This document shows positions 1-64,000 of a stretch of 64,000 nucleotides of DNA, one piece after another. Positions within the stretch are counted from its first letter, which is position 1. Each line of letters begins with the position of its first letter. Position numbers and translations under genes: made by a program. Origin of the DNA: Actinopolymorpha alba DSM 45243 (GTDB lineage: Bacteria; Actinomycetota; Actinomycetes; Propionibacteriales; Actinopolymorphaceae); contig NZ_KB892763.1 of NCBI RefSeq assembly GCF_000373925.1, forward strand, positions 1 through 64,000. Direction: 5' to 3'. The notes under the pieces are model-generated. The model saw nothing but the letters and a program-made list of their open reading frames with translations. It made no database searches and was not told the DNA's origin.

Positions 1-1995
1 TTGAACCTTGGAATTTTGGCACATGTCGACGCCGGTAAGACCAGCCTGACCGAGCGGCTGCTCTTCGGGGCCGGTGTCATCGACGAGATCGGCAGCGTCG
101 ACGACGGCAGCACCCAGACCGATTCGCTCGCTCTGGAACGCCAGCGCGGCATCACGATCAAGTCCGCCGTGGTGTCGTTCGTCATCAACGACGTCACGGT
201 CAACCTGATCGACACGCCCGGCCACCCCGACTTCATCGCCGAGGTGGAGCGGGTGTTGAGCGTGCTCGACGGCGCCGTCCTCGTCATTTCCGCCGTAGAA
301 GGCGTACAGGCGCAGACCCGCGTCCTGATGCGCACGCTCCAGCGGCTCAACATCCCCACACTGATCTTCGTGAACAAGATCGACCGCGGCGGCGCGGATG
401 ATGAGCGCACCTTGCTGGCGATCCGCGAGAAACTCACGCCCGTCATCATTCCCATGGGATCGACGCGTGAGCTTGGTTCGAAGCGCGCGGACTTCGTGCC
501 CTACCCTGCTGGCGATCCTGCGTTCACCGCGAGCGTGGCTGAGGTGCTCGCCGATCACGATGAGGCCTTCCTGGCCGCGTATGTCGAGGGTGAGGCGGGT
601 CTTTCGTACGACGACGTTCGGGGCGAACTCGCGCGCCAGGGCAGGCGGGCGCGGGTGCATCCGGTGTACTTCGGTTCAGCGATCGTCGGCTCGGGAGTGA
701 AAGCACTGATCTCCGGCCTTACGGAGTTCCTGCCGACAAGCCAGGGCGACGTCAACGGTTCCGCATCGGGCACGGTCTTCAAGGTCGAGCGCGATCCAGC
801 CGGCGAGAAGATCGCGTATGTCCGGATGTTCTCCGGGACCATCCGGGCGCGAGACCGCCTGCGTTTCGGGCAGGAGAGGGACGGCAAGGTCACCGCGATC
901 CGCGTTTTCGCGGACGGGACCGCCGTCCAGCGGAGATCGCTTCAGGCCGGCCACATCGGAAGAGTCTCGGGACTCAGCGATGTCCAGATCGGCGACACCA
1001 TCGCGCTACCGCGGGAGCCGTCGGATGGACAGGTGGATTGGGATTCGGAGACCCGTGGTGAACGATTCTTCGCCCCGCCGACCCTGGAGTCGGTTGTCGT
1101 TCCCGCCAATCCCGCTGACAAGGGCGCCTTGCACCTCGCGCTGACCCAACTGGCTGAGCAGGACCCGCTGATCAACCTTCGCCAGGACGACATCCGGCAG
1201 GAACTCTTCGTCTCCCTCTATGGCGAGGTGCAGAAGGAAGTCATCCAGGCAACGCTGGCTAACGACTTCGGCCTTGCGGTGACGTTCCGCGAGACCAGCA
1301 TGATCTGTGTCGAACGCCCGATCGGCACAGGTGCGGCCGTCGAACTCCTCGGCAAGGACGCCAACCCGTTCCTCGCGACGGTCGGGCTGCGCATCGAACC
1401 AGCCCCGATCAACACCGGCACGGAGTTCCGGCTGGACGTCAAGCACGAGTCGATTCCGCTCTATCGCTACAAGGCGATCGAGGAGTTCCGGAAGTCGCTG
1501 GAGGCCACCGTCAAGGAGACGTTGCACCAGGGGGTCCATGGGTGGGAGGTCATCGACTACGTGGTTACCCTGACGCATTCCGGCTATATGTCGCCGGAGA
1601 CCACCTCTGGAGACTTTCGCAAACTGGCGCCGCTGGTTCTGATGAGCGCCCTGAAAGAGGCTGGAACCATCGTGTGCGAGCCGATGCACGAGTTCGCCCT
1701 TGAGTTCCCGGCCGACACGCTCCCAGCCGTGTTGGCGGTACTCGCGAGGCTGCGTGCCCAGCCACAGACACCGGACGTCCGCGGCCGGGTCGGCACGCTC
1801 GAGGGTGAGATCCCGGCATCCCAGGTGTACGCCCTGCAACAACAGGTGCCGGGCGTCACCCGTGGCGAAGGCGTACTCGAAACCACCTTCCACCGCTACC
1901 AGCCGGTTCGCGGAGAGTTCCCCACCAGGCCCAGGACTGACCTCAATCCGCTCAACCGCAAGGAATACTTGCGGCATGTCCTGCGGGGAGTGTGA
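1..1995 (+). CDS. Tetracycline-resistance-type ribosomal protection GTPase (OtrA/TetM family), 5' end at window edge
   Basis: Translation-factor GTPase that would bind the ribosome and release tetracycline. The first 14 residues hold the P-loop (AHVDAGKTS, residues 7-15). RGIT is at 49-52, DTPGH at 71-75 and NKID at 125-128, followed by the EF-G-like domains that complete a ~664-residue protein, the normal family length. The first codon in the window is TTG. In Streptomyces OtrA the corresponding LNLGILAHVD is preceded by a few residues, so the true start probably lies just outside the window. The gene may be a chromosomal self-protection or housekeeping paralogue rather than acquired resistance. 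Convergent with the lipoprotein gene 21 bp downstream. Confidence 0.92.
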   Translation: MNLGILAHVDAGKTSLTERLLFGAGVIDEIGSVDDGSTQTDSLALERQRGITIKSAVVSFVINDVTVNLIDTPGHPDFIAEVERVLSVLDGAVLVISAVEGVQAQTRVLMRTLQRLNIPTLIFVNKIDRGGADDERTLLAIREKLTPVIIPMGSTRELGSKRADFVPYPAGDPAFTASVAEVLADHDEAFLAAYVEGEAGLSYDDVRGELARQGRRARVHPVYFGSAIVGSGVKALISGLTEFLPTSQGDVNGSASGTVFKVERDPAGEKIAYVRMFSGTIRARDRLRFGQERDGKVTAIRVFADGTAVQRRSLQAGHIGRVSGLSDVQIGDTIALPREPSDGQVDWDSETRGERFFAPPTLESVVVPANPADKGALHLALTQLAEQDPLINLRQDDIRQELFVSLYGEVQKEVIQATLANDFGLAVTFRETSMICVERPIGTGAAVELLGKDANPFLATVGLRIEPAPINTGTEFRLDVKHESIPLYRYKAIEEFRKSLEATVKETLHQGVHGWEVIDYVVTLTHSGYMSPETTSGDFRKLAPLVLMSALKEAGTIVCEPMHEFALEFPADTLPAVLAVLARLRAQPQTPDVRGRVGTLEGEIPASQVYALQQQVPGVTRGEGVLETTFHRYQPVRGEFPTRPRTDLNPLNRKEYLRHVLRGV

Positions 1996-2016
1996 ACCGC
2001 TGTTCGGGGGTTGAGG

Positions 2017-2898
2017 TTATCGCCGGAGGCAGGCGTCTGTCAGGAGGGTCACCCACCCGCGTTCCTCGCCGACAAAGGCGCCGGATCGATTGCAGGGCAC
2101 CCAGCTGTCACCATCGCGGTTGAGCAGGACCGTCCGCAATGGCAAACCGCGGGGTACGTCAACCGCGAACACGCCGTCCTTTTGCAGGTTGGGTCGACTG
2201 TCTTTGTATCTGGCGAGGTCTCGCTCGTCGATCACCCTGCCGTACCCGTCCTCGATCCGGATACGTAGCTCCCACCACCGGGTGTTGGATGATGGCTCGA
2301 AGGTGAGCATCAGCGGCGCCGTTTCCTTGGGCCAGGGTGGGAGCTTCAACTGGCCAGCCTCAGCGAGCCGGTAGGTCAGGTCGAGCCGGACATCGCCGCT
2401 TTCATCCAATGGGATGGTCAGCTTGTAGGTCCCCGCCGTGGCGGAGCCGGAATCAGTGGCGGGATAGAGCCTCACCTCGAGTAGGTGCGACTGCCCGGCT
2501 GAAATGTCGGTGACGTACTCGGCTGCGGAGCATGGATCGGTGTCAATCCGTTCCCCGTCAGCGGTCCACCCCTGCCCGCACACACCGGTCACGCCAAGCT
2601 CACCCTCACCCCCCGCGCGCTGTGCCGTGCCTTCGAACCGCGCCAGACCGGCGATCGACACCTCCGAGCCGGCATCGAGAAGTACGTGCGAGCTGAGCGG
2701 GTCGCCGTCGCGGAGGGTCCCCGCCGGAAGCGGTTGGACCCCCAGACCATCCGCACCTTGGATCTTCGCCGACGCCAGAAAGACGTCCAAACCTGCCCTG
2801 ACGGTTGTCGTACTCGAGCGTTCCGCGCCGCAACCGGCCGTGGCGACGGCGGTCGCGGCAAGGCCCAAGGCCAGGTGTATCCAGCGGATCCGCGACAT
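2017..2898 (-). CDS. Putative secreted lipoprotein, unknown function
   Basis: The product is 293 residues when started at the ATG at 2898, which has a GGGAG ribosome-binding site just upstream; the longer reading frame to 2979 lacks one. The N-terminus MSRIRW is followed by an Ala-rich hydrophobic stretch and the lipobox TAGC, so lipid attachment at Cys is likely, anchoring the protein outside the membrane. The rest is soluble and beta-rich in appearance, with Cys pairs and several Trp residues, and matches no family I recognise. Confidence is high that it is coding and exported, low for any function. Confidence 0.75.
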   Translation of the reverse strand: MSRIRWIHLALGLAATAVATAGCGAERSSTTTVRAGLDVFLASAKIQGADGLGVQPLPAGTLRDGDPLSSHVLLDAGSEVSIAGLARFEGTAQRAGGEGELGVTGVCGQGWTADGERIDTDPCSAAEYVTDISAGQSHLLEVRLYPATDSGSATAGTYKLTIPLDESGDVRLDLTYRLAEAGQLKLPPWPKETAPLMLTFEPSSNTRWWELRIRIEDGYGRVIDERDLARYKDSRPNLQKDGVFAVDVPRGLPLRTVLLNRDGDSWVPCNRSGAFVGEERGWVTLLTDACLRR

Positions 2899-3056
2899 GA
2901 GAACTCCCACCCCACGCGCCAGTGCCTGGTGACAGTCCAGGATTGCCATGAACGTACGGCGGCCGGCTGGCCGGGTCAACTGCGCGAAGAGCGTGAAGAC
3001 CGCGGGGTGTTAGAGGCCCTGGCAGCCTTCATGATGATGCTGCACCCGGTGTGCTT

Positions 3057-3635
3057 TCAGCGGTGGGCCGCCTTCCGTAGGTAGCCGAGCAGGTCATCAA
3101 CGAGATCGTCGGCGCTGGCATTGCCCTTTCCTCCGGCCGCGAGATGCCCGGCGAAGGCGAGGTCGGCGGCCCCGTGCGCGAGTGCGCGGATCAGGGAGGC
3201 AAGGCGTACCGGATCGCCGGCGGGCAGCGCGCCGGCCTCCTGCGTGGCGGCGACGATGGTGATGAGCGTGGTCTGGGCGCGGTGCGCGGCGACGTGGAGC
3301 TCCTCTGAGTCGATGGTCCATCGACCGAAGATCAACTTGAAGCGCGCCGGGTATTGAAGTGCCCACGCGACATAGTGGTGCATCGCCGCCCGCAATGCGG
3401 CTTCCGGCGACCGTTTCCGCTTCATCGCCGAGGTGAGCGCGGCATTCCGCTGTTCGAGTTCGCTGGCGGCGATCGCGGCGAGCAGCGTCTCCTTGCTGGC
3501 GAAGTGTTTGTACGGGGCGTTGTGGGATACGCCTGCCAGCCGGCCGACCTCTCGCAGCGTCACAGCCTCCACGCCGCCTTCGTCCAGGAGTTGTGCGGCT
3601 ACCTCGATCAGTCGCTCACGGGTTCCTTGCACCAC
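3057..3635 (-). CDS. TetR-family transcriptional repressor
   Basis: A 192-residue protein with the TetR N-terminal helix-turn-helix (residues ~8-52, TLREVGRLAGVSHNAPYKHF region) and an all-helical C-terminal ligand domain. It starts at a GTG. It is divergent from the short-chain dehydrogenase gene at 3715, and the 79-bp gap carries two identical palindromes, the expected arrangement for a repressor controlling itself and its neighbour. The ligand is not predictable; the SDR partner suggests a small lipophilic molecule. Confidence 0.88.
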   Translation of the reverse strand: MVQGTRERLIEVAAQLLDEGGVEAVTLREVGRLAGVSHNAPYKHFASKETLLAAIAASELEQRNAALTSAMKRKRSPEAALRAAMHHYVAWALQYPARFKLIFGRWTIDSEELHVAAHRAQTTLITIVAATQEAGALPAGDPVRLASLIRALAHGAADLAFAGHLAAGGKGNASADDLVDDLLGYLRKAAHR

Positions 3636-3655
3636 CTGCTCATCGTAGCCGCGGG

Positions 3656-3698
3656 GTTGACGCCGTCAACCGCACCTGCCTAAGTTGACGCCGTCAAC
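3656..3698. promoter_or_regulatory. Twin palindromic operator, probable TetR binding site
   Basis: The 15-bp palindrome GTTGACGCCGTCAAC occurs twice, at 3656-3670 and 3684-3698, 28 bp apart start to start. The first copy extends to a 17-bp palindrome (3655-3671). They fill the gap between the divergent TetR and SDR genes. The TTGACG in the first copy could serve as a -35 element for the SDR gene, with TAAGTT at 3681-3686 as a weak -10 (18-bp spacer), which would place operators directly over the promoter. Confidence 0.8.
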
Positions 3699-3714
3699 CT
3701 AGAGAGGGGCGGTT

Positions 3715-4611
3715 ATGAATCAAGGAAAGCTGGCCGTCGTCACCGGAGCGTCATCCGGCATCGGAGAAGCCATCGCCCGCCGGCTGGCGGCTGACGGGGT
3801 GACCGTCGTCATGGTCGGCCGCAGCGAGGAACGCCTGGCTCAGGCGCGACAGCGCATTCTCGCCGCCGCCCCGGATGCCGACCTCCGACTTGAACGCGCG
3901 GACCTGTCCCTGCTCGCGGAGGTGCGGGAACTCGCGAGCCGCCTCGTCAACAGTCCCTTGCCCGACATCGTGATCAGTAACGCGGCGGTCATCGCGGATC
4001 TCGGGGACGCCACATCCGAAGGACTGCAGCGCACCGTGGCGACGAATCACCTTGCGCCCTATCTGCTCCTTCGCACGCTGGTCGAACCCATCGGTCAGCG
4101 CCCCGCGAGGTTCGTCGTCGTGGGCGCGGACCCGCGAGCGCTCGCCAGGGCGCCGGTCGATCTGGACGACCTGGAATGCCGGACCGGGCGTGGGCTGGGA
4201 GTCCTGCCGAGCTTCCGTCCGTTCGCGGTGTACGGACGCACGAAGAACATGAACGCAATGTTCGTCTACGCGCTCGCCCGGCGGCTCGAGGGCACGCGGA
4301 TCACTGTGAACGGCGTACATCCAGGCATCGTCAAGGGTGGCCATCTCGGGCAGGGCACCGCCCGTGGAGCGTTGAAGCTCTTCAGCGCCGTGCTGGAGCG
4401 CAGTCCGTTCACTCTCGGCGCGGACGCCGGGGCGGATACGCCGGTGTGGTTGGCAACGTCGCCGGACGTCGAAGGCGTCACGGGGCGGTTCTTCGTCGAA
4501 CGAACGCAGGTCGCGACCGCGCCGCACACCACCGACGGCACGCGCTGCGATCGGCTATGGGACGAAAGCGCCCGCCTGGTCGGTCTCACTTCCGCGCTTC
4601 TGCGTCCATAA
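3715..4611 (+). CDS. Short-chain dehydrogenase/reductase, atypical active site
   Basis: A 298-residue Rossmann-fold oxidoreductase. The NAD(P)-binding motif TGASSGIG is at residues 10-17, NAA at 89-91 and the catalytic YxxxK pair at Tyr173/Lys177. The layout resembles retinol-dehydrogenase-like SDRs. The strand that normally carries the catalytic Ser reads VVVGADPRA (134-142), with Gly/Ala where Ser is expected, so the tetrad may be incomplete. The start has a good AGAGAGGGG site at 3701-3709. Regulation is probably by the divergent TetR gene. The next gene begins 9 bp after the stop, so the two may be cotranscribed. Confidence 0.88.
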   Translation: MNQGKLAVVTGASSGIGEAIARRLAADGVTVVMVGRSEERLAQARQRILAAAPDADLRLERADLSLLAEVRELASRLVNSPLPDIVISNAAVIADLGDATSEGLQRTVATNHLAPYLLLRTLVEPIGQRPARFVVVGADPRALARAPVDLDDLECRTGRGLGVLPSFRPFAVYGRTKNMNAMFVYALARRLEGTRITVNGVHPGIVKGGHLGQGTARGALKLFSAVLERSPFTLGADAGADTPVWLATSPDVEGVTGRFFVERTQVATAPHTTDGTRCDRLWDESARLVGLTSALLRP

Positions 4612-4620
4612 AATAGCGGA

Positions 4621-5208
4621 ATGCCCACCATTACGTACCTCGTCGGACCGCCAGCCAGTGGCAAGCGGACCATCGGTCAGGAGCTGGCGGCCATGACCGG
4701 AGCTGCCCTGATCGACAATCACCTCATCAATGATCCAATCTTCACGGCGTACGGTGCCGACGGGCGTACTCCCTTGCCTGGCAGGATCTGGGACCAGGTG
4801 GCACAGGTCCGTGAGGCGACAATGGCGGCAGTGTTACGAGCGGCCCCAACGGCGAGCCACATTTTCACCAACTACCTCAGTGACGATCCGTCCGAGGCGC
4901 ACTTCCTGCACCAGCTTCGGGCTGTTGCGGAGGAGCGGCAGGCCCGCTTCTTACCGGTGTGGCTGACCTGCCCGGAGGAAGAGTTGGTGCGCCGGGTCGC
5001 GTTGCCGGCAAGGGCGGAGCGGCTGAAAATGCGCGACCCTGATGGCCTCCGTGAACTTCTACGCACCAAGGGCGTGCTGCCTGCACCCGCGGACGCACTT
5101 GTCCTCGATACCTTCACAATGTCGCCTCACGAGGCCGCCAAGCGCATCGTTTCCTCGGAATCCAGCGGCCTTGGAAGCCAGCATCATCTCGACCCCTCGC
5201 CAAGGTGA
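4621..5208 (+). CDS. P-loop kinase-like NTPase
   Basis: A 195-residue protein with Walker A motif GPPASGKRT at residues 9-17 and the overall shape of small AAA/shikimate-kinase-like proteins that phosphorylate a small molecule. DNHLINDP follows the P-loop at the usual place of the substrate-binding Asp. Basic residues in the RRVALPARAERLKMRDP region could form the lid. The closest named class is ATP-binding proteins annotated as nucleoside/chloramphenicol-phosphotransferase-like kinases; the substrate is unknown. It follows the SDR gene by 9 bp. Confidence 0.75.
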   Translation: MPTITYLVGPPASGKRTIGQELAAMTGAALIDNHLINDPIFTAYGADGRTPLPGRIWDQVAQVREATMAAVLRAAPTASHIFTNYLSDDPSEAHFLHQLRAVAEERQARFLPVWLTCPEEELVRRVALPARAERLKMRDPDGLRELLRTKGVLPAPADALVLDTFTMSPHEAAKRIVSSESSGLGSQHHLDPSPR

Positions 5209-5416
5209 TGCTCCGGCGTCTCAGCCTTGTTGACCGCCCTCGAACACCCCAACCGGGCAGGCCACACCTGTACCTGCTGTCGTTTCCGTACAAGACGGCT
5301 GCGGTGGCCGCGTCCTAGAATGGGCGCGATGCCCCGCTACAGTGCGTTGGCGGGGCTGCGGCTCGCTTGTCGATCTGCCGGGCGATCACTTCGCCTGACT
5401 ATGAGGAGAACACCAC

Positions 5417-5995
5417 ATGCGTGATCTGGTCTATACCGCGTTCATGTCGCTCGACGGCGTCGTGGATTCCCCGGGCGGTGGGCCGGGGGAGGAGCACCGC
5501 AGCGGTGGCTGGGTGGTCAAGGACATCGAATTCCTGCCCGAGGCCTTCTCGCTCAAGGGCGAGGAACTCGCGGATACGACGGCGCTGATGTTCGGTCGGC
5601 GGAGCTACGAGATGTTCGCGCCGGTCTGGCGCGACTCGGAGGACCACGCGGCCTACAAGGAGCTGCCAAAGTACGTGGTCTCGACCACGCTGCCCGACGA
5701 TGCCCTCGTCGAGGGATGGGGTCCGACGACGATCCTGCGCTCGACCGACGACGTCCTCGAGGTCAAGAAGAGCGAGGGTGGCGCGATCTTCATCCATGGG
5801 AGTGCGGAGCTCGCCCGACGTCTGTCGGACGCGGGCCTGATCGACCGCTACAACCTGCTCGTCTTCCCGGTGCTGCTCGGAGCCGGGAAGAGCCTGTTCA
5901 GCGAGGCGGACAAAGACAAGCAGGCGCTGAGCCTTCGGGACTCTGTGGCCTACCCGAACGGCATCGTCAAGCTGATCTACGACGTCGTCGGCTGA
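5417..5995 (+). CDS. Dihydrofolate reductase family protein (RibD C-terminal-like)
   Basis: A 192-residue protein with the N-terminal pattern of the YwjB/RibD-C-like family (YTAFMSLDGVVD), the GRRSYEMF motif near residue 60, FIHGSAELARRL near 120, and the C-terminal LVFPVLLGAGKSLF. Members bind NADPH; true folate activity is not implied. GAGGAG precedes the ATG by a normal spacing. Its last 19 bp overlap the 3' end of the convergent AraC-type gene. Confidence 0.88.
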   Translation: MRDLVYTAFMSLDGVVDSPGGGPGEEHRSGGWVVKDIEFLPEAFSLKGEELADTTALMFGRRSYEMFAPVWRDSEDHAAYKELPKYVVSTTLPDDALVEGWGPTTILRSTDDVLEVKKSEGGAIFIHGSAELARRLSDAGLIDRYNLLVFPVLLGAGKSLFSEADKDKQALSLRDSVAYPNGIVKLIYDVVG

Positions 5996-6687
5996 GCCAG
6001 GTCCAGACCGATCGCACCGCCGGTGCCGTCGCGGAGTTGACGCGCCGTACGCCCGACATACCGGCGCAGCGAACGGGCCAGGTGCGGCGCATCGAAGTAC
6101 TCGAGCCTGGAGACGACGTCGGTGACCGGGATTCCGGCGGCCAGGAGCGCCGAGGCCTTGCGTGCGCGCTCGATCTGCCGTGCGGCCCCCTGGGTGAGCC
6201 CGGTTGCCGCTCGGAACCGGCGTTCGACGGTGCGTGCCGAGATCGCTGGACGGTGACCCCGGAGGACCTCGGTGACGAGCGGGCAACGGACGACTACTCC
6301 GGAGCGGACGAGACGGTCGACCAGGGCCTCGGCGTCGTCGGGGCCGGGCGTCTCCAAGCGGACGCCGTCCAGCCGAAAGTTCCTACGCGTCACGTCGGGG
6401 AGTTCGACGCCCCCGTCGACCAGGGCTGGTGTGGGCACGGCCCGGAGCGACGTGCCCAGGGCGAACTCGATGCCGACGAACGTCGCGCCCTCCGGCACCG
6501 GCGCGGTGGCGGTCCTGGTCCCGGGGCCGGTGATGCTCGTATACGCCCTGCCCTCGCGTTCCCAGAACACCAGGCCCCAGTGCACCCCCGCGACGGAGGT
6601 CATCTCCGCGACCTGCTCGCTCGTGCAGGTCCACACGCTGTCGACCCACGGTGAGTCGGATGCGCGAGTCTCGAGCCGAAGTCCCAC
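5977..6687 (-). CDS. AraC-type helix-turn-helix regulator
   Basis: A 236-residue protein started at GTG. The last ~90 residues form an AraC-type DNA-binding domain (ISARTVERRFRAATGLTQGA, then the second helix-turn-helix with RLEYFDAPHLARSLRRYVG). The N-terminal ~130 residues are a sensing domain with no recognised ligand. The gene ends inside the 3' end of the DHFR-family gene on the other strand (19-bp overlap), so the two messages are antisense at their tails. Confidence 0.85.
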   Translation of the reverse strand: MGLRLETRASDSPWVDSVWTCTSEQVAEMTSVAGVHWGLVFWEREGRAYTSITGPGTRTATAPVPEGATFVGIEFALGTSLRAVPTPALVDGGVELPDVTRRNFRLDGVRLETPGPDDAEALVDRLVRSGVVVRCPLVTEVLRGHRPAISARTVERRFRAATGLTQGAARQIERARKASALLAAGIPVTDVVSRLEYFDAPHLARSLRRYVGRTARQLRDGTGGAIGLDLAQPTTS

Positions 6688-6769
6688 GGGCGAAGAATAC
6701 GCGCTGCACCAGCCAGTGAATGACGGTGACCTGCCGAGGGCTTGGGTAGGTCAGTCGTCCTACTCGGAC

Positions 6770-7082
6770 GTGACCAGGCCGACGGGATCTGGCCGGCAAG
6801 GTAGTTCAGGTCGTTGGCCAGTCGGAGGCTGAAGACGTCGATGCCAGCGAGGTCTGCGGTGCCGCCAGACTCGCGATAGGCCCTGACGGTCTGCTTCACC
6901 CCGCCCGTATCCACGGTGTTGTTGTGGGTATGCCATGTCCACAGCTGTGCAGCTAGTTCGCGGCAGGGGCTGATTGGGCCTGCCTCGTCCCAGTCGATCA
7001 ACGTCCGCGCGCCGGATGCCGGGTCGACCATGATGTTGACTGGCTGCACGTCGCGGTGGCTGCAGAGCCCCGTAAGCGGGAG
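6770..7082 (-). pseudogene. Aminoglycoside/choline phosphotransferase-like remnant
   Basis: Reading leftwards from 7082 the frame gives GLCSHRDVQPVNIMVD and then TLIDWDEAGP. These match the catalytic loop (HxDxxxxN) and the metal-binding Asp motif of aminoglycoside phosphotransferase-fold kinases, followed by ~55 plausible residues to LAGQIPSAW. The N-terminal kinase lobe is missing: a TGA lies at 7083-7085 and the neighbouring gene ends at 7087. After about position 6770 the frame loses family character. It is most likely a truncated gene. A tiny expressed protein from the internal GTG (7049) is possible but would lack the ATP-binding lobe. Confidence 0.6.
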
Positions 7083-7086
7083 TCAC

Positions 7087-7641
7087 CTACCTCGAGTCGT
7101 CCGAAGCCAGATCCCCGAGCCGACGCATCAGCGTCTGAAGTCCTTCTCTGTGGTGACGGCGTAGCTCCCGGACGGTCTTCATAAACGTTCCCTGAGGCAA
7201 ATCAATCCAGAACTCCTGTGTGAGGCGGCATGCCTCGGATCCGAGTGGTTCGAGGGTGAGTACGCTCCAACTCGGATACGCCTCCATGAGACTCCGAGCA
7301 ACCGCACGTCGCCCAGGCTCAAGCTCAACTACCTCCAGCATCGACCCCCAGCGTCGGCCGTCCTCGCGCTTATTAACGAAAACCTGAATCTCGCCGACAC
7401 CTTTGACTGGCGTACCTGGGAAGATGCCAGCCATCTCCACGGCCTCATCGATGGCCAACTGGCTCGCCGGGTCCCACATGAACTGCCAGGCGTCCGATAC
7501 AGAGCGTGACAGTTCAACGGACGCCGACTCCTTCAGACGCGTAGGTCGAGCTGTGACCCTGCCAACGCCGACCCAAGAGCGGGTGGGAACGGCAGGTGGG
7601 GTGATGATCCATCGAAGGCCGCGCCAGACGCGAGAAAGCAC
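7087..7641 (-). CDS. SRPBCC/START-like domain protein
   Basis: A 184-residue frame beginning at GTG. From about residue 38 it has the pattern of polyketide-cyclase/START-type proteins: SVELSRSVSDAWQFMWDP at the start, then beta-strand-rich sequence and a long C-terminal helix (REGLQTLMRRLGDLA). Such proteins bind hydrophobic ligands; none is specified here. The first ~35 residues are Arg/Trp-rich and may not be translated, so a later start is possible. It lies 4 bp upstream of the phosphotransferase remnant on the same strand. Confidence 0.7.
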   Translation of the reverse strand: MLSRVWRGLRWIITPPAVPTRSWVGVGRVTARPTRLKESASVELSRSVSDAWQFMWDPASQLAIDEAVEMAGIFPGTPVKGVGEIQVFVNKREDGRRWGSMLEVVELEPGRRAVARSLMEAYPSWSVLTLEPLGSEACRLTQEFWIDLPQGTFMKTVRELRRHHREGLQTLMRRLGDLASDDSR

Positions 7642-8078
7642 GGGCGGATTATGTCAGTTCCAACGGGCACCAGGTTGGCGACCAGCGGAGTGCAGACGAC
7701 CAGCTCGTGATCGAACTACCTCTACGGATAAGAAGGTCGGCGTGCCCCCTGCATGCCCCACGCCGGAACCGATCATGGTCCGTAGCGGTCAATGACGGTC
7801 ACGACAGCCGGGCTGAGACGCCGGGGCGATCCACGCTCAGCGCAGCGTGCGAGCCCGAGGTTCCTTTGCAAGGCAGGGGTGTGGCGTGCGTCCCGCGTGC
7901 AACAAGAGGTGATTCACTCGTGAGAGTGGTAGTACCGAGCTTGTAGCGCAGTACACCGGTGGGACATCCGGTGTGTCTGTTCGTGCACTGAGTCCACAGG
8001 AGCTCGTTCTCACCAGAGCGCGGCGCCGAAGGCGGTCATGACTGCATCAGACAGGCGGCATCGAAGACCGACGCAGGT
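7642..8078. other. Intergenic region without recognised gene
   Basis: This 437-bp gap separates divergent genes. I find no frame with family similarity. A 7-bp stem ACACCGG/CCGGTGT with an 8-nt loop lies at 7953-7974, and a 5-bp stem at 7915-7928. Promoters for both flanking genes should lie here but no clear -35/-10 pair was found. Confidence 0.4.
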
Positions 8079-8609
8079 ATGATCCGCCGGATGGCAACTA
8101 TCGAGCCGCCTGACGGTCACTGGAGCCTGAACCTGCCGCGCAAGCGCGAAGCGTCGGGTGCGTTGTTCTTCGACTCGGCCGGCCGCGTGCTCGTGGTCAA
8201 GCCGACCTACCGTGACGGGTGGGCCTACCCCGGCGGTGTAGTCGAGGTCAATGAGCCTCCGTACGCTGCCGCAGCCCGCGAGGTCAAGGAAGAACTCGGC
8301 CTGACTCGGTCGCTCGGCAGGCTGCTCGTTGTGGATTGGGAACCCCGCACCGAGACCATTCCCATCGAAGGGCTGATGACCGTGTTCGACGGCGGAGTTC
8401 TCACCCCACAAGAGATCTCGTCGATCAGACTTCAGGAAAGTGAACTTGGCGAGTTCGACTTCTGGACAATTGAGCAGGTCCGCGAAATGCGTCCGGCGCT
8501 CCACGCGCGCAGGATCAGTGCTGCCATGCAGGCCAGGGAAACAGGCATCGTCGCCTATCTGGAGAACGGATACCCGCCCGTCTCGTCGGGCAGGAGCTTC
8601 ATGGCGTGA
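8079..8609 (+). CDS. Nudix hydrolase
   Basis: A 176-residue pyrophosphohydrolase. The Nudix box is complete at residues 52-74 (GGVVEV, five residues on from the first Gly to Glu57, then REVKEELG with Arg67, Glu68, Glu71 and Glu72). It would cleave a nucleoside diphosphate linked to another moiety; the substrate is not predictable. The start may be ATG 8079 or the in-frame ATG at 8091; neither has a strong ribosome-binding site. The C-terminal tail after residue 160 is short and unremarkable. Confidence 0.88.
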   Translation: MIRRMATIEPPDGHWSLNLPRKREASGALFFDSAGRVLVVKPTYRDGWAYPGGVVEVNEPPYAAAAREVKEELGLTRSLGRLLVVDWEPRTETIPIEGLMTVFDGGVLTPQEISSIRLQESELGEFDFWTIEQVREMRPALHARRISAAMQARETGIVAYLENGYPPVSSGRSFMA

Positions 8610-8620
8610 TCTTTGATCTG

Positions 8621-8641
8621 TACGGTTCGTGTCGGACCGTA
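8621..8641 (+). terminator. Small hairpin after the Nudix gene
   Basis: TACGGT and ACCGTA pair around a 9-nt loop 11 bp after the Nudix stop. There is no T tract. The position suggests a weak terminator between convergent genes. Confidence 0.35.
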
Positions 8642-8673
8642 AACCCGCCGGGTGATCATTTGCCAGACAGGCT

Positions 8674-9336
8674 TTAGCGGTTTCCCTTGACATCCAGTCC
8701 AATGGGGCAGGTGACTCCCGTACCGGCGATGCCGCAGTAGCCGTTCGGCACTTTGTGCAAATACTGCTGGTGGTAGTCCTCGGCGTAATAGAAATCCTCA
8801 AGTGGCGCGATCTCCGTGGTGATCTGGCCATAACCCGACTGCCGAAGCTTCTCCGCGTACGCAGCCTTCGACGCCTCGGCCGCGGTCCGCTGCGCTTCGT
8901 TCGTGTAGTAGACCGTCGAGCGGTACTGCGTGCCGACGTCGTTGCCCTGGCGGTACCCCTGCGTCGGGTCGTGCGCCTCCCAGAAGGCCTTCAGGAGTTC
9001 GGCGTATGACGTCTTCGCCGGATCGAAAACGACCCGCACCACCTCGGCGTGGCCCGTGCCTCCGCTGCAGACCTCTTCGTACGTTGGGTTCGGGGTGTAG
9101 CCGCCCGCGTAGCCGACAGCGGTCGACCAGACACCAGGCGTCTGCCAGAACTTCCGCTCCGCCCCCCAGAAACAGCCGAGTCCGAACACCGCGAGTTCGT
9201 ACCCCGCTGGTACGGCACCTTCGAGCGGCGTCCCGAGGACCGCGTGGAGAGCGGGCACCGCGAAGGGGCGCTCCGGCCGGCCGGGCAGGGCCTTCGCCGG
9301 GTCCGGCATCTCCTGCTTGTGACGCAAGAACTGCAT
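8674..9336 (-). CDS. msrA: Peptide-methionine (S)-S-oxide reductase
   Basis: Reduces methionine-S-sulfoxide in proteins and free form. The 220-residue product carries the catalytic GCFWGAE motif with Cys55, then VGYAGG, GHAEVV and GTQYRS, all in family order, and YHQQYL near the C-terminus. I chose ATG 9336 because GGAGAG sits 6 bp upstream; the open frame to 9390 adds an unlikely basic leader. The N-terminal ~45 residues extend the core as in many actinobacterial MsrA proteins. Confidence 0.95.
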
Positions 9337-9446
9337 GTCGCCTCTCCTTCGCTCGCCCGGGCTCGGACGCTCCTCACCAGCCACCGACAAGAGACACTCT
9401 GCCGGGGCGTTCGCCAGGTGTAACCAACCGGGCCCCGGCGCGATTC

Positions 9447-9469
9447 CGGCTGGCTCAGCTGACCAGCCG
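9447..9469 (-). terminator. Hairpin 3' of the MocR gene
   Basis: CGGCTGG and CCAGCCG form a perfect 7-bp stem with a 9-nt loop, ending 3 bp past the MocR stop codon. No T tract; likely an intrinsic terminator of the GC-rich type. Confidence 0.45.
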
Positions 9470-9471
9470 AC

Positions 9472-10980
9472 TCAGGTCACCAGGGGAGTGAGGTCGCGGG
9501 AATGGCGCGACCGCTCGTCCGCGCGGACCGGCCGGCCATCGTGGCCGCGGGGGTAATCCGCGGCGAGCCGGGCGTACGCCTTCGCGACCCGCTCGACCGC
9601 CGTGGTGAGATCCGCCTCGGGCAGCGTGTACGGGAGCCGGACAAACCGCTCGAAAGCGCCGTCCGTACCGAACTTCGGCCCGCTTGCCAGGCGTACTCCC
9701 TCCTGCCCGGCGAGCACCGCCAGCGCGCTGGAGACAGGTGCCGCGAACTCACACCACAGGCTCAGCCCGCCGAGGGGTACGTCGAAGCGCCAGTCCGGCA
9801 GGTACGTACGCAACGCCGCGACGAGCGCGGCCCGCTGGGACCGTAGGGCGGAAAGGCGTCCGGCCAGGATCGGCTCCTGCCGGACCAGGAGTTCAGCGGC
9901 GGTCAGCTGGCTGAGGATCGAGGTGCCCAGGTCAGTCGCGGCCCGCGCACTCAGTACCCGCGACACCAACGACGCCGGAGCCCGAAGCCACCCGACCCCG
10001 AGGCCGCCCCAGAAGGTCTTGCTCGTACTCCCGATGACGAGGACGCCGCGTTGCGCGTACGCCGCCAGCGGCCGCGGCATCGCGTCGGCCGCCACGTCGA
10101 GCCCGAGGTCGAGGACCGTCTCGTCGACGACGGCGAGGGTACGGGTCCGGGCGAGTGCGGCCGCGACGCGTTCGCGCGCGGCGTCGCCCATGAGCAGGCC
10201 GGTCGGGTTGTGGAAGTCCGGCATGAGGTACGCCAACCGCGGCGCGGACTGGCGCAGCGTGGCCTCGAACATCGCGTGGTCCCAACCGTCCCGGCCGAGC
10301 GGCACCGGAACGACCCGGGCCGGGACCTGCCGGATCGCCTCCAGCGCGTTGGGGTACGTCGGATGCTCGACGAGGACGCGGTCGCCGGGGCTGACGAACG
10401 TCCGCAGGGTCAGGGCGAATGCCTGCAGGGCGCCGCCGGTGATCAGGATCTGGTCGGGTGAGGTCGGCAGGCCGCGCTCGGAGTAGCGACGGGCCACCAG
10501 CTCGCACAGCGCGGGCACGCCGCGGGCGGTGTAGCCGTGCCCGCCGAGGTACGCCGGCAGCGACTGGCTGGCCGCGGCGACCGCATCCGCCATTCCGGGC
10601 GGAGCGGTGAGAGCCGCCGCGGCGATGTCGAGTAGGTGGCGTTCCTCCTCCGAGGGCGGCGTGATGGCGCCGGTCACGGGGACACACGCGGACGGTGGCA
10701 CGGTGGTGCGGCTCGGGGCGCCGCGCCGGCTGCTGAGGAACCTCGACTCCCGCAGCGCCGCGTACGCCGCGGTCACCGTCGTACGACTCGTCTCGAGGGC
10801 GAGCGCGAGGTCGCGTTCACTGGGCATCCGGGTGCCGGGTGGCAGGCGCCCGTCGAGGATGAGGACGCGGATGCGGTCAGCGAGGGCGCGGTACGACGGG
10901 CGGCTCTGGCGCCACGTACCCAGGAGGCCGGCGAGCTGGCCGGCTGTGGTCGAGCGGTCCACCATGCAGGCCACTGTCAC
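9472..10980 (-). CDS. MocR-type GntR regulator with aminotransferase-fold domain
   Basis: A 502-residue fusion. An N-terminal winged helix of GntR type (PSYRALADRIRVLILDGRLPP and the PSERDLALALETSRTTV recognition region, residues ~28-75) is followed by a ~380-residue fold-type I aminotransferase domain. That domain has HNPTG (in DFHNPTGLL) and the PLP lysine in GSTSKTFWGG. MocR proteins sense PLP or an amine adduct. Starts at 10980 (ATG) or 10965 (ATG) are both possible. Divergent from a YczE-type membrane protein, an arrangement known for the YczR/YczE pair of Bacillus relatives, so it probably controls that gene. Confidence 0.9.
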   Translation of the reverse strand: MTVACMVDRSTTAGQLAGLLGTWRQSRPSYRALADRIRVLILDGRLPPGTRMPSERDLALALETSRTTVTAAYAALRESRFLSSRRGAPSRTTVPPSACVPVTGAITPPSEEERHLLDIAAAALTAPPGMADAVAAASQSLPAYLGGHGYTARGVPALCELVARRYSERGLPTSPDQILITGGALQAFALTLRTFVSPGDRVLVEHPTYPNALEAIRQVPARVVPVPLGRDGWDHAMFEATLRQSAPRLAYLMPDFHNPTGLLMGDAARERVAAALARTRTLAVVDETVLDLGLDVAADAMPRPLAAYAQRGVLVIGSTSKTFWGGLGVGWLRAPASLVSRVLSARAATDLGTSILSQLTAAELLVRQEPILAGRLSALRSQRAALVAALRTYLPDWRFDVPLGGLSLWCEFAAPVSSALAVLAGQEGVRLASGPKFGTDGAFERFVRLPYTLPEADLTTAVERVAKAYARLAADYPRGHDGRPVRADERSRHSRDLTPLVT

Positions 10981-10989
10981 ACAGGTGGA

Positions 10990-11003
10990 CCTGGAATTCC
11001 AGG
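10990..11003. promoter_or_regulatory. 14-bp palindrome between mocR and yczE-like gene
   Basis: CCTGGAATTCCAGG is a perfect palindrome placed 10 bp from the MocR start (10980) and 26 bp before the membrane-protein start. It is the best operator candidate in this short divergent gap. Confidence 0.5.
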
Positions 11004-11028
11004 CCAGTTGTCGGAGAGGATGCCCGAC

Positions 11029-11730
11029 GTGTCCGACAACTCACATGCCCCGGCCTACGCGTCCTCGCCCCTCGCCGCGCTCAAGGAAGGGCGACTGACT
11101 CGCCGGCTCGTCCAGCTCTACCTCGGACTGGTGCTGTACGGCGCCTCGATGGCGTTGATGATCCGCGCCGACCTGGGTCTGGACCCGTGGGATGTCTTCC
11201 ACCAGGGGCTCGTCGTCCACACGCCGTTCTCCTTCGGCACGATCGTGATCCTGGTGAGCCTGGTCGTCCTCCTGGGCTGGATCCCGCTCCGGCAACTGCC
11301 CGGGCTCGGCACGCTGAGCAACGCTTTGATCATCGGCCTGGTCGTGGACCTGGTTCTTGGGATCCTGTCCGTGCCGGAGTCGCTCGCCATCCGGATCGTC
11401 TTCCTGGTCGCGGCCGTCCTTCTGAACGCGGTGGCGACGGCGGCGTACATCGGCGCCCGGCTCGGCCCCGGACCACGGGACGGGCTGATGACGGGCCTGG
11501 TCCGGCGTACGGGCGGATCGGTGCGCCTGGTCCGGACGGGGATCGAGGTGGTGGTCCTGGGGATCGGCTGGCTGCTCGGCGGCACGGTGGGGATCGGCAC
11601 GGTGGTGTACGCCCTGGGAATCGGGCCGCTGGTGCACGTGCTGCTTCCCCGGCTGACAGTGCCGGCCGACTTGCCTGCGACACCGGCGCCCGCGGCTGCG
11701 GCTGGGACTGCCCCGCCTGGTGCGGAATGA
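11029..11730 (+). CDS. YczE/YitT-family integral membrane protein
   Basis: A 233-residue protein with about five membrane segments (LYLGLVLYGASMALMI, IVILVSLVVLLGWI, ALIIGLVVDLVLGI, VFLVAAVLLNAVATA, VVVLGIGWLLGG) and the family sequence DLGLDPWDVFHQG near residue 45. Function in the family is unclear, possibly transport. GGAGAGG at 11013-11019 abuts the ATG at 11020 but is 9 nt from GTG 11029, so I chose the GTG. The stop codon lies inside the left arm of a large inverted repeat. Confidence 0.82.
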   Translation: MSDNSHAPAYASSPLAALKEGRLTRRLVQLYLGLVLYGASMALMIRADLGLDPWDVFHQGLVVHTPFSFGTIVILVSLVVLLGWIPLRQLPGLGTLSNALIIGLVVDLVLGILSVPESLAIRIVFLVAAVLLNAVATAAYIGARLGPGPRDGLMTGLVRRTGGSVRLVRTGIEVVVLGIGWLLGGTVGIGTVVYALGIGPLVHVLLPRLTVPADLPATPAPAAAAGTAPPGAE

Positions 11731-11814
11731 TCACGTATACGTGGTCATTACCTGCCTCACGTGGCATGGGTGCCATGCGAAGCGGGCAATGACCACGTAT
11801 ACGTGATCATTCCG
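11723..11814. repeat. Perfect 27-bp inverted repeat with self-palindromic arms
   Basis: Arms 11723-11749 and 11788-11814 are exact reverse complements around a 38-nt loop. Each arm contains the perfect palindrome CACGTATACGTG (11732-11743 and 11794-11805), nearly extended by flanking TGAT/GTCA. The loop itself holds GCATGG/CCATGC (11764-11778). The left arm overlaps the stop codon of the yczE-like gene, and the element sits between two same-strand genes. It could act as terminator, paired operator or mobile palindrome. Confidence 0.9.
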
Positions 11815-11868
11815 GGCCGCGCCGAGGCTGCTGCCACCCCGCGCTCCCGCCCCGGATAGCCTCGCCCC

Positions 11869-13020
11869 ATGAGCGAGCAGCAGCACGGGTTCGAGACGCT
11901 TGCGATCCACGCCGGGCAGCCGGCCGATCCCGCGACCGGGGCCGTGATCACCCCGATTTTCGCCACCAGCACCTACCAGCAGGACGGCGTCGGGAAGCCG
12001 CGCCAGGGGTATGAGTACTCCCGCACCCAGAATCCCACCCGGGCCGCGCTCGAGGAGTGCCTGGCCGCGCTGGAGCAGGGCACCCGGGGGCTGGCGTTCG
12101 CGAGTGGCATGGCTGCCGAGGACACCCTGCTGCGCACCCTCTGCAAGCCTGGCGATCACGTGGTCATCCCCGATGATGCGTACGGCGGCACCTACCGGCT
12201 GTTCTCCAAGGTCGCCGAGCCGTGGGGGGTCGCGCACACACCCGCGCACGTCGCCGACGTCGATGCTGTCCGCGACGCCGTCCGCAGCCGGCCCACCGCG
12301 CTGTTGTGGGTCGAGACGCCGACGAACCCACTGCTCGCGGTCGCCGACATCGCCGCCCTGGCCGGGGTGGCGCACGAGGCGGGGGCGCTGCTCGTCGTCG
12401 ACAACACCTTCGCCTCGCCGTACCTCCAGCAGCCGCTCACCCTCGGCGCCGACGTGGTCGTGCACTCCACCACGAAGTACGCCGGCGGGCACTCCGACGT
12501 GGTCGGTGGCGCACTGGTCACCGCCAACGCCGAGTTGGGGGAGCGGCTGGCGTTCCACCAGAACGCGATGGGCGCGGTCGCCGGACCGTTCGACGCGTGG
12601 TTGGTGCTGCGCGGGCTCAAGACGCTGGCCGTCCGTATGGAACGCCACTGCGACAACGCCGAACGGGTGGCGGCGTTCCTCGCTGGGCATCCGGCCGTCC
12701 GCCAGGTGCTGTATCCCGGACTCCCCGAGCACCCGGGCCACGAGGTCGCGGCGAAGCAGATGCGGAGGTACGGCGGGATCGTGTCGTTCCGGCTCGCCGG
12801 CGGAGCGGCCGCGGCCGTACGCGCCTGCGAACGCGCGAAACTCTTCACGCTGGCCGAGTCGCTGGGCGGCATCGAGTCGCTGATCGAGCACCCGGGCCAG
12901 ATGACGCACGCGAGCGCGGCCGGCTCACCGCTGGAGGTGCCGGATGATCTCGTCCGCCTGTCGGTCGGCATCGAAACGGTCGACGACCTGCTGGACGATC
13001 TCGCCCAGGCGCTGAGCTGA
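11869..13020 (+). CDS. metB: Cystathionine gamma-synthase (trans-sulfuration PLP enzyme)
   Basis: Condenses an activated homoserine ester with cysteine to cystathionine in methionine synthesis. The 383-residue product has the Cys/Met-metabolism PLP fold: YSRTQNPTR (50-58), FASGMAA, the DNTFASP motif (178-184) and the Schiff-base lysine Lys203 in STTKYAGGHSD. The C-terminal SLGGIESLIEHP is typical of gamma-synthase and gamma-lyase alike. A gamma-lyase acting in the reverse pathway cannot be excluded from sequence alone. Confidence 0.85.
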   Translation: MSEQQHGFETLAIHAGQPADPATGAVITPIFATSTYQQDGVGKPRQGYEYSRTQNPTRAALEECLAALEQGTRGLAFASGMAAEDTLLRTLCKPGDHVVIPDDAYGGTYRLFSKVAEPWGVAHTPAHVADVDAVRDAVRSRPTALLWVETPTNPLLAVADIAALAGVAHEAGALLVVDNTFASPYLQQPLTLGADVVVHSTTKYAGGHSDVVGGALVTANAELGERLAFHQNAMGAVAGPFDAWLVLRGLKTLAVRMERHCDNAERVAAFLAGHPAVRQVLYPGLPEHPGHEVAAKQMRRYGGIVSFRLAGGAAAAVRACERAKLFTLAESLGGIESLIEHPGQMTHASAAGSPLEVPDDLVRLSVGIETVDDLLDDLAQALS

Positions 13021-13071
13021 GCTGAGCTTCTCGGCCCAGGGATACTGCCCGCAGGACACTACGCTGACCCG

Positions 13072-13425
13072 ATGGACCTCGAGCAGCTGACCGCGCGGGC
13101 GATGCGCGTCCACGCGCTGTACGACGAACTCAACCTGCGGCAGCGCGAACGCAGCTGGACGCGCGAGGAGTTCATGCTCGGGTTCGTCGGAGATGTGGGC
13201 GATCTCGCCAAGCTGGTCATGGCTGAGGAGGGCGCGCGCGACATGCCCGGCGGCCGCGCGGCCCTCCAGCATGAGCTCGCCGACTGCCTGTGGTCGGTGC
13301 TCGTGCTGGCAAAGCTGTACGACGTCGACCTGTCGGTGGAGTATCCGCGCACGCTCGACGAACTCGAGGCCGCGATCACCAGGCAGCTGCGTCCCAGTGG
13401 GGAAGGCGCCGAGGTCGCTCCGTGA
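13072..13425 (+). CDS. MazG-like nucleotide pyrophosphohydrolase-fold protein
   Basis: A 117-residue all-helical protein resembling MazG-type NTP pyrophosphatases. The metal-binding helix pair appears as GDVGDLAKL (residues ~43-51) and HELADCLWSV (~66-75). The first motif has DVGD where classic MazG has ExxE, so activity is uncertain. Its stop overlaps the GTG of the GlmL-like gene by 4 bp (GTGA), indicating translational coupling and a shared task. Confidence 0.75.
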   Translation: MDLEQLTARAMRVHALYDELNLRQRERSWTREEFMLGFVGDVGDLAKLVMAEEGARDMPGGRAALQHELADCLWSVLVLAKLYDVDLSVEYPRTLDELEAAITRQLRPSGEGAEVAP

Positions 13426-14810
13426 CCCGGATCCTGTGCGTCGACTTCGGTTCCACGTACACCAAGGCAGCCCTGGTCGATGTGGACTCCGGCGCACTGG
13501 TGGCGACGGCGAGCCACTCGACCACCATCGGCACTGACCTGATGGACGCCCTTGACGTGCTCCGCGCCCGGCTCGCGGAGCGCACCGGCGAGCGACCCAC
13601 CTGGGAGGTAAGGGCGTGCTCGAGTGCCGGTGGCGGGCTGCGCGTGGCGGTCGTCGGTAACGAACAGCTGGTCACCAGCGAGGCTGGCCATCGGGTGGCG
13701 TTGTCCTCGGGCGGCCGCGTGGTCGCGGTCGTGTCGGGGACGCTGGACGCCACGGTGGTCACGGAACTCCGCGCGGCCCGGCCCGACGTCGTCCTCCTCG
13801 TTGGTGGTACCAACGGCGGTAACACCCGAGTCCTGCGCGCCAACGCCCAGGCGCTCGCGGCGACCGGGGATGCCACTCCGGTCGTGGTCGCCGGCAACGC
13901 ATCCTGTCAAGCTGAGGTTGCAGCGGTGTTCGAGCAAGCCGGAACGCCTTGTGTCGTTGCCGACAACGTCCTGCCGGAGATTGGTGTCGTATGCCCGGGG
14001 CCGGCCCGCGCCGCCATCCGCGAGATGTTCGTACGCCACGTGATCGGCGGCAAGCATCTGTCCCGGCAGGAGGAGTTCGTCCGCATCGTCCGGGGCGCCA
14101 CGCCTGACCTGGTCCTGCGTGGTGTGGAGGTCCTCGCGGGCACCCAGCAGGGTGCGGGTGTGGCCGTGGTCGACGTCGGCGGGGCCACGACCGACGTCCA
14201 TTCGGTGGTCGAACTCGACCCGGAGGACGCGAACCTTCGCCGCGAGGTGGTCTCGACCCTCCCTGCCAGCCGTACCGTCGAAGGCGATCTCGGAGTCCGG
14301 TGGAATGCCGCCGGAATTGTCGAGGCGGCCGTCAAGGAAGGCTTGCTTGCCGGGGGCGAGGAGCCCGCGTTGCGGTCCGCGGCACGCCCCCGGATTGCCG
14401 AGCCGGGACTCGACGCGGGCTCGCCCGGCGAGCAGAGCCTCGACCAGCGGCTGGCCATCCTCGCCGTCAAGGTTGCCTTGCGGCGGCACTCCGGCCGGGC
14501 ACAGGTGGTGGTGAGTTCCGGTAACCGGCTGGTGGAACGAACCGGCAAGGACCTTCGCGAGGTCACCCTGCTCGTCGGGTCCGGCGGGGTTCTCCGGCAT
14601 GCCAAACCGCGGGAGGCCCACACGTTGCTGGCGGCTGCCCTGGACGGTCACGGGGCCGGTGCCTGGCTGCTTCCCGAAGGGCCGCGGTTGGTGGTGGACC
14701 GGGCGTACGTCCTGGCCGCGGTCGGCCTGCTCGCTGACGACTATCCCGAGGTGGCGGTGGCGCTGGCGATCCAGCTGGAGCACCTGGGAGACACGCACGT
14801 CCCCGCGTGA
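13422..14810 (+). CDS. GlmL/MutL-type reactivating ATPase for B12-dependent amino acid mutase
   Basis: A 462-residue ASKHA-fold ATPase of the GlmL family, which restores adenosylcobalamin-dependent mutases such as glutamate or ornithine mutase. The N-terminus CVDFGSTYTKAALVD is the phosphate-binding loop, LVGGTNGGN follows near residue 125, and VAVVDVGGATTDVHSV near 250 is the second phosphate loop. The start is the GTG overlapping the preceding stop. No mutase subunit (mutS/E or oraS/E type) lies within at least 13 kb upstream or 49 kb downstream, so the gene is separated from its usual partners. Confidence 0.85.
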   Translation: MTRILCVDFGSTYTKAALVDVDSGALVATASHSTTIGTDLMDALDVLRARLAERTGERPTWEVRACSSAGGGLRVAVVGNEQLVTSEAGHRVALSSGGRVVAVVSGTLDATVVTELRAARPDVVLLVGGTNGGNTRVLRANAQALAATGDATPVVVAGNASCQAEVAAVFEQAGTPCVVADNVLPEIGVVCPGPARAAIREMFVRHVIGGKHLSRQEEFVRIVRGATPDLVLRGVEVLAGTQQGAGVAVVDVGGATTDVHSVVELDPEDANLRREVVSTLPASRTVEGDLGVRWNAAGIVEAAVKEGLLAGGEEPALRSAARPRIAEPGLDAGSPGEQSLDQRLAILAVKVALRRHSGRAQVVVSSGNRLVERTGKDLREVTLLVGSGGVLRHAKPREAHTLLAAALDGHGAGAWLLPEGPRLVVDRAYVLAAVGLLADDYPEVAVALAIQLEHLGDTHVPA

Positions 14811-14840
14811 ACGAGATCGCGGCACCGGCTCGGAGTTATT

Positions 14841-14863
14841 GGTGGACATAATTCTGGTCCACC
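14841..14863. terminator. Hairpin after the GlmL-like gene
   Basis: GGTGGAC and GTCCACC form a 7-bp perfect stem with the AT-rich loop ATAATTCTG. It lies 30 bp past the stop in an AT-rich spacer that also precedes the CofE-like gene, so it may be a terminator or part of that gene's control region. Confidence 0.4.
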
Positions 14864-15008
14864 TCTTCGAGTTGAACGCGAAGTTAAAAGAATTCTAATT
14901 TCCCCCATGCCCCTACGGTTCGTGGCGAGAATTGGATTTCGACAGTACCGCGGGAATGTGCAGGTGGGGGTGTTCAAGATTTCTGCTATCGAAAGACCGC
15001 ACTGGACC

Positions 15009-15659
15009 ATGAAGGTCGTTGCTGGCCGCGTCTTCCACAGATGTGCGGTCAGGACCCGGTGGCTGCGGGAAAGCGACGACCTCGCCGAGATCCTGGTCGA
15101 ATATGCCGCGGATCGCCGGCCTGGTGACACGGTGGCCGTCAGCGAGAAGGTCGCGCTTCTCCTTTCCGGCCGGGCAATTCCGGTCGAGAAGGTTCCCATC
15201 AGTCGGGACGCGCGCTTTCTCTCTCGGTTCGTCCGGCCGCACCACGACACCCTCGGCCTTTCGATACCCGTGAAAATGGAGTGGGTCCTGCGCCAAATCG
15301 GGCGTCCGCGGGTCTATGCGGCGGCCTTGGTGGCGGGCATGACGCGGCCGTTCGGGCTCAAGGGGATGTTCTTCCACGTGGCCGGCGATCTCGCCCGGAC
15401 GGTCGACGGAGGCACGCCGCCGTACGACCACCTGCTCTTCCCGCCGTTCCCGGTCGATGACGCTACCACCCTCTGCGCGGAACTCGAGGCGAAACTCGAC
15501 TCAGGCGTCGCCATCGTCGACATCAACGACTTCGGCGGCTCGGTCCGGGCCGTCTCACCGCGGGCGTTGCCGGCCGACATCCTGGCTCGCGTGCTCGCCG
15601 ACAATCCGCTCGGTCAGCGCTCGACCGGCAGGCCGTTCGTACTCGTCCGACCCAACTGA
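15009..15659 (+). CDS. CofE-like (coenzyme F420-0 gamma-glutamyl ligase family) protein
   Basis: Resembles the F420 glutamyl ligase fold as a standalone unit. GDTVAVSEKVALLLSGR corresponds to the family's GD-SEK-GR block. GMTRPFGLKGMFFHVAG and DGGTPPYDHLLFPPF follow. It may ligate an amino acid to a cofactor other than F420, since the divergent-family members have lost strict motifs. The frame is open from ATG 14907, but the added 34 residues are AT-richer and unlike the family. ATG 15009 fits the expected N-terminus. An LLM-type oxidoreductase lies 1.1 kb downstream. Confidence 0.7.
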   Translation: MKVVAGRVFHRCAVRTRWLRESDDLAEILVEYAADRRPGDTVAVSEKVALLLSGRAIPVEKVPISRDARFLSRFVRPHHDTLGLSIPVKMEWVLRQIGRPRVYAAALVAGMTRPFGLKGMFFHVAGDLARTVDGGTPPYDHLLFPPFPVDDATTLCAELEAKLDSGVAIVDINDFGGSVRAVSPRALPADILARVLADNPLGQRSTGRPFVLVRPN

Positions 15660-15664
15660 CTCGA

Positions 15665-15694
15665 CCGCAATTCCCGGCTCGCCGGGAATTGCGG
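15665..15694 (+). terminator. Strong hairpin after the CofE-like gene
   Basis: A perfect 13-bp stem (CCGCAATTCCCGG with CCGGGAATTGCGG) closes the tetraloop CTCG, 5 bp past the stop codon. No T run follows. A GC-rich intrinsic terminator is the simplest reading. Confidence 0.7.
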
Positions 15695-15865
15695 CGGGCC
15701 GAATTCTCCTCGGCGCCGTGAATATCGTCTCCAGAAAACCCGACGGTATTTGTCTTACGGTCTGGCCTCGACGACTTGACCGTATCGAGAGAATACGCGG
15801 CTGATATCGCGGGGAAGGTGAGTACGAGGTCCGCGGGCGTACTGATTCCGAGGGGGTAACAGATA

Positions 15866-16519
15866 ATGGCGCACCGAAAGCTCGACATCCTCGAACGCGA
15901 TGGTTTCGTGATCCTGAAGCCGAACGAACGTCACATCGCGGCTGAGGAATGGGAGGCGCTCGACTATCTTGACTGGAAGTCCGGCGGTGACACGAATTTC
16001 GCCGTACTCGCGTCAGCCGACGGCACGGATGATCCGCGCGGCTTCTGGGAACTCGGCAAGCCCGACAAGGACGGCATCTGGACGGACAACGCCGAAAAGG
16101 CGCCCACGCTTCGCCGTTGGGTGGAGGATTCCAAGGTTCGCTTCGGCCGGGTCCGGGTGATCAAACTCAACCCGTCGACGAGCGAGAACGAGGTGACGTC
16201 CCGCTTCCTGCACCAGGACGACAACAACCGGCTGAATCCCGACGGGGAAGGCTGGGTCGTCCGGGCCTGGGTCAACCTCACCGACGACCCGGACAGCTAC
16301 ATGGTCCTGCGCGAGGACAAGGACGACCCGTCGACCGAACACCGCATCCCGCTGCCGCGGAACGCGCAGTTCCTGGTTGACACAGAGCGGCTCTGGCACG
16401 CGGTCTACCACCCGGGGCCCGAGCCGCGCTACGCGATGATCACGAGCTTCGAGTCGGGTCCCGCTCTCAAGAAGTGGGTCACGGCGAGGATGCCGCGTCC
16501 GCGGTCGAAGAAGCGCTGA
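15866..16519 (+). CDS. Uncharacterised protein, possible 2OG-Fe(II) oxygenase fold
   Basis: A 217-residue soluble protein with a GAGGGGG site upstream of its ATG. I recognise no named family with certainty. The second half reads FLHQDDNNRLNP, then WVNLTDDPDSYMVL, then LWHAVYHPGPEPRYAMITSF. This spacing of an HxD pair, a distal His and an Arg on a final strand matches the double-stranded beta-helix of Asp/Asn hydroxylase-type oxygenases. The C-terminus is a basic tail (PRPRSKKR). Expression is bounded by hairpins on both sides. Confidence 0.6.
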   Translation: MAHRKLDILERDGFVILKPNERHIAAEEWEALDYLDWKSGGDTNFAVLASADGTDDPRGFWELGKPDKDGIWTDNAEKAPTLRRWVEDSKVRFGRVRVIKLNPSTSENEVTSRFLHQDDNNRLNPDGEGWVVRAWVNLTDDPDSYMVLREDKDDPSTEHRIPLPRNAQFLVDTERLWHAVYHPGPEPRYAMITSFESGPALKKWVTARMPRPRSKKR

Positions 16520-16562
16520 CCGCGGGATTCGTCTGCCGCCACCAGGCCAACCGCCCTGCCAC

Positions 16563-16619
16563 GTTGGGTCGGGGGCACCCTTGTACGGCTCTTCTGGCCA
16601 AGGGTGCCCCCGACCCAAC
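16563..16619 (+). repeat. Dispersed hairpin element, copy 1
   Basis: Perfect 20-bp inverted repeat (arms 16563-16582 and 16600-16619, core TTGGGTCGGGGGCACCC) with a 17-nt loop, 44 bp past the preceding stop. A second copy at 33484-33540 shares 22 identical nt across the left arm and loop entry, and the loop ending TGGCCA is also conserved. Probably a repeated terminator-like element. Confidence 0.85.
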
Positions 16620-16776
16620 ACCCGCTGCAGCCGTCGCCCTCACCCTGCGTCGCCGCTCCTGGCGTCGCCGGGGGAGATGCGCGGCGGTGGGGATGCGCGG
16701 CGGGCGGCGACCAGGAGGTTTGAATAGGTCCTCAGCAGAGTCGCGGAGATCGTCCAGCGAGCGGTAGGACTGGGGC

Positions 16777-17676
16777 ATGACCTCCGACACCGCACCCCAT
16801 CGACCTGATTCCGCGGCGCGTTCACACACCCCTCCCCGGATCGGCATCAAGCTCGCTCCGCAGCACACCACCGTCGCCGCCCTGCGGGGTGTGTGGCAGG
16901 TGGCCGACGAGGCCGGCTTCGACAGTTGCTGGAACTTCGACCATTTCGCCTCCATCGGCAGCGACGACCCGAGCGGCGACGTCTTTGAGGGCTGGAGCCT
17001 GCTGGCCGCGATGGCGGAGGGCACTCGCCGCGTCCGCATCGGCTGCATGGTGACCGGTAACACCTACCGCCACCCGGGCGTTCTCGCCAAGATGGCGACC
17101 ACGGTCGACCACCTGTCCGGCGGGCGCCTGGAGTTCGGTCTGGGCGGGGCCTGGGCGGAGGTCGAGCACACCATGCTCGGCCTTGAGTTCGGGACGGTGC
17201 GGGAGCGCCTCGACCGGCTCGAGGAGGCGTGCCAGGTGATCAGGTCGCTGTGGACCCAGCCGACGACGACCTTCCACGGCACGCACTACCGCCTCACCGA
17301 CGCGCTCTCCAACCCCAAGCCGGTCCAGAAGCCGGGCCCTCCGCTGTGGATCGGTGGCAGCGGGCGCAAGCGCACCCTGCGGATCACGGCCAAGTACGCC
17401 GACGCCTGGAACGCCGCCGGTGGCTCGGTGGAGGAGCTGGCTGAGCTGTCCGCGGTCCTCGACCAACACTGCGCGGACGTGGGCCGGGACCCCGCGGCGA
17501 TCCGGCGTACCGTCCAGGTGCGGTACGCCGACCAGCCCGAGGAGTTGCTCACGGCAGTCGAGGCGTACGCCCGGATCGGCATCGGCGAGGTGATCGTGGT
17601 CCTGCGCGGTGGCGACCCGGTGGCCAGCGCGGAGGAGGTCGCGCGCCTGCTCCCGCGGCTGCGTTCGATCGGGTGA
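16777..17676 (+). CDS. LLM-class F420-dependent oxidoreductase
   Basis: A 299-residue luciferase-like TIM-barrel oxidoreductase. RIGIKLAPQ opens the barrel after a ~20-residue leader. Then come NFDHFAS (~48-54), IGCMVTGNTYRHPGVLAKMATTVDHLSGGRLEFGLG in spirit of the family core, and PPLWIGGSG (~189-197). Members use reduced F420 or flavin to reduce or oxidise organic substrates. The nearby CofE-like gene fits an F420-using organism, but the substrate is unknown. Confidence 0.88.
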   Translation: MTSDTAPHRPDSAARSHTPPRIGIKLAPQHTTVAALRGVWQVADEAGFDSCWNFDHFASIGSDDPSGDVFEGWSLLAAMAEGTRRVRIGCMVTGNTYRHPGVLAKMATTVDHLSGGRLEFGLGGAWAEVEHTMLGLEFGTVRERLDRLEEACQVIRSLWTQPTTTFHGTHYRLTDALSNPKPVQKPGPPLWIGGSGRKRTLRITAKYADAWNAAGGSVEELAELSAVLDQHCADVGRDPAAIRRTVQVRYADQPEELLTAVEAYARIGIGEVIVVLRGGDPVASAEEVARLLPRLRSIG

Positions 17677-17700
17677 ACGACGCCGGTGTGCCCGCGGTGG

Positions 17701-18069
17701 TCAGGCCATCCGCATTCGCCGGGTCCGTCGGCGCTGGTAGACCCCGAGCCAGGAGACCACCACGACGCACGCCACCAGCACCCGCATGGCTGATTCGTAC
17801 CGCGCCGGATAGAGCACGCCGGTGACGTAGTGGTCGATGAACCCCCGGTGCAGCACCGCCTCGCCGCCCTTGTGGCGCAGCCAGTTCTGGATCGCGGTGA
17901 GCGGGCAGGCCAGCGGGATGATCACGCCGACCAGCGCCCACGCGACGGCCACCACGTGCGGGATGATCATCCGGGGCCACCGCCAGGCCATGAATCCGCC
18001 GGCGATGACGTACGCCAGGAAAAGGAAGTGTGTCGCCGCGGTAGTGCTGGCGAGAACGCGGTATCCCAT
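17701..18069 (-). CDS. DUF2784 small membrane protein
   Basis: A 122-residue protein with three or four hydrophobic segments (HFLFLAYVIAGGFMAW, IPHVVAVAWALVGVIIPLAC, VLVACVVVVSWLGVYQ). It carries the family core CPLTAIQNWLRHKGG followed by GFIDHYVTGVLYP. GGGAGG precedes the ATG. Function of the family is unknown. Convergent with the LLM gene, 24 bp apart, and 34 bp downstream of the GNAT gene on the same strand. Confidence 0.85.
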   Translation of the reverse strand: MGYRVLASTTAATHFLFLAYVIAGGFMAWRWPRMIIPHVVAVAWALVGVIIPLACPLTAIQNWLRHKGGEAVLHRGFIDHYVTGVLYPARYESAMRVLVACVVVVSWLGVYQRRRTRRMRMA

Positions 18070-18103
18070 GGCAGCCTCCCGGCGCCGGTTGGGAGTGCTC
18101 GTG

Positions 18104-18922
18104 TCAAGTGTCGCACCGCGGCTCGGTGTCCCCCGGGCGGAGGTGATACCAGGCGGAGTCCGGGGCGGCGCCGCTGATCTGGCACGACACGGCGACGAAC
18201 CCGCGCGCCATCGCGTCCTCGAACGCCGCGCTCACCGAGGTCCGGATCCGCTGTGCCCGGGACGGCTCGGTCGCGGCGGGCGGCCAGTCGCGGGGTACGC
18301 CGATCAGGAGGTCGGCGCCGGTGGGTACGACCTCACCCCAGCCGGGCACCAGCGCGCCGACGGGCTGGCTGGCCGGCGGCATCGGTGGCGTCGGCGGCCC
18401 GAGGAGGTCCCACTCGACGATCAGCCGGTCACTCGGCTGCCCGAGGTCACGGCCCATGTCGTCGACGCCGTACAGATTGCGGACGAACCACCGCGCCCGG
18501 GCGCCGAGCACGTCCAGGTTGAAGTGGCCGTTGCTCGCGCGTACCGGATCGAACGACCAGCGCATCCGGGTCAGACCGGTCCGGAGGACGAACGCCCGCT
18601 GCCCGAACTTCAGCGCCCTGCCCACCCCACGCCCCTGGACGTCCGGGTCCACCACCGCGGCCTGGGAGTAGTGGTAGATCTCGCCGGTGCCCGCGTCCCT
18701 CCCGACGAAGCCGTACGCGAACCCCACCAGGCGGGTGCCGTCGAACGCCCCGATCACCGAGCCGCCGTTGTGGCGGAGCGCGGCCAGCAGGCGTGGACTC
18801 ACCGCGGGGTCGGTCGGGCCGAGCCCGAGGACCCGGCGGTAGAGCGCGACGGCGGCGCGGAGCTCCGCGGGCTGGACAAGAGTCCGGACCGCGGGTGCTG
18901 CGGGGCGGGGTACGGCTTCCAC
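18104..18922 (-). CDS. GNAT-family N-acetyltransferase-like protein
   Basis: A 272-residue protein started at GTG with GGGAAGC upstream. The N-terminal ~130 residues hold the GNAT core: GAFDGTRLVGFAYGF, then SQAAVVDPDVQGRGVGRALK with the acetyl-CoA loop QGRGVG. The C-terminal half (DPVRASNGHFNLDVLG onwards) matches the long actinobacterial form of predicted GNAT proteins. The substrate is unknown. It and DUF2784 form a likely two-gene unit. Confidence 0.82.
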   Translation of the reverse strand: MEAVPRPAAPAVRTLVQPAELRAAVALYRRVLGLGPTDPAVSPRLLAALRHNGGSVIGAFDGTRLVGFAYGFVGRDAGTGEIYHYSQAAVVDPDVQGRGVGRALKFGQRAFVLRTGLTRMRWSFDPVRASNGHFNLDVLGARARWFVRNLYGVDDMGRDLGQPSDRLIVEWDLLGPPTPPMPPASQPVGALVPGWGEVVPTGADLLIGVPRDWPPAATEPSRAQRIRTSVSAAFEDAMARGFVAVSCQISGAAPDSAWYHLRPGDTEPRCDT

Positions 18923-19466
18923 CGATCAGCTTCCCGTGTGGTCGCTGGTGAGGACGAGTACGAGTGGTGAGTGCGGATGACGGGTGGGGATCTGGGTGGG
19001 GATGACGGGTGCGGGTGCGGATGTGGAGCAGGTGGCCAGGTTCGGCTCGTCTCCAGCCTCCAGCGGTGGAGCGACGTTCGCCACCCTGATGACGGAACGT
19101 GTCGACCGGTCGCAGGTGATCGGGCGATATCCGGCACCGAGTGCTCGGAGGTTTGCCGTGTCGTCTCGCTGAGTGATCTTTCCTGATCACACCGAGTGTG
19201 CGAGATCGGTGAGGCTGTACGGAATCAGGCCGCGCCATTCCGCAGCCCGTCCGTCGCCCCGCGGCCCTCGCGCGGTGGCGGGTCACGGTCTGTGTGGCCA
19301 CAAGGGGGCGTGGCACGCCTTCGGCGCGGTACTTATCGGTGGCATTGTCCGTCCGCTCCGATAGGCTTCGCGACGATCTGTCACGATCGCGCAGAGAAGT
19401 GGCAGTGATCCCCTATCAACCCGACGCGAGGCGCCTCGCAACCCGCTGGCGCGGAGGACAACCGGC
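18923..19466. other. Long divergent intergenic region
   Basis: This 544-bp stretch lies between divergent genes. It contains short direct repeats of ATGACGGGTG within 18976-19015 and a 6-bp stem GTGATC/GATCAC at 19173-19190. Small open frames exist but have no family features. It should contain the promoter of the AAA gene; I could not assign one with confidence. Confidence 0.4.
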
Positions 19467-22217
19467 ATGAGTGAGTCCCAGCTCCCTGGATCCCTCGACC
19501 TGTTGATCGCCGACGAGCCCGTGCTGGACCTGTATGCCTACGGTCCGTGGCGGGTGCCTGACGGTCTGATCGACGAGCTGTCAGCACGGATCGACGCACT
19601 GGTTGCCGACCGTCGTTCGTCCCGGCTCACTCTCGGCGCCTATCCAGGTCTGCGTGCGCCGGTGCCGGCGGTGGTGGCAGACGTGGTCGGCATCGTCGGA
19701 TTCCTCTGCGGTGACGCTGGTGTCCGGGGCGGCAACCAGCACCGGTTCGAATGGGACCTCGTCCGTCGTTTCCGTCCCGACCCCAATGCCAGTACCGACT
19801 CCACCGTCCGCTGGGCGGCACCGGCTTCCCCGTGGCGTCCGCCCGGTGGTGCTCTCTTCCGCGCTGCCGGCGACGATCCGGGTCTGCGCGAGGTCGCCCT
19901 GGAGGTGACGGTCGAGATCCTGCGGAGGCTGGCCGACGTGCCGCCCTGGGAGGCCCGGCGTCAGGCGCTCCTCGCGTTGTTCGACCAGGCCGCGGGCGAT
20001 GCCGACCTGATGGACGCGACCCGCACCGTCCCGCTGATCCGGGCGGAGTGGATGGCGCTGGAGGAGCGGTGGGCCGACGCGGCCAGCGACGACCTGGTCC
20101 AGATGCTGCCGGAGCTGACCGGCACCGTGGGCTACCTCAGCTGGGTCGTCGACGGCTGGACGGCTGCCCACGAACGCCTCGCGGCGACCGTCACGGGCGC
20201 TGACAGCACGACCACCACGTTGACGCACCTGCTGATCCAGGCGGGCATCACCGACGTGCCCGCCGAGCTCGCGGTCGGCGTACGCGGTGAGTTCTATGCC
20301 CAGGTGCAGGCGCAACTGCCAGCCCTGGCGAGGTCCTGGAACCCTCGCCTGTGGGCCGGGCGGATCAGGGCGTGGTTGGCGCGCGGGCTGGTGGCGGGTG
20401 AGTTCGAGCTGTGCCGGGCCTGGCTCGACCTGGCGGTCCGCCTCACCGGTGGCCTCCAGGGCCTTCCCGGCACTCCCGTGACACCGCGCACCTGCGACGT
20501 GCCGGTCGGATGGTTCCAGGAGGACGTCCGCCGGTTGTTCCGGGTCCGCCGCGTACGCCACCCGCTCACCGGTACTACCTCCATGCCGGGCTGGCTCGCG
20601 GCCGAGGAGGCGTTCCCGTTCGGGCACAAGCCGCCCGCCGACGCGGGCCAGGTGCCGTCGGAGTCCGAGGTGGAGTCGCCGGCGGATCTGGCGGCGGAAG
20701 CTCCGGCCGAATCAGAGCTGGCGCGGCCCGAGGCGGCGGAGGACGAGGCCGTCGGTGAGCCATCCGCGCCGACCTGGGAGGCAGAGCCGGGAGCCGATGA
20801 GGAGCCGGAGTTCACCGAGGTGCTCGACCCGCTGGCCCACCAGCAGCGGGTGGCAGTGCTCCCGAGCGGTGACTATGGACGCAACGGCACCCGCGAGTCC
20901 GCTGCCGCCAAGCCCGCGGCCCCCCAACCCGCCGACAACGGTCACCTCGCCGACCAGACGGAGCAACGCAACGGCGTTTCGGGAGACACGGGTCACCGGC
21001 CCGCCGCTCACGGCCCTTCGGCGCCGGTGCAGGACCCAGACGTCTCTTACGAGCAGGCGAGTCCGGAGCAGCCGGGGGCGGAGCCGCTGAGCCCCGAGCC
21101 GCCGAGCCCCGAGCCGCCGAGTCCGGAGCAGACGAGTCCGGAGCAGGCGAGTCCCGACGAGCCGGATTCTGAGCAGTCGAACCCCGAGTCGGTGAGTCCC
21201 GACGAGCCGCGTTCAGACGAGCCGAGTTCTGCACAGCCGACGCCAGAGCAGCCGAGGCCAGACCAGGCAAGCTCAGAGCAGGCAAGCTCAGAGCAGGCGA
21301 GTCCCGAGCCCGCGGACCCGGAGCCGGCGCAGGAGGAGGGCGACGGTACGCACGTCGGGCCGAGCGCGATCGCGCAGGCCCTGGCCATGATCGACACCAT
21401 CGTGGGTCAGCCGGCGCTCGCGGCCGCGCTCCGTGAGGCACTCAGCGCACCCGACCAGGACATCCGGCTTCTGGTCGCCGGACCTCCCGGCACCGGCAAG
21501 AGCCTCACCGTCGACGTCCTCGCCCGGCTGCTGACCCTCCGCGGCTTCGATGGCACGGCGGTCTGGCTCACCCATGAGCAGTTCGCCCGGCTCAGCGCCT
21601 CGAACGCCGTGACCCAGCTGCGCGACCGGATCGAGGGCTGCGACGGCGAGCGCCTCGTCGCCATCGACGGGCTCGACCAGCTCGTCAGCCACGGCCTCAA
21701 CGGCAAGGCGCTGGCGGAGGAGCTTCACCGGCTGATCAGCGTGCACGGCTCCCAGGTGCAGATCGTCGCGTTCGGTGCGGTCGACGGCTACCGCCGGCTG
21801 GTCGACGCGAGTCCTACCCTGGCCGCATGGTGGCGGGTCGTCCGTACCCGCGACTTCGACGCCAACGACTACGCCACGATCTTCGGGCGGGTCGTCGAAC
21901 GCCGCGGCGCCACGACCACCTCCGACGCCGCCCGCGCCGCCGGTGATCTGCTGGCCGCCACCCCGACGGAAGGTCAGCTCCGCAACGCCGGGTTGGCGAC
22001 CTATCTCGCCGACCTCGCGGTCGACGCGGCCAGCCGGCGTACCAACGGGTCGGAGCCGTTGACGGTGGAGGTGCCCGACCTTCCGGCGGTGGAAGCAAGC
22101 GACGAGCCAACGCACCTGACCCCCAACGGCGACCTGCCACCAGACCACCGCGACGCGGCGGACATCGGCGGCGAGGCTCAGCCGGACTTCCTGTCCCGGC
22201 TCGGCCGCTTCCACTGA
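19467..22217 (+). CDS. Large AAA ATPase with unknown N-terminal domain
   Basis: A 916-residue cytosolic protein. Residues 1-~400 are a Trp-rich, mostly helical domain I do not recognise. Residues ~400-625 are acidic and disordered, with a run of SPEP/SPEQ-type pentapeptides from ~528 to 615. Residues ~630-860 are an AAA ATPase: VGQPALAAALREAL, Walker A GPPGTGKS at 672-679, Walker B RLVAIDGLD near 731, and an Arg-containing GYRRLVDASPTL region. The ATPase part resembles CbxX/EccA-like helical AAA modules, but no type VII secretion genes are near. The convergent neighbour encodes a membrane protein 9 bp away. Confidence 0.75.
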   Translation: MSESQLPGSLDLLIADEPVLDLYAYGPWRVPDGLIDELSARIDALVADRRSSRLTLGAYPGLRAPVPAVVADVVGIVGFLCGDAGVRGGNQHRFEWDLVRRFRPDPNASTDSTVRWAAPASPWRPPGGALFRAAGDDPGLREVALEVTVEILRRLADVPPWEARRQALLALFDQAAGDADLMDATRTVPLIRAEWMALEERWADAASDDLVQMLPELTGTVGYLSWVVDGWTAAHERLAATVTGADSTTTTLTHLLIQAGITDVPAELAVGVRGEFYAQVQAQLPALARSWNPRLWAGRIRAWLARGLVAGEFELCRAWLDLAVRLTGGLQGLPGTPVTPRTCDVPVGWFQEDVRRLFRVRRVRHPLTGTTSMPGWLAAEEAFPFGHKPPADAGQVPSESEVESPADLAAEAPAESELARPEAAEDEAVGEPSAPTWEAEPGADEEPEFTEVLDPLAHQQRVAVLPSGDYGRNGTRESAAAKPAAPQPADNGHLADQTEQRNGVSGDTGHRPAAHGPSAPVQDPDVSYEQASPEQPGAEPLSPEPPSPEPPSPEQTSPEQASPDEPDSEQSNPESVSPDEPRSDEPSSAQPTPEQPRPDQASSEQASSEQASPEPADPEPAQEEGDGTHVGPSAIAQALAMIDTIVGQPALAAALREALSAPDQDIRLLVAGPPGTGKSLTVDVLARLLTLRGFDGTAVWLTHEQFARLSASNAVTQLRDRIEGCDGERLVAIDGLDQLVSHGLNGKALAEELHRLISVHGSQVQIVAFGAVDGYRRLVDASPTLAAWWRVVRTRDFDANDYATIFGRVVERRGATTTSDAARAAGDLLAATPTEGQLRNAGLATYLADLAVDAASRRTNGSEPLTVEVPDLPAVEASDEPTHLTPNGDLPPDHRDAADIGGEAQPDFLSRLGRFH
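21050..21310 (+). repeat. In-frame 15-bp minisatellite coding for Pro/Glu/Ser repeats
   Basis: About 17 degenerate 15-bp units (consensus like GAGCCGCCGAGCCCC and GAGCAGGCGAGTCCG) encode the SPEQA/SPEPP linker of the AAA protein. Unit length keeps the reading frame, so copy number can change without disrupting the protein. Confidence 0.85.
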
Positions 22218-22226
22218 CCGCTCTGC

Positions 22227-23123
22227 TCAGAAGTCCGGGTCGCAGACGCCGAGGAGGTTCTCCCAGCTGTCGGCCAGCCGGACCTCCAGCGAGTCCGGTC
22301 GGTTCGATCCCGCGGTGGTAAACCGCAGGACCACCGTCGAGGGCCCACCGACCGGCATCCGGCAGCCGTTCGCCTCAAACCACAAGGTGATCTCCTGCTG
22401 CCCACCGACCGGCACGGTGGGGGCAGGTCGCAGCGTTGGACCGGCATCACCGGCCGTGGCGCCCGACGGCAGGACCGCACCGCGGTAGGTCAGCGGGCGG
22501 CCGCCGGTGTTCTGGACGGTGATGGTGATCGCGAGCGGACGTCCGCGCGTCCACCGAACGTGGCCGGTGTCCACGAGCCGGGGCTGCCCACGATCCGGTG
22601 TCAGCTGGCAGATCGACGGCACCAGCTTCCGCGGCTCGCCGAGATCCAACCGCAAGGTCTCCCTGACGCCGACGGTCCGGCCGAACGTCACCCGCGCGGC
22701 CACGTCGCCCGGTCCGGCCGCGGGGGTGGCCGCGCAGTCCCGCACCCGCCACGCCAGCGTGTACGTCGTACGCCGGTGCGCGGCCAACACGACCGAGCCG
22801 TCACCTTGGCCCGAGCCCTTGAAGACGGTCAATGCGGTGTCAAACCCGGCGATCCGCGGCGGGTCCACTTTGACGACCTGCGGCTCGCCGGACTGGTTGG
22901 AGATGCTCACGTCGAGCTCGACGGTGTAGTTGTCGACGAACCGAGGAGGCGCCACCTCGGCCCGCACGGCCGGCTCCGTCAGGCGTTGAAAGAGGAGGAG
23001 TCCGGTAACGACGGCCACGCAGGCGAGCGCGCCGAGACGGAGCCACCGAGGTATCGAACGTCGCGGAGTGTCTGCGAGCTCGGCGACCTCGGACTCTGCG
23101 TCCGTCCCGTCATACCGTCGCAT
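22227..23123 (-). CDS. Single-pass membrane protein, unknown extracytoplasmic domain
   Basis: A 298-residue protein. A ~28-residue cytosolic tail with basic RRSIPRW is followed by a hydrophobic helix (LRLGALACVAVVTGLLLF, ~30-47). The ~250-residue domain beyond has beta-sandwich character: DNYTVELDVSISNQSGEP and LAITITVQNTGGRPLTYRG resemble immunoglobulin-like or CARDB-type folds. There are six Cys outside, enough for disulfides. No family assigned. Confidence 0.65.
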   Translation of the reverse strand: MRRYDGTDAESEVAELADTPRRSIPRWLRLGALACVAVVTGLLLFQRLTEPAVRAEVAPPRFVDNYTVELDVSISNQSGEPQVVKVDPPRIAGFDTALTVFKGSGQGDGSVVLAAHRRTTYTLAWRVRDCAATPAAGPGDVAARVTFGRTVGVRETLRLDLGEPRKLVPSICQLTPDRGQPRLVDTGHVRWTRGRPLAITITVQNTGGRPLTYRGAVLPSGATAGDAGPTLRPAPTVPVGGQQEITLWFEANGCRMPVGGPSTVVLRFTTAGSNRPDSLEVRLADSWENLLGVCDPDF

Positions 23124-23205
23124 GAGCGCACTCCCGCCGGATCAACATCCACACAGTGTCGTCCTCATGACCGGCGTTTGTGCACGACAGTGCAAGATGC
23201 CTTTC

Positions 23206-24192
23206 ATGACCGACGAAGCTGCCGGCCGTCTGGCCACCCGATCCGATGCTCCTGTCCTCGCCGTCGACATCGGCGGTACGAAGCTCGCCGCCGGTCTGGT
23301 GGCTGCCGACGGACAGGTGCTGGTCAGCGATCGGGCACTCACCACCCTTGGCCCTGACGACGACGGCGACGCGATCTGGGAACGCCTGCACGCCTTGTGC
23401 GAACGCGTCCTGGACGCCGTTGGCCGGCCAGCCATCCAGGGCGTTGGGGTGGGATGCAGCGGACCCATGCGCTGGCCCGAGGGTGCGGTGTCGCCGGTCA
23501 ACCTGCCTGCCTGGCGTGACTTCCCGCTTCGCCAGCGGCTGATCGAGGCCTATCCCGGCGTACCCGTCCGCGTACACAACGACGCGGTGGCCGTCGTCGT
23601 CGCGGAGAACTGGCGCGGCGCCGGCGAGGGTGTCAGCAACATGCTGGGGATGGTCGTGTCGACAGGTGTCGGAGGCGGGCTCATCCTGGGCGGCCGGCTC
23701 ATCGACGGCGCCAGCGGGAACGCCGGCCACGTCGGACATATGGTCGCCGATCCGAACGGACCTCCCTGCGGGTGCGGCGGGATCGGCTGTGTCGAGGCGA
23801 TCGCCCGCGGTCCCGAGCTCGCGGCCTGGGCGCGCGCGCAGGGCTGGCGTTCGGAGGTGACGGAAGCCGCGACGACGAAGGAGCTTGCCGAGGACGCCCG
23901 GGCGGGAGACAAGATCGCGCTCCAGGCGTTCGAGCGCGCGGGCTGGGCGCTCGGTGTCGGCATCGCTTCCTCCATCGCGCTGTGCGACGTCGGCCTGATC
24001 GTCGTCGGCGGAGGGGTCTCACAGGTGGGTGACCTGTTGTTCGAGCCGCTCGAGCGTCACCTGCGTACGTACGCGCGGATGGGGTTCACCCAGAACGCGC
24101 GCGTCGTGCGGGCGACTTTGGACCAGAACGCCGGACTCGTCGGGGCCTCCGCCTTCATCCTGGCCGGCGATCGCTACTGGTCCGCCGACTGA
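23206..24192 (+). CDS. ROK-family sugar kinase
   Basis: Phosphorylates a hexose such as glucose or N-acetylmannosamine. VLAVDIGGTKLAAGLVAAD is the phosphate loop, GVGCSGPM follows, then HNDAVAVVVAENW and STGVGGGLILGGRL. The ROK zinc motif is complete: GHVGHMVADPNGPPCGCGG with the Cys trio CGCGGIGC and EAIARGP. The start is ambiguous among ATG 23167, 23197 and 23206, none with a clear ribosome-binding site; the shortest is given. The open frame beyond that overlaps the divergent gene. Confidence 0.88.
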   Translation: MTDEAAGRLATRSDAPVLAVDIGGTKLAAGLVAADGQVLVSDRALTTLGPDDDGDAIWERLHALCERVLDAVGRPAIQGVGVGCSGPMRWPEGAVSPVNLPAWRDFPLRQRLIEAYPGVPVRVHNDAVAVVVAENWRGAGEGVSNMLGMVVSTGVGGGLILGGRLIDGASGNAGHVGHMVADPNGPPCGCGGIGCVEAIARGPELAAWARAQGWRSEVTEAATTKELAEDARAGDKIALQAFERAGWALGVGIASSIALCDVGLIVVGGGVSQVGDLLFEPLERHLRTYARMGFTQNARVVRATLDQNAGLVGASAFILAGDRYWSAD

Positions 24193-24323
24193 CCGGCGAT
24201 CCTGCGGGGTAAGAGCCGGGCGTGGTCACCCCCCACCGTGGCACACGCCGAGCGCCCCGGTGGCCGGCCAGCCTTCGGCGGGCAAGGCTGGTCCGTGATG
24301 CTGTCACCGAGCAGGAAGCACGG

Positions 24324-25403
24324 GTGCCGATTCCCTATGGCATCCGCGTGGCCACCGAGTGGTCATGGCGACTGCTGATCATCGCGGCGGCCATCGCCGT
24401 CCTGGCGTACATCCTGGTCCAGATCCAGGTGGTCGTCATCCCGGTGTTCGTCGCGCTGCTGGCCACCGCCCTGCTCCTGCCCGCGGTGGACGGGCTCACC
24501 CGGCTCGGGGTACGTCGCGGCCTGGCCTCGGCGCTCACCCTGGTGGGTGTCCTCCTCTTCGTCGGGGGTCTGCTGGCGTTGGCGGGGCAACAGATCGCCA
24601 CCGGCTTCCAGGACCTCTACCAACAGGTGGTCACCGGGGTCGAGAAGGTGCGGGCCTGGCTCGTCCATGGACCGCTGCACATCTCCGAACGCCAGATCGA
24701 CAGCGCGTTCGCCAGCGTGCAGCGGGCGATCGGCAGGATCCAGATCACGCAGGGCGTGTTGTTCGTCGGAACGACGGTGAGCCACGTCGTCGCGGGCTTC
24801 TTCGTCGCGTTGTTCGCGACGTACTTCATGCTCTACCAGGGCGAGCGGATCTGGGGCTGGACGGTCCGGCTGTTTCCGCGCCGGGCACGCACGGAGGTGG
24901 ACTCGTCCGGCCGGCGGGGGTTCGGGTCACTGGAGGCGTTCGTGCGGGCCACCCTGATCGTGGCGCTCGTCGACTCCGTGGGAATCACCATCGTCGCGCT
25001 GATCCTGCGGGTACCCCTGGCGTTCCCGATCGGGGTACTGGTGTTCCTCGGTGCGTTCGTACCCATCGTCGGATCCCTGATCGCCGGATCGGTCGCGGTC
25101 ATCGTGGCGCTGGTCGCGCACGGACCTGTGGTGGGTGCGTTGATGCTCGGCGGCGTCATCCTGGTCCAGCAACTGGAGGCGCACGTACTCCAGCCGTTCC
25201 TGCTGGGGCGGCTGGTGAAGCTCCATCCGCTGGCGGTCATCCTGGCGATCACCGCCGGCGCCTACCTCGGGGGGATCGCGGGGGCGTTGTTCGCCGTCCC
25301 GACCGTCGCGGTCGTGAACGGTGTCGTCCAGCACCTCGCCGACGAACGCGCCGCCGCGGCGGCGGCCGCGGCTCGGCCGTCGGCGCGGCGGCGGAGCCGG
25401 TGA
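24324..25403 (+). CDS. AI-2E/PerM-family membrane transporter
   Basis: A 359-residue integral membrane protein, ~7-8 helices, of the AI-2 exporter/PerM superfamily. WRLLIIAAAIAVLAYILV opens it, followed by PVFVALLATALLLPAVDGL. Then come a soluble loop with GFQDLYQQV and the C-terminal conserved block IPLAFPIG/GAFVPIVGSLIAGSVAV and QPFLLGRLVKLHPLAVILA. GTG 24324 is chosen because AGGAAG lies 5 bp upstream; the longer frame begins in non-coding-like sequence. The C-terminus is Ala/Arg rich. Confidence 0.85.
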   Translation: MPIPYGIRVATEWSWRLLIIAAAIAVLAYILVQIQVVVIPVFVALLATALLLPAVDGLTRLGVRRGLASALTLVGVLLFVGGLLALAGQQIATGFQDLYQQVVTGVEKVRAWLVHGPLHISERQIDSAFASVQRAIGRIQITQGVLFVGTTVSHVVAGFFVALFATYFMLYQGERIWGWTVRLFPRRARTEVDSSGRRGFGSLEAFVRATLIVALVDSVGITIVALILRVPLAFPIGVLVFLGAFVPIVGSLIAGSVAVIVALVAHGPVVGALMLGGVILVQQLEAHVLQPFLLGRLVKLHPLAVILAITAGAYLGGIAGALFAVPTVAVVNGVVQHLADERAAAAAAAARPSARRRSR

Positions 25404-25476
25404 AGATGACGACCAACGGCCCCAGAGCGCGCGTTCGGCCCATGAATCCATCGGCTGCGTAGTAGCTTGCCTGCTT

Positions 25477-26400
25477 GTGGAAGACTTTCGCCTGGTCTTC
25501 GTCGGGGGGATGGGGCGCTCAGGCTCGACCCTGATCGAGCGTCTGCTTGGCGAGCTGCCGGGGATGTGCGCCGTGGGCGAACTCGTTCACCTGTGGCGGC
25601 GCGGTCTGGTCGACGACGAGTCCTGCGGGTGCGGCGCGGCGTTCAGTGGGTGCGCGTTCTGGAAGGACGTCGGAGTCGAGGCGTTCGGTGGCTGGGACCG
25701 CCTGGACCCGCACGAGATCCTCGACCTCAAGGCCTCGGTGGACCGTACGCGGTTCATCCCGAACCTCCTCGCCCGCGAACTCCCCGACGAACTCGCCAGC
25801 CGGGTCGAGCGCTACACCGAGTTGTACGACCGGCTGTACGCCGCGATCGCCCGGGTGAGTGGCCAGCCGACCGTGGTCGACGCCAGCAAGCACGCCTCGC
25901 TCGCCGCCTGCCTCCGGCACCGCTACGGAGACCGCATGCGGATCCTTCACGTCGTACGCGATCCTCGCGCGGTCGCACACTCGTGGTCCAGACGCGTACC
26001 CCGGCCGGATGCGACGGGGACCAGCCCAGAACAGGAGATGGCCCGCTACTCACCGGCCCGGGCGTCAGTGCAGTGGACCGCCGAGAACGTCGTACCGGCG
26101 CTGCTCGCCCGCCGCGGCGTGCCGACGATGCGGGTGCGCTACGAGGACTTCGTCGCCGAGCCGCTGCGGATGTTCCAGGAGATCGCTGGTTTCGTGGGGC
26201 ACCGCGGGGAGGTTCCGATCGGTGCGGACGGGACCGCCCATCTGTGGAGCGGGCACGCGGTGTCGGGCAACCCGATGCGGTTCTCCTCTGGTCCGGTGAC
26301 GGTCCGCGAGGACACCGCCTGGCGGGAGGGATTCGCGTACCGGCACCAACTGCTCGTGTCCGCGCTCACGGTCCCGACCCGGTGGCGCTTCGGCTACTGA
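25477..26400 (+). CDS. Sulfotransferase-family protein
   Basis: A 307-residue PAPS-dependent sulfotransferase-like protein. The 5'-phosphosulfate loop is GGMGRSGSTLIERLL (near residues 9-23) and the 3'-phosphate-binding motif is VVRDPRAVAHSW (~159-170). RYEDFVAEPLRMFQEI resembles the usual distal block. Two Cys-rich sites (CGCGAAFSGCAFW) near residue 50 are common in actinobacterial members. The acceptor is unknown. Start taken as GTG 25477; TTG 25474 is an alternative. Confidence 0.82.
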   Translation: MEDFRLVFVGGMGRSGSTLIERLLGELPGMCAVGELVHLWRRGLVDDESCGCGAAFSGCAFWKDVGVEAFGGWDRLDPHEILDLKASVDRTRFIPNLLARELPDELASRVERYTELYDRLYAAIARVSGQPTVVDASKHASLAACLRHRYGDRMRILHVVRDPRAVAHSWSRRVPRPDATGTSPEQEMARYSPARASVQWTAENVVPALLARRGVPTMRVRYEDFVAEPLRMFQEIAGFVGHRGEVPIGADGTAHLWSGHAVSGNPMRFSSGPVTVREDTAWREGFAYRHQLLVSALTVPTRWRFGY

Positions 26401-26463
26401 CCCTCTGCTAGTTCTGGGGGTCCTGCTGGTTCTGGGGGCGCGGCTGGCTCTGCTAGCTCTGGG

Positions 26464-26536
26464 GGCTCTGGGGAATTCCCTCGCCGGACTGCTCGCAGGC
26501 TCCCTTGACGTCTCGTCGAGGGAATTCCCCAGAGCC
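26464..26536. repeat. 20-bp perfect inverted repeat
   Basis: Arms 26464-26483 and 26517-26536 (core CTCTGGGGAATTCCC) pair perfectly around a 33-nt loop. The arm centre GGGAATTCCC is itself palindromic. It lies 63 bp past the sulfotransferase stop and may terminate it. Confidence 0.85.
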
Positions 26537-26706
26537 TTTGCCGGGTTCCTGGCGTCTCCGGACCGAACCGGCGATAGCTTCGGAGAAGTTGAAGATCAAC
26601 TTGCGGAAAACGCCCACGATCCGCGCGAAGCGTGGGCCACTTCCCCGAAATGATCTTGAATCAGCGCAGGCGTCTGGATGTTGAGACAGGGGGCAGTGCG
26701 TTCAAG

Positions 26707-26753
26707 GATGGGGAAGGATTTCAGTCATATAGCGACGACAATCCTTCCCCATC
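26707..26753. repeat. 14-bp perfect inverted repeat
   Basis: GATGGGGAAGGATT at 26707-26720 pairs with 26740-26753 around a 19-nt loop containing TCATATAGC. Second of the hairpins in this convergent gap. Confidence 0.8.
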
Positions 26754-26791
26754 ATGACCTGCCGCTCGCGACCTCTAAGCCTCTAAGGCGA

Positions 26792-26825
26792 AGTGGCCCG
26801 CGCTCCTTGCGGAACGCGGGCCACT
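26792..26825 (-). terminator. GC-rich hairpin 3' of the DHA2 exporter gene
   Basis: AGTGGCCCGCG and CGCGGGCCACT form an 11-bp perfect stem with a 12-nt loop, 43 bp beyond the exporter stop on the minus strand. A likely terminator for that gene. Confidence 0.6.
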
Positions 26826-26868
26826 CTCCGACTTGATCATGGTCCGGCATGACGGCCGGGATCGTCTG

Positions 26869-28473
26869 CTAGTGCGGCGCTGAGGGGGCCAGGTCCGCTT
26901 CTGTCGTACCTCCCGGTGCCGTCCCACCCTGTCCGGTGGCGAGCGGTAGCTCCTTCAGGAAGAACGCCACCACGAACGCGGCCACCACGAACGGCACGCC
27001 GGCGAGGAACACGTCGTGAAGCGAGCGTACGAACGCCTCGACGACCGGCGCCTTGAGGTCGGGCGGGAGGTTCTGGATGGCCGTGACGTTCTGGGTCGCG
27101 CCGGCGGGGAGGTGTGCCGCCGCGCCAGCGGGCAGGACCTCGGTGAGGTGGGTGCTGAGCCGGCTGGTGAGGATGGCCCCGAACAACGCCGTACCGATGG
27201 CACCGCCCATCGTCCGGAAGAACGTCACCGCACTGGTGGCCGTGCCCATGTCGCTGAAGTGCACGGAGTTCTGGACGGCGGTCATGATGGTCTGCATCGT
27301 GAGCCCGAGGCCGAAGCCGACGATGTACTGATACGCGCCCACGGTCCACATCGACGAGTCGGCGTGAAGCTGCGACAGCAGCCAGACGCCGATGGCGATC
27401 ACCGCGGCACCGATGATCGGGTAGATCTTGTAGCGGCCGTTACGGGTGATGAGCTGGCCCGCGCCGATCGACGAGGTGAAGATGCCGAGGACGGCCGGGA
27501 GCATCGCGAGTCCGGACGCCGTGGGCGACATGCCCTTGACCACCTGCAGGTAGATCGGCAGGTAGATGATCGTGCCGAACATCGCGAACCCCGCGAGCAG
27601 GCCGTAGATGTTGCTGACCGTGAAGACCGAGTTGCGGAACAACCGCGGCGGCAGGATCGGCTCGGCGGCCCGCGACTCGATGAAGACGAACAACCCGGTC
27701 AGTACGACGCTCGCGCCGAGAAGCAGCAGGGAGCCCGCTTCTGTCCAGCCGTACGACTCGCCCCGCCAGGACAGGTAGAGCAGCAGGCAGGACACGGCGG
27801 CGACGATGGTGGCGGCGCCGAGGTAGTCGATGCGGTGGTTACGCCGGACCAGCGGCATCCGCAACGCGTACGACGTCACGATGAGGGCCGCGACGCCGAT
27901 CGGCAGGTTGATCCAGAAGATCCAGCGCCAGCCCGGCCCGTCGGTGAACCAGCCGCCGAGCAGGGGACCCGCGACGCTCGAGACGCCGAACACCGCCGCG
28001 AAGTAGCCCTGGTACCTCCCGCGTTCGCGGGGCGGGATGATGTCGCCGATGATCGCGAAGGCGAGGGCCATCAGGCCGCCGCCACCGAGACCCTGGATGG
28101 CCCGGAACGCCACGAGCTCGACCATGTTCTGGGAGAGCGCGGCGAGGACCGAACCCACGATGAACGTGCCGATCGCCGCCTGGAAGATCGGTCGGCGGCC
28201 GTAGAGGTCGGAGATCTTGCCCCACAGCGGGGTGGAGGCCGTCGAGGTGAGGAGGTACGCGGTGACGACCCAGGACAGCTTGTCGAGGCCGCCGAGGTCA
28301 CTCACGATCCTGGGAAGGGCGGTACCGACGATGCTCTGGTCGAGGGCGGCGAGGAGCATGCCCGCCATCAGGCCGCCCAGCACGACCAGGATCTGTCGGT
28401 GGGAGAGGTAGCCGGGGCCGGTGGGCGTGGTGGAGTTGGGGTCTGCCGTATCTGGCGGTTGGCTTTCGGTCAT
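26869..28473 (-). CDS. DHA2-type MFS drug/H+ antiporter (14 helices)
   Basis: A 534-residue exporter started at ATG 28473 with GGAG 8 bp upstream. Signature sequences are LDQSIVGTALPRI in helix 1 (drug antiporter motif D1), WVVTAYLL, LWGKISDLYGRRPIF (motif A), RAIQGLGGGG, and GPLLGGWFTD (motif C). The C-terminal half has the extra helices of the 14-TM group. It lies downstream of a MarR gene on the same strand, 154 bp apart, so induction by a toxic compound released from the MarR repressor is likely. Confidence 0.92.
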   Translation of the reverse strand: MTESQPPDTADPNSTTPTGPGYLSHRQILVVLGGLMAGMLLAALDQSIVGTALPRIVSDLGGLDKLSWVVTAYLLTSTASTPLWGKISDLYGRRPIFQAAIGTFIVGSVLAALSQNMVELVAFRAIQGLGGGGLMALAFAIIGDIIPPRERGRYQGYFAAVFGVSSVAGPLLGGWFTDGPGWRWIFWINLPIGVAALIVTSYALRMPLVRRNHRIDYLGAATIVAAVSCLLLYLSWRGESYGWTEAGSLLLLGASVVLTGLFVFIESRAAEPILPPRLFRNSVFTVSNIYGLLAGFAMFGTIIYLPIYLQVVKGMSPTASGLAMLPAVLGIFTSSIGAGQLITRNGRYKIYPIIGAAVIAIGVWLLSQLHADSSMWTVGAYQYIVGFGLGLTMQTIMTAVQNSVHFSDMGTATSAVTFFRTMGGAIGTALFGAILTSRLSTHLTEVLPAGAAAHLPAGATQNVTAIQNLPPDLKAPVVEAFVRSLHDVFLAGVPFVVAAFVVAFFLKELPLATGQGGTAPGGTTEADLAPSAPH

Positions 28474-28563
28474 CGAATGAACTCCAAGACGTTCTTCGTG
28501 TGCTGGTGGCACAGGAGAGCCACGGTGAGAGAAGTGCTGCTGGGACCGCCGAGTCCTCGGGCG

Positions 28564-28601
28564 CTCATGCGCGTCCTCGCTTCGTTGCGGGCGCGCATGA
28601 G
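28564..28601 (-). other. Hairpin between marR and exporter
   Basis: CTCATGCGCG and CGCGCATGAG form a 10-bp stem with an 18-nt loop in the gap between the MarR-type gene and the exporter. It could attenuate read-through or stabilise the message. Confidence 0.45.
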
Positions 28602-28627
28602 GCACTTATCGCGCTGTGTTCGCTCGC

Positions 28628-29143
28628 TCATGAGTCGGAGCGCTTGGGTGCCGAGGGCTTCAGCTCGGTCTCGAGGTCGTCGGCGAGCCGGTTGAGGAGA
28701 TGTTCGAGAGTGTTGAGGTCGGCCTCGGGCCAGGCCGACAGTGCGGTGGACAGCACCGCGCGGCGGCGGGCGAAGGTGTCGTGCAGAACCTTCCGGCCGG
28801 ATTCGGTGACGGACAGGAGCGCGGCGCGTTTGTCGGCGGGATCCGCGGCGCGCTCCAGGTGTCCGGAGACTTCGAGTGCGCGGACGTGTCGGCTGACCGT
28901 GGAGATGTCGAGCTGGACCTGCGCGGCCAGGTCGGACAGCCGCAACGGCCCGGTGCAGTTGACGTTGTAGAGGACGTACTGCAGGGCCGGCTCGATCGGC
29001 GCGTCGTGGGCCCGCTTGATCAGCCTGAGCATGCGCATCAACGTGACGAGGAGCGCCTCGGAGGTGTCCCGGGGGGTCCCCTGCGGGTCCTGGGTCGCGC
29101 TGACTGCTTGCATCCCGCAAGTATATGCGCTTGGTTGGGTCAT
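28628..29143 (-). CDS. MarR-family regulator
   Basis: A 171-residue winged-helix protein. LRLSDLAAQVQLDISTVSRHVRALE is the recognition helix-turn-helix, and RAADPADKRAALLSVTESG is the wing, in MarR order. The C-terminal helices form the dimer interface. Starts at ATG 29143 or ATG 29113 are possible, neither with a strong ribosome-binding site. Just upstream of 29113 lies CAAG-8-CTTG (29118-29133), a candidate autoregulatory half-palindrome. It probably controls the adjacent DHA2 exporter. Confidence 0.88.
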   Translation of the reverse strand: MTQPSAYTCGMQAVSATQDPQGTPRDTSEALLVTLMRMLRLIKRAHDAPIEPALQYVLYNVNCTGPLRLSDLAAQVQLDISTVSRHVRALEVSGHLERAADPADKRAALLSVTESGRKVLHDTFARRRAVLSTALSAWPEADLNTLEHLLNRLADDLETELKPSAPKRSDS

Positions 29144-29210
29144 GCAACTATTACCGTTCGCGCCAGTCTGGCTGCGATCCGTGCCCGCTGCTGCGGTCTC
29201 TGGCGGGTTT

Positions 29211-30578
29211 TCAACGCCGCGCGCGGAGACGCATCCGCATGCCGTACTTCTGGCGCAGGGTTACGGCGGGCAGCGGCTCGACCTTCTGGCCGGGGGCGAG
29301 TTCGGGATCCCAGTGCCGGGCCAGCGTGGCGAGGACCAGCACTCCCTCCATCCACGCGAATGCCAGACCGACACAGATCCGTGCGCCCAGACCGAACGGC
29401 AGGTACGCCCCGCGTGGTTGCCCTGGCACGGCCTCGTCGTACCGCCCGTCGGGTCCGATCCACCGCCGCGGCGCGAACTCCAGCGGCGCTGCCCAGAACC
29501 TCCCGTCCCGGTGGAGCACCCACTGGCTCGCCACACAGAGCGACCCGGCGGGCAGGGTCCAGCCGTCCAGCTCCACCTCCGTGAGGGTGCGACGGCCGAG
29601 GATCCAGGACGGCGGGTAGAGGCGCATGGCCTCGGCGAACACCGCGCGGGTCCGCGGCAGCCGGTCCAGATCGGCGTACGACGGAACGCCGTCCAGCCGG
29701 GTGTCCAACTCCTCGTGCAGCCAGCGGGCCACCTCCGGATGCTCAGACAGCAGCCACCACGTCCAGGTGAGCGCGGTCGCGGTGGTCTCATGCCCGGCGA
29801 GGAGCAAGGTCATGACCTCGTCGCGGACCTGCGTGTCGTCGTCCAGGTGAGCGAGCAGCGTGGACAGGAGATCCGGACCGGGTGGTGCGGCCCGGCGGCG
29901 TTCGATCAGCTCCCGGACGAGCCGGTCGAGCCGGTCGATCGCGGCGAACATCCGGGCCCGCCCCGGCGTCGGGATCCGCAGCAGCAGATCCGCGCCGGGC
30001 AGCAGGTGCCGCTGGAACCCACCCAGCAGGGCCGCGAGCGCCTCGGCGACCCGTGCCGTCTCCTCGCGCAGGTCCGACCCGAACAACGCCCGACCCACCA
30101 CGGTGAGGGTGAGTCCGGACATCTCCCGGGCGAGGTCGAGTACCTCACCGTCCCGCCAGCGGGTGTCGTACGCGCGGGCGGTCGCCACCATGTCGTCGGC
30201 GTATGCCGCGATGCGGTCACCGTGGAGGGCGGGCTGGATGAGGCGCCGTTGTGTGCGATGGCGTTCGCCCTCGCTGGTGAGGAGACCGTCGCCGAGCAGC
30301 ATGCGGATGCGTTCGAGCGCCCGACCCTTCCGGAGCGCCCGCCCGCGGGCGACGAACAGCTCCTGCACCAACTCCGGATGGCCGAGGACGTAGACGTGTT
30401 CGCGGCCGAGCCGGAGATGGGCGAGCCGGGGATGGTCGCGGACGATGCCCTCGAAGTACGCCGTCGGATCGCGCCGGGCAACGATGCCGGCGTAGAGGAG
30501 ACTGCCGCGCGGTCCGGGCGGCCGGGCAACTGGTCGGGCCACTCCTGAACGGCGCCCGGCGGTCGGCGTACCTTCCAT
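29211..30578 (-). CDS. Cytochrome P450
   Basis: A 455-residue heme monooxygenase. The I-helix oxygen-activation motif AGHETTATAL, the K-helix ExxR (EAMRLYPP), PRRW, and the heme loop PFGLGARICVG with the axial Cys are all present in order. The leader is Arg/Pro rich and not a membrane anchor, so it is soluble as usual in bacteria. No ferredoxin or reductase gene is adjacent, so electron partners come from elsewhere. Sequence style (ALRKGRALERIRMLLGDGLLTSEGE) is like CYP102/CYP110-type fatty-acid P450s. Divergent from threonine deaminase, 60 bp apart. Confidence 0.93.
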   Translation of the reverse strand: MEGTPTAGRRSGVARPVARPPGPRGSLLYAGIVARRDPTAYFEGIVRDHPRLAHLRLGREHVYVLGHPELVQELFVARGRALRKGRALERIRMLLGDGLLTSEGERHRTQRRLIQPALHGDRIAAYADDMVATARAYDTRWRDGEVLDLAREMSGLTLTVVGRALFGSDLREETARVAEALAALLGGFQRHLLPGADLLLRIPTPGRARMFAAIDRLDRLVRELIERRRAAPPGPDLLSTLLAHLDDDTQVRDEVMTLLLAGHETTATALTWTWWLLSEHPEVARWLHEELDTRLDGVPSYADLDRLPRTRAVFAEAMRLYPPSWILGRRTLTEVELDGWTLPAGSLCVASQWVLHRDGRFWAAPLEFAPRRWIGPDGRYDEAVPGQPRGAYLPFGLGARICVGLAFAWMEGVLVLATLARHWDPELAPGQKVEPLPAVTLRQKYGMRMRLRARR

Positions 30579-30638
30579 ATCCCGTTTCTACGCCGGGCGG
30601 CGCCGAGGGGACAGCGGGATGGGTGTCAGACTGCGGAC

Positions 30639-31895
30639 ATGACCGGATCGACCTCCTCAGAAGGATCGAGGAGTAAGCCCCTCGATCTCGCGCAACTGCT
30701 GGCCGACATCGAGGGCGCCGCGAAGCAACTCCAGGGCGTTGCGCGGGTGACTCCAATGGTGAGCTCGGGCTGGCTGTCCGATCGGGTCGGTGGGCCCATG
30801 TACCTGAAGTGCGAAAACCTCCAGCGTTCGGGTTCGTTCAAGATCCGGGGCGCCTACGTCCGAATCGCCCGGTTGTCGGCGGCTGAGCGGGCGCGTGGAG
30901 TGGTCGCGGCGAGTGCGGGCAACCACGCCCAGGGTGTAGCGCTGGCGGCGAGCCTCCTCGGCACCCGGTCCACGGTGTTCATGCCGATCGGAGCGCCGAT
31001 CCCCAAGGAGGAGGCCACCCGGTCGTACGGCGCTGACGTGCGGTTCGCCGGGCACACGGTTGACGAGGCGCTGATCGCCGCGAAGGAGTACGCCGAACGC
31101 ACCGGCGCGGTCTTCATCCACCCGTTCGACCACCCCGACGTCGTCGCGGGACAGGGAACGCTCGGCCTGGAGATCCTCGACCAGTGCCCGGATGTCGGCA
31201 CGGTCCTCGTCGCGGTCGGCGGGGGTGGGTTGGCCGCTGGGATCGCCGCCGCTTTCGCCGGGCGTGGCTCGCGGGCTCGGGTCGTCGGCGTGCAGGCGGC
31301 CGGAGCCGCGGCGTACCCCGCCTCCCTCGCCGCCGGCCATCCGGTCGCGCTGGAGCGGATGGCGACGATGGCGGACGGGATCGCCGTGGGCCGTCCGGGT
31401 GCGACGCCGTTCGAGCTGGTCCAGGAGTACGTCGCCGACGTCGTGACCGTCTCGGAGGAGTCGCTGTCGCGTTCCCTCCTGCTCCTGCTGGAACGCGCGA
31501 AGCTCCTGGTCGAGCCCGCGGGCGCGGCCGGTGTGGCCGCGGCGCTGGACGCCGGGCGGGAGGCCTTCGAGCCGCCGATCGTCGCGGTGCTCTCCGGCGG
31601 CAACATCGACCCGCTGTTGTTGATGCGGGTCCTCCGGCACGGCATGGCGGCGGCCGGGAGGTACCTCTCCTTCCGGGTACGCGTGCCCGACCAGCCCGGT
31701 GGCCTCGCGGCCCTCCTGGGCGAGCTCGCCTCCGCCGACGCGAACGTGCTGGACGTCGTACATGAACGCACCTCCTCCCACCTGCACGTCGGCGAGGTCG
31801 AGGTGTCGCTCCAGGTCGAGACGCGGGGCAAGCAGCACCGGGAGGAGATACTCGCTCGCCTCCGCAAGGCGGAGTACCCCATCGTACTTTCGTAA
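30639..31895 (+). CDS. ilvA: Threonine ammonia-lyase with C-terminal ACT domain
   Basis: Deaminates threonine to 2-oxobutanoate, the first step to isoleucine. The 418-residue product has the PLP lysine Lys68 in SGSFKIRGAY, ASAGNHAQG, and the glycine-rich phosphate loop VGGGGLAAGI. An ACT-like domain at ~345-418 (FRVRVPDQPGGLAALLGELA) matches the shorter threonine-deaminase form found in actinobacteria, catabolic or biosynthetic. It is alone here, with no ilv genes beside it. Confidence 0.9.
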   Translation: MTGSTSSEGSRSKPLDLAQLLADIEGAAKQLQGVARVTPMVSSGWLSDRVGGPMYLKCENLQRSGSFKIRGAYVRIARLSAAERARGVVAASAGNHAQGVALAASLLGTRSTVFMPIGAPIPKEEATRSYGADVRFAGHTVDEALIAAKEYAERTGAVFIHPFDHPDVVAGQGTLGLEILDQCPDVGTVLVAVGGGGLAAGIAAAFAGRGSRARVVGVQAAGAAAYPASLAAGHPVALERMATMADGIAVGRPGATPFELVQEYVADVVTVSEESLSRSLLLLLERAKLLVEPAGAAGVAAALDAGREAFEPPIVAVLSGGNIDPLLLMRVLRHGMAAAGRYLSFRVRVPDQPGGLAALLGELASADANVLDVVHERTSSHLHVGEVEVSLQVETRGKQHREEILARLRKAEYPIVLS

Positions 31896-31959
31896 GTCAT
31901 TTTGATGATCTATAAAGATCGCCTTGACATTCTTGCCGAGTGGGAGGTGAAATCGACCT

Positions 31960-32973
31960 ATGACTGAGAACACATCCCCCCATTCCGATCCCTCGTCGCG
32001 GTCTGACCCCTGGGCCGAGGCCACCGACTCGGTGGCGGCGCACGCGCGCGCCGATGAGGAAGCTGCCCGCGCGGACGAAGCCGCTGCTCGGGCAGACGAG
32101 GAAGCCGCTCGGGCCGATGAAGCCGCCGGCCGAGCGGACGAGCAGGCCGCTCGGGCAGACGAGCACCGCGCGCGCGAGGAGTCCGTCCGCCGGATCCTCG
32201 CCGATGTCGCGGCCGGCCGGATCTCTCCCGAGGACGCCGCCGCCAAACTCGAGCAGGCACGCGCCGGCGCCCCCACTCCGTCCGCGGCTGACACCGAGAC
32301 ATCAGGCGCGCGCACCGCGACGGAGACCAGTCCCGCGACGGCCACGACGTCCCGCCTGCGGGTCCGTGCCGTCGGGCGCCGGGTCCGCATCATCGGCGAG
32401 CCGTTCGTCTCCACGGTCGCCGTCGACGGTCCGCACGTCGTACGTCAGGAGGGCAACACGCTGGTCGTCACCAGCGAGGGCGAGTTCGGGGCGTCGCTGG
32501 ACGGGTTCACGCTGATGCGGAGCCGATCGCTGCGCGATGTGCAGGAGCGGGTCTTCGATCTGGGGCGTGAGCTGTCCGTACGCGTCAACCCGAACCTCAT
32601 CGTCGAGGTCGAGGTGACCGCCGGCAGCGTGACCGCCGAGCGCCTGCCCGGGCTCGAGCAGGTCCGCGTCACCGCCGGGTCGGCCCGGGTCCGCGACGTC
32701 GAGGGACCAATCGACGTACTCGTCCAGGCGGGTTCCGCGCAGGTCGAGGGCAAGATCATCAAGGGTCGGTCGAGGCTGCGGGCGGAGTCGGGTTCGATGC
32801 AGCTCCGGTTGCTGCCGGGCTCGAGCGTCCGGATCCGCCCTGACGTCCAGCTTGGCCGGGTTCAGTGGGAGCCGCCGGGCAAGGACCGCGAGGAGCACAT
32901 CGTCGGCGATGGTGACGGCATCCTGAGCCTCGAGGTCGTCATGGGGACCGCCACCGTCAAGGAGGCTCCGTGA
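31960..32973 (+). CDS. DUF4097-like protein with heptad repeats and SHOCT-like motif
   Basis: A 337-residue protein in three parts. Residues ~28-70 are six tandem RADEEAA-type heptads, probably a short coiled coil, coded by 21-bp repeats. RRILADVAAGRISPEDAAAKLE (~73-94) is a short helical pair of the SHOCT/bacterial-adhesin-associated kind. Residues ~125-335 are a right-handed beta-roll region typical of DUF4097 (VRVNPNLIVEVEVTAGSVTAE, then VTAGSARVRDVEGPIDVLVQAGSAQVEG). GGGAGGTGA precedes the ATG. It overlaps the DUF2089 gene by 4 bp. Confidence 0.8.
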   Translation: MTENTSPHSDPSSRSDPWAEATDSVAAHARADEEAARADEAAARADEEAARADEAAGRADEQAARADEHRAREESVRRILADVAAGRISPEDAAAKLEQARAGAPTPSAADTETSGARTATETSPATATTSRLRVRAVGRRVRIIGEPFVSTVAVDGPHVVRQEGNTLVVTSEGEFGASLDGFTLMRSRSLRDVQERVFDLGRELSVRVNPNLIVEVEVTAGSVTAERLPGLEQVRVTAGSARVRDVEGPIDVLVQAGSAQVEGKIIKGRSRLRAESGSMQLRLLPGSSVRIRPDVQLGRVQWEPPGKDREEHIVGDGDGILSLEVVMGTATVKEAP

Positions 32974-33419
32974 GGTCCTACGGTCCGGACGGGGCCGGGG
33001 ACGCCGGCGGGTCGCGGTACCCCGCGTACCGCCCGCCGAGCGACTGCCCGGTCTGTGGCGCGGGCTTGCAGGTCACCCGGCTCGGCTGCGGCTCGTGCGG
33101 GAGCGAGCTGTCAGGGGTCTTCGAGTCGTGTGGGTTCTGCGGACTGACCGACGCGGAGCGGGAGCTGCTCCGGGTGTTCCTCGTCTCGCGGGGCAACATG
33201 CGCGAGGTGGAGCGGCATCTTGGCGTCAGCTATCCGACCGCTCGACAGAGGTACGCCGACCTGCTGGCGAAGCTTGGTCTGGAGAATTCCCCCGGTCCGC
33301 AGGGCGCCGAGCCGGCTCCTCCGGAGTCGCAGCCGACCCGGGAAGAGGTGCTGGCCATGCTCGCCCGAGGCGAGATCGGCGTGGACGCGGCCGCTGACCA
33401 GCTCCGGATCGTCGGGTAG
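32970..33419 (+). CDS. DUF2089 zinc-ribbon/helix-turn-helix protein
   Basis: A 149-residue protein started at the GTG of the GTGA overlap with the upstream stop. CPVCGAG, then CGSCGSE and CGFCG form Cys pairs of a zinc ribbon. GNMREVERHLGVSYPTARQRY is the helix-turn-helix, the DUF2089 core, so DNA binding is plausible. The C-terminal EEVLAMLARGEIGVDAAADQLR resembles the short motif in its upstream partner. The pair probably acts in cell-envelope stress or membrane regulation, as is proposed for DUF4097 partners in Firmicutes; that role is inference. Confidence 0.85.
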   Translation: MRSYGPDGAGDAGGSRYPAYRPPSDCPVCGAGLQVTRLGCGSCGSELSGVFESCGFCGLTDAERELLRVFLVSRGNMREVERHLGVSYPTARQRYADLLAKLGLENSPGPQGAEPAPPESQPTREEVLAMLARGEIGVDAAADQLRIVG

Positions 33420-33483
33420 GCGCGTACCGCCGCACCGGCGGAGGCTCTTTGAGAACCTCATCGCCGGGTTTGGGTCGGAACGC

Positions 33484-33585
33484 TTTGGGTCGGGGGCACC
33501 CTTGTAGGCCTCTATTGGCCAGGGGTGCCCCGACCCAAAAAAGTGAGGGCCCCCTGGCACAGGAGGTGGCCAGGGGTGCCTCGAC
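33484..33585 (+). repeat. Dispersed hairpin element, copy 2, with adjacent partial copy
   Basis: An imperfect inverted repeat (33484-33539) with left arm TTTGGGTCGGGGGCACCC and one-base bulges, 64 bp past the DUF2089 stop. It shares its left arm and loop with the element at 16563. A further partial copy, GGCCAGGGGTGCCTCGAC at 33568-33585, matches the right arm at 17 of 18 bases, 51 bp on. Confidence 0.82.
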
Positions 33586-33617
33586 GCGGATGCCCGACGG
33601 TGTGCGGGCGCGAAGGC

Positions 33618-34127
33618 TCAGGCGCCGAACGGCACCGCGTCGACGATCTCGACGGTCACGCTCCGCCCGTTGGGAGCGGCGTAGGTGGCCCTGTCGCCCT
33701 TCCGCTTGTTGCTGATGGCAGCGCCCAGCGGCGACTGCGGGGAGTAGACCTCGATGTCGACGGACTCGTCGAGGGCGAGGAGCTCCCGCGAGCCGAGCAC
33801 GAATGTCTCGGTGTCATCGTCGCCCTCGAAGCGGATCGTGACCTTCATGCCGGGTTCGACGATGCCGTCGTCCGGCGGCGTGTCACCCACCCGGGCACGG
33901 CGGAGCATGTCCTGGAGTTTGCGGATCTGCGCCTCGGTCTTGCCCTGTTCTTCCTTGGCCGCGTGGTATCCGCCGTTCTCCCGAAGATCACCCTCGTCGC
34001 GGGCTTCGCCGATCCGTCGGGCAAGTTCCGCGCGCACGGGACCCGTGAGATGGTCAAGCTCCGCCTTGAGCCGGTCGTAGGCGTCCTGGGTGAGCCAGAT
34101 GACGTTCTCGTCGGTCGATTGCGTCAC
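33618..34127 (-). CDS. greA: Transcription elongation factor GreA
   Basis: Stimulates RNA cleavage by backtracked RNA polymerase. The 169-residue product has the N-terminal coiled coil with the acidic tip DEGDLRENGGYHAAKEEQG (~44-62; Asp/Glu at the tip) and the C-terminal FKBP-like domain (SPQSPLGAAISNKRKGD). It starts at GTG 34127 with AGGAG upstream. Divergent from mca. Confidence 0.95.
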   Translation of the reverse strand: MTQSTDENVIWLTQDAYDRLKAELDHLTGPVRAELARRIGEARDEGDLRENGGYHAAKEEQGKTEAQIRKLQDMLRRARVGDTPPDDGIVEPGMKVTIRFEGDDDTETFVLGSRELLALDESVDIEVYSPQSPLGAAISNKRKGDRATYAAPNGRSVTVEIVDAVPFGA

Positions 34128-34380
34128 GGTGATGTGCTCCTTGCTCGTGTGGACAGTTCGCCGGTCCGGAATGCCGGGATGTGGCTTCGGCGTTTCGGAG
34201 CGTGTCCGGAACTGTACGGACTGAACTATGAGGCTAACAACGCTGAACCCGATTCGGCCATCCCGGGCCGAGCGGCGTCAAGGCGTTAACCAGCCGGTGT
34301 GAGGTCTGTCGGTGCCGTCAGCCACCATGGTGGCGGCAATCTTCGCCGTGACCGGAGCGAGACCAGAGGAGAAGACTACG

Positions 34381-35313
34381 GTGCAGTCCACCGCACCCGA
34401 GCCGCTACGCCTCATGCATGTGCATGCCCACCCCGACGACGAGTCGAGCAAGGGCGCCGCCACCACAGCGCGGTACGTCGCGGAGGGCGTCGAGGTCCTC
34501 GTCGTCACGTGTACGGGTGGCGAGCGCGGCTCGATCCTCAACCCCAACATGGATCGCCCCGACGTCCTCGCGAACCTCGCCGAGATCCGTCGCCAGGAGA
34601 TGGATCGTGCCCGCGAGATCCTCGGGATCTCGCAGGTGTGGCTCGGCTTCGTGGATTCGGGCTTCCCCGAAGGCGACGAGCCCGGCCCGCTTCCCGAGGG
34701 CTGCTTCGCCGCCACGCCGGTGGAGGTGGCCGCGGCCCCGCTGGTCAAGGTCATGCGGGAGTTCCGCCCGCACGTCGTGACGACGTACGACGAAAACGGT
34801 GGATATCCGCACCCGGACCACATCATGACCCACACCGTGACGATCGCGGCCTGGGAAGCCGCGGGTGACCCTGACGCCTATCCCGAGGCCGGCGAGCCGT
34901 GGCACCCGCTCAAGCTCTATTACCACCACACGTTCCACCGCGAGCGCATCCAGGCGATGCACGACGAGATGGTCCGTCGTGGCCTGGAGTCGCCCTACGC
35001 CGAGCGGCTCGCCGAGTGGAAGCCCGACCCCGCGCACGCGGCGCGGATCACCACGCGGGTTCCGTGCGCCGAGTATTTCGCGGTCCGCGACAAGGCGTTG
35101 CTCGCGCACGCGACGCAGATCGACCCCGAGGGCCCGTGGTTCGCCTGCCCGCTCGACGTCCACATGACCGCCTGGCCGACTGAGGACTACGAACTCGCCC
35201 GCAGCCTGGTTGAGAGCGGGCTTCCCGAAGTCGACCTGTTCGCCGGACTTCGAAGCCCCGCCGGGCCCGGAGACGCGATCGAGTCCACCAGGGCGGCCGG
35301 CACCCACTCCTAG
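34381..35313 (+). CDS. mca: Mycothiol S-conjugate amidase
   Basis: Cleaves mycothiol conjugates of electrophiles, releasing mercapturic acids for export. The 310-residue zinc amidase (LmbE/MshB superfamily) has the metal motif HAHPDDE (His17, Asp20) and the distal HPDH in [24 protein letters not shown] and [14 protein letters not shown] match Mca more than the deacetylase MshB. GTG 34381 is preceded by AGAGGAGAAG 6 bp upstream; the frame to 34312 is not needed. Its presence shows the host makes mycothiol. Confidence 0.9.
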
Positions 35314-35400
35314 CGCCGCGGCGGGGCGGCGCCGAGTTCGTTCGTACGGCGGCGCAGGATAGACGTAGCGTTCCCACAACCAGAAAGGTCTGGCGTCGAG

Positions 35401-35688
35401 GTGCTGGCGATGTTGTTGCCGCTCACCGGAGGGGCGTCCGCGCCCGTCGACCCCACGAAGTGGGTGGGTCCTGGCCTGCTCGGGTTCGTCGTCATCGCCG
35501 GGATCGGCGTGGCGATGGTGCTGCTGTGGCGCAATATGAACAAACAGCTGCGCAAGGTGCGGTTCGAGGAGCCGTCCGCGAAGCGATCCGTGAGGCCGTC
35601 GGCTGAGCCGGGCGCCGAGGCGGAGCCACCTGGCGATGGCGATGCCGCCGACGGCGGATCCGGAGGCGCTGGCCCCGAGCCAAGGTGA
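35401..35688 (+). CDS. Small single-pass membrane protein
   Basis: A 95-residue protein. One membrane segment (GPGLLGFVVIAGIGVAMVLLW, residues ~23-43) is followed by a basic stretch (RNMNKQLRKVRF) and a disordered acidic tail. It starts at GTG 35401 or ATG 35410. Such proteins sit next to mca in several actinobacteria; no function is known. Its stop lies in the first of two 18-bp direct repeats. Confidence 0.65.
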   Translation: MLAMLLPLTGGASAPVDPTKWVGPGLLGFVVIAGIGVAMVLLWRNMNKQLRKVRFEEPSAKRSVRPSAEPGAEAEPPGDGDAADGGSGGAGPEPR

Positions 35689-35730
35689 CGCCGGTCGCCC
35701 GTCCGTAGTCACGGTGACGCCGGTCGCCCG
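35684..35730 (+). repeat. 18-bp direct repeat across a stop codon
   Basis: GGTGACGCCGGTCGCCCG is present at 35684-35701 and 35713-35730. The first copy includes the TGA of the small membrane protein gene. A local tandem duplication is likely. Confidence 0.7.
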
Positions 35731-35777
35731 AACGGAGCCGACCCTGGTCCCGAGCCATCGATCTCGCGTGACCTGTC

Positions 35778-35850
35778 CCGTGATCGTGATCATGAAGCCG
35801 AAAGGGGCCATGCGTCCCGCGGACTTTCATGATCACGATCATGATCACGG
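35778..35850. repeat. Inverted repeat of GATCATGA type with a 6-bp insertion
   Basis: CCGTGATCGTGATCATGAA (35778-35796) pairs with 35826-35850, whose arm carries an extra ATGATC. The 15-bp core TTCATGATCACGATC is perfect. Loop of 29 nt. It lies between the small membrane-protein gene and the MFS gene. Confidence 0.75.
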
Positions 35851-35870
35851 AAGCGGCGCTAATGTCACGG

Positions 35871-35933
35871 TGACGTCATGGTTTGCCCCGGCGAGGCTTG
35901 ATCGTTGATCCAATTGACGTCATAGTGACGTCA
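35871..35933 (+). promoter_or_regulatory. Putative leaderless promoter with three TGACGTCA palindromes
   Basis: TGACGTCA occurs at 35871-35878, 35915-35922 and 35926-35933; the last two are 11 bp apart, one helical turn. GTCACGGTGAC lies just before the first. TTGATC (35898-35903), a 17-bp spacer and CATAGT (35921-35926) could be -35 and -10 elements, putting transcription start at the A of the exporter's ATG. No ribosome-binding site is visible, consistent with a leaderless message. The two proximal palindromes would cover the -10 and start. Confidence 0.6.
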
Positions 35934-37444
35934 TGACGACGACGGTTGACCATGCGCGGCGAGTGGGCGGCGTACAGGCATGGATCGACTCCTTCCGGCC
36001 TCTCCGGCAGCGGAACTTCCTGCTCGTCTGGTGCGCCGGCCTGATCTCGCTGGCCGGCGACTGGATGCTCAGGGTGGCCCTGCCGATCCTGGTGCTCGAG
36101 CGCACCGGCTCGGTGACCGCGACCAGCGGCGTCGTCATCGCTGGCGTACTCCCGACCCTGCTCTTCGGGTCGCTCGCGGGCGTGTTCGTCGATCGGTGGG
36201 ACCGGCGAAAGGTCATGCTCGTCACCAGCCTCGCCCAGGCGCTCGTCGTCCTACCGCTGGTCGCGGTCAGCGGCGCTGACACGATCTGGGTGGTGTACGC
36301 GGTCGCATTCACGGCTGCGAGCCTGTCGCAGTTCTTCAGCCCGGCCGAGGCGGCGTTGCTGCCCTTGCTGGTCCGCGACGCGCAGTTGGTCGCGGCCAAC
36401 GCGCTGAACGCCGTCAACAACAACCTCGCCCGCCTGGTCGGCCCTGCGCTTGGTGGCCTCCTCGCGGCGTGGGCGGGGCTCGCGGCGGTGGCCTACGTCG
36501 ACGCGGTCACCTTCGTGGTGGCGGCTGGACTGCTCGCGCTGGTTCGCGGCCGATTCGTCGCGGCCTCTGCCGAACAGGCGCCAGAACCCGACGTTCAGCA
36601 ATCGGACGTTCAGCAGTCGGACGTTCAGCGGTCGGGGATTGGCCCGTCCGGCCTCGGACGGGCGACCGCCGCCGTCAGGACGGAGTTCGTCGCGGGACTC
36701 GCGTTCGTCCGCCGTTCCAGGGTGCTGCTCGTCATCATTTCGGTGTTCACGGCCACGTCGATCGGTGAGGGCATCATGGGTGTGCTCTTCCCGGCCTATG
36801 TCAAGGAAGGCTTGCGGGGCGGCGTCACCGAGGTCGGCTGGCTGATGTCAGCCCAGGCCGTCGGGGGTGTGATCGGTGGGCTGGTGGCAGGTTGGTTCGG
36901 GTCCCGCTTCTCCAAGGTCCGCATTCTCTGTGTGGGGTCGGTGATCTTCGGTGTCATCGACATCGTGCTCTTCACCTATCCACTGGTGTGGCCGGTGTTC
37001 TGGCCGGCTGTGCTGCTCATGGTCCTGGTGGGGATTCCGGGCGTCGTCATCTCCGCGGCCGCGATGGCGGAGATCCAGGCCGCGGCGTCCGATGTGTTCC
37101 GTGGCCGGGTGTTCGCCGTCGCGGGAACGTCGATGGGCTTCGCGGCGATGCTCGGTGCGGGTCTTGCAGGTACGTTCGGCGACCAGCTGGGCCCGATGGT
37201 GATGCTCGTCGTGCAGGGCGCGGGCTTTGTCGTGGCGGGTGCCGCGATGGGGATCCTCTTGGGTGGTCGCGCGGGCGGTCGGCGTACGCCTAACCAGGAG
37301 CCCACCGCGGCCGAGCAACGCACACCAGCAGAGGAACGCACACCAGCAGAGGAACGCACACCAGGAGAGGAACGCACACCAGGAGAGGAACGCACGCCAG
37401 CGGCCGACGGCGCGCCGTTCCCCGCAACGGTCTCTGGCGGCTGA
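35933..37444 (+). CDS. MFS exporter (EntS/macrolide-efflux type) with repeat-bearing loops
   Basis: A 503-residue, 12-helix exporter. LRQRNFLLVWCAGLISLAGDWML opens it, followed by GVFVDRWDRRKVML (motif A) and FSPAEAALLPLLV, typical of the enterobactin/macrolide-efflux group. The central cytosolic loop carries DVQQS triplicated (15-bp repeats near 36590-36635). The C-terminal tail has five RTPAEE/RTPGEE units. No ribosome-binding site precedes the ATG. Substrate unknown. Confidence 0.87.
   Translation: MTTTVDHARRVGGVQAWIDSFRPLRQRNFLLVWCAGLISLAGDWMLRVALPILVLERTGSVTATSGVVIAGVLPTLLFGSLAGVFVDRWDRRKVMLVTSLAQALVVLPLVAVSGADTIWVVYAVAFTAASLSQFFSPAEAALLPLLVRDAQLVAANALNAVNNNLARLVGPALGGLLAAWAGLAAVAYVDAVTFVVAAGLLALVRGRFVAASAEQAPEPDVQQSDVQQSDVQRSGIGPSGLGRATAAVRTEFVAGLAFVRRSRVLLVIISVFTATSIGEGIMGVLFPAYVKEGLRGGVTEVGWLMSAQAVGGVIGGLVAGWFGSRFSKVRILCVGSVIFGVIDIVLFTYPLVWPVFWPAVLLMVLVGIPGVVISAAAMAEIQAAASDVFRGRVFAVAGTSMGFAAMLGAGLAGTFGDQLGPMVMLVVQGAGFVVAGAAMGILLGGRAGGRRTPNQEPTAAEQRTPAEERTPAEERTPGEERTPGEERTPAADGAPFPATVSGG
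37319..37390 (+). repeat. Four 18-bp tandem repeats in the exporter tail
   Basis: Units CGCACACCAGCAGAGGAA (two) and CGCACACCAGGAGAGGAA (two) at 37319-37390 encode RTPAEE/RTPGEE. In-frame unit length means copy number can drift without frameshift. Confidence 0.9.
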
Positions 37445-37453
37445 GGCGTGACG

Positions 37454-38311
37454 TCAGGGCGTGAGCTTTGAACCGAGCAGGCGCGCGACGACCTCCGCGT
37501 CTCCCTCGACGGTGAGCGCGGCGCCGGCGCGCTGGGGGTGGTCCCCACCGTAGTTGGGTGCGGCATCCAGCTCAGGGACCTGCCGCTTCCACAGAGTCAG
37601 GAGGAGTCCGGCGGCAGTTCCACGGATCGTCGCGGCCGCCTGCGCGGCAGTGCTCTCCGGGATCAGCGGCCCGTCCGCGGTAGGCGGGACGGAAGCGGCG
37701 TCGCCTGAGGTGGTGCCGGCGTCGGCGGCTGGCGGCCGCAGGAGCCAGCGCTCCGCACGGTCAGCGCAGGCGAGGAGCACTGGTGCCGCGAGGTCCGGTG
37801 CACCGAACCGCTGCGTCGCCCGCGGCAGCATCACGTCCAGCACCTCGTTGATCCCGTCCACCGCCAGGTCCGCGTCGTAGGCGGCGTCAAGGCCGAGCGC
37901 GAGTTCGGCGTCCACCCGATGGACGGCCGTTTCGTGGAACTGCCGGCGGGACCAGAACCGCGCGGTCGTGTACGCCGGGTGGAAGGTCCAGGTGGGCTGA
38001 TCCGGATCCGTGGCCGCGAGCACGTCGAGCAGCCGGGCGGCGTGCCCGGCGTACCACGTCGCGGGATCGTCTCCGTCGGCCAGATCGACCGTCGGGTGCG
38101 TGGGCCCCCGGCCGGTCACCACGATGGCGGTCGCCCACTGGTGAACGCCGCCGAGGTGATCGACCAGGTCCCGGAGAGTCCAGCCGGGACACGCGGCGAC
38201 GGGTGCGGAGGGCGGCCCGCCGGCGACCGTGGTGCGGAAGGCGTCAGCCTGCTCGCGCAGGCGGGCCTGGTAGAAGGCGGGTTGATAGGCGCTGTGCGGA
38301 AGGTCTGTCAT
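37454..38311 (-). CDS. Mycothiol-dependent maleylpyruvate isomerase family protein (DinB fold)
   Basis: A 285-residue four-helix-bundle protein. CPGWTLRDLVDHLGGVHQWA carries the first metal His (~52), and FHETAVHRVDAELALG the two later His residues (~128 and ~132), as in the actinobacterial family of mycothiol-dependent isomerases and transferases. The C-terminal ~90 residues are the usual SCP2-like tail. Substrate unknown; maleylpyruvate is only the founding example. Fits the mca gene 2 kb away. Convergent with the MFS gene. Confidence 0.82.
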   Translation of the reverse strand: MTDLPHSAYQPAFYQARLREQADAFRTTVAGGPPSAPVAACPGWTLRDLVDHLGGVHQWATAIVVTGRGPTHPTVDLADGDDPATWYAGHAARLLDVLAATDPDQPTWTFHPAYTTARFWSRRQFHETAVHRVDAELALGLDAAYDADLAVDGINEVLDVMLPRATQRFGAPDLAAPVLLACADRAERWLLRPPAADAGTTSGDAASVPPTADGPLIPESTAAQAAATIRGTAAGLLLTLWKRQVPELDAAPNYGGDHPQRAGAALTVEGDAEVVARLLGSKLTP

Positions 38312-38458
38312 CGCCGCTCAACCCTACGGTGGCGGACCCGGTTGGTGAAGCGGCCGGCCCGGACACGCCTCAGCCGCCGTCACCGCTGGCGTACGCACCA
38401 CTAGCATGGCGGGTCTGTTCCACGACAGACGGCAGTCCATCGGGCACCGGAGGTAGAC

Positions 38459-39217
38459 GTGACCGACCTCGCCAACGCGGCCGCACCGGCGACGGCGGCA
38501 GAACCAACCGAACGCGCCGACGGCACCCAGGACGGTTCGGCGGCCCGCCGGCCCCTGAGCGAGATCGTGGACGGCGGATGGGCGCAGGCGCTCCAACCCG
38601 TCGAAGACCGTATCGCCACGATGGGGGACTTCCTCCGCGAGGAGATCGCGGCCGGTCGGGCGTACCTCCCGGCGGGTCCGAACGTCCTCCGCGCCTTCCA
38701 CCAGCCCTTCGAGCGGGTACGCGTGCTCATCGTGGGGCAGGACCCCTATCCAACGCCGGGCCACCCGATCGGCCTGAGCTTCTCGGTCGCGCCTGAGGTA
38801 CGCCCGATCCCGCGGAGCCTGCAGAACATCTACCGCGAGTACGCCGCGGACCTCGGGCATCCGCTTCCCTCCAATGGTGACCTGTCGCCGTGGTCGGACC
38901 GCGGGATCCTGCTGCTCAACCGTTCACTCACCGTCGAGCCCGGCCGGCCGGCCTCGCACCGGGGCAAGGGCTGGGAGCAGGTCACCGACCAGGCCATCCG
39001 CGCTCTCGTGGCGCGGGGCACGCCGCTGGTGGCGATCCTGTGGGGCCGCGACGCCCAAGGGCTGCGGCCGTTGCTGGGTTCGGTTCCGTGCATCGAGTCG
39101 GCGCACCCGAGCCCGATGTCGGCCGACCGCGGGTTCTTCGGTTCGCGGCCGTTCAGCCGGGCCAACGCGCTGCTGGTCGAGCAGGGTGCCGAACCCGTCG
39201 ACTGGCAGCTGTCGTAG
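38459..39217 (+). CDS. ung: Uracil-DNA glycosylase
   Basis: Removes uracil from DNA. The 252-residue product has the catalytic [18 protein letters not shown] block (Asp in GQDPY), [12 protein letters not shown], and the C-terminal [17 protein letters not shown] loop in family-1 order. The N-terminal ~40 residues are Ala-rich and unstructured. GTG 38459 has GGAGG 5 bp upstream. Confidence 0.95.
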
Positions 39218-39345
39218 GTGCGATCGTTCACCTGGTGTTCGGGTAACCCCACTCGTCGGGCGGGCCTGACATTCACTCGTCCCCTCCAACATGGCTGGTG
39301 CGGGGGTGCTGACCCTGTCGTACGTCCAGGAGGGACTGCCCACAG

Positions 39346-41049
39346 ATGGGCCACCATCACCCGCATGGCCACGGTCACGGCCACCACAGCCACGACGAGG
39401 CGTCGATCGAACCCTCGCAGGTTCTCGACTCCGAAATCCCTGACAGCGAACTCGCGCCGGCCGACGTGTCCCGGCGTTCGCTCCTGCGCGGCGCCGGCCT
39501 GCTGGGCGCCGGCGCGGCCGCCAGTGTCCTCGGCTCGGCGACGACGCCCGCGCCCGCGGCGGCCGCGCCGGACACCAGCGGTGTCGCGCGCAAGGGCGGC
39601 TACCTGTGGCTGGCCGGCGACCACCACATCCACACGCAGTACAGCCCGGACGGGGTGTACCGGGTCATCGACCAGGTCCGGCACGCGAACGCCTATGGTC
39701 TGGACTGGATGGTCATCACCGACCACGGCACCGTGCAGCACGCCAAGATCGGGGTCGAGAAGGTCAACCCCGACATCCGTAACGCCCGGGACGAGATCCG
39801 GGACACCCTTGTTTTCCAGGGCCTTGAGTGGAACATCCCCGGTGCCGAGCACGGCACCGTCTTCGTTCACCCGGGCAAGAACGAGGTGGGCGTCCTCAGG
39901 CAGTTCGAGAACGACTACGACGGCACCGTCAAGAACGCGAAGGAGGGTACGCCCGCCAACGAGGCGCTCGCCATCGCCGGCCTGAACTTCCTCGCCGACG
40001 CCGTACGCCGTAAGCAGGTGGAGGACGCGATGTTCTTCGCCAACCACCCGGCCCGGCAGGGCATCGACTCCCCGCACGAGATCCGCGGCTGGCGGGACGC
40101 TGCGCCCCGCATCGCGCTCGGGTTCGAGGGCGCGCCTGGCCACCAGGCCGCTGGTCTTCCGAAGCCGCTCGGCCCGGGTTCGGGTCGGGGCTCCTACAAC
40201 GCCAGCCCGGGTACGCAGTCGTTCCCCGGTTATCCGTTGGAGAGCTACCGCACCTGGGGCGGCTTCGACTGGATGACCGCCACCGTCGGCGGGCTCTGGG
40301 ACAGCCTGCTCGCCGAGGGCAAGCCGTGGTGGATCACCGCCAACTCCGACTGCCACTCGGTGTACGCCGACACCGCCACCCGCGGACCCGGCAGCGACTT
40401 CAACAACAACGGCTTCTACAACGACCCCGTGTACGGCGGTGCGATCAACACCGGCAACAACGACTACTGGCCGGGCTTCTACAGCCGGACCAACGTGGGC
40501 TCGAGCGCCGCGACGTACGCCGCGGTGATGGCGGGCCTGCGGGCTGGACGCGTGTGGGTCGACCACGGCCGACTGATCAACGGGATCGACGCGCAGGTGC
40601 GCCCCTCGTCGGGCGGCCCGGGCGTGACCCTCGGCGGTGTGCTCCAGGTCAAGCGCGGCACGAAGGTCCAGCTGGACGTCACGGTTGACCTCGCCACCAC
40701 GCCGAACTGGGCGCAGTTCGTTGCCAAGCTGGCCCGCGTCGACGTCATCCAGGGCGACGTCACCGGTTCGGTGAAGGACCGCGACACCCTGACCGCGCCG
40801 AACACCAAGGTGGTCAAGTCGTACGAAGTGACCGCCGGCAAGACGTCCCTGCGCTTCACCTACGACCTGGGTGCGGTCGACGGGCCGGTCTACCTTCGCC
40901 TCCGGGGCACCGACGGCAACCGGTCCGCGGCCGGCTACCACGGCGCGGACGTCGACCCGCACGGTCCGGGTATGGACGTCGTAGGCGACGCCGACCCGTG
41001 GATCGACCTGTGGTTCTACACCAACCCCATCTGGGTTCTCACGCAGTGA
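39346..41049 (+). CDS. Secreted PHP-domain phosphoesterase-like protein (Tat substrate)
   Basis: A 567-residue protein. It begins with nine His in the first 16 residues, then the twin-arginine motif SRRSLLRG (42-49) and a hydrophobic Ala-rich stretch ending at AAAAPDT, so it is exported folded. The PHP domain has GDHHIHTQYS (His93/94/96), VITDHGT and FFANHPAR, the metal ligands of the PHP family, and DCHS further on. The second half is a beta domain. A metal-loaded hydrolase acting outside the cell is likely. Its stop overlaps the next gene's GTG by 4 bp. Confidence 0.82.
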   Translation: MGHHHPHGHGHGHHSHDEASIEPSQVLDSEIPDSELAPADVSRRSLLRGAGLLGAGAAASVLGSATTPAPAAAAPDTSGVARKGGYLWLAGDHHIHTQYSPDGVYRVIDQVRHANAYGLDWMVITDHGTVQHAKIGVEKVNPDIRNARDEIRDTLVFQGLEWNIPGAEHGTVFVHPGKNEVGVLRQFENDYDGTVKNAKEGTPANEALAIAGLNFLADAVRRKQVEDAMFFANHPARQGIDSPHEIRGWRDAAPRIALGFEGAPGHQAAGLPKPLGPGSGRGSYNASPGTQSFPGYPLESYRTWGGFDWMTATVGGLWDSLLAEGKPWWITANSDCHSVYADTATRGPGSDFNNNGFYNDPVYGGAINTGNNDYWPGFYSRTNVGSSAATYAAVMAGLRAGRVWVDHGRLINGIDAQVRPSSGGPGVTLGGVLQVKRGTKVQLDVTVDLATTPNWAQFVAKLARVDVIQGDVTGSVKDRDTLTAPNTKVVKSYEVTAGKTSLRFTYDLGAVDGPVYLRLRGTDGNRSAAGYHGADVDPHGPGMDVVGDADPWIDLWFYTNPIWVLTQ

Positions 41050-41696
41050 CGACCCGCACCATGACCGTGCTCGGTATCGATGCCGGGTCCACCACGGTCC
41101 GTGCCGCCGAGCACCTCCTCCAGCGCGTGCTGGGGGAGGTGCTCGGCGCCGCCCCAGAACGCTTCGCCTGCACGCATGTCGTCCGCGGCGATCACCCACA
41201 CGCCGCGCTGTCAGTGACAGTGGACGCTGCCGAGCTTGGCCTGGTCGAGCCGGTCGCGCCGGGCGCGCCGGGCGAACTGCGCGAGCCGGGGGCTGACGGC
41301 GGCCTCGCAGCACTGTCGAACCGCCTGGGGATCGCCGAGCTTGGCCTCGCCTGGCAACACGAGCGGTATGGCCCGCCGTCGTTGGCCGCGGGTGCGGCGT
41401 TCACCGCCGGAGAGCTGGCGGCCCGGTCGACCGGCCGGGCAGTGGTGTTCCCGGGGGTGGACGCCCTGGTGGGAACGCTGACGGTCCGCGAGGTACTGGC
41501 CCGGTCCGCCGTCGACGAGATCGTTGTCGTCGGTGGCCCGCCCGCGACACTGGACGACGCCGTTGATACGCGGGACTTCGTCCGCCCAGAGTGGCGGGAC
41601 GGCCGCTTGGTACTCGCGGTGACGCCGGCCGGTGGTGGCGTACTAGCGCCGTTCGAGGTGCCCAACCCCACCGCGTGCTGCGCCGACCACGCCTAG
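41046..41696 (+). CDS. Hypothetical protein translationally coupled to the PHP gene
   Basis: A 216-residue frame begins at the GTG of the GTGAC overlap with the preceding stop; ATG 41061 is an alternative. VLGIDAGSTTVRAAEHLL gives the impression of a nucleotide-binding start but the rest does not follow an actin-fold kinase. The ending PNPTACCADHA has a Cys pair. I recognise no family. The overlap suggests it works with the exported PHP protein or is at least cotranscribed. Confidence 0.55.
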   Translation: MTTRTMTVLGIDAGSTTVRAAEHLLQRVLGEVLGAAPERFACTHVVRGDHPHAALSVTVDAAELGLVEPVAPGAPGELREPGADGGLAALSNRLGIAELGLAWQHERYGPPSLAAGAAFTAGELAARSTGRAVVFPGVDALVGTLTVREVLARSAVDEIVVVGGPPATLDDAVDTRDFVRPEWRDGRLVLAVTPAGGGVLAPFEVPNPTACCADHA

Positions 41697-41770
41697 AGAC
41701 GAGTCGCGACCTCTTATTCAAACCTCGCCGCCGGACGGTCTCACATCCACCGTCCTCCAGGAAAACCGGG

Positions 41771-41813
41771 AAGACTTTAGGGGGTCATAGCACCCCGGAA
41801 TCTCCACGATCAC
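41771..41813. repeat. Decayed copy of the 49069 hairpin element
   Basis: The sequence CATAGCACCCCGGAATCTCC and the following ACGATC match the loop and right arm of the perfect hairpin at 49069-49120 at about 21 of 25 positions. The left arm has lost several bases, so the stem no longer closes. Located 75 bp past the preceding stop. Confidence 0.7.
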
Positions 41814-41979
41814 AGATGGCGTGCCCTCTGGGCCTCCGGCCGGGCAAGGACGAACGCGTTGTAGCGAAGGGCATCGCCCAACGTGGCGATCACTGTACGT
41901 TGGTGATCCTGCGCGCGCGAGATGTCGGGCCTTTGTGCTGTACTCCCTGCGTCGTCGCAGACCGAGTCGGGGGATGATC

Positions 41980-43893
41980 ATGAAGCGCCGGATGGCCGTC
42001 AGATGGACGTTCGTGGTTGTTGGTGCGCTCGCCGCCGCGGCATGTGCCGGACCCGATGGCCCGCCGAAGGAAGCGAGCGACGCAGCGCAGGCGTTCGCCC
42101 GCGCGTGGTCCGCCGGCAAGGCCAGCACTGCGGTTGACAGTCGTACGTCCAAAGTGGCCAAGGCGACGCTCGCCGAGGTCACCACCGAGTTGGTGATCCG
42201 GCGCACGACGGTGCGGACGCGGGGTGAGCTGACCTGTCTCGACGGCGACCAGGCCGACCAGCTCAACGACGGCCGCAGGGTCTGCCGGCAAGGGATCGCT
42301 GTCTCCCACGACCTTGCCGGGCTCGGCACCTGGCGCTACGCCTCGACCGCTGAGGTCCGCGAAGACAGCGAGGGCCGCTGGAAGGTCTGGTGGGCGCCGG
42401 CGACGTTCCATCCCCAGCTCACGGACGCGACCAAGCTCGACCGCACCCGAGAGCTTCCGGAGCGCGCGCCCATCCTCGACCAGCAGGGCGAGCCGCTCAC
42501 GCAGGAGCTTCCGGTCGTTCGGGTGGGTGTGGAGCCAGGCAAGGTGCGGCCGGAGGTGACGTACTCCCGGCTGGCCTCGGTGCTGGGCATCGATCCCGGC
42601 AAGCTCCGCAGCCGCGCCGAGGCCGCTCCTCCCACGCAGTTCGTCGACGTCATCACGCTGCGGGAGGGCGCGTACGGCGAGATCCGGTCGGCGGTGGAAG
42701 GCATTCCCGGTGTGGTGACGCACAAGGACACCATGTCGCTCGCGCCGACCTCGACGTTCGCCCGTGCGGTGCTGGGCGTGGTGGGCCCGGCGACGGCCGA
42801 GTCCCTGAAGGACGCTGGACCGCTGGCGATGGAGAGCGACGAGATCGGAACCAGCGGGCTGCAGAAGGCCTACCAATCCCAGCTTGCGGGGACGCCCGGC
42901 GGCAGCATCGACGTGGTCGACCGTAAGAGCGGTACAAAGGTGCGCGAGGTCTTCCGGCTGGCGGCGCGGCCGGGGAAGCCGCTCAAGACCACCCTCGACA
43001 CCTCGCTTCAGGAGGCCGCCGAGAACGCGATCGAGTCCCAGGAGAAGCCGACCGCGCTCGTGGCGGTCCGGGCGAGCACCGGTGAGATCCTCGCGACCGC
43101 CAACGGCCCGGGAGTCACGTCGTACAACCGCGCGTTCGTGGGCAAGTACCCACCTGGTTCGACGTTCAAGGTCGTCTCGGTGGCGGCGCTGCTCGAGGGC
43201 GGCCTCCAGGTCGACGACCGGGTGTCCTGCCCGGCGGAGACCAACATCGGGGGCAAGCGGTTCAAGAACGCCTACAACACCTCGCTGCCCGACGGCCCGC
43301 TCCTCACGGCGTTCGCCCGCTCGTGCAACACCGCGCTCGTCCAACGGGCCGAGACTCTGGAGGGCTCCGCACTGGCCGCGATGGCTGACCGGTTCGGCAT
43401 CGGCGAGACCTGGAAGCTCGGGCTCCCGGCGTACTCCGGATCCGTCCCCGAGCCCCAGGACCTGGTTGACCGCGCCGCCAGCATGATCGGTCAGGGACGG
43501 GTCCTCCTGAGCCCGCTCGGCATGGCGATGGTGGCGGCCACCGTCGACTCCGGACAGCCGCGCACACCCGTGCTGCTGCCTGACGTCGCTCCCGGCCAGA
43601 AGGCAGGCGAGGTGCTGCCGGCCGACCTGGGGGACGACCTGCGCACTCTCATGCGGGCGGTCGTCGAGACCGGGTCTGCGAAGGCTCTGGACCTGCCCGG
43701 CGCGCAGCCGGTCTTCGCCAAGACGGGCACCGCGGAGTACGGCTCGGAGGACCCACCGCGCACGCACGCCTGGATGATCGGGTTCCGCGGCGACATCGCG
43801 TTCGCCGTCGTGATCGAGGACGGTGGCGGCGGCGGTCGCGACGCCGGGCCGGTCGCCCTGAGGTTCCTTCAGGAGTCCAGGTTCGTGCAGTGA
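41980..43893 (+). CDS. Penicillin-binding protein (class B, MecA-N/NTF2-bearing transpeptidase)
   Basis: Cross-links cell-wall peptides. The 637-residue product begins MKRRMAV with a hydrophobic segment (VVVGALAAAACAG) that could be a lipobox or anchor, followed by an NTF2-like MecA-N region (~35-150), the dimerisation domain, and the transpeptidase. Active-site motifs are all present: STFK with Ser394 and Lys397, SCN (448-450) and KTG (581-583). ATG 41980 is chosen, with GGGGG 6 bp upstream; ATG 41974 abuts it. It heads a compact run with polX, capA-like and rtcB (29, 13 and 14 bp gaps). Confidence 0.9.
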   Translation: MKRRMAVRWTFVVVGALAAAACAGPDGPPKEASDAAQAFARAWSAGKASTAVDSRTSKVAKATLAEVTTELVIRRTTVRTRGELTCLDGDQADQLNDGRRVCRQGIAVSHDLAGLGTWRYASTAEVREDSEGRWKVWWAPATFHPQLTDATKLDRTRELPERAPILDQQGEPLTQELPVVRVGVEPGKVRPEVTYSRLASVLGIDPGKLRSRAEAAPPTQFVDVITLREGAYGEIRSAVEGIPGVVTHKDTMSLAPTSTFARAVLGVVGPATAESLKDAGPLAMESDEIGTSGLQKAYQSQLAGTPGGSIDVVDRKSGTKVREVFRLAARPGKPLKTTLDTSLQEAAENAIESQEKPTALVAVRASTGEILATANGPGVTSYNRAFVGKYPPGSTFKVVSVAALLEGGLQVDDRVSCPAETNIGGKRFKNAYNTSLPDGPLLTAFARSCNTALVQRAETLEGSALAAMADRFGIGETWKLGLPAYSGSVPEPQDLVDRAASMIGQGRVLLSPLGMAMVAATVDSGQPRTPVLLPDVAPGQKAGEVLPADLGDDLRTLMRAVVETGSAKALDLPGAQPVFAKTGTAEYGSEDPPRTHAWMIGFRGDIAFAVVIEDGGGGGRDAGPVALRFLQESRFVQ

Positions 43894-43922
43894 GGGCTGG
43901 CCGTACCTCCTAGGCTGGACGT

Positions 43923-45647
43923 ATGGCCCGACCAAACGATGAGGTCGGTGCGCTGCTTCAGGAGTACGCCGACCTGGTTGCGATCACCGGCGGCGACGCC
44001 TACCGCGCGCGGGTCTACGAGAAGGCCGCACGGTCCGTCGCCGGCTATCACGCGGACGTGTCCACGCTGGATGCTGCCGGGCTCCGGCGGATCCCGAACG
44101 TCGGGACGTCCATTGCGGACAAGATCGTGGCATATTTCCGGACTGGCCACATCGATGTGGTCGAGGAACTCCGCGCGAAGATCCCGGCCGGCGTGCGCGA
44201 GCTCACCGCGATCCCGACGCTCGGCCCGCGCAAGGCGATGGTGTTGTACGACAAGCGCGGTATTTCTTCCGTGCCCGAGCTCCTGGCCGCGCTCGATGCG
44301 GGGAAACTGACGGGTCTCAAGGGGTTTGGTCCCAAGACCGAGGAGAATCTCCGGCACGGCATCGAACTCCTCCAGCAGATCGGCAGCCGCGTCCACATCA
44401 ATGTGGCGATGGAGGTGGCGGAGGGAATCGTCGCGGAGCTCTCGGCGGTGACCGGATGCGACCGGTGTACGTACGCGGGTTCCCTGCGGCGGATGCGGGA
44501 GACGATCGGCGACATCGACATTCTCGCCGCGTCCCGACATCCCCAGCGGCTGATGGAGACGCTGACCCACCTGGACGCTGTGTCGGAGGTCATCGCACAC
44601 GGCGAGACCAAGACGTCGGTGCGCACCACGCATGGCATGCAGGTCGATCTCAGGGTGGTGCGGCCGGAGGCCTGGGGTGCCGCCCTGCAGTACTTCACCG
44701 GATCCAAACCGCACAATGTGCGCACTCGGGAGATCGCGGTCCGGCAGAAGCTGAAGCTGTCGGAGTACGGCCTCTTCGAAGTCGGGAGCGGCAAGCTGAT
44801 CGTGTCGAAGTCCGAGGACGAGGTTTACGCCCGGCTCGGCCTGCCATGGATTCCGCCGCCACTGCGCGAGGATCGCGGTGAGATCGAGGCGGCGCTCGCG
44901 GGCGAGCTTCCGACCCTGGTCACCCAGCGGGACATCCGCGGCGACCTGCACACCCACACGAACCTCACCGACGGCGTGGCCTCACTCGGGGAGATGGTGG
45001 CCGCGGCGGCCGCGCGAGGCTATTCGTACTACGCGATCACCGACCACGCGCCGAACCTCTCCATGCAACGCATGACTGACGAAAAGATGCTGGCGCAGCG
45101 CGCGGAGGTCCGGGCGCTCGAGGGTCGCTACGGCAAGCTCAGGTTGCTCCACGGCACCGAGCTCAACATCGACCCCGACGGCGAGGTGGACTGGGGGCCG
45201 GAGTTCCTTGCTGGCTTCGACATCTGCGTCGCCTCGGTGCACTCGCACTTCACGCAGTCGCGGGACGAGATGACCAAGCGGTTGCTGCGGGCCTGTGAGA
45301 ATCCGTACGTCAACATCATCGGACACCCGACGGGACGGCTCATCGGCCAGCGCCCGCCGGTGGAGGCCGACCTCGACGCGGTGTTCAAGGCGTGTGCCCG
45401 GACGGGTACGGCGCTGGAGGTCAACGCCTTTCCCGATCGCCTTGATCTGAACGACGAATGCGTCCTGCGCGCGAAGCGGTACGGCGTGAAGTTCGCGATT
45501 GACACCGACGCGCACGCCGTCGCGCACCTGGACATGCTGAGGTACGGCATCGGCACCGCCCAGCGTGGCTGGCTCACTCGCGACGACGTGATCAACACCT
45601 GGCCGCTGCGCCGGCTCAAGGCGTTCCTGCGCAAAGGGCGGTCATAA
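43923..45647 (+). CDS. polX: Family X DNA polymerase/exonuclease
   Basis: A 574-residue repair polymerase. The N-terminal helix-hairpin-helix part (IPNVGTSIADKIVAYF, GLKGFGPKTEENL) binds DNA; GDIDILAAS and QVDLRVV hold the catalytic Asp trio. The C-terminal PHP domain (DLHTHTNLTDG and HYAPN-type YAITDHAPN) provides Mn-dependent 3'-5' exonuclease. The downstream CapA-like gene starts 13 bp after the stop. Confidence 0.94.
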   Translation: MARPNDEVGALLQEYADLVAITGGDAYRARVYEKAARSVAGYHADVSTLDAAGLRRIPNVGTSIADKIVAYFRTGHIDVVEELRAKIPAGVRELTAIPTLGPRKAMVLYDKRGISSVPELLAALDAGKLTGLKGFGPKTEENLRHGIELLQQIGSRVHINVAMEVAEGIVAELSAVTGCDRCTYAGSLRRMRETIGDIDILAASRHPQRLMETLTHLDAVSEVIAHGETKTSVRTTHGMQVDLRVVRPEAWGAALQYFTGSKPHNVRTREIAVRQKLKLSEYGLFEVGSGKLIVSKSEDEVYARLGLPWIPPPLREDRGEIEAALAGELPTLVTQRDIRGDLHTHTNLTDGVASLGEMVAAAAARGYSYYAITDHAPNLSMQRMTDEKMLAQRAEVRALEGRYGKLRLLHGTELNIDPDGEVDWGPEFLAGFDICVASVHSHFTQSRDEMTKRLLRACENPYVNIIGHPTGRLIGQRPPVEADLDAVFKACARTGTALEVNAFPDRLDLNDECVLRAKRYGVKFAIDTDAHAVAHLDMLRYGIGTAQRGWLTRDDVINTWPLRRLKAFLRKGRS

Positions 45648-45660
45648 GGGGCGATCCACG

Positions 45661-46659
45661 ATGGCGGTCACGCTAGGACTGGCTGGCGACACGATGCTCG
45701 GGCGCGAGGTGGCCGAACACCTGCGTGCCAAGGGACCGCACTCGGTGTTCGATCCGGGTGTGCGGGACGTCGCGGCCGAGGCCGATGTGGTCGTCCTCAA
45801 CCTCGAATGCTGCCTCTCAGATCGGGGTACGCAGTGGCCCGCGCCGGGGAAGCCGTTCTTCTTCCGTGCGCCTCCGATCGCGGCCGAGACCCTTGCCTGG
45901 TTGGGGGTTGACTGCGTGACGCTCGCCAACAACCACGCGCTCGACTTCAGTGAGCAAGCGCTGCTTGACACTGTTTCCCTCCTGTCGAAGGCCGGCATCG
46001 CCTGTGTGGGTGCGGGATCGGATGTGCACGCGGCTCGCCGGCCGGCGGTGCTGACGGCGCGCGGGACCCGGCTGGGCATCGTGGGGGTGACTGATCATCC
46101 GCTCGACTTCGCGGCCGGGGAGGGTCGCCCTGGGGTGGCGTACGCCGACCTGCGCGACGGTGTACCTCCGTGGCTGGTGGCGCTTGTCCGCGACCAGCGG
46201 GCGGAGGTCGACGAATTGCTGGTGACGCCTCACTGGGGGCCGAACATGACGTCGGCGCCGTTGCCCTATCTGCGGTCCGCCGCCTCGGTGTTGCTGGCCG
46301 CTGGCGCGACCCTGATCGCGGGACATTCCGCGCATGTCTTCCATGGTGTCGCGGACTCGGTGATTTTCGACCTCGGTGATTTCGTCGACGACTACCGAGT
46401 GGATCCCTACCTGCGTAACGATCTCGGGATCTTCGTACTCCTCACCCTCGACGGTCCGCGGCCCCGGGTCCTGCGGGTGGTGCCGCTGGCGCTGGAGTAC
46501 TGCTTCACCCGGCTGGCGCGCCCGTCCGAGTACACCTGGGTCCGCGACCGGTTCGTCGCCGCCTGCCAGGCGCTGGACCCCGACCTCGAGGTGAGCGATG
46601 AGGGCGATCACCTCCGCGTCGAGGTGCCGAGGCCTGGCCCGGTGGCGGGCGCGGCGTAG
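45661..46659 (+). CDS. CapA-like metallophosphoesterase, cytosolic
   Basis: A 332-residue protein of the CapA (poly-gamma-glutamate capsule) calcineurin-like family. [13 protein letters not shown] is the metal-1 loop, NLECCLS the second, [11 protein letters not shown] the NH signature, [10 protein letters not shown] and AGHSAHVF the later His ligands. Unlike capsule CapA it lacks a signal or membrane anchor, starting directly at the fold. It sits between polX and rtcB with 13- and 14-bp gaps, so a nucleic-acid or phosphate-ester substrate in the cytosol is plausible but unproven. Confidence 0.85.
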
Positions 46660-46673
46660 GCGGGAGACCGGCG

Positions 46674-48104
46674 ATGAAACTGATCGAGGAGTCGGCGTAC
46701 CGCTTCCGGATCGAGCGGACCGGCAGCATGCGCGTGCCCGGCATTGTTTTCGCGTCCCACGCGCTGCTTCCCTCACCTGGCGAGGACCAGGCGCTGCAGC
46801 AGGTCGTGAATGTGGCAACGCTCCCAGGAATCAGGTCCGCTTCGTATGCCATGCCAGACATGCACTGGGGTTACGGTTTCCCGATCGGCGGCGTCGCGGC
46901 GACCGATGTGGCGCAGGGCGGTGTCGTATCTCCGGGCGGGGTGGGGTTCGACATCTCCTGCGGCGTCCGCCTGTATGCCGCCACTGACCTCGACCAGGCT
47001 CAGCTTGCGCCCATGCTTGACATGGTGATGGACGGGTTGGGCATGGCCACGCCGCGCGGGATGGGAAAGGGCGCCGTGTGGAGCCTTGCTGGACGCGATC
47101 AGCTTGACGAGGTGCTCGTCGGTGGTTCGCGGTACGCCGTCGCGCAGGGACACGGGGTGGCCCGTGACCTTGAACGCTGCGAGGACGGCGGGGCGGTCGA
47201 GGATGCGAATCCCAGCCAGGTGAGCGAACGCGCTGTCAATCGTGGCTTGCACCAGGTCGGGAGCCTCGGGTCGGGCAACCATTTCCTGGAGGTCCAGGTC
47301 GTCGACAAGGTGCTGGACGCGAGGGTGGCATCGGCGTACGGGCTCACAATGGGCCAGGTCTGCGTGATGATCCATTGCGGCTCCCGTGGGCTCGGGCACC
47401 AGATCTGCTCCGATCACGTCCGCACGATGGAGAAGGTGATGCGGGCGTACGCGATCGAGGTTCCCGACCGGCAACTCGCCTGCGTGCCGGTCGAAGCGCC
47501 CGAAGGGGTGGCGTATCTCGGTGCGATGGCCGCGGCGGCCAACTACGCGCGTGCCAACCGGCAGTTGCTGGGTGAGGCCGCGCGCCGGGTTTTCGAACGA
47601 GTCACCGGGCAGGGCCTTGATCTGGTGTACGACATCTCGCACAATCTCGCCAAAATCGAGACCCACGACGTGGACGGGGAACGCCGCCGGCTCTGTGTCC
47701 ATCGCAAGGGCGCGACCCGGGCGCTACCGCCGCGCCACGTCGACCTGCCGGCGGACCTGGTGGAGATTCCAGGCGTCGGGCAGCCGGTGTTGATCCCGGG
47801 TTCGATGGGCACCGCGTCGTACGTCCTCACCGGCGTGGAGGACGCGCCGGCGTTCGCGTCAACCTGCCATGGCGCGGGCCGGACGTTGTCGCGGCACAAG
47901 GCCGTCCGGGTGGTGAAGGGGGAGGCCCTGAAACGACGGCTCGAGGCGCAGGGCATCGCGGTGCGGGGCGCGTCGTGGCGAGGGCTGGCGGAGGAGACAC
48001 CTGAGGCATACAAGGACATTGAGGCGGTGATCGAGGCGGCCGAGGGCGCTGGTCTCGCGCGGCCGGTCGCGCGGCTGCGGCCGATCGGTGTGGTCAAGGG
48101 GTGA
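46674..48104 (+). CDS. rtcB: RNA-splicing ligase RtcB
   Basis: Joins RNA 2',3'-cyclic phosphate or 3'-phosphate ends to 5'-OH ends using GTP and Mn. The 476-residue product has [18 protein letters not shown], the Cys metal ligand in [26 protein letters not shown], and [17 protein letters not shown] carries the guanylated His near residue 402. Full length for the family. Archease, its activator, lies convergently 119 bp away. Confidence 0.95.
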
Positions 48105-48123
48105 GGGAGGTCCGGGCGGAGTT

Positions 48124-48225
48124 GGCCGGCTCGGGAGGTCTGAGTGTGGGCCACGGCCGGCTCGGGAGGTCTGAGTGTGGGCCACGGCCGGCTCGGGAGG
48201 TCTGGGTGTGGGCCACGGCCGGCTC
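48124..48225. repeat. 31-bp tandem repeat between rtcB and archease
   Basis: Three full and one partial copy start at 48124, 48155, 48186 and 48217 (unit begins GGCCGGCTCGGGAGGTCTG and ends GTGGGCCAC). Copy 2 is exact, copy 3 differs at one base. The last partial copy overlaps the archease stop codon. No flanking spacers, so it is not a CRISPR array. Confidence 0.92.
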
Positions 48226-48637
48226 AGACGTCGAGGGTGACGCTGCAGAACCACCCGTCGGGCCGATCGTCGAAGCGCAGGCCATGCAGCGAAACCGCCT
48301 TGGGTACGGCGCCGACCAGCTCGAGCTGGTCGATGCCGGTGACGTCGAAGTGGACGTCGTACCCCTCCTCGGCGGGGTCGAGCCTGGCGCGGAGCGGGAT
48401 GACGTCGGCGGTGTCCATGAGGTAGATGACCTCGCTGAGTACGGTGACCAGGAGATCCTCGTCGGTGTCCTCGCTGACCTCGAATGAGGCGCTGTCGGTC
48501 TGCTCTGCCGTACTCAGGTCGACGAACGCCTCGACCATCGCGGTGACCGCTTCGGTCACACAGGACTCACGCGTCGGTGCCCACGCTTCGATCCGGGTGT
48601 CGGCCGTGTGGGGCACGCTCCGGTGTCCGGCCCGCAT
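48224..48637 (-). CDS. Archease
   Basis: A 137-residue activator that speeds RtcB guanylation. PHTADTRIEAWAPTRESC holds the N-terminal Asp/His metal-site block, AMVEAFVD follows, and DLLVTVLSEVIYLMDTADVI and DVTGIDQLELVGAVPKAVS match the family. ATG 48637 is preceded by GGAGGA; the longer frame to 48799 is not needed. Convergent with rtcB, its functional partner. Confidence 0.9.
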   Translation of the reverse strand: MRAGHRSVPHTADTRIEAWAPTRESCVTEAVTAMVEAFVDLSTAEQTDSASFEVSEDTDEDLLVTVLSEVIYLMDTADVIPLRARLDPAEEGYDVHFDVTGIDQLELVGAVPKAVSLHGLRFDDRPDGWFCSVTLDV

Positions 48638-48795
48638 GGCGGTGATTCCTCCTCTCTCATACCGTACGCCTACACCTGGGCGGTGGGGACTTCCGCAGCG
48701 CGGGAGCACGGGGCGGCACGCGGCGGCGAGAGGGCGGCGCGGATGGCCACCCCGGGCTTGATCACGCATGACGGCAGGCCCGATCGCCCTCACTT

Positions 48796-48957
48796 TCAAA
48801 GGTTTCGAGCCTGCCGGTTTGTTTGTTCCCCCACCTCAAACCCGTTACAGGCGTTCCGATCGACAGGAGCGAGCGCGGCCACCAACTCCGGGCCGGGAAG
48901 CATGTCGCCAAACCCGGGCGGGAGCGGTGAGATCCGCACACCATCGCCGTCGCTCAT
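48796..48957 (-). pseudogene. DUF222/HNH (13E12-type) gene remnant
   Basis: A 53-codon frame from ATG 48957 to TGA 48796. The stretch LPGPELVAALAPVDRNACNG strongly resembles the N-terminal region of DUF222-HNH endonuclease-family proteins, which continue for several hundred residues. Here the frame breaks after ~45 matching residues, and no HNH part is found nearby. No ribosome-binding site is visible. I judge it a truncated copy of this multicopy actinobacterial family. Confidence 0.55.
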
Positions 48958-49008
48958 GCGTTCGAGGCTAGCCGATCACGATCATGGCTCGCAACCGGCG
49001 ATGGCCAT

Positions 49009-49036
49009 CGGAACGCCTTATTTTCAAGGCGTTCCG
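49009..49036. repeat. 11-bp perfect hairpin
   Basis: CGGAACGCCTT and AAGGCGTTCCG close the AT-rich loop ATTTTC. It lies 52 bp upstream of the DUF222-like remnant's start, outside it. Confidence 0.75.
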
Positions 49037-49068
49037 AGCCCAGCAGGGCCGAATGCAGGTGCGTTCGT

Positions 49069-49120
49069 AAGACTGTGGAAACTCCGGGGTGTTATAGCAC
49101 CCCGGAGTTTCCACAATCTT
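49069..49120. repeat. Intact dispersed hairpin element
   Basis: Perfect 17-bp arms 49075-49091 and 49098-49114 (GTGGAAACTCCGGGGTG) enclose the loop TTATAG; the stem extends to 23 bp with one mismatch. A decayed relative lies at 41771-41813. Confidence 0.85.
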
Positions 49121-49151
49121 CGCAACGGGTTCAGGGCTGGCGAGCCTGACC

Positions 49152-49400
49152 GTGTCCCGGGCGCGCACACCAGCAGGTTCGTACTCGGCCTCAGCACGTC
49201 GCTTGCCGCGGTGGTCGAAGGGGGCCTGGGCCTACGAACGCCCGTTGTCGGTGCTGCGCGAACACCTCGAGGGCCCCGACGCGCCGGATCCGATTCTGGA
49301 ACTCGCCGGGGAGTCGCCAGCTGAGCCAAGCCCGCACGATCCGACAGCCCGGGCGGTGCCCATTCTCCGTCGACGCCACGGGGTCAAGCTGGGAGGATGA
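49152..49400 (+). pseudogene. Possible coding remnant, unidentified
   Basis: A frame with codon use like the neighbouring genes ends at 49400. Its C-terminal part (LSVLREHLEGPDAPDPILEL and after) looks like a natural protein ending, while the beginning does not look coding. It may be the 3' end of a lost gene. No family recognised. Confidence 0.25.
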
Positions 49401-49532
49401 GCCGGTGCAGGCGGACGGGCTCTCGACGATGGTGGAGTCGACGTTTCCGTTTGATCCACCCGGCCGGACTCCTTCGGTCAGGAGGAGAGATGCGCCACTC
49501 GCCGAGGTTCCACAGGTGCAACCAGGACTCAG

Positions 49533-51797
49533 ATGGACGTGGACATGAAAGTAAGCGTGGGCGTACGCCGACCCGTCGAGATCATCGTCGACACGTGGGG
49601 AATCCCGCACATCTACGCCGAAACCGTTGAGGATGCCTTCATCGCCCAGGGGTTCAACGCGGCGAGGGATCGGCTCTTCCAGATCGACCTGTGGCGGCGG
49701 CGTGGGCTCGGGTTGCTGTCGGAGGTCCTCGGCCCGGACTACGTCGAGCGCGACCGAGCCGCCCGACTCTTCCTCTACCGCGGCGAAATGGCGCGGGAAT
49801 GGACGAGCTACGGACCGGACACCGAGGCGATCGCGACCAGCTTCACGTCAGGCATCAACGCCTATGTCGACTGGCTGGACACGCATCCCGAAGCGCTGCC
49901 ACCGGAGTTCGAGTTGCTCGGCTACCGGCCGGCGTACTGGCAACCCGATGACATCGTGCGCATCCGCAGCCACGGTATCGTCCACAACCTGCTCCAGGAG
50001 GTCGCGCGGGCACGGGTCACCAATGTTGCCGGTTTGCAGGCCGATCTGGTCCGCCAGCGACTCCAGCCGGCGCGTCAACCCCACCTTGCTGAGGGCGTGG
50101 ATCTGGACCTGCCGCCGGAGATCCTGCGGGTCTTCGAACTCGCTACGCAGCCTCTGGTGTTCAGTGGGGATCCGAGGGCGCCGCTCGGGGCCGCGGCGCC
50201 GAGCGATCCGACGGCGGAAGGCAGCAACAACTGGGTGGTCGCCGGGAGCCGGACCACCACCGGCCGGCCGATCCTGGCCAGCGACCCGCACCGCACCTAC
50301 GCCACGCCGTCGTTGAGGTACGTCGCCCATCTCTCGGCGCCGGGACTTGAGGTCATCGGTGCCGGCGAGCCTGCCCTGCCGGGGGTGACGGCCGGGCACA
50401 ACGGCCAAGTGGCGTTCGGCTTCACCATCTTTCCCGTCGACGTGCAGGACCTCTACGTCTACGAACTCGACACCACCGACCCGACCCGCTACAGGTACGC
50501 CGATGGTTGGGAAGAGCTGCGGATCATCGCCGAGAAGATCCCGGTCAAGGGCGAGCCGTCGCGTCAATGCGAGCTTGCCTTCACCCGGCACGGCCCGGTG
50601 ATCCACGTCGACCAGAAACGACACCGCGCGTACGCCGTCCGCTCCACCTGGTCCGAACCCGGCACCGCGCCGTACCTCGGCAGCCTGGCATACCTCCAGG
50701 CCCAGGACGTGGCGGCATTCCGTGCGGCGTTGCGAGGCTGGGGAGGTCCGGGGGAGAACCACGTCTACGCCGACGTCGACGGCGCCATCGGCTGGACCGC
50801 GGCCGCGCTGGTGCCCAGGCGTCCGGAGTGGGACGGCCTGTTGCCGGTGCCGGGGGACGGCCGCTACGAGTGGGACGGCTTCCATGCGAGCGAGGAGTTT
50901 CCCGAGATCCTCAACCCCGCTGAGGGATTCGTCGCGACCGCCAACCAGTTCAACCTTCCTGAGGGCTTCCCCGCCGATCGGCACCTGTCGTACGAATGGC
51001 CTGACCCGGCGCGGCATCGGCGCATCGTGGAGGTCTTGTCGGCGTCGGAGCCACACTCGTTGACGGATTCGATGCGGTTGCAGACAGACGTAAAATCCGT
51101 CGCGGCCCGCGAGATCGTGGGTGTGCTGGCCACCCTGCATTCAGAGGAGCCCGCGACCGCGTCGGCCCTGGAACTCCTGCGTGGTTGGGATGCGGTCGAG
51201 TCGGCTGATTCCGCCGCGGCGGCCCTCTATGAGTACTGGATATCGCGGCATCTCATGCCGGCCTTCGCCGAGGCGTCGTCCGGGGCAAGGGCGCGCTCGG
51301 CAGCCGCCGGCGTTGTCGACTACACCGGCATGCGGGACGAGCTGCTCAGCCAACCAGGCTGGGAGCCGCTGATGCTCTCCACGCTAGGGGCTGCCTACGC
51401 CGCACTGGAACGCCTACTGGGTAAGGATTCTGGCGCCTGGCGGTGGGGTGACCTCCACCGTAACCAACAACCGCATCCGCTGGGATTCCTCGATCCGTCG
51501 TTCGAGGTGGGACCGATCCCAGTCGGTGGTTCGGGTACCACCGTCAACGCCGCGCCGTACCTCTCGGACGAATTCGTACAGACGATCGGTGCGTCGTTCC
51601 GGATGGTGCTCGACGTGGGCGCCTGGGACGACTCGGTGGTGATCAACACGCCAGGGCAGTCAGGAGATCCACGCAGCCCGCACTACCGCGACCTCCTCGA
51701 GTCGTGGCGGCGTGGCGCCTACATTCCGCTGCTGTACAGCCGCGGAGCCGTCGAACGCCACGCCGCCACCCGCATCACCCTCGAACCTCAGGAGTGA
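49533..51797 (+). CDS. Penicillin acylase-family Ntn hydrolase
   Basis: An amidohydrolase of 754 residues. WGIPHIYAETVEDAFIAQGF and ARDRLFQIDLWRRRGLGLLSE open the alpha part. EGSNNWVVAGSRTTTG places the nucleophile Ser231 at the processing site between alpha and beta chains, and ASDPHR follows. Members cleave amide bonds of penicillins, N-acyl-homoserine lactones or other acyl amides. No signal peptide is seen, so the enzyme seems cytosolic. An AGGA lies 5 bp before ATG 49533; ATG 49545 is possible. Confidence 0.9.
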   Translation: MDVDMKVSVGVRRPVEIIVDTWGIPHIYAETVEDAFIAQGFNAARDRLFQIDLWRRRGLGLLSEVLGPDYVERDRAARLFLYRGEMAREWTSYGPDTEAIATSFTSGINAYVDWLDTHPEALPPEFELLGYRPAYWQPDDIVRIRSHGIVHNLLQEVARARVTNVAGLQADLVRQRLQPARQPHLAEGVDLDLPPEILRVFELATQPLVFSGDPRAPLGAAAPSDPTAEGSNNWVVAGSRTTTGRPILASDPHRTYATPSLRYVAHLSAPGLEVIGAGEPALPGVTAGHNGQVAFGFTIFPVDVQDLYVYELDTTDPTRYRYADGWEELRIIAEKIPVKGEPSRQCELAFTRHGPVIHVDQKRHRAYAVRSTWSEPGTAPYLGSLAYLQAQDVAAFRAALRGWGGPGENHVYADVDGAIGWTAAALVPRRPEWDGLLPVPGDGRYEWDGFHASEEFPEILNPAEGFVATANQFNLPEGFPADRHLSYEWPDPARHRRIVEVLSASEPHSLTDSMRLQTDVKSVAAREIVGVLATLHSEEPATASALELLRGWDAVESADSAAAALYEYWISRHLMPAFAEASSGARARSAAAGVVDYTGMRDELLSQPGWEPLMLSTLGAAYAALERLLGKDSGAWRWGDLHRNQQPHPLGFLDPSFEVGPIPVGGSGTTVNAAPYLSDEFVQTIGASFRMVLDVGAWDDSVVINTPGQSGDPRSPHYRDLLESWRRGAYIPLLYSRGAVERHAATRITLEPQE

Positions 51798-51843
51798 ATT
51801 TCAGGAGGAAACCCCCGAGTGAGCCCCGAGACGCAGGGCGGTG

Positions 51844-53790
51844 TCACCCAGGCCAGCGGATCGCGCGTTCAGCAACCCCTCCACGCGTGCTTGACGCCCG
51901 CACCGTCACGGTGTCGAGCGACGTTCCCGGGTTGACCTTGACCCGCACCGTCGCCTGGTAGCTGCTCTGCCCCTTGAGCCAGAACTCCGGTGGCGCGCCG
52001 ACGACCTGGCCGGCACCGCTCGGCAGCCGCACGGTCACGGTGTCCGGGCGTACGATCTTGACCCGCTTCGCTTGTTCGAGCGCGGTCGGGATGCGACCCG
52101 GATTGCGGACGGTCACCGTCACCTCGTGGGTGGCGCCGTCCTTCTGCCCCTTGGCCAGTGCCCGTGCCTTCGTGTCGGTGATCTCGACGCGGGGGAGTTC
52201 GAACGCCATCGCCAGGTTGAACTTCGCCTGGTTGGCGGCCCATTCCTCCAGCAGCTCCGCGGGCGCGTTCTGGTTCCAGAACTTCGGGTTGAAGCCACCG
52301 ATCTCCACCGCACCAAGGGTTTCGTGCTCGAAGGGCTTCCAGGGAAGGAAGCAGTCCTCGCGGTTGTTCTCCGCGCACCACCGGGAACGTTCCCAGTCGT
52401 CGAAGCGGCCGTCCTTGTTGTAGTCGGTGAAGCGGCCGCCGTTCCACAGCTCATCGCCGTACCACACCGCGCCGAACTGGAAGTAGCCGAAGTCCGGGCC
52501 GTGCCCGAACAACGCCTCCGGCTCGCCACCAAACCTGGTCGCGTAGTCACGGTAGACGTCGCCGGCCCACGGATAGTCCGTGAACGACACTCCCACCTCG
52601 TCGAAGTACTCGAAGAGCTTGAGATCGGAGGCGAACATGCAGTCCTTCTCCTCGCACGTCGACGGCCCCCGCAGGTGCATGGGTACGGCGGTGTCCATCG
52701 AGTTGACGACGCCGACGTTGGGGTGGGAGGTGAGGAACGTGAAGACGTGCCGGGTCTCGGGTTCGGAGAGCGGATAGGCGCCGGCACCGGCCTGGGTGTT
52801 ACCCCGCCCGGTGCGTTCCGCGGACGCTTCGGGCCGCCAGTTGTAGGGATAGTTGCGGTGCAGGTCGAGTCCGCCGATGCCGTCCTCGCCAATCCTCCCG
52901 TCGCCGTCATGGTCGATTCCCTCGGTATAGACGAGGTAGTCGCCGTTGCCCTGGCCGACGTTGCGGAGCACCCGCCCGGCCGGATCGCGGTCGTCGATCA
53001 CGTGTGTGCCCTTGCCGGGCCCCACCCGCTTACGCATCTGCGTCGCGTAGCCGTCGCCGTTGAGGTCGAGCGGGGGATCCTCGTCCAGCTTGCCGTCCCC
53101 GTCGGAGTCGTGTGGCCGAACTGAACTCCGGTTGGTCTGTGCGGTCCAGCGGTACAGGTCGCTGCCGTCGGGATTGTTCAACGGCCTGAGGTAGATGGCC
53201 TTCTCGTCGATCAGCTGGGTGATCTTCGGGTCGGAGCCGTGCTTTTCGACCAGCTGCCAGGTAAGCCACAGCACGCTCTCGGTGCTGGTGATCTCGCCGG
53301 AATGGCGCCCGCCCTCGAAGAACGCCGCCGGCTTGTCGGTGTCCTTGCCGGTTGCTTTGTTCGTGATCGTCAGCTGGTAGATCGGTTCGCCGCCGAAGCT
53401 CTTGCCGACTTCGTAGAGCTCGGTGATGTCAGGGTGTTCGTACGCCCACTTCCGCAGCCACCAGTTGATCTCCTTGGAGCTGTGGAAATGCTCGAAGTCC
53501 ATCTTGCCTGGAACCTTCGGCTGGAGTTCGGCATAACGTACGACGGGGAACTCGCTGGGTCCGTCCCGATCGCCAGGGACGGTGTAGGTGTCGCCGTCAG
53601 GGAACGGGTCTGGGAATGGTCCGGGCGGTTGCGGGGCGTCCGCCGCGGCCGCTCCTCGCGTCTCTGGTGTGCTTGCGGCGAACGGCCCAGCTTGCACGAC
53701 GGGTAGCAGAAGCCCAACGCTGAGAGCCAGGACTCCCAGCGTCGTAAGCGGTTTCGCGGAAATAGCAGGCAACGTCTGCGCACCTCCCAA
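51844..53790 (-). CDS. Secreted M14 zinc carboxypeptidase
   Basis: A 648-residue exported metallopeptidase with a hydrophobic signal segment (LTTLGVLALSVGLLLPVVQA). FEGGRHSGE supplies His163 and Glu166, and GLDLHRNYPYNW the substrate Arg/Asn. The third zinc site is unusual: the strand reads VVNSMDTAVPMHLRGP, with Asp366 where His is expected; His372 is nearby. Asp-rich loops (DSDGDGKLDED, DLNGDG, DHDGDGRIGED, DYNKDGRFDD) look like calcium-binding inserts. Divergent from the S8 gene and convergent with the acylase (46 bp). Confidence 0.88.
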   Translation of the reverse strand: MGGAQTLPAISAKPLTTLGVLALSVGLLLPVVQAGPFAASTPETRGAAAADAPQPPGPFPDPFPDGDTYTVPGDRDGPSEFPVVRYAELQPKVPGKMDFEHFHSSKEINWWLRKWAYEHPDITELYEVGKSFGGEPIYQLTITNKATGKDTDKPAAFFEGGRHSGEITSTESVLWLTWQLVEKHGSDPKITQLIDEKAIYLRPLNNPDGSDLYRWTAQTNRSSVRPHDSDGDGKLDEDPPLDLNGDGYATQMRKRVGPGKGTHVIDDRDPAGRVLRNVGQGNGDYLVYTEGIDHDGDGRIGEDGIGGLDLHRNYPYNWRPEASAERTGRGNTQAGAGAYPLSEPETRHVFTFLTSHPNVGVVNSMDTAVPMHLRGPSTCEEKDCMFASDLKLFEYFDEVGVSFTDYPWAGDVYRDYATRFGGEPEALFGHGPDFGYFQFGAVWYGDELWNGGRFTDYNKDGRFDDWERSRWCAENNREDCFLPWKPFEHETLGAVEIGGFNPKFWNQNAPAELLEEWAANQAKFNLAMAFELPRVEITDTKARALAKGQKDGATHEVTVTVRNPGRIPTALEQAKRVKIVRPDTVTVRLPSGAGQVVGAPPEFWLKGQSSYQATVRVKVNPGTSLDTVTVRASSTRGGVAERAIRWPG

Positions 53791-54061
53791 TGAGGGTCGG
53801 AGATGCGCTCACCGTAGGTCGACGAATTCAGACCGTACACAGGCTGGCGGAAAGCCTGACAGCATCTGGACAGCTCAGACCGTGTTGTGTCACAGCCACG
53901 AGGCGGGCGTGTTATCGCCAATGCCCCACCATGCTGTGAGCCTCGTGGCGCGTCTGCGCCACGGCGCGAAATCGCCAGCCACGAGAGGCGCCGGCGTTCG
54001 CGGATGGCGGCATCCTGTCGGCTACCGCGGATCGAACGAGTGCGCCGGAAGGGGCTGGCCG
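53791..54061. other. Divergent promoter region of the two secreted peptidases
   Basis: The gap carries GCCACGAGGC/GCCTCGTGGC (53895-53904 and 53940-53949, 35-nt loop) and GTGGCGC/GCGCCAC (53945-53962). Promoters for both genes should lie here; no clear hexamers were assigned. Confidence 0.45.
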
Positions 54062-57000
54062 ATGCCGTCGAGGTGGGGGAGATTGTCGCGAGCGTTGGCG
54101 CTGGCGACGCCCGGAGTCATCGTCACTGGGCTCCTGATGGTGGGCGCGGCCCCGGCCATGCCGGCGACAGCCGACTCACCTGGCCGGAGCACCGCACCCG
54201 AGCAGCCGGCGACGAGACCCGACGAAGCCAGGACCGTGACATTGCTGACCGGCGCCCGAGTGCGGGTGGATCCGGTGGCCAAGGGCCGGAACGCCGTCAC
54301 CGTCGTTCCGAACGACGACGGTGCGCGCGCCAACGTCAAGGTGGTCCAGAGCCATGGCGATCTCTACGCGTTCCCCGACGAGGTGGTGGCCGGCGTCAGC
54401 TCAGGTGCCCTCGACCGCGAACTCTTCAACCTCACCGGCCTGATCGAGCAGGGCCTGGACGACGCGCACCAGTCCGCGCTGCCCGTGCTGATCACCTACA
54501 CCGGTGAGCCACCGCAACGGGGAACGAACGCCGGCCCCGCGCCCCAAGGGCTCCCCGGGACCACACGGACCGCCACCCTCGAGAGCATCAACGCGATCGC
54601 GGCCACGACCGACAAGGCGGCAGCCCGGGACTTCTGGCGCGCGGTGAGCGGCCGGGCAGCCCCCACCACGCAAGCGCCGCAACGTCTCGCGAACGGCATC
54701 AAGAAGATCTGGCTGGACCGCAAGGTGACCGCTGACCTCGCCGAGAGCGTGCCCCAGATCGGCGCTCCGGCGGCCTGGCAGGCCGGCTTCGACGGCACCG
54801 GCGTCACCGTCGCGGTCCTCGACACCGGTATCGACGCGGCCCACCCCGACCTGGCGGGCAAGGTGGTGGGCTCCCGCGACTTCACCGGCACCGGCTCCGG
54901 CACGGTCAAGGACGGGCACGGCCACGGCACGCACGTGGCGTCGACGATCGCGGGATCTGGCGCGGCGGCCGGCGGTGCGCGCAAGGGTGTCGCGCCCGGC
55001 GCTCGACTGCTGGTGGGCAAGGCGCTCGACGACAGTGGTTCTGGCCAGAACTCCTGGCTGATCGATGCCATGGAGTGGGCCGCCACCAGCGGCGCCGACA
55101 TCGTGAGCATGAGCCTGAGCAGCGAGGCCACAGACGGCTCCGACCCGCTGAGTCAGGCGGTCAACAACCTGACCGCGTCCACCGGGACCCTCTTCGTCGC
55201 CGCGGCAGGCAACCAAGGGCCGTCGGACCAGACCGTCCGCAACCCCGGCACCGCCGACGCCGCGCTCACGGTGGGCGCGGTCGACAAGTCCGACCAACTG
55301 GCGGACTTCTCCAGTCGCGGCCCGAGGCTCGGTGACTACGCGATCAAGCCCGACATCACCGCGCCGGGGGTTGCCATCGTCGCGGCCCGCGCCGACGGGA
55401 CGACCATGGGCACTCCGGTCGACGCGCGCTACACGACCGCCTCGGGTACGTCGATGGCCACACCCCACGTGGCGGGCGCGGCGGCGATCCTGCTCCAGCA
55501 GCACCCCGACTGGGATCCCGGCCAGCTCAAGTCCGCGCTGGTGAGCACGGCCCGCCCGCACTCGGATCTCAGCGTCTACCAGCAGGGCGGCGGCCGGGTC
55601 GACATCGGCCGCGCCGTGACCAGCCAGGTGTACGCGCACCCCGGCACCCTCGACCTCGGCAGGTTCGACTGGCCGCACGACGGATCTGACCCGCCGGTCG
55701 CTCGCACGATCACCTACACGAACACCTCGCCCCGGGAGGTGACTCTCGACCTCGCGGTCCCGGTCAGCGGCAAGGAGGGCGCCACCCCGCCACCGGGGAT
55801 GTTCACCCTGAGCGCCCCGCGGGTCGTCGTACCCGCGAACGGCACCAGCGAGGTGACGCTCACCCTCGATCCCACCCTCGGCGAGCCAGACCTCTACGGC
55901 GGGTACGTCACGGCGGCGACGCCCGACGGCGAGGTCCTCGCGCACACGTCGGTCGGCCTCTACAAGGAACCCCGGATGGTCGAGCTCACCGTCGAGGCGA
56001 TCGCGCATGACGGTCGGACTGCCGCTGGCAGCAGTTCGGTCGACCTGTGGAACCTCGACACCGACGCCTGGGAGACCGGCTACTTCGGGGGCAAGGGCGG
56101 CTCCAGCAAACCGGCGACCTTCCGGGTCCGCCCGGGCACGTACAGCCTGATGGCCTACCTCTTCACCCTCGATGAGCCCAATCTCGCCGGCCGCGAGGTC
56201 GCCCTGGTCGGGCAACCCGAGCTGGTGATCACCGACGACACCCGGATCGTGCTCGACGGTCGGACGGCGAACAAGCTGGTCGTCGCCACGCCCAAGCCGA
56301 CCGAACACCAGGGTGTGACCGTGAGCTATCACCGGGCTGCCGAGAAGGAGTGGTTCACGCTGTCGTACCTGCTCGACAAGTACGTCGACGTGGTGTACGC
56401 GGCGCCCACCGCGCGGGTCGGTCGGGGTGAGTTCGAGATGTACACCCAGTGGGAGATGTTCGCGCCCGAGATCGCGCTGGCCGTCCGTGGCACGGATGCC
56501 CGCGTCGAGACGGAGTACACCATCGGGTCGCCGAAGATCGACGGTCGCCAGGCCCTCGGCGTCGTGGCCGCACCAGAGAACGCCACCTTGGACGACCTCG
56601 CGCGACTTCCCGCCAAGGGCAAGGCCGTCCTGGTCCAGCGGTCAGACGAGCGGTCGATCGACGCGCAGGTCCGAGCGGCCGCGGCCGCGGGCGCCCGGGC
56701 GGTCATCGTCCACCACGACCGGCCGGGCTGGCTGCTCGGACGGGTGGACGCGGGTTCGCCGGTCCCGTCGTTCACGATCTCGGCCACGGAGGGCGCACGG
56801 TGGCGGGACAAGCTGCGCGCGACCGGCTCGTTGACACTGGACCTCACGGGCGTCGCGGTGAGCCCGTACCTCTACGACCTGATGCTGCCCGAGCAGGGAC
56901 GGATCCCGGCCCGACCGAGCTACGACATCAGCAGCAGGAACACCGCCCGCCTCGACACCAACATCCACGCGGGGACCCAGGGCCAGGCGAGTACGGAGGC

Positions 57001-57904
57001 GCGGCACGGGTTCCGCCCGCACACGACGTTCTCGCTGCGGATCCCGCGTAAGCTGCCGCTGCCACTCCATCGGACGGAGTGGGTGTCGGCCGGCGACACG
57101 CGGTGGCAGCAGCTGGTGTGGCCGAACCCCTCGTTGCGGGGCGGGCTCGCCGACCCCCTCCGGAGTTACCGGGCGGGTACGACGCGGGAGCGCGGGTGGT
57201 TCAGGTCCGTCGTACGTCCGGGCGTTCCCGATGAGGTGGAGCGGTACGCCGGGTACGGGTTCCCCGGCTATCGCGAGGGCGACGAGCTCACCATCGGGAT
57301 CCGGGAGTTCCTCGACGCGAGTGGGGGATACGGCGACGCGTCGGCCGGTGACGACGTACGTGCCCGCCTCTACCGCGACGGCGACCTCGTGCTCGAACGC
57401 GACGGGGTGTACGGCGAGTGGCCGGCGGCCGCCGGCAGGGCGACGTACCAGCTGGATCTGAGCGTCAGCCGGGACGCGCCCTGGTGGCAGCACTCGACGG
57501 CGACCGAGACGTCGTGGACGTTCACCTCCCAGCGGCCGGCCGCGGGCGAGCGGGCGTTCCTCCCGCTGCTGCAGGTCGACTACGACCTCGACGTCGACCT
57601 CCTCAACCGGGTCAAGCCGTCAGGGCCGCTCCCGATCAGCCTCGACGTCCACCGGCAGGCGCGGGTGGCCAAGGCTTCGGTCGCCGGTGCCAAGGTCTGG
57701 GTGTCCGCCGACGGCGGCGCGCACTGGACGCCGGTCGACCGGGTGAAGAGCGAGGGCGGCGGCCGGTACACCGCGACGGTGGTGCACCCGCCTGGTGGTG
57801 GGGCGGGGGAGCGCTGGATGTCGCTGCGGGTCAGGGCCTGGGACACCAGCGGCAACGCGATCGACCAGACGGTGCACCAGGCGTACCGGCTGGCGGCCCG
57901 CTGA
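54062..57904 (+). CDS. Secreted S8 subtilisin-like serine peptidase, multidomain
   Basis: A 1280-residue exported protease. ATG 54062 has GGAAGGGG 7 bp upstream and begins a signal peptide (LALATPGVIVTGLLMVGAAPA). The catalytic triad is complete: Asp254 in VLDTGID, His288 in HGHGTHVAS, Ser464 in GTSMATPHVAG, with the oxyanion Asn384 in AAGNQG. After residue ~520 come beta-sandwich domains; a PA-like insert (RAVIVHHDRPGWLL) lies near 880. The large C-terminal part is probably for substrate or surface binding. Forms a divergent pair with the M14 gene. Confidence 0.92.
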   Translation: MPSRWGRLSRALALATPGVIVTGLLMVGAAPAMPATADSPGRSTAPEQPATRPDEARTVTLLTGARVRVDPVAKGRNAVTVVPNDDGARANVKVVQSHGDLYAFPDEVVAGVSSGALDRELFNLTGLIEQGLDDAHQSALPVLITYTGEPPQRGTNAGPAPQGLPGTTRTATLESINAIAATTDKAAARDFWRAVSGRAAPTTQAPQRLANGIKKIWLDRKVTADLAESVPQIGAPAAWQAGFDGTGVTVAVLDTGIDAAHPDLAGKVVGSRDFTGTGSGTVKDGHGHGTHVASTIAGSGAAAGGARKGVAPGARLLVGKALDDSGSGQNSWLIDAMEWAATSGADIVSMSLSSEATDGSDPLSQAVNNLTASTGTLFVAAAGNQGPSDQTVRNPGTADAALTVGAVDKSDQLADFSSRGPRLGDYAIKPDITAPGVAIVAARADGTTMGTPVDARYTTASGTSMATPHVAGAAAILLQQHPDWDPGQLKSALVSTARPHSDLSVYQQGGGRVDIGRAVTSQVYAHPGTLDLGRFDWPHDGSDPPVARTITYTNTSPREVTLDLAVPVSGKEGATPPPGMFTLSAPRVVVPANGTSEVTLTLDPTLGEPDLYGGYVTAATPDGEVLAHTSVGLYKEPRMVELTVEAIAHDGRTAAGSSSVDLWNLDTDAWETGYFGGKGGSSKPATFRVRPGTYSLMAYLFTLDEPNLAGREVALVGQPELVITDDTRIVLDGRTANKLVVATPKPTEHQGVTVSYHRAAEKEWFTLSYLLDKYVDVVYAAPTARVGRGEFEMYTQWEMFAPEIALAVRGTDARVETEYTIGSPKIDGRQALGVVAAPENATLDDLARLPAKGKAVLVQRSDERSIDAQVRAAAAAGARAVIVHHDRPGWLLGRVDAGSPVPSFTISATEGARWRDKLRATGSLTLDLTGVAVSPYLYDLMLPEQGRIPARPSYDISSRNTARLDTNIHAGTQGQASTEARHGFRPHTTFSLRIPRKLPLPLHRTEWVSAGDTRWQQLVWPNPSLRGGLADPLRSYRAGTTRERGWFRSVVRPGVPDEVERYAGYGFPGYREGDELTIGIREFLDASGGYGDASAGDDVRARLYRDGDLVLERDGVYGEWPAAAGRATYQLDLSVSRDAPWWQHSTATETSWTFTSQRPAAGERAFLPLLQVDYDLDVDLLNRVKPSGPLPISLDVHRQARVAKASVAGAKVWVSADGGAHWTPVDRVKSEGGGRYTATVVHPPGGGAGERWMSLRVRAWDTSGNAIDQTVHQAYRLAAR

Positions 57905-57914
57905 GCGAGAAGTC

Positions 57915-57963
57915 AGCCGGTCGACCCGCGCCAGCCTCCTCTACAGGCGCGGGTCGACCGGCT
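57915..57963. terminator. Bidirectional 18-bp hairpin between S8 peptidase and pnkp
   Basis: AGCCGGTCGACCCGCGCC (57915-57932) pairs perfectly with 57946-57963 around a 13-nt loop. The right arm codes for the last residues of Pnkp (EPVDPRL), so one hairpin serves both convergent genes. Confidence 0.8.
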
Positions 57964-60589
57964 CCGACTCCAGGGCGAGCACGCCGAACACGCACTCGTG
58001 CACCCGCCACAGGGGTTCGCCGCGCGCCGCGCGGTCGAGTGCCTCCAGGCCAAGGGCGTACTCCCGCAGGGCCAGGGAACGCTTGCGGCCGAGGTTCCGG
58101 TCGCGGAGCCGCGTGAGATTGGCCGGCTCGGTGTAGTCGGGGCCGTAGATGATGCGGAGGTACTCCCGCCCCCGGACCTTGATGCCCGGCTGGACGAGCC
58201 CGCGCCGGCTCCGCGTCAGGTTCGCCAGCGGCTTGACCACCATGCCCTCACCACCGGCGGCGGTCAGTGACTCCCACCAGCGCACACCGCTCTCCACGGA
58301 TGCCGGGTCCGAGACGTCGACGACCTGGTGCGGTGTCGTCCTGATCAGCTCCGGATCGGCCTGCGCCAGCCGGTCGGCGAGGGCCAGGTGCCACTGGTGG
58401 TCGCGGTCGGCGTACGTCGCCCCGTCGGTGGCGAGGAGCTGGAACGGCGCGACCGAGACACCGGAGAGCCCGTCGGTCGGCCAGCAGTAGCGGCGGTACG
58501 CCTGGGTGTAGGCCTCGGCGTTTCCCACGCGGGAGCGGGTCCGGTCGAGGAGTTCGCCGACGTCCACACCGGCGGCGGCCGACTGCTCCAGGGCCGCGAC
58601 CGCGGCAGGGAGGGCGGTACGGGCGGCGGCGCCGACGGCGGCGTACTGATGCCGCAACAGGTCCTCGGCCTTGGCCGACCAGGGGAGGAGTTCGGCGTCG
58701 AGGAGAAGCCAGCCGGTGGTGAGCTCGCTCCACAGGCCCGCTGCTTCGGCCGCCTCGCGGACCCGGGCGAGGATCTGCTCGGTCAGGTCGGAGTCGAAGA
58801 ACGACCGGCCGGTGCGGGTGTAGATCGCGCCGGTGCGGCCATCGTCGGCGCCGAAGCGCTCCCGGGCGACACGTTCGTCCTTGCAGACAAGGAGGATCGC
58901 CCGGGATCCCATGTGCTTGGTCTCGCAGATCACCTGTGTGACGCCGTCGGAGCGATAGGCGGCGAACGCCTCGTCGGGATGCTCGAGCAGCTCGGCGCGC
59001 GTGCTGGTGGCGCATGGGGCCATGGTCGGCGGGAGATAGAGCAGCCAGCGCGGGTCGAGCGCGAACCTACTCATCACCTCCAGCGCACCGGCGGCGTTCT
59101 CCTCGCGGATGGACACCCGGCCATGGTGGGTCGTCTCGATGACACGCCGACCGAGGACGTCGGTGATGTCGAGGACGTCGGGTTCGCGCCGGGGTGCATC
59201 GGTGACCGAGCCATGGGACTGCTCGGGGTGCGCGGAGTCGCCGGCCGCGCTGGGATCCGGTGTCAAGAACGGCTTGACGGGTTCGTACCACACCTGCTCG
59301 GCGGGTACGGACACCAGCTCGCGTTCGGGGTATCGCAGCGCAGTGAGCCGGCCACCGAACACGCATCCGGTGTCGAGGCACATGGTGTTGTTGACCCACT
59401 CCGGCGCCGGTGTGGGAACGTGCCCATAAAGGACGATTGCCGCGCCGCGGTAGTCGTTCGCCCACGGATATCGCACTGGCAGCCCGAACTCATCGGTCTC
59501 GCCGGTGGTGTCGCCGTACATCGCGAACTCCCGCACCCGCCGCGACGACCGATTGTGGTAAGCCTCCTTGAGCCCGGCGTGGGCGACCACCAGCTTCCCC
59601 TCGTCGAGGACCAGATGCGACACCAAGCCCTCGATGAACTCCTGAACGTGGCTACGAAACTCCGGCGGCTCCTTGTCGAGCTGGTCCAGCGTCTCGGCCA
59701 GCCCGTGCGAGATCTGAACCTTGCTACCCCGCAGGGCACGCATCAGCTTGTTCTCGTGGTTGCCGGGTACGACGAACGCGTCGCCGTTCGCGACCATGCC
59801 CATCGCAAGGCGCAGGACGCCCGGGCTGTCGGGTCCCCGGTCGACCAGGTCGCCGAGAAAGATCGCCCGCCGTCCCTCAGGGTGGTGGGCGCCGACCACC
59901 TGGCCCTGTGCGTCGTGGGTGAGGACGTACCCCAACATTCCAAGCAGGCTTTCGAGTTCGGACCTGCAGCCGTGCACGTCGCCGATCGCGTCGAAGGGTC
60001 CGGGCTCGTGGCGAAGGTCGGTGAACAGCCGCTCGCGGACCACCGTAGCGGCGTCGATCTCCGCGAGACCGCGGAGCACGTGGACGCGCCGGAATCCCTC
60101 CCGCGTCAGGTGTTTGAGCGACTTCCGGAGCTGCGCGTGCTGCCGGTGAACGACGTGCGACTCGAAGGTCCGGTCGGGTCGCGCCTGGTTGCGCGCGACG
60201 CAGACGCGTTCGGGTACGTCGAGCACGATGGCGACCGGGAGCACATCGTGGGCACGCGCGAGTTCGACGAGGCGTTGCCGGTCACGGGGTTGGACGTTCG
60301 TCGCGTCCACCACCGTGAGCCGCCGGCGGGTGAGGCGCCTGCCGGCAACGAAGTAGAGCGCCTCGAAGGCATCCTTCGTCGCCGACTGGTCGTTGTCGTC
60401 GTCGCTCACCAGGCCGCGGAAAGTATCGCTTGACAGCACCTCGGTGGGGGCGAAATGCCTGCTGGCGAAGGTGGACTTGCCCGAGCCGGTGACGCCGACG
60501 AGGGCGACGAGGGAGAGTTCGGGCAGCGCCAGGGGCCTCGGTGCCGTTCCGGACTCTCCGGCGGACACCTGTGTGGGGGACTCGGTCAT
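57941..60589 (-). CDS. pnkp: Bacterial polynucleotide kinase-phosphatase/ligase
   Basis: End-healing enzyme of bacterial RNA repair, 882 residues in three modules. Kinase: P-loop GVTGSGKST (32-40). Phosphatase: GDVHG (203-207), GDLVDRG (246-252), GNHE (276-279). Ligase-like adenylyltransferase: TKHMGSRA with Lys558 as the expected adenylated residue. It phosphorylates 5'-OH, removes 2',3'-cyclic and 3' phosphate, and seals with Hen1. Starts at ATG 60589, overlapping the Hen1 stop (ATGA). A long open frame upstream to 60751 is not used. Confidence 0.95.
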   Translation of the reverse strand: MTESPTQVSAGESGTAPRPLALPELSLVALVGVTGSGKSTFASRHFAPTEVLSSDTFRGLVSDDDNDQSATKDAFEALYFVAGRRLTRRRLTVVDATNVQPRDRQRLVELARAHDVLPVAIVLDVPERVCVARNQARPDRTFESHVVHRQHAQLRKSLKHLTREGFRRVHVLRGLAEIDAATVVRERLFTDLRHEPGPFDAIGDVHGCRSELESLLGMLGYVLTHDAQGQVVGAHHPEGRRAIFLGDLVDRGPDSPGVLRLAMGMVANGDAFVVPGNHENKLMRALRGSKVQISHGLAETLDQLDKEPPEFRSHVQEFIEGLVSHLVLDEGKLVVAHAGLKEAYHNRSSRRVREFAMYGDTTGETDEFGLPVRYPWANDYRGAAIVLYGHVPTPAPEWVNNTMCLDTGCVFGGRLTALRYPERELVSVPAEQVWYEPVKPFLTPDPSAAGDSAHPEQSHGSVTDAPRREPDVLDITDVLGRRVIETTHHGRVSIREENAAGALEVMSRFALDPRWLLYLPPTMAPCATSTRAELLEHPDEAFAAYRSDGVTQVICETKHMGSRAILLVCKDERVARERFGADDGRTGAIYTRTGRSFFDSDLTEQILARVREAAEAAGLWSELTTGWLLLDAELLPWSAKAEDLLRHQYAAVGAAARTALPAAVAALEQSAAAGVDVGELLDRTRSRVGNAEAYTQAYRRYCWPTDGLSGVSVAPFQLLATDGATYADRDHQWHLALADRLAQADPELIRTTPHQVVDVSDPASVESGVRWWESLTAAGGEGMVVKPLANLTRSRRGLVQPGIKVRGREYLRIIYGPDYTEPANLTRLRDRNLGRKRSLALREYALGLEALDRAARGEPLWRVHECVFGVLALESEPVDPRL

Positions 60590-62088
60590 GCGGCGCTCCC
60601 GGTGGTGGGGCTGGAGGTCAGGACGAACGTCGCCAGCTGCGTGGGTGGACCGACCTCGGGGTCGTCCTCGCCGACAGGCGTGAAGGTGACCACGTAGCCG
60701 TTGGCCTCGGCGACGTTCCGGGCCCACGCGCGGAACTCCTCGCGGGTCCACTCGAAGCGGTGGTCGTGGTGGCGGTGGGTGCCCGCATCGAGGTCGGGGT
60801 AGCGGATGTTGTAGTCGGCGTTGGGGGTCGTGACGATGACGGTGCCGGGTCGCGCGGACCCGAAGACGGTGCGTTCGAGGGCGCGCAGCCTGGGCGGGTC
60901 GACGTGCTCGATGACCTCCATCAGGACCGCGGCGTCGAATCCCGCGAGTCGGTCGTCCTGGTAGGTCAACGAGGACTGGAACAACCTGAGCCGGTCACGG
61001 CCACGACCGGGGTGTCCGGTGGACGCGGACGCTGGTGCGCCAGTCGCGTCGCCGGCCGCGTCCCAGGAGGGCGGGTCCATCCGCAGCCGCCGGCTCGCGC
61101 GTTCGAGTGCCCGCACGGAGACGTCGACGCCCACGATCTCGGCGTACGCCGGATTGCCGAGCAGCGCGGCGAGCAGGGCGCCCTCGCCGCAGCCGAGGTC
61201 GAGAACGCGGGTTGCCCCTGACTTCTGGATCGCGTCAAGGACGGCTTGACGGCGGAGTACGGCCAGGCTGGGCGGTGTGGTCGCGGTTCCAGGCGCGTCG
61301 GCCACAGACGGCTCCGCGTCGAGCGCGCTGGGCTCGGAGCCATCGAGCTCGGTCAGCCGGTCCACGGCCGACCGCACCAACGAACCCTGGTGGGCAAGGT
61401 AGCGCCGGGTGATCAGGTCCCGGTGTGGATGCGTGGCCAGCCAGCTACCGCCGGCGCGAACCAGCTTGTCGACCTCGGCGGGCCCGACCCAGTAGTGCTG
61501 GGCGTTGTCGAGGACCGGAAGCAACACGTAAAGATGGGTGAGGGCATCGGCGAGACGCATACTGCCGCGGAGTTCGAGATCGACGTACGCCGAATCGCCC
61601 CACTGGGGAAACTCCGGATCGGCCGGGATCGTGGTCAGCTCCACCCGCCAACCCAGCGGTGCGAACATCTGCTCGGCCACCCCCGGACCACCCGCGCAGG
61701 GCAGGGCGGGAATCCTGATCGTGAGCGGCAGCGGGCCGGCGGCGAGTTCGGGGCGATCGTCGCAACGCCCCGACATCGCGGTGCGGAAGACCCGGGCCAT
61801 CGCGACGGCGAGCAGCGAGGATGCGGCGTACGGCCGGTCGTTGACGTACGCACCAAGCGCGAATCCCTCGCCACCTCCCTTGCGGCCGCGTACCAGCGCG
61901 ATCGGATCCACCTCGAGCAGGACCGCGACCGTGCACCGCTCGTCGGTCGCCTCCGGGTAGAACACGTGCGCGGTGCCACCCGCGACGGGGTACGACTGGG
62001 CGCGGCCGGGATGCTTGTGGAGCAGGAAGCCCAGGTCGGAGGCCGGAATCGCCGGCGCCGGTGCGGTCGTCGTCAAGGTCAGAAGCAC
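60586..62088 (-). CDS. hen1: 3'-terminal RNA ribose 2'-O-methyltransferase Hen1
   Basis: Methylates the 2'-OH at the repair junction so the RNA cannot be cut there again. The 500-residue product begins at GTG 62088 ([16 protein letters not shown] 8 bp upstream), matching known bacterial Hen1 starts. The N-terminal half ([11 protein letters not shown] onwards) is the Hen1-specific ligase-activating domain. The C-terminal half has the SAM motif [15 protein letters not shown] near 295, EVIEHVDP near 390 and [10 protein letters not shown], the metal His/Glu set. Upstream gene of the Hen1-Pnkp pair. Confidence 0.95.
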
Positions 62089-62167
62089 CCCGGCATTCTT
62101 CCTGATCGACCGAAGATGCGCGCGGTTGTTTGCCGGCGACGTGCTGGGCGGGCGTAACGTCGGCTGT

Positions 62168-63064
62168 ATGAGCACGAATTCCGCGGCAACCCGGCCCGCC
62201 GATGCGAGCGGAACGTTCGCCCTTGGTGGCGATGTGACGGTACGCCGGCTTGGCTTCGGCGCGATGCGCCTCACCGGACCCGGTATCTGGGGGCCGCCGG
62301 CTGACCACGACGAAGCCATCCGCGTGTTGCGCAAAGCCGTCGAGCTGGGCATCAACCTCATTGACACGGCTGACTCTTACGGGCCGTCGATCAGCGAGGA
62401 GCTGATCCGCGAGGCGCTGTATCCGTATCCGGCTGATCTCGTGATCGCCACGAAAGCCGGCCTGGCCCGCACCGGCCCCGATGTCTGGATCCCACTGGGC
62501 CGGCCGGAATACCTGGTCCAGGAGGCCGAACTCAGCCTGCGCCGCCTCGGTCTGGAACGCATCGAGCTGTTTCAGCTGCACCGGATCGACCCGAAGGTGC
62601 CGCTGGAGGACCAGTTGGGCGCGCTCGTGGGGCTGAAGGAGCAGGGCAAGATCCACCACATCGGCCTGTCCGAGGTATCCGTGGAGGAGTTGGTCGAGGC
62701 GCGCCGGATCACCGAGATCGTGTCCGTACAAAACCTCTACAACCTCGCCAACCGGCAGTCCGAGTCCGTCCTCGAGTACGCCGAGAAGGAAGGGCTCGGG
62801 TTCATCCCGTGGTTCCCGGTGGCGACGGGTGACCTGGCACGTCCGGGCGGACCGCTCGACGAGTTGGCCCGCGCGCGGGGTGCCTCGCCCGGCCAGCTGG
62901 CGTTGGCCTGGCTGCTCCGGCGGTCGCCGGTGATGCTGCCGATCCCGGGTACGTCGAAGGTGAGCCACCTGGAGGAGAACACCACCGCTGCCCTGATCGA
63001 GCTCTCCGAGGAGGAGTTCGAGTCGCTGGCCCGGGCGGGCGCCGAGGCCGCGCCCCCGGCATAG
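62168..63064 (+). CDS. Aldo/keto reductase
   Basis: A 298-residue NADPH-dependent oxidoreductase, TIM barrel. [10 protein letters not shown] carries the catalytic Asp and Tyr, VIATKAG the Lys, and [11 protein letters not shown] the His. [10 protein letters not shown] and the C-terminal [15 protein letters not shown] are usual. It is divergent from hen1 with an 80-bp gap, so it could share a promoter region with the RNA repair cassette, though no functional link is known. Confidence 0.92.
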
Positions 63065-63100
63065 CGGGCCCGTGTCGGAAGCCTCCATTACGGTGCTGGC

Positions 63101-63550
63101 ATGGCTGTCAGCTACAAGGTGTGCATTGACTGTGCCGATCCGCATCGGCTCGCGGCATTCTGGGCGGAGGCGCTCGGCTATGTCGTCGAAGACCACTCGG
63201 CGTTCATCCAGCGACTGCTGGACGACGGCGTCCCGGTTCAGGATGCCGTCACGGAGCTCGACGGGCGGTTCGCGTGGCGGCATGCGGCCGCCGTGCGCGA
63301 TCCGGATCACCCGGTGCATCCTGAGCGCGGGACAGGTCTCGGCGGTCGGGTGCTCTTCCAGGTGGTGCCCAAGCCCAAGCAGGGCAAGAACCGCGTCCAC
63401 CTCGACCTGCACCACGGCCCGGAGAACGTCGAGAAGGAGGTCGCCCGGCTGTGCGAGCTGGGTGCGACCCGGATCGGCGAGGGTCAGGAAGGCGGTAGCC
63501 GCTGGGTCGTCCTGGCCGATCCGGAGGGCAACGAGTTCTGTGTGGCGTAA
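63101..63550 (+). CDS. VOC-family (glyoxalase-like) protein
   Basis: A 149-residue vicinal-oxygen-chelate fold protein. YKVCIDCADPHRLAAFWAEALGY opens the first beta-alpha-beta unit, and HLDLHHGPENVEKEVARL and WVVLADPEGNEFCV the second, with metal-site residues His and Glu in the usual places. Substrate unknown. It starts 36 bp after the aldo/keto reductase stop on the same strand. Confidence 0.88.
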   Translation: MAVSYKVCIDCADPHRLAAFWAEALGYVVEDHSAFIQRLLDDGVPVQDAVTELDGRFAWRHAAAVRDPDHPVHPERGTGLGGRVLFQVVPKPKQGKNRVHLDLHHGPENVEKEVARLCELGATRIGEGQEGGSRWVVLADPEGNEFCVA

Positions 63551-63559
63551 CCTCGCGGA

Positions 63560-63925
63560 ATGGTGCAGAGCAACGCGAACGATGTAGCTGGCTATCTGGC
63601 CGAGGTGCCCGAGGCGCGCAAGGACGCCTTGACCAGACTGCGCACGTTGTGCCAGACGGAGCTGGCCGGCTTCGATGAGGTGATGGCGTACGGCATGCCC
63701 GTGTACCAACGCGATGGTGTCGCCGAGATCGCGTTCGCCAGCCAGAAGCAGTACATCTCCTTCTACCTGATGCGCAGTGACGTCCGGGCGGCGTTCGCCG
63801 AGCGGTTGGCCGGGCAGGACATGGGCAAGGGCTGCCTGCGATTCCGGCGACCCGAGACCATCGACTTCGACCTGCTCCGGGATCTCCTCAAGGCCACCGC
63901 GACGCGGCCCGGCCAGATTTGCTGA
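63560..63925 (+). CDS. DUF1801 family protein
   Basis: A 121-residue protein of the DUF1801 (YdhG-like) fold, with LAEVPEARKDALTRLRTLC, ELAGFDEVMAYGMPVYQ and SQKQYISFYLM as its signature blocks. Such proteins have been linked to iron-chaperone or phosphotransfer roles without proof. It follows the VOC gene by 9 bp, so the two are probably cotranscribed. Confidence 0.85.
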   Translation: MVQSNANDVAGYLAEVPEARKDALTRLRTLCQTELAGFDEVMAYGMPVYQRDGVAEIAFASQKQYISFYLMRSDVRAAFAERLAGQDMGKGCLRFRRPETIDFDLLRDLLKATATRPGQIC

Positions 63926-63929
63926 CTCC

Positions 63930-64000
63930 TTAGCTCGGCGGCGAAACCCACTCGAGGAGCCGCGATTGGTCGGTGATGCGGTAGCCGAGGCTGGTGTAGA
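63930..64000 (-). CDS. 3' end of a GNAT acetyltransferase-like gene, partial
   Basis: Reading leftwards from the window edge the frame gives YTSLGYRITDQSRLLEWV and a TAA stop at 63930-63932. The YxxLGYR pattern is the usual final block of GNAT acetyltransferases. The rest lies outside the window. Convergent with the DUF1801 gene. Confidence 0.6.
   Translation of the reverse strand, partial: YTSLGYRITDQSRLLEWVSPPS

Follow-up and report, generated by a model that had tools for sequence, protein, structure and literature searches.

A nested palindrome whose two arms are themselves palindromes lies between two neighbouring genes of Actinopolymorpha alba DSM 45243, raising the question of what kind of DNA it is and how it came to cover the end of a host gene. 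The stretch that was analysed, hereafter the window, comprises positions 1 to 64,000 of contig NZ_KB892763.1, and the features of the locus are collected in Table 1. The preliminary description, which had claimed exact 27-nt arms, a palindrome in each of them, a further stem in the loop and a left arm running over the stop codon of the yczE-like gene, is borne out in all these respects: positions 11723-11749 and 11788-11814 are exact reverse complements separated by 38 nt, CACGTATACGTG occupies 11732-11743 and 11794-11805 with centres 62 bp apart, and the TGA codon is inside the left arm. In particular, repeat detection gives longer arms of 44 nt, 89% complementary and 4 nt apart, because the 38-nt loop pairs too. 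With at most one mismatch, CACGTATACGTG has 2 matches in the window versus 0.04 expected, and 2 were reached in 0/100 shuffles. The fold of 11715-11825 is very stable both as RNA (-82 kcal/mol, z -12.4) and as DNA (-45.2 kcal/mol, z -10.8), with 0/200 shuffles as good in either case; a search of Rfam returned three matches, all far under the gathering threshold (e.g., 40.6 versus 150 bits).

Table 1. Features of the locus in the window; a dot marks features given no strand.
Feature	Position	Strand	Remark
yczE-like membrane protein gene (host gene, outside the element)	11020..11730	+	3' end altered by the insertion
Stop codon (TGA) of yczE, within the left arm	11728..11730	+	in congeners the gene runs on and overlaps the next start
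PLP enzyme gene (host gene)	11869..13020	+	overlaps yczE in congeners; here 138 nt after the yczE stop
Whole nested palindrome, with CGG/CCG stem extension	11723..11814	.	one copy of a dispersed hairpin element
Left arm hairpin AATGATCACG-TATA-CGTGGTCATT, 24 nt	11726..11749	.	matches pattern AATGAYCACGTWWACGTGRTCATT; 161 places in the genome
Inner 38-nt stem-loop, sequence variable	11750..11787	.	mean pairwise identity 0.685 vs 0.934 in the arms (copies among the matches listed)
Right arm hairpin AATGACCACG-TATA-CGTGATCATT, 24 nt	11788..11811	.	reverse complement of the left arm

The gene that precedes the palindrome encodes a protein whose best named match is in Actinopolymorpha rutila DSM 18448 (75%); the region 9472-11730 presumably also holds a MocR-like regulator (GntR domain and aminotransferase) divergent from the yczE-like gene, and the product of the gene that follows is taken by us to be a cystathionine gamma-synthase-like PLP enzyme. 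The gene pair is kept in 5/5 congeners, in which stop and start overlap by 4 nt (ATGA), while in A. alba the element parts the two genes and the next ATG stands well beyond the yczE stop. Since the overlap is found in all five congeners and the element here both separates the genes and supplies the stop, the copy at 11723-11814 is an insertion, and its visible effect is to uncouple two genes that overlap in the five relatives.

The genome of A. alba (7.98 Mb, 127 contigs) was searched, together with its relatives, for the palindrome and the arm, as the preliminary description had proposed. CACGTATACGTG with at most one mismatch occurs at 206 places (reversed control, 3), the 24-nt arm pattern AATGAYCACGTWWACGTGRTCATT at 161 (control, 0) and the arm pattern with any 4-nt loop at 182 (control, 0); the arm, whose confinement to this one site, along with RNA 3' ends right after it, had been said to favour a simple terminator, is therefore anything but unique. 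The pattern AATGAYCACGTWWACGTGRTCATT has 0 occurrences in five congeners and the pattern with any 4-nt loop is likewise missing from seven further genomes of the family; the arm pattern also had 0 matches in GTDB genome contigs and IMG/VR, searches that may omit the own genome and near copies. Among the matches listed, 71 unique copies were examined, of which 52 are doublets at 62 bp, 18 are single arms and one has its arms at 27 bp, and the total, estimated from the arms per copy, is about 100-120. The nested palindrome thus belongs to about 100 copies of a small hairpin element that is probably mobile. A plain terminator had initially been set against two other readings, paired sites for a DNA-looping dimer or a mobile palindromic element, and of these the mobile element is well supported by the dispersal of about 100 copies, their absence from five congeners and the empty orthologous site; the spacing of the arms would fit a protein that contacts both of them.

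Each arm of the element is a 24-nt hairpin, AATGAY-CACG-(4-nt loop)-CGTG-RTCATT, with the loop variants TATA, TTTA, TAAA, and TTTG, and the stem is extended variably by the outer CGG/CCG. In 52 copies among the matches listed, the loop is less conserved than the stem (mean pairwise identity 0.85 versus 0.95), and 93.1% of cells are paired within the left-arm hairpin. For the long hairpin formed by the whole unit, 88.0% of cells are paired versus 22-44% with the partners slid. The count did not confirm an early impression of compensatory changes in this hairpin, which was rejected: shuffles give 88.2% of cells paired, and pairs changed on both sides number 9 versus 12.3 in shuffles, so that no covariation is seen. 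With pairing high and covariation lacking, the hairpin is built into the element, with no sign of selection on it. The flanking bases 1-3 are complementary at 0.69, 0.61, and 0.73 versus 0.41, 0.34, and 0.59 in shuffled pairs (values reached by shuffles in 0, 0, and 1 of 500, respectively), and thus the stem extends variably beyond the arms. In comparison with shuffled flanks, no consistent direct repeats of 2-9 nt, as a target-site duplication would leave, were found directly beside the ends or 2-6 nt beyond them. In L044 (C35:37958-38008), the arms are only 27 bp apart, by an internal deletion in which both arms were kept.

The element prefers the 3' ends of genes. Among the matches listed and with crude gene calls, 49/62 copies are located at most 100 nt from a stop codon, and a 5-base overlap with a gene end is found in 6/62, like that of the window copy. 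By the same gene calls on the same 62 copies among the matches listed, 24 lie between convergent genes, 31 between tandem genes, and 6 between divergent genes, with one unclassified; for the 61 classified copies, the p value of this bias is 0.005 relative to gap counts and 0.014 relative to gap bases. Moreover, 24/31 tandem copies are nearer to the upstream stop (p 0.003).

A sister subfamily with the loop TTTG was found in an unbiased 400-kb sample of contig C1. Two of its arms, at C1:229297 and C1:230561, which are two of the 18 single arms, face each other 1,264 bp apart and enclose a 335-aa ORF; each is followed on its inward side by the inner-stem sequence, and the inverted repeats of the unit extend over 83 nt (88%). 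This gene-bearing unit is missing in four congeners (G002-G005), in which the same neighbours are present, and in the fifth the site is occupied by about 1 kb of unrelated sequence. The 335-aa protein matches AbiEi_4 and AbiEi_1 and has no match to DUF559; over 30 homologues, AbiEi_4 is matched by 30/30, DUF559 by 8/30 (best E 0.00061) and REase_MTES_1575 by 2/30, and the PADLOC AbiEi models by 30/30. Residues E205, D242, E253, D255, and K259 are invariant in 30/30 homologues, as expected of a PD-(D/E)XK enzyme, and the C-terminal domain is, judging from these residues and domain matches, a putative Vsr/DUF559-like nuclease. No significant relative was found in the PDB (best E 0.68), and in the ORF list no second coding ORF, such as an AbiEii toxin gene, is present between the arms of the unit.

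The own genome has one close copy of the gene, whose arms and inner stem are of the TTTG subfamily, and TATA-type arms were not found around any gene in it; four weak homologues (L200-L203) are without flanking arms and one of them is frame-broken. At this frame-broken relative, on contig C41, there is a 74-nt near-palindrome (TTCCATGATCAAGTCCGAGAAACTG..., L203:1206-1279). Two other loci with widely spaced arms, L189 and L175 (1.4 and 1.8 kb apart, respectively), were considered as gene-bearing units and rejected, as a relative of the nuclease is missing between their arms; the genes within L175 are apparently ordinary host genes. At the limits used, phages, plasmids, and viral contigs contain no relative of the protein or of the element.

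Relatives of the AbiEi-nuclease with E <=1e-20 are present in at least 282/391 genomes of the order and in 0/5 congeners, five candidates per genome being scored. The surroundings of the gene were compared at 30 loci, that is, the own locus and the best match from each of 29 genomes, 23/30 being from genus g5. Inverted repeats of at least 40 bits enclose the gene at 26/30 loci (own included) versus 0/234 control windows, which lie 1 kb apart and come from unrelated loci. Mismatched flanks of different loci reach 40 bits in 18/180 cases, which are read as related repeats. The four loci at which inverted repeats of this strength are absent are L204, L224, L226, and L228, and in L204 arms are visible by eye. 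Long hairpins are formed in most of the 11 flank pairs that were folded, and at 9/30 loci one flank or both hold a pair of 12-bp palindromes spaced by 62-63 bp.

From lineage to lineage the repeats vary, often with the plan of two palindromes retained, and they are dispersed in most of the genomes checked. In genus g5, pairs of GGGGTYRACCCC at 63 bp occur in 11/38 genomes and 0 times in controls, with 35, 34, 34, 27, 26, 15, 5, 5, 3, 2, and 1 pairs per genome; in five of the six genomes with at least 15 pairs the gene is flanked by the same pair (L206, L212, L213, L215, L225), and the sixth is outside the set of loci fetched. In another genus of the family (G006), TGATCATGTWWACATGATCA is found 154 times, with a homologue that has these arms on both sides, and 0 times in seven other genomes. 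Ten repeats of this genome were read (L256-L265): the unit consists of one AT-rich arm with a different hairpin (GCCGCTCTACGTGGG...) on one side, and does not form a doublet. Samples of 400 kb contain flank-like repeats at a single place each in G089 and G039 and at two places in G352; no dispersed flank-like copies are present in the sample of G051, and in these samples flank-like repeats were never shared across genera.

Protein identity and flank similarity go together. In a Mantel test, which ignores the shared descent of host and element, r is 0.752 in genus g5 (22 loci; 0/5000 permutations), 0.574 among 11 proteins less than 70% identical (2/5000 permutations) and 0.756 over 28 loci, L224 and L226 being left out because they have no inverted repeats. 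The Y1/RAYT transposase domain (PF01797) has 0 matches in 7/7 repeat-rich genomes. The own genome has nine, none of them enclosed by arms in the stretches fetched; a single one has an arm about 1 kb away, which sits between two other genes, presumably oxidoreductase-like and prenyl-synthetase-like, and is therefore unrelated to the Y1 gene, so that a RAYT or IS200 enzyme was rejected as mobiliser.

Among bacterial hairpin repeats, REPINs are to our knowledge the most thoroughly studied, and as far as is known they rely on RAYT tyrosine transposases. In the passages of PMC3116915 and PMC3733652 that treat them, REPINs and RAYTs form REPtrons in Pseudomonas and others, and as portrayed there the likeness to the element of A. 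alba is extensive: a pair of short palindromes, inverted relative to each other and separated by a less conserved spacer, folds into one hairpin (as in the 52/71 doublets among the matches listed), the copy number is high, the sites are intergenic, singlets exist besides doublets, and the gene is flanked by the same repeats, whose sequence is specific to its lineage. In contrast, the partner here is a protein with an AbiEi winged helix and a PD-(D/E)XK-like domain instead of an HUH/Y1 transposase, and, where REPs have a GTAG tag, the arms here begin with AATGA and those of other lineages differ. Having the plan of a REPIN and lacking its defining Y1 partner, the element would function as REPINs do, without being one under that definition. 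TIRtrons, in which according to the relevant part of PMC3733652 Y1 transposase (TIRYT) genes are flanked by long terminal inverted repeats forming repeat families, are similar in having a gene between long inverted repeats, some of them self-complementary, which are dispersed as well, whereas their enzyme belongs to a fold class other than that of the nuclease predicted here. The N-terminal AbiEi domain recalls the AbiE type IV toxin-antitoxin systems, in which AbiEi binds inverted repeats, as far as the account in PMC3985639 goes; the unit described here differs in that its ORF list shows no AbiEii gene and that it has an extra C-terminal nuclease domain and inverted-repeat flanks. The domain matches and the invariant E, D, ExD, and K are shared with Vsr-like/DUF559 endonucleases, from which the family is set apart by its fusion to AbiEi and its coupling to hairpin repeats. 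Vsr-like endonucleases include homing endonucleases, and we know of no mismatch-repair or homing target for the AbiEi-nuclease family.

The repetition of the element, its restriction to a lineage, its insertion at a site empty in the congeners, and the conserved coupling of gene and palindrome across lineages were all observed. We consider it likely, though well short of assured, that the element is a REPIN-like non-autonomous mobile element whose mobiliser is the solitary AbiEi winged-helix protein with its Vsr/DUF559-like PD-(D/E)XK nuclease domain. The mobile unit would comprise two oppositely oriented copies of the 24-nt hairpin, with a spacing of 62 bp and a complementary stem between them, and would have spread to about 100 intergenic sites of one Actinopolymorpha lineage, favouring the 3' ends of genes. 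The winged helix may bind the palindromic arms as a pair, either in duplex form or extruded into hairpins; this step is proposed because a different species has an AbiEi that recognises inverted repeats in the promoter of its own gene, as reported in the portion of PMC3985639 concerned. The near-constant spacing of 62-63 bp, found in sequences that are otherwise unrelated, suggests a protein that reads the two arms jointly. The nuclease domain would then nick or cut at the arms, and the hairpin unit, with both arms kept, would be copied into another site or transferred there, frequently to a gene end, without target-site duplication. Binding, cutting, and transposition by the AbiEi-nuclease, and with them the movement of the element, are proposed on the strength of the association between gene and repeats. 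The gene flanked by TTTG arms may serve the TATA-loop subfamily too, since the 10-bp stem and the spacing are common to both subfamilies.

The repeats could instead be mobile with the AbiEi-nuclease gene as a passenger or parasite, for example one that homes into palindromes, and another enzyme spreading them. This is rather unlikely; it would account for the single close gene copy, from the sister subfamily, facing about 100 repeats, and for the fact that in genus g5 each gene flank is a complete repeat copy, as if the gene had been inserted into or between repeats, but the inverted flanks at 26/30 loci and a coupling of r 0.75 need a lasting tie, and no other candidate was found, Y1 transposases being excluded in 7/7 genomes. 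That the palindrome is a bidirectional terminator or an mRNA-stabilising hairpin kept for the host, its copies being convergent or duplicated terminators, is quite improbable. The very stable fold, the closeness of most copies to stop codons, the many convergent settings, and the nearness of tandem copies to the upstream stop all agree with it; however, no intrinsic terminator (stem-loop and U-tract) was found in 11600-11950, the arm sequence is conserved far past the needs of pairing (0.93 versus 0.69 inside), the element is missing at the same gene pair in five congeners, and the flanked gene of other lineages would be left unexplained. A role in termination may be a side effect of the element.

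Two further explanations have a much weaker claim. A MITE of an ordinary DDE transposon would likewise be small, dispersed, and bounded by inverted repeats, and would also be expected to leave a target-site duplication; the ends of the copies have no consistent direct repeats and the only gene found between arms, the AbiEi-nuclease, is no DDE transposase, which makes this origin highly improbable. The copies as operator sites of a regulator controlling many genes, an AbiEi-like antitoxin or another, are scarcely credible: paired palindromes at a near-helical spacing would suit such a protein, and AbiEi does bind inverted repeats in its own promoter in the system treated in the cited part of PMC3985639, but few copies lie between divergent genes (6/61), where operators are expected, congeners with the same genes do not have them, and between the arms there is only one ORF with a coding signature and no AbiEii partner.

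For the REPIN-like element with the nuclease as its partner, a wider claim can be made, on which we hold the evidence to be evenly poised: that it represents a new class of mobile DNA, in which selfish nested palindromes are spread by a single AbiEi-winged-helix and PD-(D/E)XK nuclease, unrelated to the HUH transposases, that reads paired hairpins six helical turns apart with coevolving specificity, is widespread in the order, and explains palindromic families without a known transposase. Some palindromic repeat families are without a known mobiliser, for example the CGTC repeats in the account that PMC3733652 gives of them. In the genomes studied here, hairpin repeats with the plan of REPINs are found where RAYTs are absent, travelling with a nuclease whose annotation, where there is one, is that of an antitoxin. 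Should this nuclease be what mobilises the repeats, a common actinobacterial antitoxin annotation conceals an enzyme of transposition, and there is another, independent way of spreading hairpins. The role of hairpin mobiliser, hitherto attributed to an enzyme of a very different kind, may also be filled by such a nuclease, for which it is unreported in the literature searched; in the open-licence literature, no paper on an AbiEi-nuclease coupled to palindromic repeats was found.

Other repeats were noticed along with the element. At L035, L040, L052, L064, and L067, several copies are nested in or adjoin a further repeat, recognisable by pieces such as TTCAAAACTCC and GGAGTTTTGAA and perhaps a mobile element in its own right. 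A second hairpin family is perhaps represented by the near-palindrome of L203 and by the 8-mer CGAGAAAC, which is enriched among the hairpins of the C1 sample (15 occurrences, 7 counts in hairpins). In the window, two hairpins at 16563-16619 and 33484-33539 have the common stem TTGGGTCGGGGGCACCC and are possibly another repeated hairpin, and a 66-nt inverted repeat, 85% complementary and without a loop, is located at 49062-49127.
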